A stretch of DNA of 64,000 bases. It comes from Pseudomonadota bacterium (lineage in GTDB: Bacteria; Pseudomonadota; Alphaproteobacteria; Micropepsales; Micropepsaceae). Below the pieces are notes generated by a model, which made no database searches, was not told the DNA's origin, and worked only from the letters and a program-made list of their open reading frames with translations. Position numbers and translations under genes: made by a program. The stretch spans positions 62,001-126,000 of the forward strand of contig JAJZDZ010000007.1 in the NCBI GenBank assembly GCA_021851325.1. Reading direction: 5' to 3'. Shown here in pieces: positions 1-64,000 of this stretch. Numbering within the stretch: position 1 is the first letter of the stretch; each line of letters begins with the position of its first letter.

Positions 1-2
1 TG

Positions 3-521
3 GCGGCTGCCCCGGAGGCCGGATTTGCCCCCTCCAAAGCGCCCCCCCTGGCGCCGTCGGTAGCCAATTACGTGCCGCCACAGATCATGTCACGCTATGC
101 CAGTACCGCTCCGATTGGCCCGGCTCAGGGGGCGCCGCGCCAAGCCAGTCCGCAGGTTGCTAGCATCGGCCCGGCGGCGTTGGGCCCAGCCACTTCTTTG
201 CGTCTTGCCGCGCCCACCCAAATCCAGTTTATCCATGGCGGGACCACGCTCACTGCCGGCGCGCGCAAGAGCGTGATCGCCTTCGCCAAAGCGTTTGTTG
301 CCCAGGGCAGCAAAGGCTATGTGCAGGTGATGGGCTATGGTGGCTCCAGTCATGCGAGCGTCGGCGCCCTGGAGGCCAATTTTGCCCGCGCCCAGGTGCG
401 GGCCCGTCAGGTAGCTGACCTGCTTATCAAATCAGGCGTGCCAGCAGCAAAGATCCTGATCCAGGCGCACGGCCAGACGCCAGAGGGTCAGACTGCTCTG
501 GCGGAGATCGCCCTGAAATAG
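3..521 (+). CDS. OmpA-like domain protein, 5' end outside the window
   Basis: The reading frame is open to the left edge of the window, so the start is missing. A GTG at 72 is possible, but in-frame sequence continues upstream of it. The visible N-terminal half is a low-complexity linker rich in Ala and Pro. The C-terminal half, from IQFIHGGTTL onward, has the OmpA-like pattern: an early beta strand, then GYGGSSHAS, then an N-x(3)-RA-x-VRARQVADLL helix, then a final IQAHGQTP. Such domains usually bind peptidoglycan from the periplasm. The normal Asp and Arg ligands are not clearly in place, so binding is inferred. The gene ends 74 bp before alaC and may share its transcript. Confidence 0.6.
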   Translation, partial: AAAPEAGFAPSKAPPLAPSVANYVPPQIMSRYASTAPIGPAQGAPRQASPQVASIGPAALGPATSLRLAAPTQIQFIHGGTTLTAGARKSVIAFAKAFVAQGSKGYVQVMGYGGSSHASVGALEANFARAQVRARQVADLLIKSGVPAAKILIQAHGQTPEGQTALAEIALK

Positions 522-595
522 AACCAGAGCCCGCGCGCAGTCCCGCAGGCGGGTGGGCGCGCGCGAAACGGTCCGCCCCAACGTGATGTTGAACC

Positions 596-1810
596 ATGCA
601 AACCGAATTTCACCGCATCCGGCGGTTGCCGCCCTACGTCTTTGAAGAGGTCAACCGACTAAAGGCCCAGGCCCGAGCAAGGGGCGAGGACATCATTGAT
701 TTTGGGATGGGTAATCCGGATATGCCCACTCCCGCCCACATCATCGACAAGCTGGTCGAGACCGCCCGCGATCCACGCTCCAACCGCTATTCAGCATCAC
801 GCGGCATCAAGGGGCTGCGCAAGGCCATGGCGGGATATTATCTGCGTCGCTTTGGCGTAAAGCTGGATCCGGATCGTGAAGTGATCGCTACGTTGGGCTC
901 CAAAGAGGGTTTTGCCAATCTGGCCCAGGCCATCACTGCGCCGGGTGATGTCATCCTCGTGCCTAATCCGGCCTATCCGATCCATGCCTTCGGATTCATT
1001 CTGGCGGGAGCGGCCATACGCCATGTCCCTGCCACGTCGCCGGAAGAGTATCTGCGTAGTCTGGACCGGGCTGTCCGTCACTCGGTGCCACCGCCGACGG
1101 CGCTGGTAGTCAACTATCCCTCCAATCCAACGGCGCAAGTGGTGGGCCTCGACTTTTATCGCGAGATCGTTGCCTTCGCGAAACGCCACGAGATCTGGGT
1201 TCTGTCCGACCTTGCCTATGCCGACATTTACTTTGATGAAGCCAACCCGCCGCCGTCGATTCTTGAAATCGAGGGGGCCAAGGATGTCGCGGTGGAGTTT
1301 CAGTCTCTGAGCAAATCCTACGCTATGCCCGGCTGGCGCATGGGTTTCGCCGCTGGCAATGAAACCTTGATCGCGGCATTGGCGCGCATCAAGTCTTATC
1401 TTGATTACGGCGCCTATACGCCAGTGCAGGTAGCAGCGACGGCGGCACTCAATGGGCCGCAGGACTGCGTTGCCCAGATGCGCGCAATCTATCGTGCCCG
1501 ACGTGATGTTCTGATTTCAGCCATGGCTAACGCGGGCTGGCACATTCCCTCACCACCAGCCTCGATGTTTGCCTGGGCACCCATTCCAGAAGCGATGCGC
1601 CATCTGGGTTCGCTCGAATTTTCGAAGCAGCTTCTGGCGCATGCCAAGGTTGCTGTCGCTCCCGGACTGGGCTTTGGCGAATATGGCGAAGGGTATGTGC
1701 GTATCGCACTCGTTGAAAACGAGCAACGCATCCGCCAGGCGGCACGTAATGCCAAGCGGTTTCTCAGCATGGCACGCAATGATTCGGGTGCCCTGGAGAA
1801 CGCTGAATGA
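596..1810 (+). CDS. alaC: AlaC-type alanine/glutamate aminotransferase, PLP-dependent
   Basis: This is a class I/II aminotransferase of 404 residues, a normal length for the family. The start FHRIRRLPPYVFEEVNRLK and the early IDFGMGNPDMPTP match the AlaC / LL-diaminopimelate aminotransferase branch. The NYPSNPT motif lies near residue 175, and SLSKSYAMPGWRMGF holds the PLP lysine near residue 240. The expected reaction is glutamate plus pyruvate giving 2-oxoglutarate plus alanine, in the cytoplasm. Genes of this branch are often annotated as LL-DAP aminotransferase, and the sequence alone does not settle the substrate. Its stop overlaps the start of hom by ATGA, which indicates translational coupling and a role in amino-acid synthesis. 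Confidence 0.85.
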   Translation: MQTEFHRIRRLPPYVFEEVNRLKAQARARGEDIIDFGMGNPDMPTPAHIIDKLVETARDPRSNRYSASRGIKGLRKAMAGYYLRRFGVKLDPDREVIATLGSKEGFANLAQAITAPGDVILVPNPAYPIHAFGFILAGAAIRHVPATSPEEYLRSLDRAVRHSVPPPTALVVNYPSNPTAQVVGLDFYREIVAFAKRHEIWVLSDLAYADIYFDEANPPPSILEIEGAKDVAVEFQSLSKSYAMPGWRMGFAAGNETLIAALARIKSYLDYGAYTPVQVAATAALNGPQDCVAQMRAIYRARRDVLISAMANAGWHIPSPPASMFAWAPIPEAMRHLGSLEFSKQLLAHAKVAVAPGLGFGEYGEGYVRIALVENEQRIRQAARNAKRFLSMARNDSGALENAE

Positions 1811-3093
1811 GCCAGCCCCTCAGGATCGCGCTGGCGGGACTAGGCACTGTCGGAGGCGGCGTTGCCAAACTCCTGCTTACGCGCAAGGAAGAGCTGTCCG
1901 CTCGGGCAGGCCGGTCGCTTGAACTGGTCGCGGTGGGTGCGCGTGACCGCACCAAGCCGCGGGGAGCAGATCTGTCCGCCTTGACCTGGTTTGGTGATGC
2001 GGTCGCGCTCGCAAGTTGTGACGCTGACGTAGTGATCGAATTGATCGGTGGTGAGGAAGGGTCTGCACGCCGTCTGGTCGAAGCTGCTCTGCGGGCCGGA
2101 AAGCACGTGGTCACCGCCAACAAGGCGCTTCTGGCCCATCATGGTCTTGAACTTGCGCAGATTGCCGAGCGTCAGAATGTAGCCCTGCGCTTCGAAGCGG
2201 CGGTCGCAGGGGGTATTCCGATTGTCAAGGCGCTGCGCGAAAGCCTTATCGCCTATGGCATCAGGGCTGTACGGGGAATTCTCAATGGCACCTGCAACTA
2301 TATTCTCACCCAGATGGAAGCCAGCGGTAAAAGCTTCGCTGAGGTCCTGCGGGAAGCTCAGAGTTTAGGCTACGCCGAAGCTGATCCCACGCTTGACATC
2401 GGCGGAGGTGACACCGCCCACAAGCTTGCGTTGCTCTCGGCCCTTGCATTCGGTGTAGCGCCGCGCCTTACACAAATTCATACCGAGGGTATTGCCCATA
2501 TCACCCCGGACGACATCCGCTTTGCCCGCGAGTTCGGCTTTCGCATCAAGCTGCTCGGAATGGCGCGAGAGACCGCGCACGGGCTCGATCAGCGGGTTCA
2601 GCCGGCCATGGTGCGGGCTGGTACCCCGCTGGCGGATGTGGAGGGGCCTTTTAATGCTATTCTTGCGGATGCTGGCGAAGCCGGCCCGTTCTTCTTCGAG
2701 GGCCGTGGAGCCGGGGAGGCGCCGACGGCCTCCGCCGTGATCGCCGATCTGGTCGATATTGCCCGTGGTACCCATGGCGCCCCGTTTGGCCGGCCTGCGG
2801 CTGATCTGAAATCCGCTGTGGGTGAAGCTCCAGACCGGGTGTCGGCATATTATCTGAGGTTTGAGGTGCTCGATTTGCCTGGTGTCCTGGCTGAAATCGC
2901 AGGTCGACTGGCCGAAGCCGAGGTCTCAATTGAGAGCATGATCCAGCGCGGCCGTTCTCCGGGCGAGCCCGTGGCCATCGTCATGATCACCCATGAGTGC
3001 GCCGAGTCCCGTGTCACGGATGCCTTGAAGGTGATCGCCACCTCAGACAAGGTGCTAGGCAGTCCGTGCATGATTCCGATGGAAGCCGCCTGA
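1807..3093 (+). CDS. hom: Homoserine dehydrogenase with C-terminal ACT domain
   Basis: The protein has 428 residues, typical for monofunctional bacterial homoserine dehydrogenase. It reduces aspartate semialdehyde to homoserine, the branch point to threonine and methionine. The N-terminal Rossmann loop GLGTVGGGVA (about residues 10-19) binds NAD(P). VVTANKALLA and GGIPIVKALRESL are family motifs of the catalytic domain, as is LNGTCNYILTQME. From about residue 345 an ACT domain (YYLRFEVLDLPGVLAEIAG) follows, the usual site of threonine feedback. The start overlaps alaC by four bases. glpX follows after 28 bp. Confidence 0.95.
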   Translation: MSQPLRIALAGLGTVGGGVAKLLLTRKEELSARAGRSLELVAVGARDRTKPRGADLSALTWFGDAVALASCDADVVIELIGGEEGSARRLVEAALRAGKHVVTANKALLAHHGLELAQIAERQNVALRFEAAVAGGIPIVKALRESLIAYGIRAVRGILNGTCNYILTQMEASGKSFAEVLREAQSLGYAEADPTLDIGGGDTAHKLALLSALAFGVAPRLTQIHTEGIAHITPDDIRFAREFGFRIKLLGMARETAHGLDQRVQPAMVRAGTPLADVEGPFNAILADAGEAGPFFFEGRGAGEAPTASAVIADLVDIARGTHGAPFGRPAADLKSAVGEAPDRVSAYYLRFEVLDLPGVLAEIAGRLAEAEVSIESMIQRGRSPGEPVAIVMITHECAESRVTDALKVIATSDKVLGSPCMIPMEAA

Positions 3094-3121
3094 ACGGTTC
3101 CATCCGGCATGGGGAGCTGGC

Positions 3122-4081
3122 ATGAGCAAGGCCTTGGATCGCGCCTTTGCACTCGAAGCTGTTCGGGTGACAGAGGCAGCAGCACGTGCTGCGGCACGGT
3201 ATGTTGGCCGCGGCGACGAACATGCTGCCGACGAAGCCGCAGCAGGCGCGATGCGCGAGGCATTTTCCCATCTGCCGATCAATGGCCGTGTGGTGCTGGG
3301 TGAGGGCGAATGCGAGGACGTTTCAGTCCTGTTCAGTGGTGAAGTTGTAGGCAGTGGCGGGGTGACCGTTGATCTCGCTCTTGATCCTTTGGAAGGCAGC
3401 ACCCCAACGGCAAAATCTCTGCCCAACGCTCTGTCGGTACTCGTCATTGCCGAACCTGATACACTGCTGACGGTGGCTGACCTTTATATGGACAAGATCG
3501 CGATTGGGCCGGGTTATCCGTCGGGACTCATCGATCTCGACCAGGATCCTGCCGAGAATATCGTGGCACTGGCTAAGGCCAAGCATGTTCCGGTCGGTGA
3601 TATCACCGTGTGTATTCTAGATCGTCCGCGTCACAGCCAGATCCTTGAACGCGTGCGTAGCTCTGGCGCAGCGGTCAAACTCATCGATGATGGTGACGTC
3701 GCGGCGATAATTGCCACCTGCGACCCGCATAGCGGCATCGACCTCTATCTGGGCAGTGGCGGAGCGCGTGCAGGAATCCTCGCTGCTGCAGCCCTGCGCT
3801 GCATTGGCGGTCAGATGCAGACGCGGCTGGTTATCCGCAACGACGAAGAGCGTATGCGTGCGGCGCAGTTTGATCTGAATGATGGACGCCGTAAATATGA
3901 ACTCACTGATCTGGTAGGAGGTGATGTCATCTTTGCTGCAACCGGCGTAACCGATGGAGCGTTGCTGAATGGTATCAGGCGTGTGAATGGTTACACTTTT
4001 ACACAGAGCGTCGTGATGCGTGCGGCAAGTGGGACGGCACGCTACGTGCGCGCCCGTCATCGGATCTGTGATGGACTTTGA
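3122..4081 (+). CDS. glpX: Class II fructose-1,6-bisphosphatase GlpX
   Basis: The protein has 319 residues, the usual length for GlpX. It dephosphorylates fructose-1,6-bisphosphate in gluconeogenesis; some alphaproteobacterial members also act on sedoheptulose-1,7-bisphosphate. The metal-binding signature of the Li-sensitive phosphatase fold is present as VDLALDPLEGSTPTAK near residues 81-96, and GEGECEDVSVLF lies upstream. LYLGSGGARAGILAAAAL and FAATGVTDGALL are further GlpX blocks. The start ATG at 3122 follows a purine-rich stretch (GGGGAGC). The order alaC-hom-glpX-recJ is common in alphaproteobacteria. Confidence 0.93.
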   Translation: MSKALDRAFALEAVRVTEAAARAAARYVGRGDEHAADEAAAGAMREAFSHLPINGRVVLGEGECEDVSVLFSGEVVGSGGVTVDLALDPLEGSTPTAKSLPNALSVLVIAEPDTLLTVADLYMDKIAIGPGYPSGLIDLDQDPAENIVALAKAKHVPVGDITVCILDRPRHSQILERVRSSGAAVKLIDDGDVAAIIATCDPHSGIDLYLGSGGARAGILAAAALRCIGGQMQTRLVIRNDEERMRAAQFDLNDGRRKYELTDLVGGDVIFAATGVTDGALLNGIRRVNGYTFTQSVVMRAASGTARYVRARHRICDGL

Positions 4082-5861
4082 GGGTCTCTCGAAAGGTGCC
4101 GGCACCTTTTCATTCGAACGCTCGTTTTCGGGCAGATCCTGGTCAACGCGAATATTTGATCCGGCTGTTGCGGGGGAGTTGAGTGAGACAGCGCCATTAT
4201 CGCCGGTACTTGCCCAGATCCTGGCAGCGCGGGGGGCCACCCCGGGGGCGCTGGCCGATCTTCTGCAGCCAACTCTGAAGCGACTACTTCCCGATCCACT
4301 GGAGTTGACCGACATGGAGCGGGCCGTCGAGCGCGCAGTTTTTGCCCTTGAGCACGACGAGCACATTGCAATCTTTGGTGATTACGATGTCGACGGATCG
4401 TGTTCCGCAGCACTCCTCAGTCTTTTCTTGGAAGCGGTAGGTAAGCCCGCCCGGGTTTATATCCCTGATCGTATGCGCGAAGGCTACGGACCTAATATTC
4501 GGGCATTGAGTCTGCTCAAAGATGAGGGAGCTGGACTCGTGATCACCGTGGATTGCGGGGCCGGAGCCCATGCTGCGTTATCGGATGCGCGTGCTTTGGG
4601 GCTCGATGTGGTGGTGCTGGACCACCATGCAACGGACGAGCCAGTGCCCGCTTTCGCCCACGTCAATCCCAATCGCGGCGATGATCGCGCGCAGCTGGGA
4701 CATTTATGTGCGGCAGGGGTAAGCTTTCTCTTTGTTGTTGCCCTCAACCGGCAATTAAGGGCTAGAGGCTGGTATTCCACGAGGGGTGTTACTGAACCCG
4801 AGCTTATGGCCTTCACGGACCTGGTGGCGCTGGCCACGGTCTGCGACGTGGTCCCATTGACCGGCGTCAATCGCGCCTTTGTTCGTCAAGGACTTCTGCG
4901 CATGGCTAACCGGCTGCGGCCTGGCCTTGCGGCACTCTGCGAAGTCTCCAAGGCCCGCAGTCCGCTTGGCACCTATGCGCTCGGATATGTGCTGGGGCCG
5001 CGGATCAACGCCGGAGGCCGGGTCGGGCGCTGTGATCTGGGCTGGAGCCTGCTTGCCGCTTCCGACTTGAATGTGGCGCGCCCCCTCGCAGTCCAGCTCG
5101 ACCGTCACAATCGGGAACGCCAGGCCATTGAAGCTCTCATACTGGAGGAAGCTGTAGCACTAGCGGAACTCCAGCATAACCAGCCGTTCATTCTCCTGGC
5201 CGAGCCGGACTGGCACCCAGGCGTCGTAGGAATCATTGCCGGACGATTGAAGGATCGGTTTCTGAAACCCAGCTTTGTTGCCGGCCTGGTGGGAGGAGAG
5301 GGGCGCGGCTCGGCGCGTTCAATCCCCGGAATCGACATCGGCGAGGCGATCAGGCTGGCGGCCAGCCGCAAACTGATTGCCGGAGGAGGGGGCCACGCCA
5401 TGGCGGCCGGTTTCTCGCTATCAGCAGCCCAAATCGAGGGTCTGCAGGGATTTCTGCTAGAGCATTTTGCCTCACAAGACGGCGGGGCTGCCCTTAGCGC
5501 CAGTCTGGCGCTCGACGCAGTTGTTGCCGCGTCAGCCTGTCGTGAGGAACTGGTTGAAGAATTTGAACGGATCGGGCCGTTTGGGGCCGGCAATTCTGAG
5601 CCGATCGTTGGCATTGCAGACCTTACCCTTGTCTATGTCGATGTAGTTGGTCAGGGCCATGTCAAGCTACGCCTGCGAGCGCATGCTGGAGTGCAGCTTG
5701 ACGCGATCGCCTTCCGCGCGGCCGGAACAGAATTGGGCAAAGGCCTTCTGGCTTCACGCGGCAAGGCGATCCACGTTGCAGGGCGTCTTAGACTGGACGA
5801 ATGGGCAGGCCGCCGGCGGGTTCAGCTTCAGCTCGACGACGCCGCGCCCGCCCAGGCATGA
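4071..5861 (+). CDS. recJ: Single-stranded-DNA exonuclease RecJ
   Basis: RecJ degrades single-stranded DNA 5' to 3' in recombination and mismatch repair. The DHH phosphoesterase core shows FGDYDVDGSCSAALL, VDCGAGAHAAL and VVLDHHATDEP (the DHH triplet), followed by HVNPNRGDD. The DHHA1 part carries AGGRVGRCDLG and GGGGHAMAAGFSL, and an OB-fold tail ends the protein. I chose the ATG at 4071, which overlaps the end of glpX by 11 bases and gives 596 residues. An in-frame ATG at 4020 would overlap glpX by 62 bases and add a non-conserved leader. Length and motifs look intact. Confidence 0.93.
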   Translation: MDFEGLSKGAGTFSFERSFSGRSWSTRIFDPAVAGELSETAPLSPVLAQILAARGATPGALADLLQPTLKRLLPDPLELTDMERAVERAVFALEHDEHIAIFGDYDVDGSCSAALLSLFLEAVGKPARVYIPDRMREGYGPNIRALSLLKDEGAGLVITVDCGAGAHAALSDARALGLDVVVLDHHATDEPVPAFAHVNPNRGDDRAQLGHLCAAGVSFLFVVALNRQLRARGWYSTRGVTEPELMAFTDLVALATVCDVVPLTGVNRAFVRQGLLRMANRLRPGLAALCEVSKARSPLGTYALGYVLGPRINAGGRVGRCDLGWSLLAASDLNVARPLAVQLDRHNRERQAIEALILEEAVALAELQHNQPFILLAEPDWHPGVVGIIAGRLKDRFLKPSFVAGLVGGEGRGSARSIPGIDIGEAIRLAASRKLIAGGGGHAMAAGFSLSAAQIEGLQGFLLEHFASQDGGAALSASLALDAVVAASACREELVEEFERIGPFGAGNSEPIVGIADLTLVYVDVVGQGHVKLRLRAHAGVQLDAIAFRAAGTELGKGLLASRGKAIHVAGRLRLDEWAGRRRVQLQLDDAAPAQA

Positions 5862-5935
5862 GAGCCCTTGCAATGCGGAAGTGGGCCGGCTATAGCGCCC
5901 CTGTCCACATGGCGGTGCTGACGCATCGCGGGCCT

Positions 5936-6010
5936 GCGCCCTTCGTCTATCGGTTAGGACTCAAGATTTTCAATCTTGCAAGAGGGGTTCGACTCCCCTA
6001 GGGCGCGCCA
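5936..6010 (+). tRNA. tRNA-Glu (anticodon UUC)
   Basis: The cloverleaf can be drawn by eye. Acceptor strand GCGCCCT (5936-5942) pairs with AGGGCGC (6000-6006), followed by discriminator G and an encoded CCA (6008-6010). The anticodon stem CAAGA/TCTTG encloses the loop TTTTCAA, which gives anticodon TTC. The T arm is GGGG-TTCGACT-CCCC. Its 3' half has been copied into the downstream DNA and is the integration target discussed below. Confidence 0.95.
5966..6010 (+). repeat. att-like site, native copy in the tRNA-Glu 3' end
   Basis: This is the reference copy of a 45-bp direct repeat running from the anticodon loop of tRNA-Glu to its CCA end. It recurs exactly at 8556-8600 and 10282-10326 and in decayed form at 20823-20861. 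tRNA 3' ends are classic targets of tyrosine integrases, and integration regenerates the tRNA. Here the intact tRNA is the leftmost copy. Confidence 0.85.
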
Positions 6011-6159
6011 AGTGTTTTCAATGGCTTGTGGCCGAAGGCGCGAAGGCTAGACACTCAGGGTCTTGATATCTGGCATTTTGACAGTTTTGGGCTGGAAGCG
6101 AATACGGTTGGGATTTGCTCGGACGCGACCGGAATTGAATTCGAGTGACGATAGCCCCC
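6011..6159 (+). repeat. Cassette end next to tRNA-Glu, with a GGCTAGACAC element
   Basis: This non-coding stretch follows the tRNA. It contains GGCTAGACAC (6045-6054), a one-base variant of the GGTTAGACAC repeat seen at the other cassette ends. A related layout (GCGAAGGTTAGACAC) stands at the same distance after the second att copy, at 8630-8643. A weaker match to bases about 6070-6125 lies after the decayed att copy near 20920-20980. I read it as the end of an integrated element. Confidence 0.55.
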
Positions 6160-6681
6160 TCATGCTTCTATCATCCGTTTTATAACACTCATGGGTAGCA
6201 CAAGGCGCAGAGAGTCGGGCAATCGCACGAAGCCGTTGGCTTCATAGAAGGTTGCGGCGCGCTCATTGATTGCATCCACGACCATCATCGATGCGCCAAT
6301 GGTGGAGGCGCTGGCATAGGTGCGACGCACGGCATCGGCGATGAGTATCGCACCGAGGCGCTGTCCTTGCCGGGTTGCCGATATTGCTAGCCGTCCGACG
6401 AGGATCGCCGCTACTAGTGGATAGCGAGGGATGTGCTTGCGTGCCGCAACTGGTACCTCTCCTTGCGGTACGGCCGTGGCGCAAAGAGTGTAGTAGCCAA
6501 GCACCATGCTTGGCTGCGTCGAAACGACAAGTACAAATACACCATTTGCCTTACGGCGGACATCCTGGCCTGCCTGATCCCGGATATAGCGATCGAGACT
6601 ATCGATCCCGCAGGAGAATGTGCTTCGGTCGTGATGCTCTGCGAGGGCCTCGATCCTTAGATCAGGCCGGGACCCAGGCAT
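6160..6681 (-). CDS. GNAT acetyltransferase toxin (TacT type)
   Basis: This is a GNAT-fold protein of 173 residues. The CoA-binding loop is ATRQGQRLGAILIADAV near residues 101-117, and the usual late tyrosine lies in AATFYEANGFVRL. LGYYTLCATAV is a further family block. Known relatives (TacT, AtaT, KacT) acetylate the amino group of charged tRNAs and block translation. The partner antitoxin gene lies just upstream on the same strand, with a 2-bp gap, in the antitoxin-then-toxin order typical of TacAT. A decayed second copy of this gene lies at 21014-21330. The gene is the first cargo of the tRNA-Glu cassettes. Confidence 0.85.
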   Translation of the reverse strand: MPGSRPDLRIEALAEHHDRSTFSCGIDSLDRYIRDQAGQDVRRKANGVFVLVVSTQPSMVLGYYTLCATAVPQGEVPVAARKHIPRYPLVAAILVGRLAISATRQGQRLGAILIADAVRRTYASASTIGASMMVVDAINERAATFYEANGFVRLPDSLRLVLPMSVIKRMIEA

Positions 6682-6683
6682 CT

Positions 6684-6998
6684 TTACGACCCCACCCGCC
6701 GCTTGTGCTCGGCCAGCGCGCGTTGAAGTCGTTTGCTAGGCTCCGGCGGATGCATGAGCGTATCAAAGAATGCCTTACGGTCACGAGCCGACAACGCCAG
6801 TGTCTCATGCTCAGCGATGACCCGCCGAGCAGTATCGAGCAGCGCCGTGACGCAGAAATCGCTCACCTTGCGCCTGGACAGGCTGGCAGCTTGTTCGATC
6901 AAATCCTTAGATTCTTCATCGAGCCGAAAGCCGAGCCGCTCGTCTCGGTTGCGCGGCTTACGCTCAATTTTCGTTCGCTCGCGCGCCATGACGATCAC
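6684..6998 (-). CDS. DUF1778 ribbon-helix-helix antitoxin (TacA type)
   Basis: The protein has 104 residues. The N-terminal half (RDERLGFRLDEESKDLIEQA) is a ribbon-helix-helix DNA-binding segment of the DUF1778 family, and the C-terminal tail (EPSKRLQRALAEHKRR) is the part that neutralises the GNAT toxin in known pairs. Antitoxins of this kind repress their own operon. A candidate operator, TTGAC-6 nt-GTCAA, lies at 7036-7051. The toxin ATG follows the stop codon after 2 bp. Confidence 0.85.
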   Translation of the reverse strand: MIVMARERTKIERKPRNRDERLGFRLDEESKDLIEQAASLSRRKVSDFCVTALLDTARRVIAEHETLALSARDRKAFFDTLMHPPEPSKRLQRALAEHKRRVGS

Positions 6999-7055
6999 TC
7001 CAGAACTCTAAAATAGGCGTGCAATGTGTGTCATATTGACGTACAAGTCAACACC
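6999..7055 (-). promoter_or_regulatory. Candidate promoter/operator of the GNAT-DUF1778 module
   Basis: An inverted repeat TTGAC-GTACAA-GTCAA stands at 7036-7051, about 40 bp upstream of the antitoxin start. On the - strand its arm supplies a TTGACT box usable as a -35 element. A TATTTTAGA stretch about 20 bp further on is a possible -10. This fits autorepression by the RHH antitoxin, but it is read by eye only. Confidence 0.4.
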
Positions 7056-7508
7056 TTCTTGCCACCGCTTCCTTGGCTGTGTGCCATACCCTTCGTTCAA
7101 GATCTCACAGCTATCCGGTAAGACTGGGAGCGACCATCAATCGCTAGCATTTTGCCAAGTTCTGGAAGGTACATGTCCGCTGGCCGCGCTGACCCACCAC
7201 AGGATGCGGGCATTCGGTTCGAGCTTCTGCACGGATCAGGATTGAACCGTCGCAGATGGGGGCGAACCTCTCAATCGGTACCCGTTCTGCTCGCCTTCAC
7301 CGATCTTTACCGACCTAACACGGATGCCGTGCAGATAGGCGGAACTGGTCTTGGCCAGGAGCTTGATTTGGGCCAGGCGATAGCTACTCGTTTGGGTGCG
7401 ATTAAATCGCGCCACTGGCTACCATCGTTAGGAACTATTATGACCGAGTGTTGTGTCCTAGCGCCACGGACCACTTGCCTCTCGACGTGTTCAAGGCGAG
7501 ACCATGGC
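7056..7508. other. Gap between the TA module and the methyltransferase
   Basis: I see no convincing gene here. Open frames on both strands lack a ribosome-binding site and family motifs. The sequence may be decayed cargo of the first cassette. Confidence 0.4.
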
Positions 7509-8144
7509 TCAGCCCCTGGACACGAAAGTGAACAGCCGTTGGCCGGGAACCAGCACGTAGGGCTCGCCTGTCAGGCGGTGCGCGCCCACCGACATGAAGC
7601 CGTCGTGGCTGATGTCGAATGCCTGCTCGTTGAAACCGGCCTCCATGAACCAGGATCGGATCTTGGGTGTCAGATCTGGTGGACTGCGATGCCGCGTCCA
7701 GAGGACCAGCGCGCCGGGCGCGCACAGGCTAGGTAGAGCTGCTACCGTGCCCTGGATGTCCTTTGCAGTAATGTTACCGAAAATGCCGCATACCAAGACG
7801 ATCTGCGCGGGGACCGCACCTACACAAACTTCGGTAACCCCAGCGTCGGCCTGCAGTATCTCAACGCCATCTAGCCCAGCCGCCTGGGCAAGCTGCCGCG
7901 CGACAGCGACGTTGCGGTCGTCCAGCTCGACCAGCCGGGCACGTACGTCGTCCCGGCGTGGGTGCTTGGCCAACACGCCGATCGCGTCCCGGCCCTGTCC
8001 CGCGCACAGGCTGATCAGGCGTATCGCCCCGGTGGGGAGACGATCGAGCTCGCGGCGAAGGTGCCCCTGCACAAGTTCCAGGCGACGCGATAGCATAGAA
8101 TTTGGATTATCATAGTCTCGGTGCCATTCCGCCCAGTCCTGCAT
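7509..8144 (-). CDS. SAM-dependent methyltransferase, class I
   Basis: I chose the ATG at 8144, which is preceded by AGGAAGG at a good distance; this gives 211 residues starting MQDWAEWHRDY. An upstream in-frame start at 8201 lacks such a site. RLISLCAGQGRD is motif I of the Rossmann-like SAM-binding fold, VRARLVELDDRNV holds the acidic residue for the ribose, and IVLVCGIFGNI is motif IV. The tail is HRLTGEPYVLVPGQRLFTF. The substrate cannot be told. The gene sits in the first cassette, in the same orientation as the TA genes. The 3' end of a second, broken copy lies at 11709-11806. Confidence 0.75.
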   Translation of the reverse strand: MQDWAEWHRDYDNPNSMLSRRLELVQGHLRRELDRLPTGAIRLISLCAGQGRDAIGVLAKHPRRDDVRARLVELDDRNVAVARQLAQAAGLDGVEILQADAGVTEVCVGAVPAQIVLVCGIFGNITAKDIQGTVAALPSLCAPGALVLWTRHRSPPDLTPKIRSWFMEAGFNEQAFDISHDGFMSVGAHRLTGEPYVLVPGQRLFTFVSRG

Positions 8145-8276
8145 GCCGGCCTTCCTCCACGATCCTCCCTCAACGCTAGTCCCGCGATCATGCACGCGCA
8201 ATGAAGGTCAAGCGGTCGGCGCCAGGTTTGAGCCATCCTGAAGCAATGCTATGGGGTCGATAGCTTTAGTCAACGG

Positions 8277-8429
8277 ATGGTATTCTTGGTCGTGAGAGAG
8301 CAAACTACGGCGGCATTAATTCAGACTATTCGCATCAGCGATGAAGAGCGCTTGCTACTCGAAGTGGATTCCGAACAGGCGCATTTGCTAAGCGACAGCC
8401 AACGTGAGATTGCATTTGCAGCAGGATGA
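8277..8429 (+). CDS. Possible small protein of 50 residues, function unknown
   Basis: The frame runs from ATG 8277 to TGA 8427-8429. The product is acidic and helical in look (IRISDEERLLLEVDSEQAH). It is the only cassette frame on the + strand with this protein-like composition. No ribosome-binding site stands out and I do not recognise the family. It could be chance or the end of a lost gene. Confidence 0.25.
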   Translation: MVFLVVREQTTAALIQTIRISDEERLLLEVDSEQAHLLSDSQREIAFAAG

Positions 8430-8456
8430 GGCTGCGCGCAGGGTTAGAAGAAGGAC

Positions 8457-8555
8457 CGCGGTTAGACACTGCTGGTTATAGCCGCTTGATCAAATATGCA
8501 GTGGTTAGACACCTGTTCGGAAGCTAAGTTATTGAACAGTCGCAATTGTTTCCTA
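8457..8555 (+). repeat. Left-end repeat of the first cassette, with two GGTTAGACAC elements
   Basis: This 99-bp segment ends at the second att copy. GGTTAGACAC occurs at 8460-8469 and 8503-8512. The segment aligns without gaps to 10183-10281, with about 80% identity counted by eye, and the two repeat elements lie at identical offsets in both. The spacing and repetition resemble arm-type integrase sites. Confidence 0.7.
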
Positions 8556-8600
8556 ATTTTCAATCTTGCAAGAGGGGTTCGACTCCCCTAGGGCGCGCCA
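8556..8600 (+). repeat. att-like site, second copy of the tRNA-Glu 3' end
   Basis: An exact 45-bp match to 5966-6010. It starts in the anticodon loop and ends with the encoded CCA. The 5' half of the tRNA is absent, so this is not a tRNA gene. It separates the first and second cassettes. Confidence 0.9.
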
Positions 8601-8760
8601 TTGATTTCAAGTACTTGCGAGCATGCGTGCGAAGGTTAGACACACTCGCTCTTGAAGGTTTCGTCAAAAGCGAGTGTCCAGCGCCAATTTGGCGCGCGGA
8701 CGGCAAACTTGTACGTGCCACAAAGAGCCTGCAAGGCTCGCGGGACGTTGACGTGGGTCC
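8601..8760 (+). repeat. Cassette end after the second att copy
   Basis: The sequence resembles that following the native tRNA. GCGAAGGTTAGACAC lies at 8629-8643 against GCGAAGGCTAGACAC at 6040-6054. No gene is supported between here and the end of higA at 8901. Confidence 0.5.
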
Positions 8761-8900
8761 CTGCGCCCCGGTCGAGGAATAGGTTTAAAGATTTCCTCCA
8801 TGGCAGGTGCCACTTTTAAGACCATCCAAAAAGGTATGGCGACATGAAGCGCCACGAGCGCATAGGAGCTACTTACTGAAGCAGGCTGTGGCATTCAGCA

Positions 8901-9215
8901 TCATTCAGCCGCTGAGAGGGTCGGTATTCGTGCTACGTCGCTTTTCAATTTCTCGTCAACCGTCCGAAGATCGTGTTCGTTCTGCGGGCTCAGCCAGGAT
9001 TCAGGCTTGGTGCCGATCAAGTTGGCGTGCCGCAGTGCGATGTTCGGTGTCACTAGTATCCTTTCATTAAGCAGATCGTAAAAGGTCTGGCGAGAAATGC
9101 CGAGCAGATCGGCAATCTCTGTCTTGGGACGCTTCAAAGCAGACAAAACGTCCTCGCGCAGCATGGTACCAGGGTGGATTGCGGGCAGTCCGGCAAGCAG
9201 CTTGTTTGGGCTCAT
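8901..9215 (-). CDS. higA: HigA-family antitoxin, XRE-type DNA-binding
   Basis: The protein has 104 residues, the usual size for HigA. IHPGTMLREDVLSALKR is the family N-terminus, and TEIADLLGISRQTFYDLLNER is the helix-turn-helix. The tail ending DVARIPTL is also typical. HigA neutralises the HigB mRNA interferase and represses the operon. Normal order is higB then higA. Here the start codon overlaps a TGA (TGATG) that ends a stub of about ten HigB codons, so the toxin has been deleted and the antitoxin is an orphan. It may persist as a regulator or as an anti-addiction gene. Confidence 0.85.
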   Translation of the reverse strand: MSPNKLLAGLPAIHPGTMLREDVLSALKRPKTEIADLLGISRQTFYDLLNERILVTPNIALRHANLIGTKPESWLSPQNEHDLRTVDEKLKSDVARIPTLSAAE

Positions 9216-9250
9216 CAGTGATAGTCCTCCACATCGACATCACTTGCGCT
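9215..9250 (-). pseudogene. higB: 3' stub of higB toxin
   Basis: Directly upstream of higA, on the same strand, the frame ending at the overlapping TGA encodes SASDVDVEDYH. This matches the conserved C-terminal end of HigB toxins (DV-x-IEDYH). A TAA precedes it in frame at 9251-9253, and the remaining 80 or so codons are absent. The PIN gene ends 24 bp further on, so the deletion endpoint lies in 9250-9275. Confidence 0.65.
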
Positions 9251-9274
9251 TTAGGAGCGTATCTATTCGTAGCA

Positions 9275-9718
9275 CTATTCCAACAAGGCGCGCAGAAGGG
9301 GATGCGGTTGCGATGCAAATGGATCCACAACAGTCACTCCGGCCCAGGTGAAACCGTCTTGAAGATCCTGAGACAAAAGTAGCCGGCAGCCCGCGTGAGC
9401 CGTAGCCGAAAGGATTACCGCATCCCATATGCCCAATTGATGGTCTGACGCGAGATCGGCCGCGGCGAGCAAGATCTCTGGAGATGTCGGCACAACAGAA
9501 AATGCATCGCGCCAGCTCAGCAACGCATCACGCGCTTCGCTACGCGACTTTCCTGCCTTCTTTACCAGCACGTTGAAAAGTTCGCCGAGTACTTGGATCG
9601 GGATGACACAAACTTCCTGGGGAAGCTTGCGTATGATGGCTAACGCAGCCTCCCGTTGCTTGGTCCCGTTTATGCCTTCCGCATAGGCGAGAACGTTTGT
9701 ATCGAGTGCTACCTTCAC
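9275..9718 (-). CDS. PIN-domain toxin (VapC-like ribonuclease)
   Basis: I chose GTG 9718, which overlaps the antitoxin stop as GTGA and gives 147 residues starting VKVALDTNVLAYAEG. An ATG at 9751 would read far into the antitoxin gene. PIN acidic residues are visible: Asp in ALDTNVLAY, Glu in VLGELFNVL, Asp in LGIWDAVIL and Asp in LLSQDLQDG. VapC-type PIN proteins cleave tRNA or rRNA. Antitoxin lies upstream and toxin downstream, the standard layout. It belongs to the second tRNA-Glu cassette. Confidence 0.85.
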   Translation of the reverse strand: MKVALDTNVLAYAEGINGTKQREAALAIIRKLPQEVCVIPIQVLGELFNVLVKKAGKSRSEARDALLSWRDAFSVVPTSPEILLAAADLASDHQLGIWDAVILSATAHAGCRLLLSQDLQDGFTWAGVTVVDPFASQPHPLLRALLE

Positions 9719-9960
9719 TGATCGTCCTCGTAGAGTTCCTCGCGCGTCCATCGTCCCGCATGCAGCACGGGTTGCGTTTCGAGGCGCGATAGCAGCGCCT
9801 CGCGAGCGCTTGCCGCCACACCCTCGTGCTTGCCCACAGGAATGAGACGCGCGACGGCTTTCCCGTGGCTGGTTACGACGTAGCTGTGCCCCTCACGAAC
9901 CCCCCGCAGGAGCAGGGAGAACTTACGGTTGGCATCGGCAGCCGATACGGCCTCTTCCAT
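9715..9960 (-). CDS. Phd/YefM-family antitoxin
   Basis: The protein is small, starting MEEAVSAADANRKFSLLLRG, with the Phd/YefM features SYVVTSHGKAVARLIPV and a C-terminal neutralising tail rich in Trp and Glu. I prefer the ATG at 9960 (81 residues), because GGAG lies 6 bases upstream; an ATG at 9972 in the same frame has no ribosome-binding site. The stop overlaps the start of the PIN toxin by four bases. A palindrome in front (9975-9991) is the likely autoregulatory operator. Confidence 0.85.
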   Translation of the reverse strand: MEEAVSAADANRKFSLLLRGVREGHSYVVTSHGKAVARLIPVGKHEGVAASAREALLSRLETQPVLHAGRWTREELYEDDQ

Positions 9961-9974
9961 CACATTCTCCATAA

Positions 9975-9991
9975 GTAGTTATATTATCTAC
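9975..9991 (-). promoter_or_regulatory. Candidate operator of the Phd-PIN module
   Basis: The 17-bp imperfect palindrome GTAG-TTATATTAT-CTAC lies in an AT-rich patch just upstream of the antitoxin start, where the promoter should be. Phd proteins bind such palindromes. This is by eye only. Confidence 0.4.
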
Positions 9992-10182
9992 TATTTAATG
10001 TTAGCCATTTCAAGCCACCGCCAGGAAACCGCAAGGGGCGGCGCCAAAGTCCTGTCTCGCATATTGGCTGGTATTGCCCCCACTGCTGCCCCTCGCAGCC
10101 CAGCTTTGACTGGCGCGTGCCAACAACCGACGAATACCGAAAGGAAGTTTGTAGCCAGGTCACTCGACGGCACCACCAAAGA

Positions 10183-10281
10183 CGCGGTTAGACACTGCCA
10201 AGCATAGCCGGTTGATCAATCATGCAGTGGTTAGACACGTGTTCGGCAACTATGCCATTGAAGGGTCACCATTGTTTTCCA
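10183..10281 (+). repeat. Left-end repeat of the second cassette, with two GGTTAGACAC elements
   Basis: Ungapped partner of 8457-8555. GGTTAGACAC lies at 10186-10195 and 10229-10238, and the segment ends exactly at the third att copy. Both segments share ATAGCCG, TTGATCAA and GCAGTGG blocks. Confidence 0.7.
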
Positions 10282-10326
10282 ATTTTCAATCTTGCAAGAG
10301 GGGTTCGACTCCCCTAGGGCGCGCCA
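10282..10326 (+). repeat. att-like site, third copy of the tRNA-Glu 3' end
   Basis: An exact 45-bp match to 5966-6010 and 8556-8600. The sequence after it does not resemble the right-hand end seen after the first two copies, so the third unit begins differently or has lost its end. Confidence 0.9.
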
Positions 10327-10560
10327 TGTCATTACCACACTCTGAACTCCAATCGCGGCCGATTTCCGCCTGTAGACGGCGGCCAGGGAGCGCAGCAGTT
10401 CCGATTTCGGTCTAATAGTGCTGACATTCTGCCTGTAGCCTCCGAGGGGCTGGGTGAGGCATGCGGTTGGCATTGCTTTAAACCTGGGTGATTGCAACGG
10501 CCGAATTCTACGGCAGAGCGTTTTACCTCCTTTTGGGCGACAGAGATTACGCTGGGGTGT
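10327..10560. other. Non-coding stretch after the third att copy
   Basis: No gene is supported here. The - strand frames contain stops, and the + strand frames lack start signals and motifs. Confidence 0.4.
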
Positions 10561-10797
10561 CGAGTGGGTGCGGGTTCGATGCGCTCGCGTTCGCTGGGAC
10601 CGTCCATCACCTCGCATAGATTGCATTGCTGCTGCACGTTGAGTCAGAGGGTAGGGCTGCTGCCGAACGCACACGCGAGGATCAGTGCATTCGCCGCTTT
10701 CCCACTATGACGGTTGTTGCAAAGCCCTTTGACATGCTTGCGCTGCATCCCCACCGCCTCAGCAACTATCCTTGGCACAACTCCATTGGCCGCATGA
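10561..10797 (-). pseudogene. higA: higA-family antitoxin pseudogene with a nonsense codon
   Basis: One continuous frame on the - strand reads RIVAEAVGMQRKHVKGLCNN, then ANALILACAFGSSPTL, a TGA stop, then LNVQQQCNLCEVMDGPSERE. This follows HigA/GraA antitoxins through the helix-turn-helix and the segment S-P-x-F-W-L-N-V-Q. The stop falls exactly where that family has tryptophan, so TGG to TGA explains it. The N-terminus is missing and relE ends 9 bp upstream. No higB is visible. Confidence 0.65.
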
Positions 10798-10805
10798 ACT
10801 CAGAG

Positions 10806-11099
10806 TCACTCGCCCGACTCGAAGCTGCGGTTCTCGCGGCAGTGCCAGAGGCGCAGGATGAAGATCGTCGCGTCCGCAATCTCGTAGCGCATCTCGTAGT
10901 TGCCGACGATGATCCTCCGAACCTCGCGCGGTTCATAAGGTTCCAGCTTCTCGCCGATCCGGGGATAGTCAATCAAGCGATCCGGCGCACGGGCAAGCTG
11001 CTGCACGACACGCGCCGCCGCGTCGAGAGCAACAGGTCGCAGATGCTCGTGCAGCCGCACGAGATCGGTGGATGCCTTCCTTGTCCACATGAGCCTCAT
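10806..11099 (-). CDS. RelE/ParE-family toxin
   Basis: The protein has 97 residues, the normal size. WTRKASTDLVRLHEHL is the helical hairpin of the ParE/RelE fold. RRIIVGNYEMRYEI and TIFILRLWHCRENR are the closing beta strands, with the Arg and His found in many ParE toxins. ParE poisons gyrase and RelE cuts ribosome-bound mRNA; sequence alone does not decide between them. Its ATG overlaps the stop of the upstream RHH gene as ATGA. Confidence 0.85.
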   Translation of the reverse strand: MRLMWTRKASTDLVRLHEHLRPVALDAAARVVQQLARAPDRLIDYPRIGEKLEPYEPREVRRIIVGNYEMRYEIADATIFILRLWHCRENRSFESGE

Positions 11100-11365
11100 T
11101 TGGAAGGCGGCGGCAGCGGCTTGTCAGTGTCGAGACTATCTGCCCAAGCCTGTACGGCTTGATGATCGATCACACGTCCGGCGTCCACGTCTTCCAAGGC
11201 TTCGAGTGTCATTCGGTGACGCTCCTCCTCCTGGTCAACCCAGGCGGCGAGTGCCTGCTTCACCACCCAACCGCGCGAGCGTTCGAGCCGTGACGCCATT
11301 GCCTCGACCTTCTCCGCAAGAGCGATTGGGACATGGGCGGTCAATACTTTGGTGTCGGTAGCCAT
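11096..11365 (-). CDS. Ribbon-helix-helix antitoxin (CopG/ParD-like)
   Basis: The protein has 89 residues. It starts with the RHH pattern KVLTAHVPIALAEKVEAMAS followed by RSRGWVVKQALAAWVDQE, and has an acidic tail ending LPPPSK that should wrap the toxin. Antitoxin then toxin with a four-base overlap is the standard ParDE layout. An AT-rich inverted repeat at 11386-11400 is a candidate autoregulatory site. The pair is the cargo of the third, partly decayed cassette. Confidence 0.85.
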   Translation of the reverse strand: MATDTKVLTAHVPIALAEKVEAMASRLERSRGWVVKQALAAWVDQEEERHRMTLEALEDVDAGRVIDHQAVQAWADSLDTDKPLPPPSK

Positions 11366-11385
11366 GAAACATTTTCTATCAAGAT

Positions 11386-11400
11386 GATTAAAATATAATC
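11386..11400 (-). promoter_or_regulatory. Candidate operator of the RHH-RelE/ParE module
   Basis: GATTA-AAATA-TAATC, an inverted repeat with 5-bp arms, lies about 20 bp upstream of the antitoxin start in an AT-rich patch. This fits an RHH operator over a -10 region. Weak evidence. Confidence 0.35.
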
Positions 11401-11574
11401 GAAGACGAGAGGGGGAGCAAGCTGGTGCGACAGTCTTTGTGTTGGTGCGGCGTCACCCCGCTGATACTTCCCTGCGGGACGCCTACGTGTCTGTGGGGAC
11501 ACTGGCTTGTTTCCTATTTCTTCAGCCCGGTCACGAGCAGAAGGTGCCTACAGCATCGCCGTCTGTTTGGGGCG

Positions 11575-11660
11575 CAAGGTTAGACAGCGCCGCTCCTAAC
11601 CGGCTGATCTGAATGGAGAAGATTAGACGCCTGAGCGCCGAGCAAAGCATTGAACGCACT
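11575..11660 (+). repeat. Decayed third cassette left end
   Basis: The layout matches the other left ends: GGTTAGACAG at 11579-11588, GATTAGACGC at 11621-11630 (spacing 42, against 43 elsewhere), then CATTGAACGCACT where the others have ATTGAA. Identity is clearly lower. No tRNA fragment follows, so the att site has been lost. The rest of 11401-11708 shows no gene. Confidence 0.5.
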
Positions 11661-11708
11661 AGCTGAGGTGAGAGATGCCTTAGAGGGTATTCATAGCGCG
11701 ACGCTTAC

Positions 11709-11806
11709 TCAGACCTTCGCTGCGAAGGTGAACAGACGTTGGACGGGAACCAGCGCAGCGGGCTCGCCTGTCAGCCGGTCTGCCCCTGCTGACATATAGC
11801 CGTACT
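11709..11806 (-). pseudogene. 3' remnant of a methyltransferase like that at 7509-8144
   Basis: The last 27 codons read SAGADRLTGEP then AALVPVQRLFTFAAKV. They match the end of the intact methyltransferase (SVGAHRLTGEP, then YVLVPGQRLFTFVSRG). The DNA is similar as well. The match breaks off upstream of GYMSAG. No SAM-binding part remains. Confidence 0.7.
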
Positions 11807-11939
11807 CTCTACCGCTAGGTCCTGACCGCAAGGCGGTTCCCTCGGACGCGTACGGATGGCTCGACCCCGCTGCGCCAAAGATCCAGATCGTCGGCAAGAT
11901 CCTCGCGCATCGGATTGGTGAAGGCTCAATGCCGGAGCG

Positions 11940-12743
11940 TTACCCCTTGCCCCATCCCCGGCGGGACGACATCCACAACGTCATAGAGGTGTACAGAAGT
12001 ACCCCAACCACCACCCATTTCAGCACACCCAGCGGCAGCGACTTAACCAGGAACGCAGCAACTAGCACACCGGGTATCCCGCCGACGGTAAGGCCGAAGG
12101 CAATGCGCCGATCGAAGCGACCCGAGCGATAAAAGCGGATCGCAGCTGCCGGCAGGATTACCGCGGCCGAAGACGCCATGATAGGAAAAACGGCCTTCGC
12201 GTTCATGCCAAGCATGTATGTGACAGCCATCGTTGGCGCGTAATTGCCGATACCTAGACTGGTAAGTGAACCGATCACCAGACTCGCAACGATCGCAACG
12301 GCCAGCGCCGCGCCGGTGAAGCCGGTCGTGCCCGCATTCAGGGACAGGCTGGCCATCATACTCATGGCCATGAAGCCTGCTGTGACCAACAACGCGATCG
12401 AGATGGCGCGCTGGATGGTCCGGCGCGGCAGATGCGACACGAACCCAGCGCCAAACCATGCTCCGACACCACCGGCAACCACCATGCTGATAATGGTCGG
12501 GAGGTTGATTAACCCGCCGAGCAGTATGATATAGATGATGGCCTCGGAAACGGTCGGTATGGCCTGACCGACGTTAAGCGTGCCGGGGATGTCGTCATGT
12601 TTGATGACGCGCCCGAGCACCATAGCGGCGGTAGTCGTCGCGAACGATCCTATCCCCAAGGTGTCGAAGAAATCGGTGACCACACCGAGCCCTAACAACA
12701 TAGGCATCGGCGCTCGGCGAAGAGACCTGTCGGGTTCGCTCAT
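11940..12743 (-). CDS. TauE/SafE-family membrane transporter
   Basis: I chose ATG 12743, with GGAG 5 bases upstream, over the GTG at 12749. The product has 267 residues and about eight hydrophobic segments. PMLLGLGVVTDFFDTLGIGS and, in the second half, IGSLTSLGIGNYAP are the two inverted-repeat glycine-rich blocks of the TauE/SafE family, exporters of sulfite, sulfoacetate or related anions. The substrate is not evident and no sulfur gene lies nearby. The gene stands alone between cassette remnants and a large secreted protein. Confidence 0.8.
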   Translation of the reverse strand: MSEPDRSLRRAPMPMLLGLGVVTDFFDTLGIGSFATTTAAMVLGRVIKHDDIPGTLNVGQAIPTVSEAIIYIILLGGLINLPTIISMVVAGGVGAWFGAGFVSHLPRRTIQRAISIALLVTAGFMAMSMMASLSLNAGTTGFTGAALAVAIVASLVIGSLTSLGIGNYAPTMAVTYMLGMNAKAVFPIMASSAAVILPAAAIRFYRSGRFDRRIAFGLTVGGIPGVLVAAFLVKSLPLGVLKWVVVGVLLYTSMTLWMSSRRGWGKG

Positions 12744-12749
12744 CGGCAC

Positions 12750-13109
12750 TCCTACAGAAGAGTCTGAAAAACCATTACGAAGGCATCATTCGCCGTGCGT
12801 CTGGATTAAGCTCCAACCACTAAGGCGCTTTCTTGTCTTACATCGAATACAAACTGGTTAGGCTACAGCACCAACTAGCCCACCGAGATGGTCTGGCACT
12901 TCCATCTTCAAACTGCACGCGTATGACGGTAGTTAGTCAGCCGCCCAATTCCACGAAGACTTTACTCTCCATGTCGGGTGGGTGGCAGCTTGTACGGTTC
13001 ACAGACACGCATGTTTTACAGAATCGCGCGGCCGTCCAACCGCGTACGAAGGGTCGGTCCTCTCAACATCGGTATCGCGAATCCCGCATTACAACTTATA
13101 GCAATGGGT
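12750..13109. other. Intergenic region with the promoter side of the transporter
   Basis: 360 bp between the transporter start and the 3' end of the first propeller gene. I see no gene, repeat or convincing terminator. Confidence 0.4.
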
Positions 13110-16100
13110 TCACATGTGCACCTCCGACACTCTCACCGGGGCGCTCTCTTTCAAGGTCGCAACTCCGACAGCACGAGCCGCTTTGTTATAGCGGGTGACG
13201 TCGCCCGCAAGCAGGCCATTGAACTGCGCCAGCTTGTGGTCGAGCTCCGACCCAACCGCATTGGCATTTGCGAGTTCAGAGGCGTTAGGCGCTCGGGTAG
13301 GATTGGAGACGCCCAAGCTTTGCAGATCACGGTTCAGTCGCGCCGGGAAATGCAAGTCGTCTTCAATCACATTGCGCTGAATAAGCGGATTGTAGACGCT
13401 GTTCTTGAGTATCATCAGCTTCTGGTTGAGTTCGCGACCAAGCGTGACGAGAGCCGTGTCTTTGTCGTGGCTAGCGGGGCGGTTGACTAAGGATTTTGTG
13501 ATGTCATTCAGCTTGCTTTGCATGGCTGTGATACGGTTGAGCATCTCATGAAATGCGCTGAGCTGGTTACGGATCCTCAGGCTGAATTCCAAGTTCGCGC
13601 GAGCAATAGCCGGCGAGATTGGGCGGTTGGGGTCACCGCGCACTGTGACCGCTTCGCTTTGGGTGTGTCCGTCTGCGGTGACGGTCACCCTGTACGTACC
13701 CGGCATAACCGGCGGCCCAGAACGATGGCCAGGCTTCTTTTTATGCACAAAGGCAAGCGCGACGGCGGGTGCATAAGACATGTTCCAGCGAAATTCATTG
13801 ACCCCGCGCATTTCTGGGCCAAAACCCGTATCGACGATATCCCCGGCAGCGTCGGTCACTACAATCTTGACCCGCGTGCGGTTGGCTGCCTTGTCCGCAG
13901 GCGTTCGATGTAGCTTGTCTTTTAGGTAATAGTCGATTGACACATCTTCAGGCTTGTGACGGCCAACCGCAAAGGAGTATTGCGTGCCGACAGATGGCGT
14001 AAACAAGTGGAAGTTCTGCTTTGCGATCTGTGCAGTCATTTCTTCCACTGGGCGTAAGTTGTCCAGCACAAACAGACCACGACCATGTGTCGCGACCACA
14101 AGCCCATGGTGCACAAATTTCAGGTCAAACACCGCAGCGGTCGGGAAATTGGCGTTCAATTTCTGCCAGGTCCGACCATCATTCTGTGAGTACCATAAAC
14201 CAGTCATGTTGCCGAGCATCAAGAACCCTTTCATGTTTGGGTCCTCGCGCACCACCAGCACCGGCTGTTGCGGCAATCCTTTGGCTATGCTGTGCCAGGT
14301 TTTACCGTAGTCGTTGGTTTCATATACATATGGCCTGCGGTCATCCATTTCATGGTTGTCAAAGGCCACATATGCGGTACCAGCATCAAATGGCGACACT
14401 CCTATTTTGAACACACGTCCCCATCTGGGCGCCCCGGGTGGTGTTACCAAGTCCCAATGCTTCCCACCGTCGCGCGTCACATGGACCAGGCCGTCATCGC
14501 TGCCTGCCCACATGACTTTTTGATCCGTTGGTGCAAGTTCAAGTGACAAAAGGGTGTCGTAGGTCTCTGCGCCGGAGATGTCGAGGTTTACCGGACCGCC
14601 CGAGTAGCGCTGCTTGGCCTTGTCATTGCGCGTCAGGTCGGGACTGATGATTCTCCAGCTTTGCCCCGCATCAGATGATTTGAAAACGACATCGCCTCCT
14701 AGGTAGACGGTTTTGGCCGAGGTGGGGGACACGACAATCGGCGCGGTCCAGTTGAAGCGGTATTTGCGGTCCTTGCTTTCGGTGCTGGCCAACGCGCTAT
14801 ATGGCTGAATATTGGTCTGACTGCGTTTTGCAACGTTGTAGCGGACGATATGGCCGCCCTGGCCGTCTGCGTATATAATATTGGGGTTGGTGGGCGCGGG
14901 GACGACATATTGACCGTCACCCAGAGGAATATAGAACCAATATTGATCTATCACTTTTTTGTAGAACGGCAGGTGCGTGGGCGGCGGAACCGAAGGTCCG
15001 CACCAGCCTTCACCATCCTGCAATCCGCCGCACAGGTTGTATGGCTGGCTGCTGTCCGCGGCCACCTGATAGAACTGCTCAATGGGAAGGGTGTTCACAA
15101 AGCGCCAGTGCGCGCCGGCATCCAGACTTATGTATACTCCGGCGTCTTCTCCATCGATCATGCGGCTTGGATTAGTGGGGTCCTGCCAGAAAGAATGATG
15201 GTCCGTATGCACGCCGTAATCTATCGGGTGGGCGCTGTGTCCTCCGTCGTCTGATTTCATCAGGAACAAAGAAGTAAAGTACAACTCGTTTTCGTTATGC
15301 GGGGCGACGTAAACATGCGAGAAATAAAATGGGCGAACGTCGAGCGCGTAGTTATCGCTTACCTGTTGCCAGTGACTGCCTAGATCATGAGAACCGAACA
15401 ACAGCCCGTGTCCGGGACGCGTCTCGATCAGGGCGTACACATGATGGGGGTTGCTCGGCGCTACGGCAACGGCGATGCGTCCGAGCGGCGGCTTGGGGAT
15501 ACCATTTCTCAGTTTGGTCCAGGTGTCGCCGCCGTCCGTGGAGCGCCACAGTCCGCTATAGCTTCCGCCATCTTCAAGCTTCCACGGATAGCGCTGCGCC
15601 TGCCACATGGCGGCGAACAGTATCTGTGAGTTGGCGCCGTCTGTGGTGAGATCAATGGCGCCGGTGTGGTTATTGATAAACAGCACCTTTTTCCAAGTCT
15701 TGCCGCCATCGGTGGTTTTGAACACGCCTCGCTCGGCATTCGGACCCCAGACGTGGCCCAGTACTGCCACCCACACGATATTGCTGTCGTGCGGATCAAC
15801 CACCACTTTGGAGATGTTGCCCGCATTCTTGAAGCCCATGAGGGTCCAGGTTTTGCCAGCGTCCTTGGATCGATACAAACCCGCGCCGCTTAGCACATCA
15901 TTTCGGATATTTACTTCGCCGGTCGCCACCCACACGATATTCGGATTTGACGGGTCGAGCACTACATCGCTGATGGAGGCAGTCGGCTCATGGGTGAATA
16001 TTGCTTTCCATTGATACCCACCATCAGTGGATTTCCATACCCCGCCGCTGGCCGCACCCACGTAGTAAACCTTAGGATTTCCTGGAATGCCCACTACTGA

Positions 16101-16253
16101 GGAGACCCGGCCACCCATAATGGATGGGCCAAGGTTGCGGAATGCGAGGTTGTGGAAGGGGTCCGCACGAGCAGGCGCTGCGGTTGCGTGTGCCATGCCT
16201 GTAAGCACCGACAGCAACAGGCTGCAGGCAAACACAATGCTGGAATGCTTCAT
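13110..16253 (-). CDS. Secreted VPS10/sortilin-type BNR-repeat propeller protein, copy 1
   Basis: The product has 1047 residues. I chose ATG 16253, with GAGGGG upstream; a TTG at 16268 is the alternative. A signal peptide (MKHSSIVFACSLLLSVLTG) precedes a large beta-propeller region with many BNR/Asp-box repeats, such as KSTDGGYQWKAIF, RSKDAGKTWTLMG, KTTDGGKTWKKVL and RSTDGGDTWTKL. The C-terminal third (from about residue 740) is a distinct beta and helical domain. Such proteins are often annotated as glycosyl hydrolase or sortilin-like, but no activity is established and I see no glycosidase motif. A paralogue lies at 17226-20399. Export to periplasm or surface is inferred from the signal peptide. 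Confidence 0.85.
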   Translation of the reverse strand: MKHSSIVFACSLLLSVLTGMAHATAAPARADPFHNLAFRNLGPSIMGGRVSSVVGIPGNPKVYYVGAASGGVWKSTDGGYQWKAIFTHEPTASISDVVLDPSNPNIVWVATGEVNIRNDVLSGAGLYRSKDAGKTWTLMGFKNAGNISKVVVDPHDSNIVWVAVLGHVWGPNAERGVFKTTDGGKTWKKVLFINNHTGAIDLTTDGANSQILFAAMWQAQRYPWKLEDGGSYSGLWRSTDGGDTWTKLRNGIPKPPLGRIAVAVAPSNPHHVYALIETRPGHGLLFGSHDLGSHWQQVSDNYALDVRPFYFSHVYVAPHNENELYFTSLFLMKSDDGGHSAHPIDYGVHTDHHSFWQDPTNPSRMIDGEDAGVYISLDAGAHWRFVNTLPIEQFYQVAADSSQPYNLCGGLQDGEGWCGPSVPPPTHLPFYKKVIDQYWFYIPLGDGQYVVPAPTNPNIIYADGQGGHIVRYNVAKRSQTNIQPYSALASTESKDRKYRFNWTAPIVVSPTSAKTVYLGGDVVFKSSDAGQSWRIISPDLTRNDKAKQRYSGGPVNLDISGAETYDTLLSLELAPTDQKVMWAGSDDGLVHVTRDGGKHWDLVTPPGAPRWGRVFKIGVSPFDAGTAYVAFDNHEMDDRRPYVYETNDYGKTWHSIAKGLPQQPVLVVREDPNMKGFLMLGNMTGLWYSQNDGRTWQKLNANFPTAAVFDLKFVHHGLVVATHGRGLFVLDNLRPVEEMTAQIAKQNFHLFTPSVGTQYSFAVGRHKPEDVSIDYYLKDKLHRTPADKAANRTRVKIVVTDAAGDIVDTGFGPEMRGVNEFRWNMSYAPAVALAFVHKKKPGHRSGPPVMPGTYRVTVTADGHTQSEAVTVRGDPNRPISPAIARANLEFSLRIRNQLSAFHEMLNRITAMQSKLNDITKSLVNRPASHDKDTALVTLGRELNQKLMILKNSVYNPLIQRNVIEDDLHFPARLNRDLQSLGVSNPTRAPNASELANANAVGSELDHKLAQFNGLLAGDVTRYNKAARAVGVATLKESAPVRVSEVHM

Positions 16254-16502
16254 GTCGGTCCCCCTCAAGACAGGCTTATACTAACCGATATTCCCCGCAT
16301 GGTCCAAAGATGACGCGGAAAGTGCCGCAATTTTGAAGTCTAAGTACGCGGGACCGGCCTGGTCGGAGCGCTGCGGAGTCCTCGTGCCAGCAAAAGCAGC
16401 CAGGAGACTGGGCTGGCCCGATTTTAGTGGTATTCTGACGCACTCTTCCTGTCTTTGCGGTGCACTCTGCGTCCCTGGTCTCACGCCGGAAGGCGTCGTA
16501 GG

Positions 16503-16650
16503 AGCATCCCCCAATCATTATCAAATTCTCCGCGAACAGGGGGCGAGGGACCGCGATTTCCACCATCTGTTAGGCGACATGGCGAGCATGGGGGATGATC
16601 CACGCGCTGATCTTGAAGAGATTCTCCCACAGGCGGTCAGCGACCAGTTT
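16503..16650 (-). mobile_element. Decayed 3' end of an IS1380-family transposase gene
   Basis: One - strand frame reads RLWENLFKISAWIIPHARHVA, a TAA stop, then QMVEIAVPRPLFAENL. This matches the C-terminal signature of IS1380-type transposases (R-L-x-K-I-G-A-x-I-V-x-H-A-R-x-V-x-F-Q-M-A-E-V-A-V-P-R-x-L-F-A-E-I-L). The upstream DDE part is not recognisable beyond about 16740, and terminal inverted repeats were not found. The remnant lies between the two propeller genes. Confidence 0.65.
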
Positions 16651-16740
16651 TTCACCGTTTCCGCCAGGGCCAGGGCTGCATCCGATACCTTTAAGGTTGC
16701 GCGCGGCGGGAAGTCGTCGTCGCTCGTCAAGAGCGTTATC

Positions 16741-17163
16741 CAGGATATTTGCGAACCGGCATTGCGGTGTAGGGATAGGGTGTACAGAGCTCTTAGTTGA
16801 AACCTACGGCGTAGGCATTTTGCGCGGTCAACGAAGGGCTGGGCGATGCATGCATCTGGAATCGTCTAAGCCAACCTGAGCTTACCAACAGTCATCGCAC
16901 CCGCCCTCCCCACACTGCAGTGTTGCAGAGACCGGCAGCATCCATGGGGGGTACGGAACTCTACAGCCGCTAACACGGATGGGACGTTAGAAAGCATTTG
17001 GCTCATCGCCAACGTCTGATCATCAAGCCGAACGGGTATATGGATGTAGTCGTCCCGCTGCGCTCAAACCGGATCAGTTTGGGGTGAGGCGTTCCGACTT
17101 CCCTATATTTGGCGGAGTAACAGATCCTTAGGGGCTTTATGTCTGAACGCGAATACATAGGGA
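16741..17163. other. Intergenic DNA between the IS remnant and the second propeller gene
   Basis: No gene is supported. Open frames on the + strand lack start signals and conserved motifs. The flank 16254-16502 is likewise non-coding and holds the promoter side of copy 1. Confidence 0.4.
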
Positions 17164-17203
17164 ACCGTATCAGGGACTGTCCTGAGGCAGTCCCTGATAC
17201 GGT
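17164..17203. terminator. Perfect 16-bp hairpin after the second propeller gene
   Basis: ACCGTATCAGGGACTG (17164-17179) and its exact reverse complement (17188-17203) flank an 8-nt loop. It lies 22 bp past the stop of the - strand gene. No T-tract follows on the - strand, so it may stabilise the mRNA end or be a mobile repeat rather than a classical terminator. Confidence 0.5.
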
Positions 17204-17225
17204 CCCGACTTCTGGCCATAATGGT

Positions 17226-20200
17226 CTAGAAAAGTCTTTTGCTGTTTTTCATCGCCCTATCAAGTTCGCGTTCACCGACGACGGCCTTACGATCAAGATC
17301 CTTAAACACGGCATATTGAGCTCGCGTGGGCTGGTCGTAGCTTAGGCCAATGTCCGCAGCGAGGTAGGCAAGATGGCTGCGTAGCTTCGTCTCATGTAAC
17401 ACATCGCCCTCGCTTGATTGAATTGCGAGCTGCACGAGCTTGTTGATTTCGCCATTGAGGGCGATCATTGATGGCTGCGCGGTCGCCTCCGGCAGCTTAC
17501 CGGCCGCGACGGCCATCTTGAGCTTGTCCCGAACCTGGATGGCCTTATTGATTGTGCGGTCGAGGCGATTGAGCGTTTCATGAATCCGCAACTCAAGCGC
17601 CAAACGATTCTTAAGCGCGTCTGGTTCTGGATGAAGGCGCGGATCAAGTGCAACCTTAAAGAACACCTGCGTCTTTCTGCCCCCGAAATCCAGCATCACC
17701 ATGTAGCGCCCAGGATTGACTGTAGGACCCTCCACCCCATCTTCCAAACCACCGGCAGCCTCGGGGGGCTGAAAGCCGGTGACCTCGGTGGCGTCAGGGT
17801 AGCGTAGATTCCACTGAAATCTGTTCATTCCCGGACTGATCGCCGTAAGCTTTTGGAGTGCGTCTTCCTTTTTCTCGGTCGGTGTCTGATTGTCGCGCAC
17901 TACGGGGCTCAGTTTTGCGTGCTTGGTTTTGAGATGCAGGTCAAAGCGACGGATGAGACTTCCTTTAGCGTCGAAGAAGGAGAGCGAGACCGGCGTCTGG
18001 CCCTTGTAGTCCTCGGGAATATGAAAGAAGACCGTCGCGCCGAAAGGCGGATTGACGCCCACGGAGTGGCGATATTTGGCCCTACTGTTTTTTCCATAGG
18101 CATGAGTAAGCCAAGCTTCTTGCGGCGCGAAGAGCTGCACAGCCTGTGGGGCAGGGACTGATTGATGCGACAGCTGTTCGAGGAGTGAGAGATTGTCAAG
18201 CACCCAGAACGAACGCCCATGGGTCGCGATCGCAACGTCGCCCTGACGGGAATCGATAGCGATATCGCGAACCTGTACAGGCGGTAGATTGAGGGTCAGA
18301 GGTTGCCAATTCTTGCCGCCACTGAAGCTGACGTAGACGGTGTTCTTGGTGCCGAGGAACAACAATTGGGGATCAGAAGGATCCTGACGCACGGCCAGCA
18401 CATACTGATGGTCGGGTAGTCCGGTCGTTATGGGCGCCCAGTGGCGTCCGTAATCTGTGGTCTCGAACACATATGGGTGGAAATCGTCCCACATGTAACG
18501 CGAGGCACTGAGAAAGGCAGAGCCGGGCTCGCTCTGGGAAGGCTGGATTGAACTGATCTGGGCCCATTCGGGCAGCCCCTTGGGGGTTACCAGTTGCCAA
18601 TGCGCCCCTCCATCTCGTGTGACATGGACCAATCCATCGGCCGAACCGGCCCAGATCACTTTTCCATCTAAAGGTGAGACCGCTAGCGCCGATATGTCAG
18701 GATAAACTTCGGCTCCCGATTGGTCGAGGTCGATCGGTCCCCCACTCGGCTTTTCCGTGACGGGATCATTGCGCGTTAGATCTGGGCTTATGCGGGTCCA
18801 ACTCCTGCCTCCGTCTTCGCTTTTCAGAACATATTGCGAGGCGACCAGAAGATCTTTTGGGTTTGTGGGCGAGAAGAAGATCGGGTGGGTCCAGCCGAAG
18901 CGATATTTGAGCGCGGACGATGAGGCCCCGTCCTGATAATTGGGCCACGGGCTGACGCTGTTATACTGGCCAACCTTGCTGTTGTAGTGCAGCAGGATGC
19001 TAAAGTAGCCGCTTCCATAGGTCCCGTGTGGGTTACCGGGCTGAGGTGCGACAAAGGTACTCTCACCATACGCAACGCTGTGCCAGTCGGAGAGCGGAAT
19101 CATCCCGCCAGGTGCCGCGCTAGGACCCTCAAAGGAGCCTTCGTCTTGCTGCGCGCCATAGAGATGGAAGGGAAATTGGTCGTCTAGCGACACATGGTAG
19201 AACTGGCCTGTCGGCTGGTTGTGTTCACTGCTCCACGTCTTTCCGCCATCAGTGGAGATAGTGGCGCCGCCGTCGTTTCCCTCTAGCAGGATCTTAGGGT
19301 GATGCGGGTTGATCCAGACAATATGGTTGTCGCCATGCGGCGTGTGCAATTTGACGAAGCTCTTACCTCCGTCATGCGAGACCCAAAGCGCGTCGACCTC
19401 AGGAACATAGACGGTATCCGGATCAGTTGGATCGGTGTAAATGCTCATGTAATAGAAGGCTCGTTGGCGCAGGCTCCAATTGGCATTGACGCGATTCCAA
19501 TGCGCGCCACCGTCCTCGGAGCGGAACACGCCGCCATTCTTCGCCTGGACGATCGAGTAAACCACTTTGGGATTGCTGGTAGCCACACTCACTCCAATGC
19601 GTCCCAGTAGGCCGTGTGGGAAGCCGGGATTGCGCGAGATCTCTGTCCAGTGCGCCCCGCCATCGATGGTCTTGTAGAGCCCGCTACCAGGGCCGCCATC
19701 ATGGAGCGACCAGGGGTTTCTGTAGGCCTGCCACATTGCCGCATAGAGCACATCGGGATTGCTCGGGCTCATCACCAAATCGATGGCACCAGTGGCGGCG
19801 TTGACATAAAGAATCTTCTTCCACGTTTTGCCTCCATCGGTCGATTTATAGACGCCGCGGCTGCCATTAGACTTGAACACATGACCCATGGAACTGGCAT
19901 AAACCAAATTTGGGTTGTGGGGATCGACAACGATTGCGCTGATTGTGTGGGTACGGCTCAGTCCTGCGGCGTGCCACGTCTTGCCGGCATCGTCAGAACG
20001 GAAGACGCCGTCGCCGGTGATCACATCACCACGAATATCGCTTTCGCCAGTACCGACGTAAAGAATTTTGGGGTTCGACGGAGCGACTGCGATCGCTCCG
20101 ATACTGTCGCTTGTACTAGGCATTGACCGGTCTGAAATATTGGTCCACTTGATGCCATAATCCGTGCTTTTCCAGACCCCGCCGTCGACGGCTCCCATAT

Positions 20201-20399
20201 AGAACAGGTTCGTCTTATCCGGGACGCCGGCCACCGCCACGACTCGGCCGCCGATCCACGGCCCGACGTTGCGCCATTGGAGCTTGCTCAATGGAGTAGG
20301 GGCCGCGGCGAAAGAAGTGGTCGAAAGCGCGAGCGCCAAGCCAGCGCCTGCGAAAGTCCGAAACGCACGGGATTGAGCAAAGACGGCAATACGAGGCAT
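17226..20399 (-). CDS. Secreted VPS10/sortilin-type BNR-repeat propeller protein, copy 2
   Basis: The product has 1057 residues. I chose ATG 20399, with AGGAG 8 bases upstream. A signal peptide with an Ala-rich core (about residues 14-32) is followed by LQWRNVGPWIGGRVVAVAGV, parallel to FRNLGPSIMGGRVSSVVGI in copy 1. Asp-box repeats follow (KSTDYGIKWTNIS, RSDDAGKTWHAAG, KSTDGGKTWKKIL, KTIDGGAHWTEIS), then the same kind of C-terminal domain with PGMNRFQWNLRYPD. The two genes are clear paralogues of equal length and orientation. Function is unknown; surface binding or processing is only a guess. Confidence 0.85.
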   Translation of the reverse strand: MPRIAVFAQSRAFRTFAGAGLALALSTTSFAAAPTPLSKLQWRNVGPWIGGRVVAVAGVPDKTNLFYMGAVDGGVWKSTDYGIKWTNISDRSMPSTSDSIGAIAVAPSNPKILYVGTGESDIRGDVITGDGVFRSDDAGKTWHAAGLSRTHTISAIVVDPHNPNLVYASSMGHVFKSNGSRGVYKSTDGGKTWKKILYVNAATGAIDLVMSPSNPDVLYAAMWQAYRNPWSLHDGGPGSGLYKTIDGGAHWTEISRNPGFPHGLLGRIGVSVATSNPKVVYSIVQAKNGGVFRSEDGGAHWNRVNANWSLRQRAFYYMSIYTDPTDPDTVYVPEVDALWVSHDGGKSFVKLHTPHGDNHIVWINPHHPKILLEGNDGGATISTDGGKTWSSEHNQPTGQFYHVSLDDQFPFHLYGAQQDEGSFEGPSAAPGGMIPLSDWHSVAYGESTFVAPQPGNPHGTYGSGYFSILLHYNSKVGQYNSVSPWPNYQDGASSSALKYRFGWTHPIFFSPTNPKDLLVASQYVLKSEDGGRSWTRISPDLTRNDPVTEKPSGGPIDLDQSGAEVYPDISALAVSPLDGKVIWAGSADGLVHVTRDGGAHWQLVTPKGLPEWAQISSIQPSQSEPGSAFLSASRYMWDDFHPYVFETTDYGRHWAPITTGLPDHQYVLAVRQDPSDPQLLFLGTKNTVYVSFSGGKNWQPLTLNLPPVQVRDIAIDSRQGDVAIATHGRSFWVLDNLSLLEQLSHQSVPAPQAVQLFAPQEAWLTHAYGKNSRAKYRHSVGVNPPFGATVFFHIPEDYKGQTPVSLSFFDAKGSLIRRFDLHLKTKHAKLSPVVRDNQTPTEKKEDALQKLTAISPGMNRFQWNLRYPDATEVTGFQPPEAAGGLEDGVEGPTVNPGRYMVMLDFGGRKTQVFFKVALDPRLHPEPDALKNRLALELRIHETLNRLDRTINKAIQVRDKLKMAVAAGKLPEATAQPSMIALNGEINKLVQLAIQSSEGDVLHETKLRSHLAYLAADIGLSYDQPTRAQYAVFKDLDRKAVVGERELDRAMKNSKRLF

Positions 20400-20822
20400 C
20401 AATCGGTCTCCTGGCGAGTAAAATCTTTAAATGGAGGTCTGCTGCGCTTACGTGCGAGCCACATCAATTCGAGCCAGTTAGTGAGAGACTAAGTTCGCCA
20501 TGCCCCCCCCCGGAAAGAATCTCAATCTGCCCCCAGTAAGCTCAGGTTAGTTCCAGATCGTTCATAAATTCAACATGTTTCAGAACCTTTTGGGTTAGCT
20601 CGACATGCGCGTTGTCCGTTAATGTGCGGACGAGTCCCGGCTAAAACGGCAAATTCTCAGAGAATCGCGAATTGGGTAATAGCCTGTCGGCAGGCAGAAA
20701 ATGCATATTGTGCCAATACGGCAATGCCCAAGTTATGCCTTGGCGAAGCTGTCCCATTAAGCCGCTTGGGCAGGTTAGGAACTACGCTTTTAACCCGCTG
20801 ATATTGCTTAACGTTCGCCAGC
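20400..20822. other. Intergenic region upstream of propeller copy 2
   Basis: Holds the promoter side of the propeller gene and a run of nine C at about 20503-20511. No gene is supported. Confidence 0.4.
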
Positions 20823-20861
20823 TCTTCAATCTTGCAAGAGGGTTGTTCCATGGGGCGCGCC
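20823..20861 (+). repeat. Decayed fourth copy of the tRNA-Glu 3' end
   Basis: TCTTCAATCTTGCAAGAGGG at 20823-20842, then a damaged T arm, then GGGGCGCGCCA ending at 20861. It corresponds to the 45-bp att repeat with a few substitutions and about five bases deleted. The DNA after it resembles that after the native tRNA, which supports a true att remnant. Confidence 0.7.
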
Positions 20862-21013
20862 ACAAATCTTTAGCTGCTTACAAGAAATCCCGTGACGGCT
20901 GGGCATTGGTGGCCTTGGTCATTGGCAGTTTTAAAGGTTTAGGGATGAAAGCGGAGAAGGCCGAGAATTGCTCGCGGTACCTAGCATCGAAATTGACGCG
21001 CCAATATCAGCCG

Positions 21014-21330
21014 TCATGTCTCCATCTGTCCCTTTATAGCACCCATAAATGGCACAAGGCGCAGGAGTTCTGGAAATCGCACGAAATCATTGGCCTTATA
21101 GAATATTACGGCGTACCCAGTGATCTCATCCGCGACCATCATGGATACCCCGACGGTGGGAGGCTGACGTAGGTGCAATCCGCGATCGGCGATCAGCACC
21201 AGACCGAGGCACAGTCCTTGCCGGGCTCCTCAGATTTCTAGATGTCTGACGGATATAGCTGTTACGAGTGGATACTGAGAAACGCGCTTGGTTGTTCGCA
21301 TATTTCGCACCATGTGTAGCTTCTGGCTTC
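21014..21330 (-). pseudogene. GNAT toxin pseudogene, decayed copy of the gene at 6160-6681
   Basis: The - strand frame reads VGVSMMVADEITGYAVIFYK then ANDFVRFPELLRLVPFMGAI. The intact gene has IGASMMVVDAINERAATFYE then ANGFVRLPDSLRLVLPMSVI. DNA similarity continues upstream to about 21330, through the part matching QGQRLGAILIADAV, but the frame is broken. The distance from the att remnant to the stop (about 150 bp) equals that in the intact cassette. No DUF1778 antitoxin remains. Confidence 0.75.
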
Positions 21331-21919
21331 AAGATAAGTATACTCTTCCTCGTATCAGCCTCAGTTTCAACGGGTGATAAGCCGCCATCGGTAGTTGACG
21401 CGGATTGGGTAAAATCCCGAGAGGCCGCCTTGCACCTTCTCCAGTGAACGAAACATCGCTCTGCCCGAGTGGTCGAGTTAATGTACGGTTTACCAATGTC
21501 CTAGAGTTGATAGCTGCCTGAAGTTCAGGCGGAAATTACTTTTTGCTCCTGACTCCATGCGATAAGGTTTTGAAACGCGAAGATAATTTCTTACTCGGAA
21601 GCAGCTGTTGCGGTCGCCAGCAGCGTGCTTTGGGCTTGGTACGCGAAATGTACGAATAGCGGTGCTACTCACGGTTTCTCATCCTGCACGGGTGGAAACA
21701 GTGAATTTGTGGCAGCAATAGTATGCGTAGAACAACCCAAGTCATTATCGATACCGGGAATCTTTCGAAAGAAAGTCAGGGATCGAGATTTGACTTTCAC
21801 GATCGTTTCGATGGAAAGCGGGCCTTTTCGTGGTCGCTTTACGCGGCATCGAAAGTGAATGTCATATATGTGTTGAGAAGCGCTGCCTCTTTTTCCAAAT
21901 CGCTAATGGAGTTGGAGAA
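21331..21919. other. Region between the GNAT pseudogene and the next gene
   Basis: No convincing gene. A + frame from 21723 to 21953 and the upstream extension of the next gene's frame (from 21830) both lack a good ribosome-binding site. Confidence 0.35.
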
Positions 21920-23269
21920 ATGCTTATGTTGCGCCGGACACTACGCAAAGTAGGGCGATACCTGGTATCGGTTTCAGACGACGAGCGGTCCCGTACACGC
22001 TACGAAAGCAGAGTGACCAAGCAAAGGGCCTGGGAATTTTCGAGACAGGTGACCGATCTTGCCAGGAGGCACGGAACCCTAAATCGTCTCCTTGCCGGCG
22101 GCATTGAGTTGCTGGAGTTACGTGACATAAGGGAGGAGGTAGGCGGCTGCGGTCAAGTGAGCTCACAAGCGTTGAGTATGATGGTTCAGAGAATTATCGA
22201 AGGCAGACTTAGCCCTAAAGATACCTACCTCAAGCAAGATGATGAAAATTTTCTCCTATGCTTCGCGTCTGCAGACAGAACTGAAGCGAGAAAAAAGCTC
22301 GAGGACATAACAGCGGATATTCGTGATGCATTGCACGAAGTTGGAGGCGACACACGATTTGAAGTAGGACACGAGGTAGTTGAGATTGATACCGATGATG
22401 TCAATGATGAATCAGTGGTCGAAACAATCACCGAATCCTTGCGGAAGGTTCGCCGTGAGGCCCGGGATGCATCACGCCACTGGCGTCAACATCTCATTCG
22501 GAATGCTTCGGTGTCCTACTGGCCAATCTGGCTTTCACATAAACAGGTGGTAGCCATTCATCGTGCTATTCTCGACGACGAAACGGGGCAGCTGGCACTC
22601 AGGAGGTTGGCGTGTCTTTCATCAGCGGATGAAATGCGCGAAACGCTGTTTGAAATTGATAGCTTGATTCTTGGTCGCGCGACCACGGATTTGCATGCCT
22701 TGATTGGAGAGGGAGGCAGAACACAACTGATTGTGCCTTTATACTATGCCAGTCTTGAGGCTTCTCGCAGGCGTACCAGATACCAAGAGATATGTGAAAA
22801 TATTCCGGCAGCATATCGCCGCTATATATTGTTCGAGGTCCACGATATACCGAGCGGAACGCCATGCAGTCGTATTTCGGAGGTGGTCTCTATGCTAAAT
22901 GGCTATGGGCTGGGCGTACTTCTAGAAGTAGATATGAACGCTCTGAGCATGCCGTCAGCGATGGGAATAGCAGGAGTGGTATCTCGCATTTCTGATGATG
23001 TGCTTTCGAAGCATAATCTTGTTCGCAATCTTCATATGTTTGCGTCTCACGCGCGAGCAGCTCGTCTCAAGAGTTTCCTTTATAAGGTTGATTCAAATTC
23101 CCTCGCGCGCGACGCAATCCAGGCAGAAGTTGATTATCTCCAAGGTTCTGCGATCGTTAAGCGCACGCAAAATCTTAAACCGCACTATCGGTGGGATTTG
23201 AAGTGGCTAACCTGCGACGTGGATCTGGAAAGCACTCAAGACCCTGGAGTAATGGTAGGAAGCGCGTGA
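21920..23269 (+). CDS. Protein with degenerate GGDEF-like and EAL-like domains
   Basis: I chose ATG 21920, with GGAG 8 bases upstream (an ATG at 21926 is equally possible); the product has 449 residues. No export signal is seen. SPKDTYLKQDDENFLLCFAS followed by ARKKLEDITADIRDAL looks like a GGDEF fold, but the GGDEF active-site loop is absent. From about residue 195, VSYWPIWLSHKQVVAIHRAI, then QLIVPLYYASLEAS, RRYILFEVHDIPSGTP and YGLGVLLEVDM follow the strand-helix order of EAL phosphodiesterases, without the EAL triad or metal ligands. This suggests a non-catalytic c-di-GMP-type scaffold. The homology is inferred from pattern only. Confidence 0.5.
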   Translation: MLMLRRTLRKVGRYLVSVSDDERSRTRYESRVTKQRAWEFSRQVTDLARRHGTLNRLLAGGIELLELRDIREEVGGCGQVSSQALSMMVQRIIEGRLSPKDTYLKQDDENFLLCFASADRTEARKKLEDITADIRDALHEVGGDTRFEVGHEVVEIDTDDVNDESVVETITESLRKVRREARDASRHWRQHLIRNASVSYWPIWLSHKQVVAIHRAILDDETGQLALRRLACLSSADEMRETLFEIDSLILGRATTDLHALIGEGGRTQLIVPLYYASLEASRRRTRYQEICENIPAAYRRYILFEVHDIPSGTPCSRISEVVSMLNGYGLGVLLEVDMNALSMPSAMGIAGVVSRISDDVLSKHNLVRNLHMFASHARAARLKSFLYKVDSNSLARDAIQAEVDYLQGSAIVKRTQNLKPHYRWDLKWLTCDVDLESTQDPGVMVGSA

Positions 23270-23563
23270 TCGAAGGTGCCGCTAATCACGCTATCAAATT
23301 GTGCATACGAAGATGGGTTTGGCGATTGTTTCCATTTGAGAAGTCACGCCCGGTTGCGTATATTCTACATCTTAAAAAGGGAGGCACTACTAGTGACCGC
23401 TGGTCAAAATTCGAAGATAGTACATGGCCTCTGCCTGCCAACTGCAGGGCTGTAGCGCATTATTTGCCTGAGAGTTCTGGGTTGGGCAATTACTGTGATT
23501 AGATGGTAGCTCGATAAGTTCAAAGCTTGGTAGTGGGGGCACAATAAAGGTGGGAGGAAATGC

Positions 23564-24070
23564 ATGGGGCAGGCGTTGATAAGAAGTTATGTGATTGGGC
23601 TAGTGATGCTCGTGGCGCTAGGTGTACGGCCGGTCTTGGCCGCAGTGCCACCAGATTTGGCGCCAATTCCGGTGTCTGAACAACCTTCTGCGGCGGACCG
23701 AAGAGCTATATTGGCTATGGTTAAGGCGCGACAGAACGCTTGGAATCGTGGAGATTTTCGCGGCTATATGAAGGGCTTTGAAAATCCAGGTATAATCTTT
23801 GTCTCAAACGGCAAGATCCAGCCAAGTTGGCAGGCAACTCTGGATCACTATATCAAGGGTTACCCAACCAAGGAGGCCCGCGGTCGTGTTCGCTTCTACG
23901 ATGCGTCTATCCGAATGCTTGGTCAAAATGCGGCTCTGTTGATTTGCCACCTCCATATGTCACGACCCAAGCAGCCACTCGAGGGAGTTTTTACCGATGT
24001 GGTGCAACGAATTCACGGCAAGTGGATCATAACAATGAACCACGTGTCAGCGTACGTCGCATCAAAGTAG
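23564..24070 (+). CDS. Secreted SnoaL-like (NTF2-fold) protein
   Basis: The protein has 168 residues, with GGAGG 6 bases before the ATG. It has a signal peptide (YVIGLVMLVALGVRPVLAA, cleavage near residue 27). RRAILAMVKARQNAWNRGDFRGYMKGFE, too long to be chance, is the DUF4440/SnoaL helix pattern; strands with a closing GKWIITMNHVSAYV complete the NTF2-like cone. Such small domains bind or turn over many ligands, so no function is assigned. The gene stands alone. 294 bp upstream (23270-23563) show no gene. Confidence 0.7.
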   Translation: MGQALIRSYVIGLVMLVALGVRPVLAAVPPDLAPIPVSEQPSAADRRAILAMVKARQNAWNRGDFRGYMKGFENPGIIFVSNGKIQPSWQATLDHYIKGYPTKEARGRVRFYDASIRMLGQNAALLICHLHMSRPKQPLEGVFTDVVQRIHGKWIITMNHVSAYVASK

Positions 24071-24681
24071 CAACAGTATCGAGGCGCAGTCCCGACCTTG
24101 CGGCCTATTTACAATTCGCCAAAGTACAGTTGGATAGAAATGCATCACCTTCGTATAATTAAGGCTCCGGAACTGGTAAGCCCTCGCACACCATCCGCTC
24201 CGTGGGTTAGGAACACTATGCGCGGGGCGATGTGTTTAGGCGCAGATCCCGTTAGACGCATTATTCCGTCGGCAAAACGACAGATCCATGACCGGTATGC
24301 TACAATGCCAATGTGATCGGGATCTGCCGATAGTTAGGAATACCTCTAGAAGGTGTCATAGGTATTCTTTTGGAGGACACGCGGCTGGCTCAGGTCCGCG
24401 TCTCCGGCTTGGCGCAGCGGCGACCGTGACATCCCTTACATAATCCTGGATCAAGGTAAATGCTGGTTGACAATGGCCCCCTAGGGTGCTGGCGTTCGCC
24501 GGTTTGCAGCGTCCTGGCGCGGACGGTAGGGAGCAGGTCGTGAATGACGCGCTTGTTCTGGCGTTGGGGGAACCATCTGTGAGGCGTAGATTTGCGCTGT
24601 GGTGCCCGAGCGTGGGGAAGTGATTCGATTGGCCGGCGGCTTATAGGCAAGGGGCTGGATCAGACGAAGGGGTAGATTTAC
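24071..24681. other. Intergenic region, about 600 bp
   Basis: Between the SnoaL-like gene and the phosphoesterase gene. It holds the hairpin at 24338-24371 and no supported gene. Confidence 0.4.
24338..24371 (+). terminator. Possible rho-independent terminator
   Basis: GAATACCT (24338-24345) and AGGTATTC (24360-24367) form an 8-bp stem with a 14-nt loop, followed by TTTT. It lies about 270 bp past the SnoaL-like gene. Confidence 0.4.
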
Positions 24682-27594
24682 ATGAAGCGTAAAATGACTA
24701 GGAAGCGCGTGAGCGCGAGCTTTTGGTTGATCGGTGCGGGTATTCTTGCCGCACCATGTTTTTTGCTATCGGCGAGTGCACGCGATAGCACATCGCGCTT
24801 TGTTCCGGCCCCGGTAACGGTCACAGCTGCTAATCGTGCAAACTATACGGCGATATTGCCGACTTGGAGACGAGTAACTCCTGTTGGGAGTATCGTTAGC
24901 ACGCCTAATTTTCCCACCAAGGTGATCGCAACTGGCGGTCATGTGCTGGTATTGACCAATGGTGCGACTCCCTATCAGGCGGTCACGTGGTATAGTCGTG
25001 AGTTGCTACGCCAGGCCCGATTGGGGACGATTGCGCAGCAGTCGCCGCCCATTGCTATGGTAACCACCTTTGGAGGCACCACTGCCGTAGCGCTTGATCC
25101 CCAACATATCGGGGCTCCGGGCATGGTTTATACAACGGACCAACCGGCAAAGAAGCGCGCCTCAGAGGCGCTTAAATCGGCGGGGGTCGAACGTAACGCG
25201 AAATCCATACCCACAAAAATCATTTCCCACAGTGATCTCTTTCAGGGACTAGCTGCGAGTCCTACCGGTGTCGTATACGCTACGGGAGGAAATTCCGACG
25301 TGGTGCTAGCGCTGCAACTTAAGGACAACGCTGTCCACGTGGTGCGGCAGTATTCACTTCGTTGGCAAACATTCCCGCGCAACCAGTATCCCTATACATA
25401 CCAAGGAGATCACGAGCAGAAGCCTTACAGCTTTTTTCCGGACTCAGTGGTAGTAGGCCCTAACGACCGGCATCTTTACGTAACGGGGATGCTCGCGAAC
25501 AGTCTTGCACGTATCAATATCCAAAGTGGGAAGACTGCATATGTAAACGTAGGTCCTTATCCGTTTGCCGTAATCTTGGCAGACGGTGGTCGGCGGCTGG
25601 CAGTGAGTGATTGGGCAGGGACTGGGGTAACGATACTAGATCGCCAGAGCTTAAAAGTGCTTGGCGTTGTCGCTACCGGACCGGTGCTCAGTGCCCGTAC
25701 GGCCGCTGCGGGAGTGCACCCGACGGCAATGGCTGCGGTTAAAGATAGCACGGATGTTTGGGTGGCAAACGCCAATGATGATCAGTTGGTGGAAGTTGAT
25801 ACGCAGGCCCTCAAGGCTGTACGGACTATCAACGATCGTCCTTATGCAAACGCGCCTCCAGGTAGCTATCCCGATGCGTTAGCAATTTCACATAACAGGC
25901 TGTTTGTTGCGAATGCCGGTAACGATGACGTTGCCGTTTATGATACCGCTAAAGGCAAGTTGATGGGGCTAATCCCTACAGGCTGGTATCCGAGCGCGCT
26001 CACGCTTGATCATGACAGCCTGTATGTTGTGGCCGCGAAAGGGTTGGGAACCGGACCTAACTTGCAGTGGCAATACATTGGCAACATGATGAACGGGCTG
26101 CTGCAGAAAGTCCCCTTGCAAGGGTTGCGCAAGAAGCTACCTGGCTGGACCCAGTTGGCGCTGCACGATGACCGCTTCCAATCTTCTCAGCGTAATGCTC
26201 TAGCTCGACGCAACAGACAAACCAGCGAATTTTTGCGCCGTCACATCCATTATGTGGTCTTTATACTACGTGAAAATAAGACTTTTGACGAAGATCTGGG
26301 GGACTACAGGCGCGCAGGAAAGTGGGCAAACCCAAAATTTGATCTTTATGGACTAAAGGAACTGCCTAACCTGTATCATTGGGCACGGCACAACGTCCTA
26401 TTTGCCAATTTCATGGCTGATGGCGAGGTGACAGCTCAGGGGCACCAATGGACCGACGGGGCCTCAGATTCGGACGTAGTGCAGCGGCTTTGGCCTCAGT
26501 ACTATTCTCATCGTGGGTTACTCTGGAATGCTGGACCCGGTGGGACTGGAGCACTCGATCCGGCAACGCCCGCAAGTCACGATTCGTTGGAATATGCGCA
26601 TCGCCAACTTGGCGCATTCGCCAATCCCTGGATAAGCTATCCTCAGCGCCTCTATCTCTTCAATAATCTTCTGGCTCACAACATCTCATTCGAGGATTTT
26701 GGCGAAAATCTGACACGGGCAAGGGACGGGGTAATCCGTAGAGCGCTTGCTGCGCACGTGGATCAGACCTATCCAGGTTGGGACAGAATGGTTCTGGATA
26801 CACGCCGGGTAGCGGCTGCAATCTCCTGGTTGAAGGCGCATCCGGGCACAGCGTTCCCACATTTCATCTTCATTTGGATACCTGACGATCACACCGCAGG
26901 ATTGAGTCCGTGCTACTACAGTCCAGATTATTACGTGGCAAATAATGACCATGCCACGGCTCAGTTCCTGCATTATCTTTCTGGAACTCCGCAGTGGCGT
27001 CACATGGTGGTATTTTTGGATGAGGATGACGCACAAAGTGGCGCCGATCACGTTAACGCCCACCGCACACTTGGCCTCGCATTGGGCCCGTGGGTACGCG
27101 CAGGAAAAATCGACACAGAGCCTTTGTCTCAGGTAAACATTGTTCGGAGTATCGAGGCAGTTCTGGGCTTGCCTGCGATGTCGCAATGGGATGCCAATGC
27201 CCAAGTTATATCAGGCATCTGGCGAAAAACTCCGCGGGTAAGTCACATGCCTATCCTGCCGATGTCAGAAGAGGTGCAATTCAATGCCGGCAAGTGCAGC
27301 AATCAACTGCTACTACGGCGGGAAGCTGCTGCTACAGGGCATACATTAAGATCGGGATGGCTTAAAGGGCATACTGATCCACATGGTGCCGGTGCGCAGG
27401 CTCATGCGTCTGCGGTTAGCTACACTCCAACATCCATCTTAAAGGTTGACGGTCCGGAGCAGATGCGTCAGGAGTGGATCGCGAGCAAGGGAAAGAAAAG
27501 TTATCAAGCGTTTCAACGCTACATCCATGCCTATGCCGCGTCCCACGGAACTACAGTTTCTGCGTATGAGGCAAATGACGGACAAGTGAACTAA
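24682..27594 (+). CDS. Secreted YVTN beta-propeller / phosphoesterase fusion
   Basis: The protein has 970 residues and starts with a basic-hydrophobic signal (SFWLIGAGILAAPCFLLSAS). Residues about 180-470 are a YVTN/YncE-type propeller, with repeats such as VVVGPNDRHLYVTGML, LADGGRRLAVSDW and ISHNRLFVANAGNDDVAVYD. From about residue 525 a phosphoesterase domain of the alkaline-phosphatase superfamily follows: HYVVFILRENKTFDEDLGD, FMADGEVTAQGHQWTDGASD, FIWIPDDHTAG and VVFLDEDDAQSGADHVNAHR carry the metal and active-site positions. Related proteins are acid phosphatases or phospholipases. A hairpin follows the stop codon. Confidence 0.85.
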   Translation: MKRKMTRKRVSASFWLIGAGILAAPCFLLSASARDSTSRFVPAPVTVTAANRANYTAILPTWRRVTPVGSIVSTPNFPTKVIATGGHVLVLTNGATPYQAVTWYSRELLRQARLGTIAQQSPPIAMVTTFGGTTAVALDPQHIGAPGMVYTTDQPAKKRASEALKSAGVERNAKSIPTKIISHSDLFQGLAASPTGVVYATGGNSDVVLALQLKDNAVHVVRQYSLRWQTFPRNQYPYTYQGDHEQKPYSFFPDSVVVGPNDRHLYVTGMLANSLARINIQSGKTAYVNVGPYPFAVILADGGRRLAVSDWAGTGVTILDRQSLKVLGVVATGPVLSARTAAAGVHPTAMAAVKDSTDVWVANANDDQLVEVDTQALKAVRTINDRPYANAPPGSYPDALAISHNRLFVANAGNDDVAVYDTAKGKLMGLIPTGWYPSALTLDHDSLYVVAAKGLGTGPNLQWQYIGNMMNGLLQKVPLQGLRKKLPGWTQLALHDDRFQSSQRNALARRNRQTSEFLRRHIHYVVFILRENKTFDEDLGDYRRAGKWANPKFDLYGLKELPNLYHWARHNVLFANFMADGEVTAQGHQWTDGASDSDVVQRLWPQYYSHRGLLWNAGPGGTGALDPATPASHDSLEYAHRQLGAFANPWISYPQRLYLFNNLLAHNISFEDFGENLTRARDGVIRRALAAHVDQTYPGWDRMVLDTRRVAAAISWLKAHPGTAFPHFIFIWIPDDHTAGLSPCYYSPDYYVANNDHATAQFLHYLSGTPQWRHMVVFLDEDDAQSGADHVNAHRTLGLALGPWVRAGKIDTEPLSQVNIVRSIEAVLGLPAMSQWDANAQVISGIWRKTPRVSHMPILPMSEEVQFNAGKCSNQLLLRREAAATGHTLRSGWLKGHTDPHGAGAQAHASAVSYTPTSILKVDGPEQMRQEWIASKGKKSYQAFQRYIHAYAASHGTTVSAYEANDGQVN

Positions 27595-27602
27595 GTAGAT
27601 GG

Positions 27603-27635
27603 CTTCACCGCACGGCGTTGAGCTGTGCGGTGAAG
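27603..27635 (+). terminator. Hairpin directly after the phosphoesterase gene
   Basis: CTTCACCGCAC (27603-27613) pairs exactly with GTGCGGTGAAG (27625-27635) across an 11-nt loop, starting 8 bp after the stop codon. Only a weak T-rich tail (GCTTATT) follows. Confidence 0.55.
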
Positions 27636-27639
27636 CTGT

Positions 27640-28122
27640 GCTTATTGATGGCGTACTGATAGTATTGTGCCTATGTAGCGCGTCCGGAATTCTCTAACAC
27701 ACATGTCCGCGAAGCGCCCACCGGAATGTCCGCGTAAACCTGATGATCGACGTTTCAAGATATGATCCCGCAGAAGGCTCTTCTCGCCGACAGCACCTGA
27801 AAGCGGTCTATCCGTCGCTAGATGCGGAAGTGGCATGGCGACGTCGAAAAGGAGGGCAAAGCAGGTTTCGCGTAGTTCCGTCAAAATTTGATCGGGGGCG
27901 TTACGTGGAGCTACAGGAGTATGCCATAAGATCAAACCTGGGGCTTGGCCTCTGTTTAGGCAAATAATTCTTTTGCCAAGCAAAAGGCGGTACTGGCATA
28001 GATATGCTGCCAGTCAGGGCACTTAACCTGACATATATGTCATGCGCCGGAGATCTGAGCCATCCTCGGTTGCAATCAAGCGTACTTGCGGCATATTCAT
28101 GAGGCCATTTGGAGCAGTGCGC
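27640..28122. other. Intergenic region upstream of the telA operon
   Basis: A 74-codon + frame (27743-27967) and an antisense frame are present, but neither has a ribosome-binding site or known motif. The telA promoter should lie here. Confidence 0.35.
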
Positions 28123-29349
28123 ATGTCTGATGGAAAGGACGCCCCTCTCGATCTGTCCCAGTTCGACAGTTTAGAGGTTTCTCCACCTCCCGCACCCAAT
28201 CTTGTGCCGTTACCTGCAGCTCCGACGCTACCCCAGGGACCTGAACCGGCGCCAGAGCGCCTGGTTGATATATCCAATCTCAATCCTGAAGATTTGGCAG
28301 CATCGCAGGCGGCTGCCGACAAAGTCAATTTTCGGGACACTGCGTCTCTCCTTGCCCACGGTGAGGGAGCTATGGCTGAAATTGCGCAGGCGTCACGGCA
28401 GTTGCTGACCGGGGTACGTCTGGGAGATGCCGGTGAGGTCGGCCAGATCGCCGCCAGCGTGATTGATGGTGTAAAGATATTACGTATCGAAGATCTTCAG
28501 TCCGAATCTAAAGGAGCGAGTCCGGCGGCCAAGGGGCTTGTGGGACGCTTCATGCGGTTCGCTGCGGATGCTCATTCGGCATTTAAGGGCTTTGCGGAAA
28601 ATCGTAAAAAGTTCCTCGATCTGATGGATCAGGAGCAAGCCAGAGCACGAAAAATAAAGGCTGATTTGACTGTGGCGGTACAACTGATGGACCGTCAGGC
28701 AGATGCAATTCGCAACAGTCTTCATGCACTCAAGATTGCCATCGCTGCGGGGCAGATTGCTTTGGATCGTGGGCAGACGGAGCTTGAGACCCTGCGCCAG
28801 AAAGCTGAGGCGTCCGGCGATGCGGCCGAGGCCGCAGATGTTATGGAGTTTCGTTCGGCGCTCGCCAATTTTCGCGGTAAGATTGCTGAAATGCGCGAGA
28901 ATCTTGTTGGTTCAGCAATGCTAATTCCGATAATCGGTCAGAATCGGAAGGCAGCTGAGACACGGATACTTAAAATTTCCGACGGAATGCTGGTTGTTAT
29001 TCCTCGTCTGATGGCGGTGGCTAGTCAGGCTGCGGTGCAGGTTGATATTGCCCGCGCCGCACAAGAATCCGAAAAGCTTGATGAGGTTGCGCGTCAGATT
29101 ACGGTCTTGGCTTCTAAAGGCGCGCATGATGCCGCGACCAGCGCCGCACGGAGCCTGGGAGGAGATGCTCGTAATATTGAGGTGCTGGCTCAAGTTGCCG
29201 ACGAAACCATTCGCACGATGCATGAAGTAATGGAAATTGAACGTGAGGTTGCAGCCGGGGATCGTGAGCGTGAGGCTAAACTTGCGGCAATTCGTGATCG
29301 CCTCGTTACGGGTATGCAGGGTGTAAATAAGGCTGCGGTGCAACAGTGA
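28123..29349 (+). CDS. telA: TelA/KlaA-family toxic-anion resistance protein
   Basis: I chose ATG 28123 (MSDGKDAPLDLSQ), with GGAG 8 bases upstream; the product has 408 residues. An earlier in-frame start at 28042 adds an unlikely leader. The N-terminus is rich in Pro. The remainder is almost all alpha-helix and matches TelA, e.g. MDRQADAIRNSLHALKIAIA, GSAMLIPIIGQNRKAAETRI and the C-terminal VEVLAQVADETIRTM-like block. TelA proteins are linked to tellurite resistance and to membrane or envelope stress; the mechanism is unsettled. The next gene overlaps its stop, so it leads a four-gene operon. Confidence 0.85.
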   Translation: MSDGKDAPLDLSQFDSLEVSPPPAPNLVPLPAAPTLPQGPEPAPERLVDISNLNPEDLAASQAAADKVNFRDTASLLAHGEGAMAEIAQASRQLLTGVRLGDAGEVGQIAASVIDGVKILRIEDLQSESKGASPAAKGLVGRFMRFAADAHSAFKGFAENRKKFLDLMDQEQARARKIKADLTVAVQLMDRQADAIRNSLHALKIAIAAGQIALDRGQTELETLRQKAEASGDAAEAADVMEFRSALANFRGKIAEMRENLVGSAMLIPIIGQNRKAAETRILKISDGMLVVIPRLMAVASQAAVQVDIARAAQESEKLDEVARQITVLASKGAHDAATSAARSLGGDARNIEVLAQVADETIRTMHEVMEIEREVAAGDREREAKLAAIRDRLVTGMQGVNKAAVQQ

Positions 29350-29726
29350 GCGGACCGGGATTTGACATAGAGGCAGCGTGGCTGCGCCGCTTTAGCGCTG
29401 ATGCGGAAAGTAATCTGACTGCATTTGCGTTGAGGCTTAAGGAATCGATGCCGGAGCTCGTGACGGTTCGGGAAAGTAAAGGTCTATTTTCAAGGCACGG
29501 GAGAATTGCAGCGGTTAGTATAGATCTGGGAGAGCACCGCTATGGACTTGAAATAGATCGCGGCCGACTTAGGTCCACCCTCAGTATGGTGGTACGGGGT
29601 ATTGTACTAAATACTAAAGAGCTGACCCCATCCGAATGGTTCGCAAAGCTGCTTGAGGAAACACACAAGATGAGCGAGCACGCTGAAGGTCTCAGCCAAT
29701 CCCTGTCGCAGTTCATGGCGAGCTAG
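29346..29726 (+). CDS. Small protein of the telA operon, function unknown
   Basis: The protein has 126 residues and starts at a GTG that overlaps the telA stop as GTGA. I do not recognise a family. It reads as a mixed alpha-beta cytoplasmic protein, with RIAAVSIDLGEHRYGLEIDRGRL forming likely strands and a helical C-terminal tail (KMSEHAEGLSQSLSQFM). ELTPSEWFAKLLEE suggests a short conserved block. The stop lies 2 bp before the next gene. Tight coupling to telA and to the YbjQ-like genes implies a shared role. Confidence 0.7.
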   Translation: MSGPGFDIEAAWLRRFSADAESNLTAFALRLKESMPELVTVRESKGLFSRHGRIAAVSIDLGEHRYGLEIDRGRLRSTLSMVVRGIVLNTKELTPSEWFAKLLEETHKMSEHAEGLSQSLSQFMAS

Positions 29727-29728
29727 GC

Positions 29729-30625
29729 ATGAGCGATCAAGATCAACTACCGGATATCGACGAGAGCTTTCATCAGGATGTGCTGCGTTGCTTACCCAAT
29801 AACGAGGTCCCCGCTTCAGTGCGAACCCGGCTTCAGGCAGCGCGTGCTGGTCAACGGCCCTGGGCCGCTACTCTTACGCCCGCGGAGCTTATGATCGTTC
29901 GTTCCCATGGGCTGAGACCGATTGCTGCGGTGTGTTCGACCTGCTGGCTGCATTATGGATTTTCATGGACGCGTGGCCATGCCGAGGGCTGGAACGCAGC
30001 TTTGCGCCGGCTTAAACGTGAAGCGTACATGGCAGGCGCTAATGCAGTACTTGATGTTAAGATGCGCACGATCCCGCTAGGGGTTCCAGATAGCATGGAC
30101 TTCAGCCTGATTGGGACTGCCGTATATGTGGACGGTCTTGCCCCTAGTGCGGATCCTGTAGTTGCGACGATTCCAGCACTTGAATTTGTTAAATTATTGG
30201 AAGCAGACGTGGTACCCACTGGTATTGCCATTGGAGCGGATTACCGCTGGCTTAGCGACTGGAACCGCGGCACTACAAATTTAATGATGATGGGTAACAT
30301 TGAGGCACAGAGCCTCAGCGCCTTGTGGAACGAGGTAAGAAATAACGCCCATATGGATCTAAGACGCAATGCGCGCGAGCAGGGTAATGGGGTTTTGGCC
30401 CATTTAAATTTCAGTCAGGGTTTCAAGGTGGAACGTCAGAATCAACCGCCGCAATATCTTGCACGCCATATTGTCGTCGCAACTACGGTCGATGCCCGGC
30501 GTGGAGTACCGCTTCCTCATGACATCAAGATTGTCGTCGATCTCCACCAAGGACGTACGCCTTTGACCGGTACAAGCCGGCACCACCAATCTTATAGCTC
30601 TAATGAATCTGAGGGAGCGATCTGA
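29729..30625 (+). CDS. YbjQ-like heavy-metal-binding-domain protein, diverged
   Basis: The protein has 298 residues. It reads as two repeats of one domain: a Phe/Met-Ile/Val-x-P-x-G strand motif, then a Cys/His hairpin, then a helix with R-x-x-EA-x-x-x-GANAV. First repeat: GLRPIAAVCSTCWLHYGFSW, then KREAYMAGANAVLDVKMRTI, and SLIGTAVYV. The second (VVPTGIAIGADYRWLSDWN) has lost the cysteines. PF01906 (YbjQ) is called heavy-metal-binding by family name, but metal binding is not well proven. The gene lies 2 bp after its neighbours on both sides. The final part is Ser/His-rich. Confidence 0.65.
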   Translation: MSDQDQLPDIDESFHQDVLRCLPNNEVPASVRTRLQAARAGQRPWAATLTPAELMIVRSHGLRPIAAVCSTCWLHYGFSWTRGHAEGWNAALRRLKREAYMAGANAVLDVKMRTIPLGVPDSMDFSLIGTAVYVDGLAPSADPVVATIPALEFVKLLEADVVPTGIAIGADYRWLSDWNRGTTNLMMMGNIEAQSLSALWNEVRNNAHMDLRRNAREQGNGVLAHLNFSQGFKVERQNQPPQYLARHIVVATTVDARRGVPLPHDIKIVVDLHQGRTPLTGTSRHHQSYSSNESEGAI

Positions 30626-30627
30626 TC

Positions 30628-31443
30628 ATGAGCGATGCTATTCCCGCCCACGCGGCAGAGCGGCTAAAAGGACTCAGAACTTCAGCCCATCCAACGGGCG
30701 TATTCACTTCCGATTTCTCAGTCAATGAGTTTCTGCTCGTACGCAAGGCAGGGTTCGAGCCTATTGGTCTTTGCGTCGGCTCTTGCGTTTATCATGTAGG
30801 CATACAATACGGCAGCTGGAGCCGTAATCAGGAACTCAGTGTGCTATCTAAAGCGATGTATCACGCTCGAGAACTTGCGATGACGCGAATGCGCGCGGAA
30901 GCTACGGCTATGGGCGCGGACGGAATCGTTGGTGTCAAGCTTACGATCAAACGTCTTGAGTGGGATCAGCATCTTCTGGAATTTATTGCTATTGGTACTG
31001 GCGTTGTCCATGGTGAAGGTCACAAGGGCTTTCGTGCCCATGATGGCGGACCTTTCACTTCGGACCTATCCGGACAAGACTTCTGGGCTCTTCTACATGC
31101 CGGATATCGTCCCGTTGAAATGGTTATGGGTTCTTGCGTATATCATGTTGCCCATCGTGGAATGCTTTCGGGCCTTGCAACTGTCGGACGTAATGTCGAG
31201 TTGGAGAATTTTACATCCGCGATGTATGAAGCAAGAGAGATTGCCATTGAACGCATGCAGCACGAGGCCGCCGCCTCAAAGGCTGAAGGAGTCGTTGGGG
31301 TCGATATCCATGAAGGAAGTCATGGTTGGCAAACTCATGTAATCGAGTTTTTTGCAATCGGCACAGCTGTCTTACCGCTTGAGCAGGAGATAGCACCTGA
31401 ACGGATACCAGATCCTATCATGGTATTGTCAGTAAATGACTAG
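30628..31443 (+). CDS. YbjQ-like protein with two tandem heavy-metal-binding domains
   Basis: The protein has 271 residues and a clear internal duplication. Repeat 1: FTSDFSVNEFLLVRKAGFEP, GSCVYHVG, RMRAEATAMGADGIVGVKL, EFIAIGTGV. Repeat 2: FTSDLSGQDFWALLHAGYRP, GSCVYHVA, RMQHEAAASKAEGVVGVDI, EFFAIGTAV. The Cys-x-x-His pair in SCVYHV is kept in both and resembles the motif in the gene before it. YbjQ proteins assemble into rings. The position at the end of the telA operon suggests that these proteins work with TelA. Confidence 0.75.
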   Translation: MSDAIPAHAAERLKGLRTSAHPTGVFTSDFSVNEFLLVRKAGFEPIGLCVGSCVYHVGIQYGSWSRNQELSVLSKAMYHARELAMTRMRAEATAMGADGIVGVKLTIKRLEWDQHLLEFIAIGTGVVHGEGHKGFRAHDGGPFTSDLSGQDFWALLHAGYRPVEMVMGSCVYHVAHRGMLSGLATVGRNVELENFTSAMYEAREIAIERMQHEAAASKAEGVVGVDIHEGSHGWQTHVIEFFAIGTAVLPLEQEIAPERIPDPIMVLSVND

Positions 31444-31641
31444 ATTTTCGAATTTGTGTGGGCGATGTCAGATCTCTAATTTTGTGGAGAGGGCGATATA
31501 GCCTCGTCAATCCAGACATACCCACCTGGTCTAATGCAGAGGCAGGAATCGTCGTCGTAGTCATTTGATTGTCGGCCATCGTTCTCAGATCTTGCCAAGC
31601 TCACTAACATAGAGCGGAATTTGCCAATGATCGCCGAGGGT

Positions 31642-32859
31642 TCATGTTGACCCTAGTACAGATTGCAATAGCTTCTGGCATCCGGTGATAGCCTGCCAAG
31701 TAGGATCAACAACGATACAACGCTCATCGTCGTCCTGGGTGTGAAGGAAACGGTGTGCGCCAAAGAATCCGGCGACGGTTCTGTAGCCTGCATTGTGTAT
31801 GGGTGTGAGTTCGCCGGCGGTAAAATGATCCGTAGTATGGGGGCTTTCTATTCCGCTTTGACCGGAAAAAGCTCGTTTTGCCGCATCTTGAATACTCGGA
31901 CTTACAACCAGGTACCGCTGCGGATCCGCGCTGGGAAGGGGGAATAATGGAGGAAATAGAGAATGCCAGTCGCGGGCGGCTATGCTGGCTCCCAAGGTCA
32001 ACCATATGGCAGTGGCGTCTGGCCCTGGGGCCATATCACGAATGGCTTGATCGGCTCCAAGGTATTCGTACTCATGAGCGCTGTTACAAATAAATGCAAT
32101 GTTATGGTTGGCAAAGCAATCTGGTGCCCATCGTGCGAGAGCTAGCCAGATTGCGACGCCTGGGCCGCGTTCACCTGCACAGGTAAACCAGCCCGAGCGA
32201 GGTGTTGAAACAATAATCCATTTGGATTGTCCGCGATCAATGCGCCCAACAAAATTGAAGGCGTCACGCTGACCGCCTTCGCCGGTCAGGAAAATGGAGG
32301 CACTGGCGCCACGCATGGCAGATGTAAGGAAGGTAGAGGCTTGATCTGGTGCCAGGATACCCACTGGAACCTTAAACATCGGCTTGGTTCCATCGGTATT
32401 GAGCGCAATCGCTTTGTGAGTTGGCCCATTGGTAATTATTACTACGGCACATGCACCTAGTGCAATGGCACGGCTTACTCCATCGTAAATCGGCTTCTGC
32501 AAGGCACTAACCCAACGTGAATATGGCAGATCGATGAGTACGATGGTACCGGACAGAGAATCTTCAAAAGGCAGGGAGGGGTCTATGCGAACCAGCTTAC
32601 CGGTTACACCATCAGTGGATGTTGGAACCACTATTCCTTGAGGGATAACCGTAGCAGTAAAACCTTCACTCACCAGTTCAGAGCGCCGCGCATTGAAATA
32701 CGGTACAGAGAAAGTCTGATTTTGGACTTCGAAGCCCAAACGTCTTAGTTCCGTTTGTAGCCAGGCGCCGCATGCATTATCGCCCATGCTACCTGATGCT
32801 TTTACACCAAAGCTTATATAACGCTCGAGATCCTGTTTGACGCTGTCGGGTGTTGCCAT
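31642..32859 (-). CDS. M28-like peptidase fold protein, metal ligands apparently missing
   Basis: The protein has 405 residues with no signal peptide. The N-terminal part (ERYISFGVKASGSMGDNACG, a run up to the PA-like insert) and the order of later blocks follow M28 aminopeptidases: a PA-type insert (IVLIDLPYSRW, ALGACAVVIITNG), a core strand (WIIVSTPRSGWFTCAGERGPG), IAFICNSAHEYEYLGADQ and a final TTDHFTAGELTPIHNAG. In active M28 enzymes the core strand has H-x-D and then G-A-x-D-N; here TPRSG and AGERGPG stand in their place. Some acidic positions remain. It may be inactive or have a different chemistry. Confidence 0.6.
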   Translation of the reverse strand: MATPDSVKQDLERYISFGVKASGSMGDNACGAWLQTELRRLGFEVQNQTFSVPYFNARRSELVSEGFTATVIPQGIVVPTSTDGVTGKLVRIDPSLPFEDSLSGTIVLIDLPYSRWVSALQKPIYDGVSRAIALGACAVVIITNGPTHKAIALNTDGTKPMFKVPVGILAPDQASTFLTSAMRGASASIFLTGEGGQRDAFNFVGRIDRGQSKWIIVSTPRSGWFTCAGERGPGVAIWLALARWAPDCFANHNIAFICNSAHEYEYLGADQAIRDMAPGPDATAIWLTLGASIAARDWHSLFPPLFPLPSADPQRYLVVSPSIQDAAKRAFSGQSGIESPHTTDHFTAGELTPIHNAGYRTVAGFFGAHRFLHTQDDDERCIVVDPTWQAITGCQKLLQSVLGST

Positions 32860-33209
32860 AATTCGACCTCAGGAAGTGTGCGGAGGAAGCCGCTAGCTAT
32901 ATCATGGCATTGGTCGCTTTTTACCGTAGCATGGCATGCATAATTCTCAGTTATCGACTTTGATGCTCGGTGTTCGACGATAAATCCTTCCAAAAGTAAC
33001 GGGCGGCGTCAGTTTTTTCACGTCTGTCTCCCAAATGTGTCGTCAGTATTGCAGGAAGATATGCGGTCTTGAAATCGGTCAGCAGCAATTAATCATATAT
33101 CTCGCCCCAGACGCGAGGCAGTTGAACAATTATCTACGTATCGAGAGGGAGCTGGCGCTTCTGAATCAAGCATTGAAGCTAAGCCGCGAAGACACTCCCA
33201 CAAATGCCA
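32860..33209. other. Intergenic region
   Basis: Between the M28-like gene start and the cytochrome gene end; no supported gene. The + frame from 33035 has no start signal or motif. Confidence 0.4.
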
Positions 33210-33237
33210 GGGGGCAAATCATGTCTGATTTGCCCCC
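33210..33237. terminator. Perfect 12-bp hairpin downstream of the cytochrome gene
   Basis: GGGGGCAAATCA (33210-33221) pairs exactly with TGATTTGCCCCC (33226-33237) across a 4-nt loop. It lies 50 bp past the - strand cytochrome stop. No T-run follows. Confidence 0.5.
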
Positions 33238-33289
33238 GGCGCCAACGGATAGAAAACGGGAGAGGAACCTATGGTCCAACCCAAATAAT

Positions 33290-33898
33290 CTAAAGCGATG
33301 CAAGATAAGCAGCTACCGCCCGCATCTGTGCATCCGTCATGTGCTGCACATTGGCATACATTATAGCATTATTACGTGACTTATCCCGGAACGCCTGAAG
33401 TTGTGCCACGAGATATTCGCGGTGCTGGCCGGCAAGACGTGGGAACATTGAGTTCCCTTCAGCATTTGCACCGTGGCACGCGCCACATGCAGGTACGTTC
33501 TCTGAGGTGATCCCGTTTTTGAAAATTGCTTCACCTGCAGCAACTTCTTGTGGGTTTTCAGTGGTCGAACCTTTCGGCGGCTGCTGTTCCTTATAATACT
33601 CGGCGATTTCCTTGATCATCTTGTCGGGCAGGGTACCAGCCATATTCCACATGTAGGCTTTGGCGTAGTGATCTGCTCTGGAGTGGTTACGGAAATTCTT
33701 AAGCTGGGTCTCAAGGTAGGTCTTGGTCTGCGCGGCCAGGTTGGGGAACCAAGCCGTAGAACTGATGCCGTTATTGCCGTGACATTGGCTGCACGTGTCG
33801 GTGACGATGTTCGGCTCAGCCGGCTTCGACGTTCCTGCCGTCGCGCTGGCTCCCACCAGGAGAAGCGCGGCCAAACCTACTGCTGCAAGTGATCTCAT
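33290..33898 (-). CDS. Diheme cytochrome c (c4-like)
   Basis: The protein has 202 residues with a signal peptide (LAAVGLAALLLVGASATAG). Two heme c motifs, CSQCH (about residue 36) and CGACH (about residue 137), each begin a cytochrome c domain. Both have the YLxxQLxxFRxxxR helix (KTYLETQLKNFRNHSR and REYLVAQLQAFRDKSR) and a Met (MAGTLPDKM and MYANVQHM) able to act as the distal ligand. This is the cytochrome c4 layout, a periplasmic electron carrier to terminal oxidases. The gene stands alone with a hairpin downstream. Confidence 0.88.
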   Translation of the reverse strand: MRSLAAVGLAALLLVGASATAGTSKPAEPNIVTDTCSQCHGNNGISSTAWFPNLAAQTKTYLETQLKNFRNHSRADHYAKAYMWNMAGTLPDKMIKEIAEYYKEQQPPKGSTTENPQEVAAGEAIFKNGITSENVPACGACHGANAEGNSMFPRLAGQHREYLVAQLQAFRDKSRNNAIMYANVQHMTDAQMRAVAAYLASL

Positions 33899-34749
33899 AA
33901 TGCTTGGGTCCCTTTCTTAGAATCCGGTCCAAAGACGGGTGGTGGGGGCTACAATCCAGATGCGCTTGGCTTCCAACATTTAGGTGACTGGGGACTGTTG
34001 TCACCAGGGGCGCAAGACAGTCGTCAGTCCGTGCCATCCTGAGCCACAACAGGCAACCGTCTTCAAACGCCGCGCGGTCCGTAGGCTGGGACGCTACGCG
34101 CGTGCTGCTTGCTGGTGATGCTATCCCCCAAAACTGTAATTGGCCGCCGCCCTCCGTTTTGCCGCCCACTTTTACGCCCGCGGACTCTGCCCTGAGTCGA
34201 CGCGCATGTGGAGGATTAGAACGGGGGAACCTTGCCAATGCCAGTGTAAGAAGTTTAGCGGCAACCAAAAGTTACGTCAAAGTAATCTGATCACGGGAAT
34301 GCAGTTTCCAACGGTCAGACGCCCGGTCGCGTGCTCCGGCCGGAGCGCGTCGCCCATTAGGGAGTGTGGCTGGACAAACTCGGGACGGGTGGCGAAGAAG
34401 CCCTATGGCTAACCCAGTATGATCCCGGCCGCGCATACACGTACGGCAAGAGGGGACTACCGAAAACTCGGGTTGGATCAGATAAAAGGTCGTGCAATGA
34501 AGACTACGTCCAATACATGTTCACAGTACATCCTTGAGTCTGACAAAACGTCACAAGACATTCTGTTACTGAGCTGGAAATGATAGATGAACATGGTAAT
34601 GATTGAAATGGAAATTATGGAATAGTTATAAGATATCTCACAATTAAAGTTATGAGAAATATAGATATTGACTAGAAAGAAATTATAACGTTTGAATACT
34701 TTAAGTTTATAATGAAATCACGTTACGAAAGTGAAAATGGGGCAGGGGG
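33899..34749. other. 850-bp non-coding region with an AT-rich block before the ABC genes
   Basis: No gene is supported. Bases about 34560-34735 are strikingly AT-rich against the high-GC surroundings and should hold the promoter of the ABC exporter. The first part holds the cytochrome promoter. Confidence 0.5.
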
Positions 34750-35487
34750 ATGGATGCGGCCTTAGATATACGTGGACTGCATAAAACTTTTGCACAGCCG
34801 GCAGTGATTGACTTGAGCTTATCGGTGGCCCCTGGGGAATTTTACGCTCTTCTGGGTCCCAATGGTGCGGGAAAGACCACGACCCTACGCATGGTAGTGG
34901 GGCTGCTTAAGCCAGATCGTGGCTCGATTTCCATTTTTGGAATTGACGCCCGATCTGCTCCGCTTGCTGCCAAGCGCATAACTGCCTGGCTTCCAGACGA
35001 ACCGATGATTTATGACAAGCTGACCCCTCTTGAATACCTCGAGTTCGTGGCCGGATTGTGGGCCGTTGAGGCGCGGGCGGCGCAGGATAGGGCAGAAGCA
35101 CTCTTACACGTGCTCGATCTTTGGGATCACCGCAATGAACGATGCGAGGGATTTTCCCGCGGCATGAAGCAAAAGACGGCCTTGGCTGGAGCACTGGTTC
35201 ATAATCCACGTCTTTTGATTCTTGACGAACCTCTCTCGGGTCTTGATGTGGCCATGGCGAAGCAGGTCAAGGAACTGCTTGTGCAGCGCGTGCGGGAGGG
35301 CGCGACGGTTATCCTCACCACCCATGTTCTGGAAATAGCAGAACGGTTGGCGGAACGCATTGGAATTATCAGCAAGGGTTGTCTTGTCATTGAGGGAACA
35401 CTTGAGCAGCTGCGTGCTCGCACCGGTCATTCAGGTTCAACTCTGGAGGATGTGTTCCTGCAGCTGACTGCCGGGGCTGTCGCGTGA
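34750..35487 (+). CDS. ABC transporter ATP-binding subunit
   Basis: The protein has 245 residues, the usual size. Walker A is GPNGAGKTTTLRMVVGLLKP (about residues 37-56). The signature region is CEGFSRGMKQKTALAGAL, a common variant of LSGGQ in export-type subunits. Walker B is LLILDEPLSGLD, followed by the switch His in ILTTHVLEIAERLA. It powers export by the permease encoded next, whose GTG start overlaps its stop (GTGA). The substrate is not evident. A very AT-rich region lies upstream. Confidence 0.92.
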   Translation: MDAALDIRGLHKTFAQPAVIDLSLSVAPGEFYALLGPNGAGKTTTLRMVVGLLKPDRGSISIFGIDARSAPLAAKRITAWLPDEPMIYDKLTPLEYLEFVAGLWAVEARAAQDRAEALLHVLDLWDHRNERCEGFSRGMKQKTALAGALVHNPRLLILDEPLSGLDVAMAKQVKELLVQRVREGATVILTTHVLEIAERLAERIGIISKGCLVIEGTLEQLRARTGHSGSTLEDVFLQLTAGAVA

Positions 35488-37028
35488 AGGAGACTGTTCC
35501 GGGGTCAAGTGTTTGGCTTCTTCGCTATGAACTCATTCAATATGTTCGCCAATCTCAGAAGAATGGAGTGAAAGCGAAGGCAATATTTTCTGGCATTATT
35601 TTGGCTATCATACTGTTTGTGGGCCTCCCCTTGGCGTTGGACCTGCGGCATGCATCCTTTTCTGCGAGCGTGCCTTTGATCCTTCTGTTAGACGTTATTG
35701 CCACGCTGCTATTTACCCTGATGCTCTCTCAGGGCCTGATGCAGGCAACATCGGCATTCTACGAGCGAGGTGATCTTGATCTGCTGTTGTCCTCACCGTT
35801 GCCACCGACGCGCATCCTTAGAATACGGTGGTTGGGCATCGCACTGGTTGTAGCGGGAGTATTTCTATTCATAGTTACGCCGTTTGTGTTACCAATCATG
35901 CTACTGGACCACTGGCAAGTGGTTGGCTCCTTTGCTGTCATAGCGGGATTGGCGCTTTCGGCGACTGCAACAGCGCTGCTTCTCGCTTCTGTCCTCATTC
36001 AGATTATCGGGCCACGCCGAACCCGGGTGGTAGCAGCAGTGCTGGCCTCTATGATTGGAATATCAATTTTTCTGGTATTGCAGGGCATAAACATTTTCAG
36101 CGTGCCGCTACATCCAGAAATCAGTGCAGCTCTAAGTTGGATGAGGTCTGCACACGCCCGTGCGATCTTCGGTCCATATGAACCATGGGCGTGGCCTGCC
36201 CGGGCGGCATTGGGGAGCGGGCTTTCGGTAATTGCCTTTCTTGGCTCGGCGAGTCTTTATTACCTGGCTGCAGTTCAGCTGGTTGGAAGGCGCTTTTCTA
36301 TCCTCGTTTCAGCAACAATAGGTTCCCAGTCCCGACATGTCAGGTCGTTGTCCACGTCAGTGCGGCAGTTCCGCAGTGGTCTTAAGGTAGTTCTTGTACA
36401 AAAGGAGCTGAGACTAATTAGGCGCTCTCCGGCGCTGCTGGCTCAAAACTTGCTGAGGCCTCTCTTTTTGTTGCCATCAATTTTAATCTTGGTAAAGAGT
36501 TTGTCCCATGGAAATGCTGTCGCCATTGGTTTGATGGTGGGTTTAATTACGCTTTCTGCCAGTTCTCTTGCGGGAGGTTTTGCTGGGATTGCGGCTTCAA
36601 TAGAAGACGCGCCGGATCTGATTGCTTCGGCGCCGGTGAGCTCAGATGATATGCGGCATGCCAAACTGATTTCGGCGCTGCTCCCGGTCGCTGTATTATG
36701 CTCGCCAGTGCTGGCGTTTCTGTGGTTTGAACCCCTCGCCAGTCTTGCAACTGTGTTTGGAATAGCTTTGGGAGCCCTAAGCGAGAGCTTAATTCAACTC
36801 TGGTATTGCCGGCCGGTAGCCACGAGGAAATTTGGCGTGCGTGGGACACGTTCGATCGTAGCAAACGTAGGTGGCTTGCTTAGTGGTATCGGATGGGCAA
36901 TGACTGCCGGATTGATTGCAGCCGGCTCGATCTGGTCAATCTTGACGGCCACTATTGCGGTATCTCTTGTGTTCATCTTGGCCATTAACTCTCATCCAGC
37001 GGGAAGAAAGTCGCAAGCGGGCGCTTAA
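35484..37028 (+). CDS. ABC transporter permease
   Basis: The protein has 514 residues and starts at GTG overlapping the ATPase stop. About ten to twelve hydrophobic segments are visible, e.g. AIFSGIILAIILFVGLPLAL, FIVTPFVLPIMLL and ALLPVAVLCSPVLAFLWF. A cytoplasmic segment holding LLLSSPLPPTRILRIRWLGI resembles ABC-type exporter permeases of the ABC-2 group that carry an SPL/SAPVS element; a second such element is LIASAPVSSDDMRHAKLI. Substrate unknown. The two-gene operon ends before a hairpin at 37117. Confidence 0.8.
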   Translation: MKETVPGSSVWLLRYELIQYVRQSQKNGVKAKAIFSGIILAIILFVGLPLALDLRHASFSASVPLILLLDVIATLLFTLMLSQGLMQATSAFYERGDLDLLLSSPLPPTRILRIRWLGIALVVAGVFLFIVTPFVLPIMLLDHWQVVGSFAVIAGLALSATATALLLASVLIQIIGPRRTRVVAAVLASMIGISIFLVLQGINIFSVPLHPEISAALSWMRSAHARAIFGPYEPWAWPARAALGSGLSVIAFLGSASLYYLAAVQLVGRRFSILVSATIGSQSRHVRSLSTSVRQFRSGLKVVLVQKELRLIRRSPALLAQNLLRPLFLLPSILILVKSLSHGNAVAIGLMVGLITLSASSLAGGFAGIAASIEDAPDLIASAPVSSDDMRHAKLISALLPVAVLCSPVLAFLWFEPLASLATVFGIALGALSESLIQLWYCRPVATRKFGVRGTRSIVANVGGLLSGIGWAMTAGLIAAGSIWSILTATIAVSLVFILAINSHPAGRKSQAGA

Positions 37029-37116
37029 GCCCGCCGAGGGCCACCACCAGGAACGGGATAAAACCGACGCATAAGGTATCGTACATAGGTTCGAGGGATA
37101 TTGGATTGACCGGACC

Positions 37117-37163
37117 AATCGATTAGTCAGATTTCTTCTGAAGAAAGACTACTTATCGATTTT
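37117..37163. terminator. Bidirectional terminator between converging genes
   Basis: A long imperfect hairpin: AATCGAT, TAGTC and TTTCTTC on the left pair with GAAGAAA, GACTA and ATCGATT on the right. It ends in TTTT (37160-37163). A second small hairpin (CAAGCCT/AGGCTTG) follows at 37178-37195. It lies between the ABC permease (+) and the kinase (-). Confidence 0.6.
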
Positions 37164-37214
37164 GAGGACGCTTTCGGCAAGCCTTTACAGGCTTGGTGTC
37201 AAGACCGGCATGCC

Positions 37215-38651
37215 CTAGGTTGCAAGCTCGAGGGTGCCAGATCCATTCGAACTGCTGGAACGAAAGCGGCTGACTTGTGTATTGTCTGCAAGCGCATGAA
37301 ACTGAACAATTACGCTGAGGCCTGGCCTATTATCCTCAAGCGTCAGATCAGCGCCGTGCAATTCGACTATAGCCGCAACAAGGCTGAGGCCAAGGCCACT
37401 ACCCGGCGTGGTGCGGCTTCTTTCCAGACGGTAGAAACGGCGAAGTACTGCCTGACGCTCGTTTTCAGGAATACCTGGACCGTTATCCGCGACGCGAAGG
37501 ACCGGGCCTTGAGTGCTGTGGGTGACGCTAACGGCGATTGTGGTGCCGGTTCCGGCGTGACAGATGGCATTTTCGATGAGGTTAACCAGCATCTGTGTCA
37601 AGAGCTCACGGTCTCCCTGAAAGGCAGAAGTGGGAACGGTCTGGACCGTGAGGTGGCATCCCGCATCTTCTGCTACTGGACCGTATGTCTGGGAAATTGA
37701 CTGCGCAAGCTGACAGAGATCTACCGCCTGAAAATTTGCCCTGCGGCTTCCGGATTCGATCTGCGCAATGCGCAGTATTGCAGCAAAGGTTTCCAGAATA
37801 GCATCATTTTGTTGTAGCGCCCGGTCGATGGCCTGGGCGTATTCATCGGTGGTCTGCGCGCTATGACGGGCCTCGTCGAGAATATGGCGCATTCGGCTCA
37901 GTGGTGTACGAAGATCATGAGCGATATCACTCGAAACCTGGTGCAAGGTTTCCATCAGGCCGCTAATACGGTCGAGCATTCGATTTAGCGTAGTCGACAG
38001 GCGATCGATGTCGTCATCAATTCCACGTAAAGGCATGCGACGCCGTATGTCACCGCCAATGATCGCCTCGGCCGTTCGCGTGATGGAGTCAATACGACCA
38101 AGAAATGCCGCACTGAGAGCCATCCCGCCAACAACTGCGAGGGTGAGCATGACAAGGAGGGCCCAGCCAAAAGTGGTCATAATCAATCGTCCCACTCTTT
38201 GGACTTTACCGATGTCATCGCCCACCATAAGCCAGCCGTCGTGTCCCAGGGGGATCGCATAGACTACGAGCTGTTCCAGGTGTCCGGGGGCTTCATCGCC
38301 GTCGGGAGGACCCTGCATCCGGTTCCACCCCGGATGGTTTGGCGGGTGGGGGAGGGTGCCATAAATGCGCGCGCCGCGGCGATCAAAGACGGTGTAATCC
38401 AGGCCACCAACGAGGCGACCGAGCTGGCGGGCACGGATGTCAGCCAGCATTTTGTGCATGCCACCGGTATCATAATCGACGGCGAGCTCTTTTGCTTCGG
38501 AGTAGATCCGTAACCGCGTTTGGCGGTCTAGAGCGGTGGTAGAAATCACGTAAACCACGGCCGCGAGCACGGTCACGGACACGGCGAACAGGATCACGTA
38601 AAGCGCGGCTAGCTTAAAGCTCGCGGAACGGAAAAGCCTAGGTTGGCGCAC
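37215..38651 (-). CDS. Sensor histidine kinase, two-component system
   Basis: I chose GTG 38651 (VRQPRLFRSASFKLAALYV), which overlaps the response-regulator stop by 14 bases; the product has 478 residues. Upstream starts would read far into the regulator gene. A first transmembrane segment (LAALYVILFAVSVTVLAAVV), a periplasmic part, a second (WALLVMLTLAVVGGMALSAA) and a HAMP linker are followed by the H-box SDIAHDLRTPLSRM, the N-box LIENAICHA, and DNGPGIPENE and GSGLGLSLVAAI. The signal is unknown. It pairs with the regulator gene just upstream. Confidence 0.9.
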   Translation of the reverse strand: MRQPRLFRSASFKLAALYVILFAVSVTVLAAVVYVISTTALDRQTRLRIYSEAKELAVDYDTGGMHKMLADIRARQLGRLVGGLDYTVFDRRGARIYGTLPHPPNHPGWNRMQGPPDGDEAPGHLEQLVVYAIPLGHDGWLMVGDDIGKVQRVGRLIMTTFGWALLVMLTLAVVGGMALSAAFLGRIDSITRTAEAIIGGDIRRRMPLRGIDDDIDRLSTTLNRMLDRISGLMETLHQVSSDIAHDLRTPLSRMRHILDEARHSAQTTDEYAQAIDRALQQNDAILETFAAILRIAQIESGSRRANFQAVDLCQLAQSISQTYGPVAEDAGCHLTVQTVPTSAFQGDRELLTQMLVNLIENAICHAGTGTTIAVSVTHSTQGPVLRVADNGPGIPENERQAVLRRFYRLERSRTTPGSGLGLSLVAAIVELHGADLTLEDNRPGLSVIVQFHALADNTQVSRFRSSSSNGSGTLELAT

Positions 38652-39315
38652 GTAAACTGTATCCTGCACCACGAATGGTTTGAATGAGTTCTGGATGCCG
38701 ACCACGATCGACTTTGGAGCGCAGCCGGCTGATGTGAGTTTCCACCACGTTGGTCTTGGGGTCAAAGTGGAATTCCCAGACCCCTTCGAGCAGCATGGTT
38801 CGGGTCACGATCTGGTCTGCGTGACGCATCAAAAATTCAAGCAGCTGGAATTCTCTTGGCTGCAGGTCGATAACCTCGCCGCCACGCGTAACCCTGCGCC
38901 TAAGCAGGTCGACCTTCAGATCGCCAACCTGCAGTGTGGTCTGGACCTGGGCTGGAGGAGGGCGTCTGGCCAGGGCGTTGAGCCGGGCTAGCAATTCGGA
39001 AAACGCGAAAGGCTTGACGAGATAGTCATCTGCACCGGCGTTCAGACCCTCAACTCGGTCGTCAATGCCGGAAAGTGTGGTCAGCAATAGGATAGGGGCA
39101 GCATGTCCGGTACCCCGCAGGGTCTTAACAAGGGCTAGTCCGTCCATCCCCGGTAACATACGATCCACAATGAGCACATCATGATGCGATTGTGTCGCCA
39201 ACAAGAGGCCCTCGCGTCCAGTCGCTGCGTGGTTGACGACATGCCCGTGTTCCTTCAGGCTCCGACTGATATACGCCGCTGTTTCGGTATCGTCTTCCAC
39301 CAATAATACGATCAT
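38638..39315 (-). CDS. OmpR-family response regulator
   Basis: The protein has 225 residues. The receiver domain has the acidic pair in LLVEDDTETAAYI, the phospho-acceptor Asp in VLIVDRMLPGMDG (about residue 51) and Lys in DDYLVKPF. The winged-helix domain reads REFQLLEFLMRHADQIVTRT, HFDPKTNVVETHISRLRSKV and IRGAGYSLRAPT, of the OmpR/PhoB type. It is the first gene of the pair with the kinase and is divergent from the GT2-GtrA gene at 39449, with 133 bp between. Confidence 0.93.
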   Translation of the reverse strand: MIVLLVEDDTETAAYISRSLKEHGHVVNHAATGREGLLLATQSHHDVLIVDRMLPGMDGLALVKTLRGTGHAAPILLLTTLSGIDDRVEGLNAGADDYLVKPFAFSELLARLNALARRPPPAQVQTTLQVGDLKVDLLRRRVTRGGEVIDLQPREFQLLEFLMRHADQIVTRTMLLEGVWEFHFDPKTNVVETHISRLRSKVDRGRHPELIQTIRGAGYSLRAPT

Positions 39316-39448
39316 GGCAGTTCTCGGTCGCGGAACCTTCTGATAAGAGCAGCAGCCCGGTGTTCGGAAAATATACAGATTGCCAATCTTGGCGTGAGGG
39401 CCCGGCTCAACTCAATCTTGGTCTTAGCCGGGTCGATCCGCGGTAGTT

Positions 39449-40636
39449 ATGTCATTTCAGTCAGTGGTTTCAAAAGGGATGGACACGGTCCTGATAGAAG
39501 ATGGGGCTCCTCAGCGAAGCGTAGCAGAGGTGCCGGCGTCGCAGGCAGTAATCGAGCTTTCTATCGTAGTGCCGACTTTTTGCGAAGCCGAAAATGTCGC
39601 CGTCTTGGTAACGAAAGTCGAGGCGGCGCTTTGTGATCGCCGCTGGGAAATCATCTTTGTTGATGACGATTCTTCGGATCATACCGCCGAACGCGCCAAG
39701 GCTATTGCCGCGCTGGATCGGCGGGTGCGATGCATTCGCAGAGTTGGCCGCCGTGGTCTGGCGGGAGCCTGTATAGAGGGCATTCTGTCGTCGGCAGCCC
39801 CCTTCGTGGCAGTCATGGACGCCGATCTCCAACATGATGAGACCCTGCTACCACGGATGCTTGGCCGGCTAGAGGGCGGTGAGGTCGATCTTGTTGCTGC
39901 TACCCGCTATGCCGGTGAAGGGGCAGGTGCAGACGGGCTGGCCACGGCGCGGCGTAACCAGCTTAGCCGGATTGCCAACGCGAGCGTTCAGCGGCTTCTG
40001 GCGGTACGTCTTTCCGATCCCATGAGCGGGTTCTTCATGCTGCGGCGTCGGGTCGTGGAGGATCACGCCAGCGCCCTGAGCGCCGATGGGTTTAAAATCC
40101 TGCTCGACATCGTTGCCACGGCTGGAGCGCAGTTGCGCGTTGGGGAGGAGCCCTATCGGTTTCGCCCGCGGCATGCCGGCAAGAGCAAATTTGATACCCG
40201 CACCGCGATCGAATTTGCCGGGCTGGTGCTCAGCAAGGTGAGTTTCGGGGTGTTCAGTCCGCGCTTTCTTGTCTATGCGCTTGTTGGGGCCACCGGGCTT
40301 GGGGTGCATATGCTGGCGCTGCTGGGCTATCTGGCGGTCGATGGCAACAGGTTTGCTCCCGCCCAGCTGTTTGCCACGGGCATGGCGATTACCAACAATT
40401 ATGTTCTCAATAACCTCCTGACCTGGCGCGACCGCCGGCTCCGGGGGTGGCAAATGCTGCGCGGCTTTGCCGGCTTTTGCGTGATCAGCACCGCGGGGGC
40501 GGTGGCCAATATCGGTGTTGCCGAGTGGCTCTTTGCCCAGGAGCCAAAATGGTGGCTGGCTGGCTTGGCAGGGGCAGTCATGGGCGCGGTCTGGAATTAC
40601 TCCATGTCAAGCCGGCTTGTCTGGCAGAGCCGCTGA
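39449..40636 (+). CDS. GT2 glycosyltransferase fused to a GtrA-like membrane domain
   Basis: The protein has 395 residues. Residues about 33-260 are a dolichol-phosphate-mannose-synthase-type GT2 domain: LSIVVPTFCEAENVAVLV, the nucleotide-binding VDDDSSDHTAE and the metal motif VMDADLQHDETLL. From about residue 270 a GtrA domain with four hydrophobic helices follows (FLVYALVGATGLGVHMLALL, FATGMAITNNYVLNNLLTW). This fusion transfers a sugar to a polyprenyl phosphate or flips it for envelope glycan or lipid-A modification. An ATG at 39479 is an alternative start. PAP2 and methyltransferase genes follow, suggesting an envelope block. Confidence 0.85.
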   Translation: MSFQSVVSKGMDTVLIEDGAPQRSVAEVPASQAVIELSIVVPTFCEAENVAVLVTKVEAALCDRRWEIIFVDDDSSDHTAERAKAIAALDRRVRCIRRVGRRGLAGACIEGILSSAAPFVAVMDADLQHDETLLPRMLGRLEGGEVDLVAATRYAGEGAGADGLATARRNQLSRIANASVQRLLAVRLSDPMSGFFMLRRRVVEDHASALSADGFKILLDIVATAGAQLRVGEEPYRFRPRHAGKSKFDTRTAIEFAGLVLSKVSFGVFSPRFLVYALVGATGLGVHMLALLGYLAVDGNRFAPAQLFATGMAITNNYVLNNLLTWRDRRLRGWQMLRGFAGFCVISTAGAVANIGVAEWLFAQEPKWWLAGLAGAVMGAVWNYSMSSRLVWQSR

Positions 40637-40729
40637 CCCGGGCGAAAGCATCGGAAATGGGATTTCGCCCACGCGGCCGATCAGCTATATCGCTTCACTA
40701 ACCACGTTGTTATTTGTCCGGAGTCATTG

Positions 40730-41314
40730 ATGTTTGCCAAGCGCCTGGCCGCCGTCTCGACGCTCGCCCTTGCCGTAGCCCTGCCGCTGCGGGCCCAGGC
40801 CGCAACCACCCCGGCCCCCGTCATTAAGGTCTATGGCAATCCTACAATTACCAATGCGGGAAAGATCCTGCGCTTCGCCTTGCCAGCAGCAGCGGCTGGA
40901 ATTGCCTTGTGGAAAAACGATTACAACGGCTTCTATCAGCTGGCGGCCTCCTACATCACGACCATTGGTATCACCTACGGCTTAAAGCACGTGATTCGCG
41001 AGCAGAGGCCGGATCATTCCAACTGGCAGTCTATGCCTTCAGATTCTTCGGCCAGTGCGTCCGCCGGCGCAGCCTTCCTCTGGCGCCGCTATGGCTGGAA
41101 ATATGGCATTCCGGCAGAGGCGCTGTCGGTATTCGTGGGTTATTCGCGTACGCAGGCCCATCTGCACCACTGGTATGACATTATTGCGGGGGATGCGGTG
41201 GCATGGGGTGTGAACATGCTGTTCGTGACGCATTATCATCCGGACAACCGCTATCACATCGGTTTTGGCGCCAGTCCGAATGGCGTGAGTGTAAACTTTG
41301 CGATGAACATGTGA
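40730..41314 (+). CDS. PAP2-family phosphatase with an unusual active-site motif
   Basis: I chose ATG 40730, with GGAG 6 bases upstream; the product has 194 residues. It has a signal or anchor at the start (LAAVSTLALAVALPLRAQA). PAP2 motif 1 is KHVIREQRP and motif 3 is SRTQAHLHHWYD. Motif 2, normally PSGH, reads PSDS (SMPSDSSASA), so the acid/base histidine is absent at that place. It acts on lipid phosphates such as undecaprenyl-PP or phosphatidate if active. The product is likely periplasmic or membrane-bound. It follows the GT2-GtrA gene by 93 bp. Confidence 0.75.
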   Translation: MFAKRLAAVSTLALAVALPLRAQAATTPAPVIKVYGNPTITNAGKILRFALPAAAAGIALWKNDYNGFYQLAASYITTIGITYGLKHVIREQRPDHSNWQSMPSDSSASASAGAAFLWRRYGWKYGIPAEALSVFVGYSRTQAHLHHWYDIIAGDAVAWGVNMLFVTHYHPDNRYHIGFGASPNGVSVNFAMNM

Positions 41315-41341
41315 TTGACCATTTCCGGGTACGGACGGGTT

Positions 41342-41980
41342 ATGGATCTCACCATCACGCCGGCACCAAAACCGAACATTGATCTTATCCTCGATGTATT
41401 CGAACGGGGCATCGTTATCGGCCTCTTCATTAGTCTGTGTCTGAACCTCGGCCGGGATTTCCTGCTACATGGACATATTGTATCGCTGCTCTTTGTAATT
41501 GGCGAAAGCATCCCTGTTGCACTTATTCTGGTGCGTCGGCCGGCGCGGCCATTGAGCCAACGTCCGCGTGATTGGGTTCTGACCTTGATCGGTACCTGTC
41601 TTCCGCTTCTGGTACACGCTGGTGGCCCGGCGGTGATGGCGCCGGTTGTCTGCGGGCTTATCATTCTTCTGGGGTTTGCTATCCAGGTGGCAGCCAAGAT
41701 CTCGCTGGGACGGAGCTTTGGGCTCGTGCCCGCCATTCGGGGCGTCAAAGGTGGCGGGCTATACCGCTTAGTCCGGCATCCTATCTATGCTGGCTATGTT
41801 TTGATGGATGTGGGATTTCTGCTTGCCAATGCGAGCGCATGGAATATGGCGCTGTACATCATTGCCTATAGTGCACAACTGGGACGTCTCTTTGCCGAGG
41901 AGCAATTGCTAATGGAAGATGCGGACTACCGCGCCTATGCTGCGCAGACGCGCTGGCGGATGGTGCCCGGCGTGTTTTGA
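41342..41980 (+). CDS. Isoprenylcysteine carboxyl methyltransferase-like membrane protein
   Basis: I chose ATG 41342 (MDLTITPAPKPNIDL); a TTG at 41315 directly after the PAP2 stop is the alternative. The product has 212 residues with several hydrophobic helices. The C-terminal ICMT/PEMT signature is present: YRLVRHPIYAGYVLMDVGF and the EEQLLMEDADYRAYAAQ tail with RWRMVPGVF. Bacterial relatives methylate lipids or have unknown substrates. It forms a run with the GT2 and PAP2 genes. Confidence 0.75.
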   Translation: MDLTITPAPKPNIDLILDVFERGIVIGLFISLCLNLGRDFLLHGHIVSLLFVIGESIPVALILVRRPARPLSQRPRDWVLTLIGTCLPLLVHAGGPAVMAPVVCGLIILLGFAIQVAAKISLGRSFGLVPAIRGVKGGGLYRLVRHPIYAGYVLMDVGFLLANASAWNMALYIIAYSAQLGRLFAEEQLLMEDADYRAYAAQTRWRMVPGVF

Positions 41981-42033
41981 GGCCCACTCCTGCCAGGCGT
42001 TGGCCGGGTAACGACCTTGTTGGAGATGCAAAC

Positions 42034-42423
42034 ATGTTGATTCGCGCCTGTATGGCAAAAATACATAGGGCGACGGTAACCCAGGCTGAACTCGATTATG
42101 TGGGCTCAATCACCATTGATGCAGCGCTCCTGGAAGCCAGTGGTATCCAGCCTTACCAATATGTGAACATTACCAGCCTCGCCAACGGAGCCTACTGGCA
42201 GACCTACGTGATCGAGGGCACACGCGGGGAGGGTGTCATCTGCCTCAATGGCTCGCCGGCTCGTCATTTTCATCCTGGCGACAAGGTAATCATTCTGGCT
42301 GAGGCTTGGCTTGAACCCAAAGAGATGCCCGAGCTCAATCCCGTGGTGGTTTTTGTCGATGACAAGAATCAGATCACGGAGGTCAAGCGTCACCGCCTGG
42401 TGCCTCGGGGCCAGCATCTTTGA
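42034..42423 (+). CDS. panD: Aspartate 1-decarboxylase (pantothenate pathway)
   Basis: The product has 129 residues from ATG 42034, with GGAG 8 bases upstream; an in-frame start at 41977 lies before it but adds a non-conserved leader. PanD makes beta-alanine for CoA synthesis. The self-cleavage site is Gly24-Ser25 in DYVGSITID, where Ser25 becomes the pyruvoyl group. Lys9 (MAKIHRATVT) and the ITIDAALLEASGI and GEGVICLNGSPARHF blocks are conserved. The start overlaps none of its neighbours. The next gene follows after 113 bp. Confidence 0.92.
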   Translation: MLIRACMAKIHRATVTQAELDYVGSITIDAALLEASGIQPYQYVNITSLANGAYWQTYVIEGTRGEGVICLNGSPARHFHPGDKVIILAEAWLEPKEMPELNPVVVFVDDKNQITEVKRHRLVPRGQHL

Positions 42424-42536
42424 GAGCTGTCTGCTGCAGGGGGGCGGGGACTCACCTGGTATGGATACGGTGGCTTTTCCGCCAGCTGCGGGCATGGCAT
42501 GGTCGTGTCTGGTCTATTTGTTTAAGAGGATTTTGC

Positions 42537-43031
42537 ATGAAGCGAGCCCCCCTTGCTGCCGGCAGCGTCCTGCTGGCTCTAGGTCTGGCGCCAATGGCCC
42601 AGGCTGCCCACGGCACTGCCGGGCTATGGCGTGTCACCGTTAGCGTCAATGAGCCGGCAAACGCGTTTCTGACCCCTCAGCAACGGGCGCAGATGCGCGC
42701 CCATGGCATCGATATTCTGGGGCCCAATTCCATTGCCGCGGACCACTGCATGACCGAAGCCGAAGTGATGTCGAACCGACTCAGCAAGTCTGAGGACGTG
42801 GCCGGTTGCAGCCTGCAACATCAATCTGCCGACGGAGCGACCTTGCGGGGCACTCTCGTTTGCATGGAGGAACCCAAGGGGACCGGTCACCTCCAGATCA
42901 CTTATGCCAATCCCAAGCACTATACCGGTTCCATGGACTTCAGCGGCATGGCGCATGGCCAACGGGTTCATCTCACTTACCGCTACGATGGCCGCTGGCT
43001 GTCTTCCAAATGCGGCAAGATTAAGCATTGA
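42537..43031 (+). CDS. Secreted DUF3617-like protein
   Basis: I chose ATG 42537, with GAGG upstream; the product has 164 residues. Upstream in-frame starts (42420) give an implausible leader. A signal peptide (RAPLAAGSVLLALGLAPMAQA) is followed by HGTAGLWRVTVSV, CMTEAEVMSNRL, and a four-cysteine pattern (DHCMTE, GCSLQH, LVCMEE, SKCGK) typical of DUF3617 periplasmic proteins with likely disulfides. Function is unknown. Its stop overlaps the putative start of the sirtuin. Confidence 0.7.
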   Translation: MKRAPLAAGSVLLALGLAPMAQAAHGTAGLWRVTVSVNEPANAFLTPQQRAQMRAHGIDILGPNSIAADHCMTEAEVMSNRLSKSEDVAGCSLQHQSADGATLRGTLVCMEEPKGTGHLQITYANPKHYTGSMDFSGMAHGQRVHLTYRYDGRWLSSKCGKIKH

Positions 43032-43789
43032 GGTCGGAAGCGGAGAGCCATGTCGTCGCCCTTTCCGCGAAGCTGCGAGCGGCCAAGCGGGCGGTGATCT
43101 TCACTGGCGCCGGTATATCTACGGAATCAGGAATTCCAGATTTTCGTTCAGCAGACGGCGTCTGGACCAAGATGGCCCCGATCGGCTTTGCCGAATTCAT
43201 TGCTTCGGCAGCGATGCGACGGGAAGCCTGGCGCCGGCGCTTCGCCATGGATGCCATGTTTGCGGAAGCCAGGCCCAATCTCGGTCATCAGGCAGTGGCA
43301 ACCCTCGTTCACCAGGGCCGGGCCTCCTGCGTGATTACCCAGAATATCGATAACCTGCACCAGGACTCGGGCTTAGCGGCTGACCGACTGGTTGAGCTAC
43401 ACGGGAATACCAGTTACGCCAAGTGCTTGAACTGTAATCTTCGTGTAGAACTTGAGCCGATTCGGGGGTACTTTTTCGCGCATGGACAGGTGCCTGACTG
43501 TCCGGATTGTGGCGGGATACTCAAGACCGCAACAATCTCCTTTGGCCAGGCGATGCCCGAACGGGAGCTGGCCCGCGCGCAGGCCGCAGCGACAAGCTGT
43601 GACCTGTTTTTGGTGCTGGGCTCCTCTCTTGTGGTTTACCCGGCGGCGGACTTGCCAGGTCTGGCGGTACGGCATGGGGCGGAGCTGGTGATCGTCAATC
43701 GGGAGCCGACCCCCCTCGACGGACTTGCCGTCCTTGTCCTGCATGCGGCTATCGGCGATACGCTGGACGGCGCCGTGCGGGCACTGTAG
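43028..43789 (+). CDS. cobB: Sir2-type NAD-dependent protein deacylase
   Basis: The product has 253 residues, the usual length. The start is a TTG that overlaps the previous stop; no ATG with a site lies near, so the exact start is uncertain. The NAD site is FTGAGISTESGIPDFRS, then TQNIDNLHQDSGL, and the catalytic His lies in VELHGNTSYA. A zinc finger with CLNCN and CPDCG follows, then VVYPAADLP and VIVNREPTPLD. It removes acetyl or other acyl groups from lysines, releasing nicotinamide. Confidence 0.9.
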   Translation: MRSEAESHVVALSAKLRAAKRAVIFTGAGISTESGIPDFRSADGVWTKMAPIGFAEFIASAAMRREAWRRRFAMDAMFAEARPNLGHQAVATLVHQGRASCVITQNIDNLHQDSGLAADRLVELHGNTSYAKCLNCNLRVELEPIRGYFFAHGQVPDCPDCGGILKTATISFGQAMPERELARAQAAATSCDLFLVLGSSLVVYPAADLPGLAVRHGAELVIVNREPTPLDGLAVLVLHAAIGDTLDGAVRAL

Positions 43790-43959
43790 ACCCTGATCGC
43801 GCGATCGCTAATATGACCCTGATCCCGGTCGCGCTGATTTACTCTGGTGCGAGAGTTCGGCGCCGGACAGCGGCACAGGTGAACGGACCTCTGGGTCCGT
43901 GAAGCCGGTGTAGCTGGCCAGGAGCCGAAGGGCTCGACCCCAACCCCAGGAGTTTTGCC

Positions 43960-44559
43960 GTGTTTCGCCTCGACGACGAAGACGAGAAGTCCGACGAGAA
44001 AACCCCCCCGACGCCACCAATGCCGCCTGTGGCGCAGGCGCTCTACAAGTCGCGCACGGTCCTGATATTCGGCGAAGTCGACATGAAGATGGCCGAGCGG
44101 GTAACTGCGCAGTTGCTCGCCCTGGCCTCGGAAAGTTCCGATCCTATCCGTGTGGTGCTGAACTCGCCTGGCGGGCACGTCGAGTCCGGGGATACCATTC
44201 ATGACGTCATTCGGTTCTGTGGCCCCCTCGTCAAAATCATCGGGACGGGCTGGGTGGCTAGTGCCGGCGCCCACATCTTCCTGGGCGCCAAGCGTGAAAA
44301 CAGACTGTGTCTGCCATTTACGCGATTTTTGCTGCATCAACCGCTCGGAGGTGTCCGCGGGCAGGCCTCGGATATTTCAATTGAGGCGGAAGAGATCATC
44401 AAGATGCGTGATCGGCTCAACCGGGAAATCGCCCGGGAGACAGGCCAGACTCTGGAAAAGGTTGTGGCCGATACCGAGCGTAATTTTTGGATGAGCGCTG
44501 AGGAGGCGGTCGCCTACGGCCTCGTTGGCCGGGTTGTCGCCCGGGCCGATGAGGTCTAG
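43960..44559 (+). CDS. ClpP-like serine protease, paralogue
   Basis: The product has 199 residues, from GTG 43960 with AGGAG 8 bases upstream. The ClpP fold is clear: VLNSPGGHVESGDTIHDVI, the Ser in TGWVASAGAHIFLGA, the His in FLLHQPLGG and the Asp in VADTERNFWMSAEEAV. The triad looks intact. The start is a charged tail (EDEKSDEKTPPTPP) unlike standard ClpP. It is not next to clpX or tig, so it is a second, ClpP2-type peptidase. GH13 follows after 2 bp. Confidence 0.8.
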   Translation: MFRLDDEDEKSDEKTPPTPPMPPVAQALYKSRTVLIFGEVDMKMAERVTAQLLALASESSDPIRVVLNSPGGHVESGDTIHDVIRFCGPLVKIIGTGWVASAGAHIFLGAKRENRLCLPFTRFLLHQPLGGVRGQASDISIEAEEIIKMRDRLNREIARETGQTLEKVVADTERNFWMSAEEAVAYGLVGRVVARADEV

Positions 44560-44561
44560 CC

Positions 44562-46175
44562 ATGACCAGCGCCGGGCAATGGTGGCACGGCGCAGTCATC
44601 TATCAGATCTATGTTCGGAGCTTTTGCGACAGCAATGGAGACGGGCAGGGGGACATTGGCGGTGTTCTGTCCAAGCTCCCCTACCTCGCAGGCCTGGGGA
44701 TTGACGCGATCTGGCTTTCCCCGATTCACCCCTCGCCGAATCGTGACTGGGGCTACGACGTCAGTGACTATGCCGGAGTTCACCCAGATTATGGCAGTCT
44801 CGAAGATCTCGACCAGCTGGTGACGGCCGCCCATGGGCTCGGCCTCAAAGTCATGCTGGACGAGGTCCTTGCCCACACCTCAGATGAACACCCATGGTTC
44901 ATCGAGAGCCTGCAGGGGGACGCCAAACGCGACTGGTATGTTTGGGCGGACGCAAAGGCCGACGGCGCTGCACCGAACAATTGGCTGTCCGCCTTCGGTG
45001 GGCCGGCCTGGTCCTATCAGCCGGCGCGACGCCAGTATTACCACCATAAATTTCTGCGTCAGCAACCCAAGCTCAACTGGCACAATCCGGATGCCAGGGC
45101 GGCGGCGCTAGCGGTCCTGCGCTTCTGGTTGGAGCGTGGTATTGACGGCTTTCGTCTTGATGTTGCCAATGCCTTTTTGCACGAGGAGACGCTGGCTGAT
45201 AATCCTCCAGTGCCAGCGTCGGCGCGCAGCACAGCTTATTGGGTGCATCCCCCAAATATGCAGTTACATTTTCACGACAGTAATTTAGTGGAGAATATTC
45301 AGGTTTTAGATGAAATTCGCAGGGTGGTCGACAGTTACCCCGATCGCTTTGTGATGGGAGAATTTTCGGAGCAGCCGGAGCGCAGCGGCTGCTACGCGCC
45401 TGCCGATCAGGGGCTGCATTCCGGATACAGTTTTCCATTGCTCGAAGCCCGCACGCTTGCTCCCGCTGTCATCAGCGACCACCTTGAAACACTGGCGCGA
45501 TATCCGCGGCACTGGCCGTCGCTCAGCTTCAGCAATCACGATGTGATGCGGGCGCCCAGCCGCTTTGGCGGCCGGGTACCGCCACCGGAGCTTGCGCGCC
45601 TGCTTCTTGCGCTCCTCTTCGGTCTGCGTGGCACGGTCCTTCTCTATCAGGGAGAAGAGCTAGGTTTGCCGCAGGCGGAGCTGCCACGCGCGGCGCTGCG
45701 CGATCCGGTTGGGGATCTTTACTACCCCTACATTTATGGACGTGATGGCTGTCGCACGCCGATGCCATGGCAGGCGGGCGAAGCGAATCTGGGCTTCGGT
45801 ACTGGCACGCCATGGCTTCCGTCCTTCGCCGGGCACGCCCCCTTCGCGGTAGACCAACAGCTCCAGGATCCACAGTCGACGCTCAATTTCTGTCGAAAGT
45901 TGATCGCGGCGCGCAAAGCGATGCCCGTTCTGTCGCAAGGCGATCTTGTGCTGCGCGAAGCTGGCTCGGGTATTTTGGCCTTTACCCGCAGGCACTCTGC
46001 GCAAACGGTACTTTGTCTCTTTAACCTGTCGCCGGATTCCCAGAAATTCGCGGATCACCACCTCGAGGGGGCAAAGGATCTTCAGATCGGATGCGGCGCG
46101 GTTCACCGTTCCGCAACCGAGGTGAAACTGGGCCCCTATGCGGCGCAATTCCTCGCGGTTGGGAATTGGGAGTGA
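44562..46175 (+). CDS. GH13 alpha-glucosidase
   Basis: The product has 537 residues, the normal size for oligo-1,6-glucosidase or maltase-type GH13 enzymes. Conserved regions: DVSDYAGVHPDYGSLEDL, LDEVLAHTSDEHPWF, GFRLDVANAF (nucleophile Asp), FVMGEFSE (acid Glu) and FSNHDVMRAPSRF (stabilising Asp). It hydrolyses alpha-glucosides such as maltose or isomaltose; no signal peptide, so cytoplasmic. It is placed directly after the ClpP-like gene, on one transcript by spacing. Sugar preference is not decided here. Confidence 0.88.
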   Translation: MTSAGQWWHGAVIYQIYVRSFCDSNGDGQGDIGGVLSKLPYLAGLGIDAIWLSPIHPSPNRDWGYDVSDYAGVHPDYGSLEDLDQLVTAAHGLGLKVMLDEVLAHTSDEHPWFIESLQGDAKRDWYVWADAKADGAAPNNWLSAFGGPAWSYQPARRQYYHHKFLRQQPKLNWHNPDARAAALAVLRFWLERGIDGFRLDVANAFLHEETLADNPPVPASARSTAYWVHPPNMQLHFHDSNLVENIQVLDEIRRVVDSYPDRFVMGEFSEQPERSGCYAPADQGLHSGYSFPLLEARTLAPAVISDHLETLARYPRHWPSLSFSNHDVMRAPSRFGGRVPPPELARLLLALLFGLRGTVLLYQGEELGLPQAELPRAALRDPVGDLYYPYIYGRDGCRTPMPWQAGEANLGFGTGTPWLPSFAGHAPFAVDQQLQDPQSTLNFCRKLIAARKAMPVLSQGDLVLREAGSGILAFTRRHSAQTVLCLFNLSPDSQKFADHHLEGAKDLQIGCGAVHRSATEVKLGPYAAQFLAVGNWE

Positions 46176-46183
46176 GCGGCGGC

Positions 46184-46609
46184 TCAGGTCTTCGATCCTG
46201 ACAGCGCGGCGATGAGTGCGTCGAGTGGCAGCAGAACACAGCGGTGGCGACCTGGAATATCCGCGGCACCCGCAAATTCGCCATATGCCCCAAAAGGATG
46301 CGACGGCGGCGGTGCCCTGTCGGAAAGCATGTTCAGAAGCTGTGCCCGCAGGGCCACGACGTCGGCGCTGCTGGCACCGATGGCGTCGCGTCCGAGGATC
46401 GCGGCTGACGCCTGCGCCAAGACACAGGCGCGGGTCTCGTGCGCGAGGGCTGTAATGCGACCATCCGCCAGCATCACGTCCACGCGGACGCGATCGCCGC
46501 AGGCCGGGTTATGCGCTTCCCCGTGATGATCGGCCTCTGCGAGCCTGCCCGCGCCGTGGGCATCTGCAGCCAGGCGCAGGAGGCTGCGTTTGTAGAGCGG
46601 ATCGCTCAT
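46184..46609 (-). CDS. SufU/IscU-like iron-sulfur scaffold protein
   Basis: The product has 141 residues. The three cysteines of the U-type scaffold are visible: NPACGDRVRVDV, RACVLAQASAAIL and GRHRCVLLPLDA. These assemble or pass Fe-S clusters. The gene overlaps the end of the molybdenum-cofactor fusion gene by ATGA. In this place it may serve the 2Fe-2S subunit of the molybdenum hydroxylase. No cysteine desulfurase lies nearby. Confidence 0.75.
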   Translation of the reverse strand: MSDPLYKRSLLRLAADAHGAGRLAEADHHGEAHNPACGDRVRVDVMLADGRITALAHETRACVLAQASAAILGRDAIGASSADVVALRAQLLNMLSDRAPPPSHPFGAYGEFAGAADIPGRHRCVLLPLDALIAALSGSKT

Positions 46610-48216
46610 GCCCGGCTCCGGAACGCGGCCAAGGCCTCGGGGGTATCAATGTCAGTCAATGGCGCATCAGTGCCGGCCTCGACCTCGGCAATGAGCTCCG
46701 GGTAGGCGGCAAGCAGGTTGCGGGCACCGATATCGCCCTCCAGATCGGACATGGCGCTAAAAAAGCGGCGCGCCCATAATACCGGATTGCCCCGCTTGCC
46801 ATGCCGGCTGGCAAGACAGATGGCCCGACCCTCCTGAGGTGCAAAGGCGGCGATCAGCCGGTTAATCAGTTCCGCATCCACCCCCGGCATGTCGCCCAGA
46901 AGCATGAGCGCTCCGTCGCAGTCCTCCCCAATTGCAGAAAGTCCGCAGCGTAGCGAGGTGCTCATGCCCTTCGCGTAATCCGGATTATGGACGATACGAA
47001 CATCAAGACCGGAAATAGCCTCCTTGATAGCGTCGGCGTCATGACCGGTGACCACAATCGTCTCGTCGGCCTGGCTGCTGAGCGCGGCCTCGAGCGCATA
47101 ACGGATCAAAGGCTTTCCGTTCAGGGGCGCAAGCAGCTTGTTCTTTCCCATACGTGTCGATTGTCCCGCTGCCAGCACCACGGCTGAAACATAGGGAGCA
47201 CGCGCTTCCATGCGCGTGGTTTCATCGCGTGGCTGTGGCCGCAGAGGAATCTCACTCAGAAGTCCGCCTACTCCCATGCCCATCAGGTCGCGCGGTGTTA
47301 CCGGCAGACGGGCGAGAAGACGCCACAATACGAAGTCAAAGCCGTTGAGTTTGGGTGAAATGGCGCAACCTGGCAGGCCAATTACAGCGGCTGATCCCAT
47401 CTCGCCCAGTAACAGCAGGTTGCCCGGATCCACAGGCATGCCAAAATGAAGCACGCGCCCGCCCGCCTCAGCGATTGCCGACGGTATGACGTCGCGCCGA
47501 TCGGTGATGGCGCTGGCACCAAAGATGAGGATAAGTTCGCAGCCAGCCCGTGCTGCCTCCTGGATTGCCGGAACCAGGGCGGCCGGCTCATGGGCGACCC
47601 GCCGTTCCAGCACGAGGCTACTGCCCTGGGCGCGAAGACGATCTTCGACCGCGTTTCTGGCCTTATCCAGAAGCGAGGGTTTGGTCGCTTCAATATGGGT
47701 CAGGATCAGCGCCGCACGCTGGGCATAAAACCTGGCCAGCCGCAGGGGCGGGCGCTGCAGCAGGGCGGCGGCGGCGTCCAGCGCTGCTTGTGGCACGGCA
47801 AAGGGAATGATCTTGATTGTCGCCAGCATCTGCCGGGTCGAGACCCGCGCAAAAGGTGGTAGTGTCGCCATCGCAATAGCTTCGTGGACATTATTGAAGG
47901 CATCGATCTGTGCGGCATCTACAATGACGACGCCAGCCGCTTGCGCGTAAAGATTGGCGCGACCGGTAAAGGCAGCTCCGATCCGTATATCCTCGCCTGC
48001 GCAAAGGTGCGCCAGCCTTAGCGCGGCCTCGTCTTCACCGACGTCTTCCGCTTCCAGGCGCGCGACGGTCAATTGCGTGATGCCGCCGGCACGCAGCAGG
48101 TTGATGTCGTCGCCGGAAAGTATCCGGCCCTTCTTGAACAGGCGGCCGGCGGCGCGCTGGGCATGAACCAAAATAGCGCCTTCGGTACTCGCGACGGGCA
48201 GGGTCAGAAACTGCAT
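46606..48216 (-). CDS. MoeA/MogA-like domain fused to MocA-type nucleotidyltransferase
   Basis: The product has 536 residues. Residues 1-330 are a MoeA/MogA-like molybdopterin-binding part (GRILSGDDINLLRAGGI, ELILIFGASAITDRRDVIP, VLHFGMPVDPGNLLLLGEM). Residues about 340-530 are a nucleotidyltransferase like MocA/MobA: VLAAGQSTRMGKNKLLAPL, VVTGHDADAI, ALMLLGDMPGVDAELI and GNPVLWARRFF. MocA adds CMP to molybdopterin to give the MCD cofactor of the xanthine oxidase family. The fusion is known in bacteria. It lies 9 bp after the kinase gene and overlaps the SufU-like gene. Confidence 0.85.
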   Translation of the reverse strand: MQFLTLPVASTEGAILVHAQRAAGRLFKKGRILSGDDINLLRAGGITQLTVARLEAEDVGEDEAALRLAHLCAGEDIRIGAAFTGRANLYAQAAGVVIVDAAQIDAFNNVHEAIAMATLPPFARVSTRQMLATIKIIPFAVPQAALDAAAALLQRPPLRLARFYAQRAALILTHIEATKPSLLDKARNAVEDRLRAQGSSLVLERRVAHEPAALVPAIQEAARAGCELILIFGASAITDRRDVIPSAIAEAGGRVLHFGMPVDPGNLLLLGEMGSAAVIGLPGCAISPKLNGFDFVLWRLLARLPVTPRDLMGMGVGGLLSEIPLRPQPRDETTRMEARAPYVSAVVLAAGQSTRMGKNKLLAPLNGKPLIRYALEAALSSQADETIVVTGHDADAIKEAISGLDVRIVHNPDYAKGMSTSLRCGLSAIGEDCDGALMLLGDMPGVDAELINRLIAAFAPQEGRAICLASRHGKRGNPVLWARRFFSAMSDLEGDIGARNLLAAYPELIAEVEAGTDAPLTDIDTPEALAAFRSRA

Positions 48217-48225
48217 CCTGCAAGT

Positions 48226-49611
48226 TTAGGCGGCTTCGGCCTCGCGAGGCAAACGCAAGATCGCGGACAACCCCCCTTGTGGACGGTTTTGCAGGGTGAT
48301 CGAGCCACCATGGCCTTCGGCAATGGTCTTGACGAGGGTCAGGCCAAGGCCGGCACCACCAGTTTCGTGGCTGCGTGAATCCTCAAGGCGAACGAACGGC
48401 TCGAACACCCGCTCGAGATCTTGTGGGGAGATGCCAGGACCGTGATCATCAATGCGCACCGCAGCCATGCCGTTCTCTTCACTCAGGCTGAGTTCGGCAC
48501 TGCCACCATAGGTTACGGCATTTTCGAGCAGATTGCGCACGGCGCGCCGGATTTCGTTGGGACGACACAGTACGGTCATCGCCGCATGTTGATGGCAGCT
48601 CACGGCCAGTCCCATGTCTTCAAGGTCGGCGCAGACGCTTTCTACGAGTGCAGCGAGGTCGATGCGCCGCCGCTTTTCCCAGCCTGCGCCGCGTGCCGCG
48701 CTCAAAACAGCGTCGGTGAGCGCGCGCAGTTCGTCCAGATTTTTTTCGATACGCTCTCGAACCTCATCATCGTCGATGAATTCAGTGGAGATGCGCATAG
48801 CCGTCAAAGGGGTTCTCAGATCATGACCAACCGCAGACAGCAGTTGGCGCTGGCTTTCCAGCATGCGTCGGACCTGCTCGGTCATGGCGTTGAACGCCTG
48901 CGCCGCGCGACGCATGTCCTGCGGACCAGATTCCTCCAGACGCGGCGCCTCCCCGCCGTGGGCCACCATGCTTGCCGCCGACGTCAATTGGGACAGCGGG
49001 CGGGCAACCCGTCTGATGGCAAAGGCCGCCACGACTGCCGCGCTGAGCACCGCCACCAGGACGCCGTAGACAAATGCCAGGGGCCAGGGGGGGCCTGCAT
49101 GCAGCAGAAAGGTGGTGACCAGCCGCCTGTCATTGTTCAGAGGTATCGTGATCCGCATCACGCGCGCCGGGATGCGGCGTGGGTGGCCGAGCCGGCGCAG
49201 GCGGCCAGGGTGGGCCCGCAAATCGCTTCCGTGCAAAATGCGTACAGTCACCAGTCCGTGCCGTGACGCGGCCGGTAAGTCAGCGCGTACCCGTGCCGCA
49301 AGACCGGCTTCGACACTGGTCATGACTGCGGCACCTGGGCGCCGCGTGGTCAGTTCAAACCGCCAGGGACCGGCGCTCATGGTATTGGTTACCCGCTGCC
49401 GTTCGGAGGGAGCAATGCTGTCCAGCAAGCCAGCAGCTGACGCCGCCCGGTCGACCACGCGATCCATCAGTTGGGCACGAATGAGACGGTTATGGGTGGC
49501 CGTAAACCAGGCCGCGACAGCAAAGTTGGAAAGAATGACCGCGATCACCGTGGTCACGATGAGCTGGGCCGCAAGGGTGCGCGGCAGCCATGATGACAGC
49601 CATCGGTTCAT
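48226..49611 (-). CDS. Sensor histidine kinase (EnvZ-like)
   Basis: I chose ATG 49611, overlapping the regulator stop as ATGA; the product has 461 residues. It has one early transmembrane helix (LIVTTVIAVILSNFAVAAWF), a periplasmic part, a second helix (PLAFVYGVLVAVLSAAVVAA), HAMP, then H-box LSAVGHDLRTPLTAM, N-box RNLLENAVTYG, DHGPGISPQD and GGAGLGLTLVKTI. It is EnvZ-like in layout. The signal is unknown; it lies inside the molybdenum-hydroxylase cluster and could control it. Confidence 0.9.
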   Translation of the reverse strand: MNRWLSSWLPRTLAAQLIVTTVIAVILSNFAVAAWFTATHNRLIRAQLMDRVVDRAASAAGLLDSIAPSERQRVTNTMSAGPWRFELTTRRPGAAVMTSVEAGLAARVRADLPAASRHGLVTVRILHGSDLRAHPGRLRRLGHPRRIPARVMRITIPLNNDRRLVTTFLLHAGPPWPLAFVYGVLVAVLSAAVVAAFAIRRVARPLSQLTSAASMVAHGGEAPRLEESGPQDMRRAAQAFNAMTEQVRRMLESQRQLLSAVGHDLRTPLTAMRISTEFIDDDEVRERIEKNLDELRALTDAVLSAARGAGWEKRRRIDLAALVESVCADLEDMGLAVSCHQHAAMTVLCRPNEIRRAVRNLLENAVTYGGSAELSLSEENGMAAVRIDDHGPGISPQDLERVFEPFVRLEDSRSHETGGAGLGLTLVKTIAEGHGGSITLQNRPQGGLSAILRLPREAEAA

Positions 49612-50345
49612 GCCGGTTCGGGATCGACAGCGAGCATGTAGCCGCCACCCCACACGGTCTTGATATAGCGTGGATTTTTTGGATCAGGCTCAATTTTCTT
49701 GCGCAGCCGGCTGACGTGGTTGTCGATGGAACGGTCAAACAGCTCGGCATCGCGACCTTTGGTCAGATCAAGCAGTTGATTACGGGTAAGAGAGATCTTG
49801 GGTCGTTCGAGGAGGGCAACGAGCAGGCGATACTCGCCGCTCGACAGCGCGGTCGCCACGCCATCCTCGCTCAAAAGTTCACGCTGGCTGGTATCCAGTA
49901 TCCAGGTTCCGAAGCGGATACGTGCAGAAGGGGGGGGCAGCTGGTGTGGCGGCAGGGCCTGTGTCCGGCGAAGCACGGCGGCGATACGAGCTACCAGTTC
50001 GCGGGGCGAGAACGGCTTGGGGATATAGTCATCGGCGCCCATCTCAAGGCCAATAATCCGATCCACCTCTTCACCGCGGGCGGTTAGAAGGATGACCGGT
50101 ATCTGGCTTGTTTCCCGGATCGAGCGGCAAAGACTGAGCCCGTCCTCTCCGGGCATCATTACGTCAAGGACGAGCAAATCGATCGCGGAAACCCGCATCA
50201 GTTTGCGCGCCGCGGCTGCATCCGCCGCCGTCGTGGCGCGGTAGCCGTGTTGCCTCAGATATCGCGCCAGCGGCTCGCGGATATCGCGCGCATCTTCGAC
50301 AATGAGGATATGGGGTGCGGCTTCAGTGACCATGGTCGTGCTCAT
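49608..50345 (-). CDS. OmpR-family response regulator
   Basis: I chose ATG 50345 (MSTTMVTEAAPHIL), 245 residues; an in-frame start at 50426 adds an unconserved leader. Receiver: LIVEDARDIREPLARYL, phospho-acceptor Asp in LLVLDVMMPGEDG, and Lys in DDYIPKPFSPRELVAR. Winged helix: SSGEYRLLVALLERP, RSIDNHVSRLRKKIEPDP and IKTVWGGGYML, close to OmpR. It pairs with the EnvZ-like kinase. xdhC ends 110 bp upstream, so a promoter could stand in between. Confidence 0.92.
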   Translation of the reverse strand: MSTTMVTEAAPHILIVEDARDIREPLARYLRQHGYRATTAADAAAARKLMRVSAIDLLVLDVMMPGEDGLSLCRSIRETSQIPVILLTARGEEVDRIIGLEMGADDYIPKPFSPRELVARIAAVLRRTQALPPHQLPPPSARIRFGTWILDTSQRELLSEDGVATALSSGEYRLLVALLERPKISLTRNQLLDLTKGRDAELFDRSIDNHVSRLRKKIEPDPKNPRYIKTVWGGGYMLAVDPEPA

Positions 50346-50455
50346 GCCCAAGATGGGCCAGGGTGGGGCCGAGTGCAATTCGTCATGGCGCCCGCTTTGT
50401 CGCAAGATATCGCTGGTTCTGGCCACGTGCCAGAGTTGCGAACAGTTGGGCTACC

Positions 50456-51478
50456 TCAGCTGGAGCCCACCGGGGGTGGTGTCACAAGACGCAGCTCCTG
50501 GGTCATTTCTGCGAGGATTGCGACCGCGATTTCGGCTGGGCTCGCGGCGCCGATGGCAAGGCCAATGGGACCCTTGATGCGGGTCAGAGCCGTGCTCGCA
50601 ATGCCCTTGGTGGCGAGTCTGGCAAGGCGATTGGCATGGGTCTTCTTCGATCCCAAAGCGCCCACGTAAAAGCAGGGCGAGGCCAACGCCGCACACAGCG
50701 CCGGGTCGTCAATTTTGGGATCATGGGTGAGCGCCACCAGGGCGCTGCGAGGGCCTAAGGGGGCCTTGGCGAGCGCCTCATCAGGCCAATCGTGGCTGAT
50801 TGCAACTCCGGGAAAGCGTTCGCTCGTGGCAAAGGCAGTGCGGGGGTCGATGACGCGGACGCGGTAGTCACAGAGTTCTGCCATCTGCGCAAGCGGTTGG
50901 GCGATATGCGCGGCGCCCACGATCACCAGCTCAAGCTGCGGATTGATGCTGGCAATAAACCAGTCCTCATCCTCGATCTGGACCACCTCGCAGCGATCGG
51001 TGCGCGCCGCCCGGAGAGCCGCTTGGCTGAGTGCATCGCCGCCACTGTCTGGAATGAGAAGCTTTTCCTCGGTCCCGCGCAGCGCAATCGCGCGGACCAC
51101 CGCCTGCCCCTTGCCATGAGCGGACAGGATGGCGGCAAGTGCGCCGGGGCTGAACTGTCCACCGAGCGCTTCGAGATAAATTTCGACCTTGCCACCACAG
51201 GCAAGCCCAGCTGACCAGGCCAGCTCGTCTGCGACCCCAAATTCGAGACGCTGGGATTTGCCGCTCGTGATGGTCTGCTGCGCGCGCGCGATGACCTCGC
51301 CTTCAACACAACCGCCCGATACCGAACCTTCAAAGGCACCATCATCGCGGATCACGATCACGCTGCCAGCGGGTCGCGGTGCTGAGCCCCACGTTTTTAT
51401 GACAGTCCCGATCGCAATCTTATATCCGGAGCGTGCCCACTCCTGCGCAATGCCCAGAATGTGCGGCGCATCACTCAT
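50456..51478 (-). CDS. xdhC: XdhC/CoxF-family molybdenum-cofactor maturation protein
   Basis: The product has 340 residues. Both halves fit the family: the XdhC/CoxI N-terminal domain (GTVIKTWGSAPRPAGSVIVI, GSVSGGCVEGEVI) and the C-terminal Rossmann domain (LVIVGAAHIAQPLAQMAELC, ALVALTHDPKIDDPALCAAL, YVGALGSKKTHANRLARL, LTRIKGPIGLAIGAASPAEI). XdhC proteins bind molybdenum cofactor, help sulfurate it and insert it in hydroxylases. Its start overlaps the coxM stop (ATGA). Confidence 0.92.
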   Translation of the reverse strand: MSDAPHILGIAQEWARSGYKIAIGTVIKTWGSAPRPAGSVIVIRDDGAFEGSVSGGCVEGEVIARAQQTITSGKSQRLEFGVADELAWSAGLACGGKVEIYLEALGGQFSPGALAAILSAHGKGQAVVRAIALRGTEEKLLIPDSGGDALSQAALRAARTDRCEVVQIEDEDWFIASINPQLELVIVGAAHIAQPLAQMAELCDYRVRVIDPRTAFATSERFPGVAISHDWPDEALAKAPLGPRSALVALTHDPKIDDPALCAALASPCFYVGALGSKKTHANRLARLATKGIASTALTRIKGPIGLAIGAASPAEIAVAILAEMTQELRLVTPPPVGSS

Positions 51479-52278
51479 GCCAGTGCCGCTGTTACAGCTC
51501 GCTTGGCCATCACGGTGACGAGATGGGCCCTGTATTGCGCAGAGCCATGCAGATCTTCGTTCAGGCCGTCAGCTGCAATCTGGATGTGCGCGATTGATTC
51601 AGAGTCGAAGCTTGCCTCGAGCGCTTTTTCCATGTCCGTTATGCGCCGCACACAGGGCGCGGCGCCGGTGACAGCAACACGCACGCCCTGAGTGGTCTGC
51701 GCAACAAACACGCCAACCATGGCGTAGCGTGACGCCGGATTGGCAAATTTGGCATACGCGGCGCGTCTGGGTATGGGAAAAGCGATTGCTCGAAGGATTT
51801 CGTCAGATTCCAGCGCGGTCTCGAACATGCCGGTGAAGAATTTATCAGCAGGAATTTCGCGCCGCGTCGTGATGAGGGTTGCATTCAACCCGAGGACCGC
51901 AGCGGGATAGTCAGCGGCCGGGTCATTATTGGCAACAGAACCGCCGAGTGTGCCGAGGTGGCGCACCGCCGGATCGCCAATATGGGAAGCCAATTCGGCC
52001 AGGGCGGGGATAAGTGTGCGCACCTCCGTTGACTGGGCCACCTGGGCATGCGTAAGCGCGGCACCCAGAACCAGGCGTTCTCCCTCACGACGAACACCGG
52101 ACAATTCCGCTAGTCCCGAGATGTCGATAAGCAGCGGCGGGTTGGCTAACCGCTGCTTCATAGTCGGGATGAGCGTCTGGCCTCCTGCCAGCAACTTGGC
52201 GTCGGGATTGGCCCCAAGCAAGGCTTCCGCGTCGGCAAGACTTGCTGCACGCTGGTAAGAAAAGGGATAGGTGATCAT
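51475..52278 (-). CDS. coxM: FAD-binding medium subunit of a molybdenum hydroxylase
   Basis: The product has 267 residues, the normal size for CoxM/CutM. The PCMH-type FAD domain reads [39 protein letters not shown] and [20 protein letters not shown]; the C-terminal CO-dehydrogenase flavoprotein domain follows. It passes electrons from the 2Fe-2S subunit to FAD. Its start overlaps the coxS stop and its stop overlaps the xdhC start, so the three genes are coupled. The symbol denotes family, not CO as the substrate. Confidence 0.9.
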
Positions 52279-52742
52279 GCGCCCATCTCCTTGGCGGCCG
52301 CTTCGATCGCCGAGACGATGTTATGGTAGCCGGTGCAACGGCAGATATTGCCTTCAAGCTCACGGCGAATGCTGGCGCGGTCAGTTGCTGCTCCGCGGGA
52401 AATCATATCCACGGCAGTCATGATCATTCCGGGTGTACAAAAGCCGCATTGCAGACCGTGATGTTCACGGAATGCAGACTGTACGGGGTGCAGAGCGCCT
52501 TGCTCGGCCAACCCTTCGATCGTGGTTACCTTACGTCCCTGAGCCTGTACCGCAAACATGGTGCAGGATTTGACGGCTTTATCGTCCACATGGACCACGC
52601 AGGCTCCGCACTGGCTGGTGTCGCAGCCGATATGCGTCCCTGTGAGTTTCAGGGTTTCGCGCAGAAAATGGACCAGGAGTGTGCGCTCCTCGATTTCGCC
52701 GGAAACGGTTTTGCCGTTCACCGTCATGGTCACGGTGGTCAT
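52275..52742 (-). CDS. coxS: 2Fe-2S small subunit of a molybdenum hydroxylase
   Basis: The product has 155 residues, the normal size. The first plant-type cluster is held by [17 protein letters not shown] and the Cys in VKSCTMFAV; the second by [12 protein letters not shown] and [14 protein letters not shown]. Such subunits carry electrons from the molybdenum site of the large subunit to FAD. No large-subunit gene (about 780 codons) adjoins it. coxG lies 63 bp upstream. Confidence 0.93.
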
Positions 52743-52805
52743 GTGGTTACTCCTGATAAAAACGCGAGAGACCGTGGGCGGCTGCCGAGCGGTTTAAAGA
52801 GGTTT

Positions 52806-53513
52806 TCAAAGTACAAGTCCGAATAGAATGAGTAGAATAATGATCACGGCCACAAGGCCAACAACCCAGATCTCCGGGGCGACGCCGGTCTGCCCCGTGG
52901 AACCCTGTGATGGGTTGGCTGAGGGGGGCCGGATTGCCGCGTCCGAGGGCGGGATCGCGCTGAGTAGGGTGTCTGCCTCAAGTGAGATACCTGCGGCGCG
53001 CATTTCCGCGTCCGCAATGGCCTCCGCCCTCAGCGCAGCCTGGGTGATCGCGGCGTCATGCGCTGCGGCCGGGGTGCCTCCGAGTTCACGGGCGAGACTG
53101 CCGAAAAAATCATCAGCCATCTGTTTGGCTGCACTGGAAAGCAGTCGTTGCCCCACTTGGGCGAGTTTGCCACCGATATTGGCCTTGGCGGTGTAAGACA
53201 GCAGCGTTCCTGCTGCGACAGCTTCGAGCACAACCACCGCTTCCCCCTTGGCAAAGCCGGCGACACCACCCTGGCCTTCACCCTTCAGCACGCAGCGGTT
53301 CGGAGGCTCAAGGTCATCGAGGCTCAACTTGCCTCGGAAGGTTGCCGAAACCGGTCCGATTTTGAGCCGCGCGGACGCGTCAAAATGCGTGGCGTCGACC
53401 TTATCCACCGTCTCACACCCTGGAATGCAAGCCTTGAGAATGTCTGGATTGGTGATGGCGTCCCACACGTCCCGGGGCGGGGCGGGAATCTCATAGCGAC
53501 CGGTAAAATCCAT
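52806..53513 (-). CDS. coxG: CoxG-like SRPBCC protein with C-terminal membrane anchor
   Basis: I chose ATG 53513 (MDFTGRYEIPA), with GGAG 5 bases upstream; the product has 235 residues. The CoxG domain shows VWDAITNPDILKACIPGCET and LSYTAKANIGGKLAQVGQRL. A linker leads to one terminal helix (WVVGLVAVIIILLILFGLVL) that would anchor it in the membrane, as proposed for CoxG, which recruits CO dehydrogenase to the membrane. It leads the co-oriented cluster. Confidence 0.88.
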   Translation of the reverse strand: MDFTGRYEIPAPPRDVWDAITNPDILKACIPGCETVDKVDATHFDASARLKIGPVSATFRGKLSLDDLEPPNRCVLKGEGQGGVAGFAKGEAVVVLEAVAAGTLLSYTAKANIGGKLAQVGQRLLSSAAKQMADDFFGSLARELGGTPAAAHDAAITQAALRAEAIADAEMRAAGISLEADTLLSAIPPSDAAIRPPSANPSQGSTGQTGVAPEIWVVGLVAVIIILLILFGLVL

Positions 53514-53664
53514 GAACACTCCGCGACCTTGCGCAACCACCCTTTACCTATCGCGCCTTGGCAGGCGCAGGCAAATCTCGGATGCATCCGTCTTTGCAGC
53601 AGGGTGATGACTGTGGTAACTTTATAGGGACGTACTTGTAGCCATAATAACAAGGCGTGGGGGA

Positions 53665-54231
53665 ATGGAAACAGTGCAGGGGCGCCTCACCGGCGCCAAT
53701 GAGGCGGATTGCGAGGACTGCGTCCAGATCCGTGGTCTTATTAAGTGGTTTGATGCCGTCAAAGGCTATGGTTTTGTCACCCCGGACGCCGGCGTGGACG
53801 GTGACGTCCTGATCCATCAATCCTGTATCCGCCAGTCCGGCTTCAAGCTCGCTCAGGAAGGGGCTGAAGTGGTGTGCGAGGTGGCAAAGGGGCCCAAGGG
53901 GCTTCACGCCAGGCGCATCCTCAAGCTCGACAACGCCGCCGCGGCCTCGCGCACTTTGGCCCCGGCAAGTAGCCCGGGCTTCACACGGGGGGAGGGGGAA
54001 AGCTTTGTTGCCGTTGTCAAATGGTTCAACCGAACTAAAGGTTACGGGTTTTTGAGCCCGGGGCCAGATTGCGCCGACGTCTTCGTGCACATGGAAACAC
54101 TGCGTCGCTGCGGCATTCGTGAACTGCGGGAGGGCCAGAGGGTGTTGGCCCGTGCCGATGGCGGGCCCAAAGGACAGCTGGCGGCCGAGATACGGATCCT
54201 GGCCGATGCCCTCGAGATGGCTGCCCATTAG
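53665..54231 (+). CDS. Protein with two cold-shock domains
   Basis: The product has 188 residues, about twice a single CspA. Domain 1: IRGLIKWFDAVKGYGFVTPD and DVLIHQSCIRQSGF; domain 2: AVVKWFNRTKGYGFLSPGP and DVFVHMETLRRCGI. Both RNP1-type motifs (KGYGF) and RNP2-type (DVxxH) are kept, so RNA binding is expected. Two-domain cold-shock proteins are common in alphaproteobacteria. It is divergent from coxG, with 151 bp between. Confidence 0.9.
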   Translation: METVQGRLTGANEADCEDCVQIRGLIKWFDAVKGYGFVTPDAGVDGDVLIHQSCIRQSGFKLAQEGAEVVCEVAKGPKGLHARRILKLDNAAAASRTLAPASSPGFTRGEGESFVAVVKWFNRTKGYGFLSPGPDCADVFVHMETLRRCGIRELREGQRVLARADGGPKGQLAAEIRILADALEMAAH

Positions 54232-54292
54232 GGCGCGTGCAAGAACATCGAACTGCGCTAAAGTCGGCGGGAAGCTCCTACGAGAATCAGCC

Positions 54293-54763
54293 ATGCGTCT
54301 TGCATTCATCTCCGCGATGACGGCAGCTCTCTTCCTGGTCACGGCGCCGCTTAAGGCGCAGGTGGCCCAGCCGATACTGCCAAAGGCGCCGCTGACATTC
54401 GCGACGCCACGAGGACCGGTAACGCTCAACGTGGAGCTGGCGACCACGCCCTACGAACAGGAAATGGGCCTGATGTACCGCCGACACCTCGCGCTTCACG
54501 CGGGGATGCTGTTCATTTTTCCAGAGAGCGGAATGGAAACCTTCTGGATGAAGAATACGATCCTTCCCCTCGACATGGTCTTCATCAAGTCGGACGGGAC
54601 GATCTCGAGCATTCATGCCCATGCCGTTCCCTTTGATCTCAGTCCGATCAGTTCGGATGAGCCGGTCCGCTATGTTCTGGAAATCAATGCCGGGGCAGCC
54701 AAGAAACTGGGGCTTGCTCCTGGCGAGCATGGTTCGGGACCGGCGCTCAGGGCCAAAGATTGA
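54293..54763 (+). CDS. Secreted DUF192 protein
   Basis: I chose ATG 54293, which gives 156 residues with a signal peptide (LAFISAMTAALFLVTAPLKA); the longer frame from 54119 overlaps the cold-shock gene. DUF192 motifs: ATTPYEQEMGLMYRR, GMLFIFPESGMETFWMKNTI, LPLDMVFIKSDG and RYVLEINAGAAKKLGL. The family has no settled function. It follows the cold-shock gene by 61 bp, so they could share a transcript. Confidence 0.88.
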   Translation: MRLAFISAMTAALFLVTAPLKAQVAQPILPKAPLTFATPRGPVTLNVELATTPYEQEMGLMYRRHLALHAGMLFIFPESGMETFWMKNTILPLDMVFIKSDGTISSIHAHAVPFDLSPISSDEPVRYVLEINAGAAKKLGLAPGEHGSGPALRAKD

Positions 54764-55140
54764 CCGCCGTCGCGGGGCGCAGTTGTTTGTAAGTGCGTGG
54801 CTGGCCTGAACGCTGGCGAAAGCACCCATAGGCAGCCTTCCTGATTGGCTAGGGGGTATCGCGCCCCGGTTCGCTTCGGTGGCAGTCGAAGACCCCTCTC
54901 CCCGCTGGACGGAAAAGGGGCCGACAGCGTAGCCGGGGCCAGAAGCGGTACCGGCCAACAGCTGTTGCGGCCAGGAGCGAAGGACAAGGCGACTGCCGCG
55001 GCCAAGAAGCTTGTTGACGACACCGCCCCGAGGCAGGCATTTATCGGACCGTCGCGAGGCTGATTTTCGGGAACTTGCGGCAAAGAGCCGGACTTTTTGG
55101 GACTGCAAACCGCCTTAAGGTATTGTATTTCTGGTCTAAT
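54764..55140. other. Intergenic region before tRNA-Pro
   Basis: A + frame (54845-55063) and antisense frames exist but none has start signals or family motifs. The tRNA promoter should lie near its right edge. Confidence 0.4.
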
Positions 55141-55217
55141 CGGGGCGTGGCGCAGCCTGGTAGCGCATCTGCTTTGGGAGCAGAGGGTCGCGTGTTCGAA
55201 TCACGCCGCCCCGACCA
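55141..55217 (+). tRNA. tRNA-Pro (anticodon UGG)
   Basis: Acceptor CGGGGCG (55141-55147) pairs with CGCCCCG (55207-55213); discriminator A and encoded CCA end at 55217. The anticodon stem TCTGC/GCAGA holds loop TTTGGGA, giving TGG. It lies 19 bp upstream of the NDUFS4-like gene and probably shares its transcript. Confidence 0.95.
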
Positions 55218-55236
55218 CTGGACCAAGGGAGCACAC

Positions 55237-55542
55237 ATGCGCGCGCGTATCTATAAGCCCTCCAAGAGCTCCATGCAGTCGGGCCGGGCCCGCACCAAGG
55301 CCTGGCTCCTGGAATTTGAGCCGGAGGCTCCGCTCACGCCCGAGCCCCTGATGGGCTGGACGAGCAGTTCAGACACCCGGTCTCAGGTCCATATTTACTT
55401 TGAAACCAAAGACGAAGCGGTGGCCTATGCTGAAAAGCACGGCATTCCCTACCAGGTGTTCGAACCCCGACCTCATCCCTTCAAGCCCAAATCCTACGCC
55501 GACAACTTCCGCTTCGATCGCAAGATTCCATGGTCGCACTGA
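55237..55542 (+). CDS. NADH dehydrogenase accessory subunit, NDUFS4-like
   Basis: The product has 101 residues, from ATG 55237 with GGGAG upstream. It matches the ETC complex I subunit family: [55 protein letters not shown] and [17 protein letters not shown]. It is a supernumerary subunit of alphaproteobacterial and mitochondrial complex I, at the peripheral arm. The gene lies between tRNA-Pro and tRNA-Arg, away from the nuo genes. Confidence 0.93.
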
Positions 55543-55606
55543 GGCCGCCGCCAGTGCTTTCTCATCCCGTGGTTCTGGCGACCGCGCCGCGTAAAGTTGG
55601 TCATTT

Positions 55607-55683
55607 GGCCCCGTAGCTCAACCGGATAGAGCGTCAGCCTTCTAAGCTGAATGTTGCGTGTTCGAGTCACGCCGGGGTCGCCA
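55607..55683 (+). tRNA. tRNA-Arg (anticodon UCU)
   Basis: Acceptor GGCCCCG (55607-55613) pairs with CGGGGTC (55673-55679) with one G-U; discriminator G and encoded CCA end at 55683. The anticodon stem TCAGC/GCTGA holds loop CTTCTAA, giving TCT. Confidence 0.95.
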
Positions 55684-55770
55684 GCTCTTGATGCGAACGG
55701 CTGGCGCACGCACGTTTGATGCCTGAATGACAGCGCATGACCCAGCGGGGCAGGGCCATGCGCTTGTAGC

Positions 55771-57711
55771 CTAGCGGGCGGCCAGGATGGCATCGAGACT
55801 GCGCGGCCCGGAGCCTTCAGGTACCAGATGCGGAAAGCGCTGCCCTTTATGGTAGCTGATGGTCACGGTGCGCACGGCCTTATTCTGTTCTACGATGAAG
55901 GTGAGCGGCTCTGGGTGGGTCAGATCAAAGTCGAGTGCGCGTTTGAGATCGGTGTTACTGTAGGCAGTGCCGTTCAGCGCCACGAGCTTGGTGCCAATTG
56001 TCAGTCCAGCCTTGAATGCCGGGCTGCCCCATAGCACGCCCGTCAGTATGTTATTGTGACCGACACTGAACCCGAGCGAAAAATTGAAGTCGGTAAACTT
56101 GTACATGTGCTCCTGTGACTTCTCGAATGGGCTTTCCACCGAGGTATAGACAAGCTTGTAGCCGCCGCGGGAAATGCCGCCGAGCGGGGCAATATTGCCG
56201 GGTTCGTAAATGTGCCGTTTCAGGAATCCCGCCCAATCATAAGGTACGACCTTATTGAGCGTGCGCACGATATCGGCAAGCGTATAGGTTTGCGTAACAT
56301 ATGAGCCGTTATCCATGCCGAAAAAGAGACGGGCAAAATTGTCGAGCGACTTGCGGCCATGTGTGAGCTTGCGGATCAGCGTGTCAGCATCGAGCCAGGT
56401 CAGCTGTCCCATTGAATAGTAATCCTCAGAAAGCTGGTAATTACGCCATGGGATCGGTGCACGATGGGCGATCACGGGATCGTTGGTAGTATCCTCGACG
56501 GAACGCCAGGCAAGTCCGACGTGATGCGCATAGGTTGCGGCGGTAACCGCAAACGCATCGAGGGCCTCCTGACGGGTCCAAAGACCAGCACGGGCGGCGA
56601 GCACAAAACCCCAGTACTGGGTCTGTCCCTCATACATCCACAGCAGAGAGTCCCTCATCGGAACATTGAAGTTAGGCGTCCAAAGGTCGAAAGGACGGCG
56701 GAATTTCCCGTTCCAGGAATGGGTATATTCGTGGCAGAGAAGATCCCGGGTAGCGATTGTGCCGTTCCAATTAACAAAATAGCCGGGCACCGTGCCATCT
56801 TCACTGGATTGGTGATGCTCCAATCCCTGGCCGCCCATCTGATTGCTGAGCGATAGAAGAAAATCATAATGACTGTAGTGATGTGAACCGAAAAGCCTGT
56901 AGGCCTGAGTGACGAGATTTCGGTGGTCACGCAACTCAGCAGGAGTAATCCGTAACAGGTCTGGATTGTCTGCGAAAACATCGAGGTGGACGGGAGTTTT
57001 GTGTCCGGAGGGGGTCAGATTTTCGCGCAGGAAGTAGCGACCGGCGTCGAGCGGAGAATCAACTAATGTGTTGAATGTCACGGGTGAGAAATGAACGACG
57101 CCATCCTCATTGGATGCCGTGGTCAGGGCAGTTGCGTAGTGCCAGCCCGCAGGCAGATTCACACTGGCTTCCGTTTCTATATCCCGGCTGAAATATCCGG
57201 CCGGGTAAAGTGCCACATCCCACCATTCGAGGTTGAGCATCGCCGGCGTCATGACGATACGCCCTTCGTCTTGCGTTACCGGCGACAGAAACTTGAAAGA
57301 AACGTCCAGTGTTTTGACCCCTGTGGGGACATCGATATGGAATGCGAAGACATGCACCGGATCGCGCGTCCAGCGCAGAGTCTTGCCGTCTGCGTGAATG
57401 ACAAGGCCGGCAAACTTGTCGATCGGACCCGACGCATTGTGATTACCTGGAATCCACTGCGGATAGAGCAGGGTCATTGGCCCTGCATTGGCAACCGGGA
57501 TGGTTTCGTCGACGCGGAAAATGTGGCGGGTCAGATCGGTTGCGTCGACATTGATCGTGATGATTCCGGGATAGGCAATGTCACGGGGCGCAGGAATGGG
57601 AGCGATGGGCGGCGCCGGCTGCGGTTCACCCGCTGGAGATGGCGCCGCAGACGCAAGACCCGCGGCAGCCCACAGAAGAACGGTGCTTGCAAGCAGAGAT
57701 CGACGCAACAT
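55771..57711 (-). CDS. Secreted M61 glycyl aminopeptidase-like protease with PDZ domain
   Basis: The product has 646 residues with a signal peptide (LLASTVLLWAAAGLASA). The M61 N-terminal part (IINVDATDLTRHIFRVDETI, YPQWIPGNHNASGPI) is followed by the zinc site HEYTHSWNGKFRRP and the third ligand Glu in LLWMYEGQTQYWG. A PDZ domain closes the protein (GVLWGSPAFKAGLTIGTKLV). M61 enzymes release N-terminal Gly or Ala in the periplasm. It lies apart from its neighbours on both sides. Confidence 0.9.
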   Translation of the reverse strand: MLRRSLLASTVLLWAAAGLASAAPSPAGEPQPAPPIAPIPAPRDIAYPGIITINVDATDLTRHIFRVDETIPVANAGPMTLLYPQWIPGNHNASGPIDKFAGLVIHADGKTLRWTRDPVHVFAFHIDVPTGVKTLDVSFKFLSPVTQDEGRIVMTPAMLNLEWWDVALYPAGYFSRDIETEASVNLPAGWHYATALTTASNEDGVVHFSPVTFNTLVDSPLDAGRYFLRENLTPSGHKTPVHLDVFADNPDLLRITPAELRDHRNLVTQAYRLFGSHHYSHYDFLLSLSNQMGGQGLEHHQSSEDGTVPGYFVNWNGTIATRDLLCHEYTHSWNGKFRRPFDLWTPNFNVPMRDSLLWMYEGQTQYWGFVLAARAGLWTRQEALDAFAVTAATYAHHVGLAWRSVEDTTNDPVIAHRAPIPWRNYQLSEDYYSMGQLTWLDADTLIRKLTHGRKSLDNFARLFFGMDNGSYVTQTYTLADIVRTLNKVVPYDWAGFLKRHIYEPGNIAPLGGISRGGYKLVYTSVESPFEKSQEHMYKFTDFNFSLGFSVGHNNILTGVLWGSPAFKAGLTIGTKLVALNGTAYSNTDLKRALDFDLTHPEPLTFIVEQNKAVRTVTISYHKGQRFPHLVPEGSGPRSLDAILAAR

Positions 57712-57937
57712 GAGAGCCCCCTTTGTCGATGACTGGACAAATCATCCCTGCCTTATCCTACCAGGCGCGGCTTTGGTCCACTGCGGCCCCAGCCTTGCTC
57801 ACGGCGTCGTGATCGTATGGCGCTTTCAAAGCCGAACCTGTTCAGCGGCATTCGGCACGCCCCGCGCCAAGCCGCGCTGCAGGTCGTGGTGGCAGCACGT
57901 CAGATGGAGGCAAAGACAGCTGCGGTCGAAAGATACA

Positions 57938-58741
57938 TCACTTGCCCTGGAAGCGTGGTTCCCGCTTTTCGGCAAACGCCCGCACACCTTCCCTTACATC
58001 TTCGGTGGGATTGGCGATCATGACGGCCATGGCGGCATCGTTCAGTGCTCGCTCCAGGGTTGAATCAAGGCCGTGTCGCATCATGGTCTTAACGAGACGC
58101 GTGGCGATCGGTGCCTTGGCCGCAATCGCGCTGGCCAGTGCACGGGTGTGGTCACGCAGCTGTTCCTGCGGTACCACCTCGGTTACCAGTCCAAGAGCTA
58201 GCGCCTCGGCTGCGCTATAGACCTGCGCAAGCCAACTCATTTTCAGTGCGCGATCGAGCCCCATGGCACGGGGAAACAGCCAGGCACCGCCTTCATCCGG
58301 CAACAGGCCAAACCGCCCTGAGGTGTCACCAAGCTTGGCGCTATTGCCGGCAATGCGAAGATCGCAGGCAAGGGCCAGTGCCAGCCCTCCCGCCACCGCC
58401 GGGCCGTTGATCATGGCGATTACCGGCTTATCCATGCGATGCAGAGTAGCGATCACCCGATGCATGCCCTCACGCATCTGCACCGCATGGCCGAGTTGGC
58501 GCTCAAGATAATTATCATGTTCCTCATCGCCTCCACGGATATCGCCACCGGCGCAAAAAGCCCGGCCTGCGCCAGTGATGATGAGGCAACGAAGTCGATC
58601 GTCTGCCTGGTAGGCGTCCAGTGCATCGACCAGCTCGCGGCACATGCGCGAAGTGTAAGCATTGAGCGCACTGGGCCGGTTGAGCACCAGCTCAGCGATA
58701 TGATCGCTGCCAGCTGTGTAAAGTACGGTCTGTTCACCCAT
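57938..58741 (-). CDS. Enoyl-CoA hydratase/isomerase family protein
   Basis: I chose ATG 58741 (MGEQTVLYTAGSDHI), with AGGA 7 bases upstream; the product has 267 residues. Crotonase motifs: VLNRPSALNAYTSRMCREL, IITGAGRAFCAGGDIRGGDE (the oxyanion hole) and MINGPAVAGGLALALACDLR (second oxyanion Gly), then FGLLPDEGGAWLFPRAMGL. The Glu positions of true hydratases are partly replaced, so it may act on a 2-enoyl-CoA, as an isomerase, or in phenylacetate-type breakdown. The glycine-zipper gene lies 62 bp upstream. Confidence 0.88.
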   Translation of the reverse strand: MGEQTVLYTAGSDHIAELVLNRPSALNAYTSRMCRELVDALDAYQADDRLRCLIITGAGRAFCAGGDIRGGDEEHDNYLERQLGHAVQMREGMHRVIATLHRMDKPVIAMINGPAVAGGLALALACDLRIAGNSAKLGDTSGRFGLLPDEGGAWLFPRAMGLDRALKMSWLAQVYSAAEALALGLVTEVVPQEQLRDHTRALASAIAAKAPIATRLVKTMMRHGLDSTLERALNDAAMAVMIANPTEDVREGVRAFAEKREPRFQGK

Positions 58742-58803
58742 GGCAATATCCTCGCGCCCATCCCATGTCACAGCATGGGACGAGCGCCAGAACATTCCAA
58801 GCC

Positions 58804-59325
58804 TCAATAGGGATAATTATAGCCCGGAGGCGGAGGCGGCGGATAGCCGGGCGGAGGCGGTGGCGGGTAGCCCGGAGGAGGGGGGGGCGGGTAGCCATAG
58901 GAATTTGGCGGCGGTGCCGCCACGTGGTTGCCGTGGGCCTTCATGCACTGCACATATGCGATATTGTACTCACGCTGCGCAGCATATTGCCGTTCACCAG
59001 GATGGGCGGTCGTGGCGCCAATTCCGGCCCCGGCCGCCCCACCAACGACGGCGCCCCGGGTATCGCCGACCGCCGCGCCGAGGGCCGCACCAATTGCGGC
59101 ACCTACCAGGGCGTTGGTTGCAGTCTGGTTATTGGCTTCGGCAACTTTGCCGGACACGCGGTCTGACGCATAATGCTGACAATAAACGTCATCTTCCTGA
59201 AATTGCGAGAAGGATTTGCCCCTACCGGGCATTACCGGAACCGTCGGGCTGAGCGGTTGTGTAACGCAGCCTTCCAGCCCGATCAGGGCTATGAGGCCTA
59301 CCGCTCCCAACATCATCTTGCGCAT
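58804..59325 (-). CDS. Glycine-zipper lipoprotein with a proline-rich repeat tail
   Basis: I chose ATG 59325, with GAGG 6 bases upstream; the product has 173 residues. An earlier start at 59472 is unlikely. The lipobox LIGLEGC puts the mature Cys at about residue 20. Residues about 70-107 are a glycine zipper (LVGAAIGAALGAAVGDTRGA, then GGAAGAGIGAT), which packs in the outer membrane. The tail has three tandem GYPPPPPP repeats and ends in Tyr, seen as low-complexity DNA at 58810-58910. Function unknown; outer-membrane anchoring is inferred. Confidence 0.8.
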   Translation of the reverse strand: MRKMMLGAVGLIALIGLEGCVTQPLSPTVPVMPGRGKSFSQFQEDDVYCQHYASDRVSGKVAEANNQTATNALVGAAIGAALGAAVGDTRGAVVGGAAGAGIGATTAHPGERQYAAQREYNIAYVQCMKAHGNHVAAPPPNSYGYPPPPPPGYPPPPPPGYPPPPPPGYNYPY

Positions 59326-59460
59326 TGCACACCTCTTGCATGGAGCCACTCGCGGGCCTGCCGGTCTGGACGGTCCGCAACTCCGATCGCCAACCATCCG
59401 CTGGCCAAGCTGAACACGACATGAACGCCAATCAATCTGACAAGGTTTGAGGCAAATCAA

Positions 59461-60834
59461 GTGGGTGCGCAATTGACCTGGCGTCGCTCTGAAGGCGTAT
59501 TAGCAAAAAGCATGGGGGGGATGGGGATGGAACTTGTCGCTGGTCGCTGGAGCAACTGGTCTGGAGGAGTTCGCTGCAAACCGCGTCAGGTGATTGCGCC
59601 GCGGGAGGAGGTGGAACTGGCTGCGGCCATTCGCACGTCTAGGGGGTGCGTACGGGCACCCGGTAGCGGTCACTCGTTCACCCCCATCAGCGCTAGCGAC
59701 GACACGCTCCTGGACCTCTCGGTGTTCGGCGGACTTGCTGGCGTCGATCCCCAGGCCCAGAGCGCGACCTTTCGCGCGGCTACTCCGTTGTGGGCGGTAG
59801 GGCCTGCCCTTAAAGCCCAAGGCTATGCCTTGGCCAATATGGGCGACATCGATCGGCAGACCGTGGCAGGTGTCGTTGCCACTGGCACGCATGGCACCGG
59901 CCGAAGTCTCGGAAGCCTTTCGGCCCAGGTGACCGGGTTTCGCCTGATCTCTGCCGATGGCGAGGTATTGAACTGCTCAGCCGAGGAAAACCCGGAAATT
60001 TTCGACCTGGGACGGGTATCGGTCGGAACCTTTGGCGTCATGAGCGAGGTCACACTCAAGGTTCTGCCTGCCTACAAGCTCGTCGAGCATAATTTTGCGC
60101 TGCCGATCCATGAGCTGTTCGAACGATTGGACAGCCTAATCGCCGAAAACCGTCACTTCGAATTTTTCTGGTTTCCCTACGCCAACAGCGCAGTTTGCAA
60201 ATCGCTCAATCTCAGCACTGCCGATGCGCCCGCCCCCCGCACTGCCGAGCAGATGTACGCCCGAGGAGAAATCAGGGGGTCATTTGACATGCGTACCTTC
60301 ACAGCCATCAATGAAGTGCTCCCCTTTGCCCCGTTTCTTCTCGAAAGCGCACACCGGCTCTGTTCACGGCTGATGCCGGGGCCAGACAAGGTACGCTGGA
60401 GTTACGAGATATTTCCCAGTCCGCGTACGGTGCGTTTCAATGAGATGGAGTATGCCGTAGCACTCGAGGATGGGCCGGCTTGCCTCAGGGAAATTGTGGA
60501 CCGGATCCGCGCCAGGCGTATCAATACCGGATTTCCCATCGAATACCGTACCGTCAAGGGTGATGATATTGCGCTTAGTCCATTTTACGGTCGCGACAGC
60601 GCCACCATTGCTGTCCACCAGTATCGTAAGGTCGATACCGAAAGGCTATTTTCCGCGTGCGAGGAGATATTCCGGCAATTTGGAGGGCGACCTCACTGGG
60701 GCAAGCGACATAGTAGGACAGCTGTCGAACTGGCGCAGATTTATCCTCAATATGAACGCTTTATCCGCCTGCGGGAAAAGCTTGACCCGCGCGGACGTTT
60801 TCTTAACGCGTATCTGCGGACGCTCTTTGCATAG
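59461..60834 (+). CDS. FAD-linked sugar-lactone oxidase (ALO/gulonolactone type)
   Basis: The product has up to 457 residues from GTG 59461; ATG 59512 or 59527 are more likely starts. The FAD-binding PCMH domain has RAPGSGHSFTPISASDDTLL, where the His is the usual covalent FAD site in this family, then NMGDIDRQTVAGVVATGTHG. The C-terminal ALO domain ends with the family block HWGKRHSRTAVELAQIYPQY and LDPRGRFLNAYLR. It oxidises an aldonolactone such as L-gulono- or D-arabinono-1,4-lactone. The substrate cannot be told. It is divergent from the lipoprotein gene. Confidence 0.85.
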   Translation: MGAQLTWRRSEGVLAKSMGGMGMELVAGRWSNWSGGVRCKPRQVIAPREEVELAAAIRTSRGCVRAPGSGHSFTPISASDDTLLDLSVFGGLAGVDPQAQSATFRAATPLWAVGPALKAQGYALANMGDIDRQTVAGVVATGTHGTGRSLGSLSAQVTGFRLISADGEVLNCSAEENPEIFDLGRVSVGTFGVMSEVTLKVLPAYKLVEHNFALPIHELFERLDSLIAENRHFEFFWFPYANSAVCKSLNLSTADAPAPRTAEQMYARGEIRGSFDMRTFTAINEVLPFAPFLLESAHRLCSRLMPGPDKVRWSYEIFPSPRTVRFNEMEYAVALEDGPACLREIVDRIRARRINTGFPIEYRTVKGDDIALSPFYGRDSATIAVHQYRKVDTERLFSACEEIFRQFGGRPHWGKRHSRTAVELAQIYPQYERFIRLREKLDPRGRFLNAYLRTLFA

Positions 60835-60969
60835 CTGGCGGGACAGGGGCGCACGGTCCGCATGAAGGTGCCGGCCAGGTGCTGAGGTGATGTACCATCC
60901 AGCAGGACCGCCAGATATGGCCTTGGGTGCTTGGTTACCGCGCTGGTTCGCAAAGTGGCTGAAAGGATC

Positions 60970-61341
60970 CTAGGGTTCACCTGTAACTTTTGATACTGGT
61001 GCGGCCAGGTGGCGATAAAAGCAGCTCCGCTCTCCGGTATGGCAGGCCGCCCCCGTCTGTCGAACCCGAAAAAGCAGCGTGTCGCCGTCGCAATCGATAC
61101 GGGCTTCTACAAGTTCCTGGGTGTGGCCCGAGGTCTCGCCCTTGCGCCATCGTTCACGGCGTGAGCGAGACCAGTAGGTAAGCTGCCCTGTACGCAGTGT
61201 CTCCGCCAGCGTTTGTGCATTCATCCACGCCAGCATCAACACCTCTCCGCTTTCTGCGTCCTGTGCGATCGTCGGTACCAGACCATCGCTGTTAAAGTGA
61301 ACAGAGGCGATAAATGTACTTTGCGAAAGGACTTCACTCAT
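60970..61341 (-). CDS. hisI: Phosphoribosyl-AMP cyclohydrolase
   Basis: The product has 123 residues. It opens the adenine ring of PR-AMP in step three of histidine synthesis. Zinc and magnesium sites are visible: [20 protein letters not shown] and GERSCFYR, with [16 protein letters not shown] and [20 protein letters not shown] upstream. All match the monofunctional enzyme. It overlaps metC by four bases (ATGA) and is apart from other his genes. Confidence 0.95.
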
Positions 61342-62492
61342 AGCTCGCGTGCCATTCGTTCAAATCCCTGGGTTAGATCGGCAATGAGGTCATCAATGTC
61401 TTCCAGCCCGGCATGCACCCGCACCACCGTTGCATCGGCCGGCCAGGGTCGGGCTGTACGTACAATATGGGCCGGCGTGATGAGGCTTTCAAAGCCACCC
61501 CAGGACCAGCCCATGCCGAACAGTTTGAGACTGTTCATCAACGCTGCGAGTGCAGAGCGGGACAGGGGCTTCAGCTCGATGGCAAAGAGCCCGCAGGCTC
61601 CCCGGAAGTCCCGTTTCCAGATTGCATGACCAGGATCACTCTCAAGTCCGGGATGCAGAACCCGCGTGACTTCGGGTCTTTGGGCAAACCAGCGGGCGAG
61701 TTTCAGCCCGTTCTGCTCATGAACCGGCAGCCGGCGCGCCAGCGTACGAAGCCCTCTCAGTGCCAGAAACAGATCGTCCGCCGAGGCAAATTGCCCAAGA
61801 TCACCATGGGTTTGAACCAGGCGATCGGCATGACTCGCATTGGCGCAGACATAGCCCATCATGAGATCGGAATGCCCGCCGACATATTTGGTCACCGATT
61901 GAATGGAGAGATCGACGCCGTGGTCCAATGGCTGAAAAAAGAGTGGAGTTGCCCAAGTGTTGTCCATCAGCACGGACGCGCCGTGACGATGGGCAGCGGT
62001 GGCGATGGCAGGGATATCCTGCACCTCGAACGTGAGCGAGCCCGGGGATTCGCAAAAGACTGCGCGGGTATTGCTACGGAAAAGTTCCTCAATGCCGTTA
62101 CCGATGCATGGGTCAAAATAGCTGGTCTGAACACCGTACCGCGCCAGGACGCGGTCACAGAAATTGCGCGTAGGGAAATAGGCACTGTCACTGACAAGTA
62201 GATGATCACCGGTCCGGCAGACAGAAAGAATTGCGGTCGTGATGGCCGCCAGACCTGATGGTGTCACGACGGTTGTGGCACCATGTTCGAGGGTATTGAT
62301 GGCCGTAGCGAAACTTTCAGAGGTCGGTGTCCCGCGCCGGCCATAAACATAGGGTGCGGTGCCGCGTTCGAGAGTTTCAAGGTCAGGCATCAGGAATGTC
62401 GAGACGCGGTAGACCGGAGTCGATACCGCACCGTGATAGCGTGAAGGCTCACGCCCGAGATGGCCGGTGAGGGTATTGGGCTTTTGGGTCAT
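61338..62492 (-). CDS. metC: Cystathionine beta-lyase (PLP enzyme)
   Basis: The product has 384 residues, the usual size. [20 protein letters not shown] begins the Cys/Met-metabolism PLP family; [20 protein letters not shown] is a typical binding block. The PLP Lys lies in [20 protein letters not shown] (about residue 202). Features such as [20 protein letters not shown] and [11 protein letters not shown] point to cystathionine beta-lyase, which makes homocysteine in methionine synthesis. Its start overlaps the stop of the transporter gene (ATGA). Confidence 0.88.
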
Positions 62493-63988
62493 AGCTCCAC
62501 TCCAACTCCAACTTCAGTAGCAACATCCGGTCCTGGGGTCAGGGGGTTGCTCATGCGCTCGCTCAGTATCGGCCGCAGCGGTCGGTCAAACAGCCAGATG
62601 ATCAAGGCGCTTACAAACGCGATCGCAGCTGTGATGAGAAAGAATTCGGATTTAGGGGTATGATCCCAAAGCGTTGCCAGCATGCCGCCGAGCGTACTGC
62701 CAAGAAACGTCGCAATGAACCAGAAGCCCATCATCATGGACATTACCTGCACCGGGGCCGCACGGGCCACGAGTGCCAGCCCGACCGGAGACAGGTAGAG
62801 TTCGCCGAAAGTATAAATGGTGAAGAAGGGCAGCAGCCATACCCAACTGGCGTGGCCGTGTGGACCGGTCACAAACGCCACGGCTGCCATCAGGCAGAAA
62901 GACGCACCGAGCAGGGCACATCCCAGTGCCATCTTGATCGGGGTAGAGGGCTCGCGCCCGCGACGGGCCTGCCGGCCCCAAAGCCAGACGAGCAGCGGCG
63001 TGAAGGCGAAAATCATGGCCGGGTCGATGGATTGCGCCCAGGGAGCCGGAATGACGAAGTCGATCACACCTGGGATGAATACCCGATCTGTATAGTCGCG
63101 GGCCCATAATGCGATCGTGATGTATTGCTGTTCGTAGCTCATCCAGAAGCCGGTGACCGGCACAAAGAGCGCGACCAGCGCGAAAATGGCTTTCCAGTCC
63201 TGGCGACTGAGGGGTTGCGCCTTGACCTTATTGCCAGCCCGGCGGGCACTGGTTACGCGATCAGGGGGCAGATTCCGCAGCGACAGGACGTAAATCAGAA
63301 CCCCGATTGAGACCCCAATGCCGGCTGCAAAGAAACCAAAGTGCCAACCCGCATTCTGTCCGAAAGCGGCGCACACGCGATGGCTCCAGGGCCAGTCGTC
63401 GGTACACATGCGCGCCCCCAGGGTGCCGCAGATGTAAGGCGCAAGGAAGGCTCCAAGATTGATACCAACGTAGAAGATCGAGTAGGCGCGATCGATGCGG
63501 TTGTCACCCGGCGCGTAGAGATTGCCAACCTGGGTCGAAATATTGGGCTTGAAGGCGCCATTACCGATGATCAGCGCCAGAAGGCCGAAGAAGAACAGCG
63601 AAGTCTGGGTCAACATGAATTCGCCGGCGATCATCATCAGCCCGCCGACGACAACGGTGTAGCGCTGGCCGGTCAGGCGATCAGCAAGCAGTCCGCCGAA
63701 AAACGGGGTGAGGTAAACGAGCCCGGTATAAAGACCGGTGATGTTGGTAGCGAATTCGGTCGACGACAGCGGGCCCAGCAACCACTGAAACGCGCTGCGC
63801 ACCAGTGCAATCCCTATGACGTGCGGCATCGCCTCAGGAGTCAGCAATTGCTGCGTCAGGTAGAAGATCAGGATCGACGTCATCCCATAGTAGGAAAAAC
63901 GTTCTGCCATTTCGGTCGAAAACAGGCTGGTCAATCCGACCGGATGACCGAACAGGTCACGCTGGCGCTTGGCCTCGGGTTGAGCCAT
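62489..63988 (-). CDS. POT/PTR2-family peptide transporter
   Basis: I chose ATG 63988, with GGGGGA upstream; the product has 499 residues. It has about 12 to 14 hydrophobic segments. The proton-coupled oligopeptide-transporter signature is present: FSTEMAERFSYYGMTSILIF (the ExxERFxYY motif), GGLLADRLTGQRYTVVVGGL and GNGAFKPNISTQVGNLYAPG. It imports di- and tripeptides with protons. It lies at the right edge and leads a transcript with metC and hisI. Confidence 0.93.
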   Translation of the reverse strand: MAQPEAKRQRDLFGHPVGLTSLFSTEMAERFSYYGMTSILIFYLTQQLLTPEAMPHVIGIALVRSAFQWLLGPLSSTEFATNITGLYTGLVYLTPFFGGLLADRLTGQRYTVVVGGLMMIAGEFMLTQTSLFFFGLLALIIGNGAFKPNISTQVGNLYAPGDNRIDRAYSIFYVGINLGAFLAPYICGTLGARMCTDDWPWSHRVCAAFGQNAGWHFGFFAAGIGVSIGVLIYVLSLRNLPPDRVTSARRAGNKVKAQPLSRQDWKAIFALVALFVPVTGFWMSYEQQYITIALWARDYTDRVFIPGVIDFVIPAPWAQSIDPAMIFAFTPLLVWLWGRQARRGREPSTPIKMALGCALLGASFCLMAAVAFVTGPHGHASWVWLLPFFTIYTFGELYLSPVGLALVARAAPVQVMSMMMGFWFIATFLGSTLGGMLATLWDHTPKSEFFLITAAIAFVSALIIWLFDRPLRPILSERMSNPLTPGPDVATEVGVGVEL

Positions 63989-64000
63989 TCGCAATCCCCC

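Follow-up and report, generated by a model that had tools for sequence, protein, structure and literature searches.

A conserved gene cassette combining a divergent TelA protein, tandem YbjQ domains and an orphan small protein, with a possible role in membrane stress

TelA and YbjQ/DUF74 are protein families for which, to our knowledge, no mechanism has been settled; they carry labels only ('toxic anion resistance' and 'putative heavy-metal-binding', respectively). TelA was reported to form sub-membrane structures and to occur in association with jumbo phages and Ter systems (PMC7824862). In Listeria, a mutant in telA (lmo1967) displayed a 4-fold increased sensitivity to nisin and a 2-fold increased sensitivity to tellurite, as cited in PMC12791056, where lmo1967 also appears among the bacteriocin-responsive genes. 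The sigma-W table of Bacillus subtilis includes pspA, floT, xpaC-yaaN and the yceC-H operon (PMC3498285). In a survey of PSP systems, neither YbjQ nor TelA is mentioned in the main text (PMC11237479).

The window considered here is a stretch of 64,000 nucleotides from an alphaproteobacterial genome (Micropepsaceae, contig JAJZDZ010000007.1). It contains four adjoining genes on the forward strand. The telA-type gene (28123..29349) codes for 408 residues when read from the ATG at position 28123. Its longest open reading frame is open from 28042, and the start at 28123 was favoured because conservation within the family sets in around MSDGKDAPLDLS. The stop codon of telA overlaps by 4 bases with the GTG start of the small gene (29346..29726), which encodes an orphan protein of 126 residues. 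Gaps of 2 bases separate the small gene from Y3 (29729..30625, 298 residues) and Y3 from Y4 (30628..31443, 271 residues). The adjoining arrangement of telA, an orphan and two YbjQ-like genes given in the original prediction was thereby confirmed. Hydropathy analysis revealed no segment of 19 residues with a value of 1.6 or more in any of the four proteins, which are devoid of transmembrane segments by this measure. Base composition was uninformative as a signal of transfer, the GC content of the cassette (0.532) being similar to that of its flanks (0.531 and 0.543). Upstream of telA, EcfG, strict RpoH and sigma-70 patterns were each detected in 0 of 32 loci, while loose RpoH and RpoE patterns were each detected in one (RpoE control, 0/960). 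With 0 or 1 of 32 for all five patterns, a clear enrichment of stress-sigma promoters was not evident. Promoter and terminator counts equalled the shuffle level, and no Rfam match was obtained.

All four genes were found in the same order in 34 of 37 loci (the window and 36 others), and the cassette genes that were found lie on a single strand in all 37. Two loci are cut by contig ends, and one, from Sphingomonas, comprises the YbjQ pair only. Co-occurrence of the four genes is the rule and not the rarity that would speak against a unit, and a chance neighbourhood was ruled out by the complete ordered set in these 34 loci. Mean pairwise identity over 31 rows (Burkholderia left out) was 0.882 for Y4, 0.734 for TelA, 0.684 for Y3 and 0.659 for the small protein. 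Conservation is highest in Y4, which is far more constrained than the other three proteins. The flanks were clustered, without being annotated in full, and no non-antisense protein cluster was common to more than five loci; therefore, no constant transporter or reductase adjoins the cassette.

Full-length Y4 was found in 2 of 37 genomes of the genus and in 2 of 398 genomes of the phylum, the window's own being counted in both cases. Since the flanks differ between loci, the cassette is rare even within the genus and the cassette tree rejects a single gammaproteobacterial clade, the four genes evidently pass as one unit between distant bacteria, also between classes. The hosts include Acidocella and Acidiphilium, both genera of acidophiles. 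No relative of Y4 was detected in the phage records and viral contigs searched. Three plasmid records carry Y4, none of them being matched by the TelA profile, and no plasmid was found by tblastn with the window TelA and Y3 as queries (E 1e-20 and 1e-5, respectively). These searches led to the rejection of prophages, viruses or plasmids as usual carriers of the cassette. The tblastn search with the window Y3 missed the Y3-like gene of Streptomyces, which was later tied to Y3 by profile and pairwise comparison.

A patchy and mobile distribution of this kind, with transfer between classes, is also what would be expected from a defence system against phages or rival bacteria, in which a TelA-type reinforcement of the membrane would stop entry or depolarisation. 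The association of TelA with jumbo phages and Ter systems (PMC7824862) and the match of the window TelA to PHROG 5890, a phage 'tellurite resistance' family (E 2e-14), are consistent with it. However, the four window proteins matched 0 families of the PADLOC models and no single model fits them, no protein cluster is constant in the flanks, and the phage and viral records are devoid of Y4 relatives. Defence is considered an unlikely role.

The Pfam model PF01906 (YbjQ_1, cut-off 23) matched Y4 in two stretches (78 bits) and Y3 in one (28.8 bits); no YbjQ domain was seen by Pfam in the second half of Y3. When profiles were compared with hhalign, this half was aligned to domain 1 of Y4 with a probability of 93.9 (E 1.6e-7), compared with 26.9 for domain 2 of Y4, 5.0 for single YbjQ and 0.9 for domain 1 of Y3. 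Because it is silent in Pfam and linked chiefly to one Y4 domain, it is a probable rather than a certain fourth YbjQ copy. Of the four copies of one domain proposed originally, three are thus supported by Pfam and the last one, as probable, by profile comparison. The hairpin motif reads GSCVYHV in each domain of Y4 and STCWLHY in the first domain of Y3. The second Y3 domain is degenerate and has no Cys at this position, in agreement with the prediction of three domains with a Cys/His hairpin and one without. Each of the three closest solved YbjQ structures (2gtc, 1y2i, 1vr4) has five chains in its PDB entry, which makes it plausible that the cassette YbjQ proteins form rings. The window's genome also has one ordinary YbjQ copy. 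A role of YbjQ as thiamin phosphate synthase was set aside, the protein so named being presumably YjbQ. That activity was ascribed to 'YbjQ' in PMC7084401.

The same hairpins may suggest the handling of metals or oxyanions, whereby they would bind or reduce a metal or a tellurite-like anion and TelA would act as a true toxic-anion resistance factor. None of the 23 aligned rows deviates at residues C53, H56, C170 and H173 of Y4, located in both its domains, and domain 1 of Y3 retains C72 in 22 of the 23 rows and H75 in 21. The Cys of Y4 domain 2 even persists in Streptomyces (with the His) and in a broken copy from Aulosira (without the His). Many hosts come from genera of acidophiles, Acidocella and Acidiphilium among them, and the Pfam labels of YbjQ_1 ('putative heavy-metal-binding') and TelA ('toxic anion resistance') point in the same direction, although such family labels are annotations. 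In contrast, several domains lack the hairpin Cys, namely domain 1 of Y4 and both domains of the Y3-like protein in Streptomyces, all three domains of a triple-YbjQ relative, Aulosira domain 1 and, in the window, domain 2 of Y3; moreover, no transporter or reductase constantly adjoins the cassette, as no flanking cluster occurs in more than five loci. Metal or oxyanion handling is judged rather unlikely as the function of the cassette. The earlier suggestion that the YbjQ domains may bind metal or thiol is weakened by these losses, while the retained Cys of Y4 domain 2 still speaks for it.

The window TelA matched PF05816 with about 75 bits (cut-off 30) over positions 2-326 of the 332 of the model. 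It was predicted to consist mostly of long helices, in a model of low confidence (mean pLDDT 62.9). A fold search delivered nothing significant: the matches were helical proteins with E values no better than 0.02, and neither PspA nor ESCRT-III appeared among the 50 matches listed. A sequence search of solved structures did not retrieve any credible relative for TelA, Y3 or the small protein. Of the 52 TelA places compared, 41 scored between 206.8 and 376.6 bits; the window TelA, with 75.6 bits, represents a divergent TelA branch by this measure. YbjQ-like genes were missing from the surroundings (about 1.5 kb) of all 30 canonical TelA loci, hence the TelA-YbjQ link is confined to the branch of the window's TelA. 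A second divergent TelA (55.4 bits) is encoded in an operon with DUF350, spermine synthase and DUF2617, and genes of these three families were placed around PspA or its replacements in the PSP survey (PMC11237479).

The small protein did not match any Pfam or NCBIfam family. Its predicted secondary structure is helix-helix, five strands and helix-helix. A Pfam scan of 26 relatives gave scattered weak matches only (best E 0.011), and no clear fold match was obtained by Foldseek (best E 0.12). The best VIA-align score was Z 6.4 (rmsd 3.0, 84 residues), with frataxins at Z 5.2 (rmsd 3.9, 90 residues), values that lie below the noise guide of the tool. The description of this protein as unknown was upheld.

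Relatives of the YbjQ genes occur with other partners. Two Streptomyces plasmids harbour genes for a Y3-like protein (profile comparison with Y3: probability 97.4, E 1.2e-11), Y4 and the small protein, the TelA profile having no match on the plasmid. One locus (L009, genome G045) encodes the small protein, a triple YbjQ, an M48 peptidase (92.8 bits), two Y3-like proteins, Y4 and PspA_IM30 (101.2 bits). Its contig ends just past PspA, so that TelA could lie beyond; the cassette TelA profile matched nothing in the rest of this 85%-complete genome. In another locus (L053, genome G394), a triple-YbjQ gene adjoins a Band_7/SPFH gene (70.5 bits). Each of these two partner variants, PspA/M48 and SPFH, was seen in a single locus. 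The survey of multi-YbjQ proteins gave matches in 3 of 398 genomes, the window's own included, which is too few for partner statistics. The plasmid records of Streptomyces and Aulosira and the Sphingomonas genome were not matched by the cassette TelA profile either. From these profile searches, TelA is not part of the whole multi-YbjQ family, and the wider core is made of the YbjQ pair and the orphan, with or without TelA.

The occurrence of the YbjQ pair and the small gene without TelA is also compatible with a chaperone or assembly factor for a particular membrane complex, the YbjQ rings serving as folding or storage scaffold, in analogy to CesT/Tir or the band-7 partners of PspA. Chaperone-like roles have indeed been proposed for PspA partners (PMC11237479). 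No constant client gene adjoins the cassette, however, and no fold was clearly matched by the small protein, which leaves this role quite improbable.

From its gene neighbours and the published biology of TelA, the cassette is tentatively read, with a confidence just short of even, as a soluble, cytoplasmic module for membrane stress that spreads horizontally. In such a module, the long-helix TelA would gather on the cytosolic side of the cell membrane upon damage or leak, and would take over the task that PspA has in other systems, the window's genome having no PspA match. A five-fold, two-tier ring built from the tandem YbjQ domains of Y4, and perhaps from Y3, would be the conserved hub, and the small protein would be an adaptor linking this ring to the TelA or PspA scaffold. 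The complex may keep the ion barrier intact under attack by membrane-active antimicrobials, toxic oxyanions or acid. Against this reading stand the single loci behind the partner variants, the poor TelA model, the small protein without a clear fold, the lack of an enriched stress-sigma pattern, the 30 canonical TelA loci with no YbjQ-like neighbour and the Sphingomonas locus with Y3-Y4 alone. The original idea of a defined unit acting with TelA in envelope stress is supported by its conservation, its transfer as a whole and the single relatives located beside PspA/M48 or SPFH genes. A broader proposal is somewhat less likely: multi-YbjQ proteins and the orphan could form an unrecognised membrane-stress core in at least three phyla, using TelA, PspA and SPFH scaffolds interchangeably, with TelA as a counterpart of PspA.

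No account of the four-gene set was found in the open-access literature searched, in line with its being presented as undescribed. The cassette consists of known families in a new fixed combination and of one unnamed family. It ties TelA and YbjQ, in a small transferable unit, to a dedicated new protein, and one relative has PspA instead of TelA. The role of both families becomes testable through four soluble proteins, and the cassette provides an entry point to how acidophiles and soil bacteria tolerate membrane stress.

Compared with described systems, the cassette resembles PSP operons, in which a membrane-associated coiled-coil protein is paired with soluble partner domains (PMC11237479), and single relatives of the cassette hold a PspA and M48 or an SPFH gene. 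It differs in that PF04012 matches neither the four proteins nor the window's genome (98.03% complete), the one cassette-bearing genome covered by the PspA search; the same search gave matches in 9 of 14 control genomes. With the Ter stress-response systems it shares TelA as a sub-membrane component (PMC7824862), but no TerD (PF02342) match was obtained in the window's genome. As in the xpaC-yaaN and yce loci of Firmicutes, a TelA-family protein is encoded in a putative envelope-stress operon (PMC3498285, PMC12791056), while the partner genes are different. Finally, the cassette YbjQ proteins share their domain, by sequence profile, with single-domain YbjQ/DUF74 proteins (2gtc, 1y2i, 1vr4); unlike these, they display tandem domains encoded in a fixed operon, each domain with an extra N-terminal segment (FTSDLS..E type) ahead of the hairpin.

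The four genes of the telA cassette are arranged head to tail on the plus strand, with one 4-base overlap followed by two 2-base gaps. The first gene, telA (28123-29349, +), matches the Pfam TelA family with 75 bits. The small gene (29346-29726, +), with a GTG start over the telA stop, encodes a 126-residue orphan protein with no Pfam match, and single scans of 26 of its relatives gave scattered weak matches only (best E-value 0.011). Two genes encoding double-YbjQ proteins complete the set, Y3 (29729-30625, +; YbjQ_1, 28.8 bits) and Y4 (30628-31443, +; YbjQ_1 in two stretches, 78 bits). From the four YbjQ domains originally proposed, three are solid; the fourth, the second half of Y3, is probable, as profile comparison linked it convincingly to the first domain of Y4 alone (probability 93.9, E-value 1.6e-7) and to none of the remaining domains. 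By hydropathy, none of the four proteins shows a stretch as hydrophobic as a typical membrane-spanning segment (no window of 19 residues exceeds 1.6). Just upstream, a 970-residue protein with beta-propeller-like and phosphoesterase matches is encoded (24682-27594, +), which is also present in locus L010.

A scan of genome contigs with exact short Y4 peptides, a method biased to close relatives, identified 36 Y4-bearing loci. The original prediction of a defined complex was to be abandoned if the four genes rarely co-occurred; the full set was found in the order telA-small-Y3-Y4 on one strand in 34 of 37 loci (window included), counting L025 and L043, where the contig end cuts inside an end gene. 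Contig ends were reached before the missing genes in L012 and L030. In Sphingomonas vulcanisoli (L044) the pair Y3-Y4 stands by itself; neither the small nor the TelA profile matched anything in that genome. With start codons assigned mechanically, telA and small overlap by exactly 4 bases in 23 of these 34 loci. Mean pairwise identity over 31 rows identified Y4 as the most constrained member (0.882, against 0.734 for TelA, 0.684 for Y3 and 0.659 for small). Outside the cassette genes, the protein clusters common to more than five loci proved, in the examples inspected, to be ORFs antisense to the cassette (14 and 7 loci). Six clusters of window flank genes recur in L010 and in no other locus; three clusters (an ABC ATPase, a histidine kinase and the response regulator next to it) recur there and in at most three other loci.

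Counting the window's genome, full-length Y4 was detected in 2 of 37 genomes of the genus, 2 of 240 of the class and 2 of 398 of the phylum, the latter with one additional distant triple-YbjQ match; the small gene occurs in the same two of the 398. Cassette hosts include Acidocella, Acidiphilium, Bradyrhizobium, Rhodanobacter, Legionella and Burkholderia. In a tree built on the concatenated sequences of all four proteins (32 rows), Rhodanobacter and Legionella took separate positions amid alphaproteobacterial rows, and forcing the four gammaproteobacterial rows together was rejected (p-AU 0.0074), a pattern which we read as transfer of the cassette as a whole. The group enclosing the Rhodanobacter pair had a support of 93, just under the tool's star. 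Locus L036, recorded as Bacteroidetes, clusters with Legionella, pointing to a binning error or a further transfer.

On two Streptomyces plasmids the gene order is Y3-like, Y4 (57% identical), small, and neither plasmid has a TelA match. A plain search with Y3 had missed the Y3-like gene; its product, as translated from one of the plasmids, is related to Y3 by profile comparison (probability 97.4, E-value 1.2e-11, 214 columns). On a plasmid of the cyanobacterium Aulosira laxa (L048, 9610-10699, +), a short small match adjoins a Y4 broken by stops; this copy is in decay and extends the range to a third phylum. The locus of genome G045 comprises small, a triple-YbjQ gene with an in-frame stop within its first domain, an M48 peptidase, two Y3-like genes, Y4 (70% identical) and PspA. 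In genome G394 (L053, 5582-8789, -), a triple-YbjQ gene has a large SPFH/Band_7 gene immediately after it. These variants, single loci to be taken as leads, suggest that a YbjQ-plus-small core pairs with different membrane-linked proteins, TelA being one of them.

TelA was found at 52 places in 50 of 299 genomes, and 41 of these places score 206.8-376.6 bits; with 75.6 bits in this search, the cassette TelA can be assigned to a divergent branch. Its structure model is mostly helical, with low confidence. No YbjQ-like or small gene lies within about 1.5 kb of canonical TelA in 30 loci. At L089 (G390:C2:20000-33000; 6102-7996, -), a TelA gene stands beside a second TelA-like gene, near ParA/ParB-like genes as judged by eye, on a 53-kb contig that is possibly a plasmid.

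The cassette is best read as encoding a soluble membrane-stress complex, in which TelA would assemble on the inner membrane, the tandem YbjQ domains would form a ring hub and the small protein would link the two. The analysis establishes that the four genes are inherited together and that partners differ from locus to locus; the site at the membrane, the ring, the linking function and the kind of stress are inferred. The proposal that the YbjQ hairpin (GSCVYHV-like) binds metal or thiol is weakened, because its Cys is absent from many relatives' domains. However, this Cys is kept in the second Y4 domain of Streptomyces and of the broken Aulosira copy, and Cys and His are both invariant in 23 close Y4 rows; Y4, above all its second domain, may still act on metal or in redox chemistry.

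The thiamin phosphate synthase reported as 'YbjQ' is, we assume, probably the unrelated YjbQ. A passage of PMC7084401 credits 'YbjQ' with this activity. The open-access literature searched contains no paper combining TelA and YbjQ, or 'heavy metal-binding domain' and 'toxic anion resistance', and passages from two of its 17 papers with YbjQ treat no such operon; an earlier mention is possible in the 2012 Ter survey (PMC4104200) and the Listeria TelA paper (PMC2976142), which lie outside that search. The main text of two PSP surveys mentions neither YbjQ nor TelA, and the window's genome has no PspA or TerD match. In genome G269 (L087, C15:6000-21000; 1110-9091, -), a divergent TelA (55.4 bits) accompanies DUF350, a membrane-fused spermine synthase and DUF2617. 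YceH is presumably a TelA protein, like YaaN. YaaN is described as such in an excerpt of PMC12791056, the sigma-W table of B. subtilis, as excerpted, includes pspA, floT, xpaC-yaaN and the yce operon (PMC3498285), and the DUF350/spermine synthase/DUF2617 operon type is reported around PspA or its replacements in the excerpt of PMC11237479. The cassette brings known families into a new fixed combination and adds one unnamed family.
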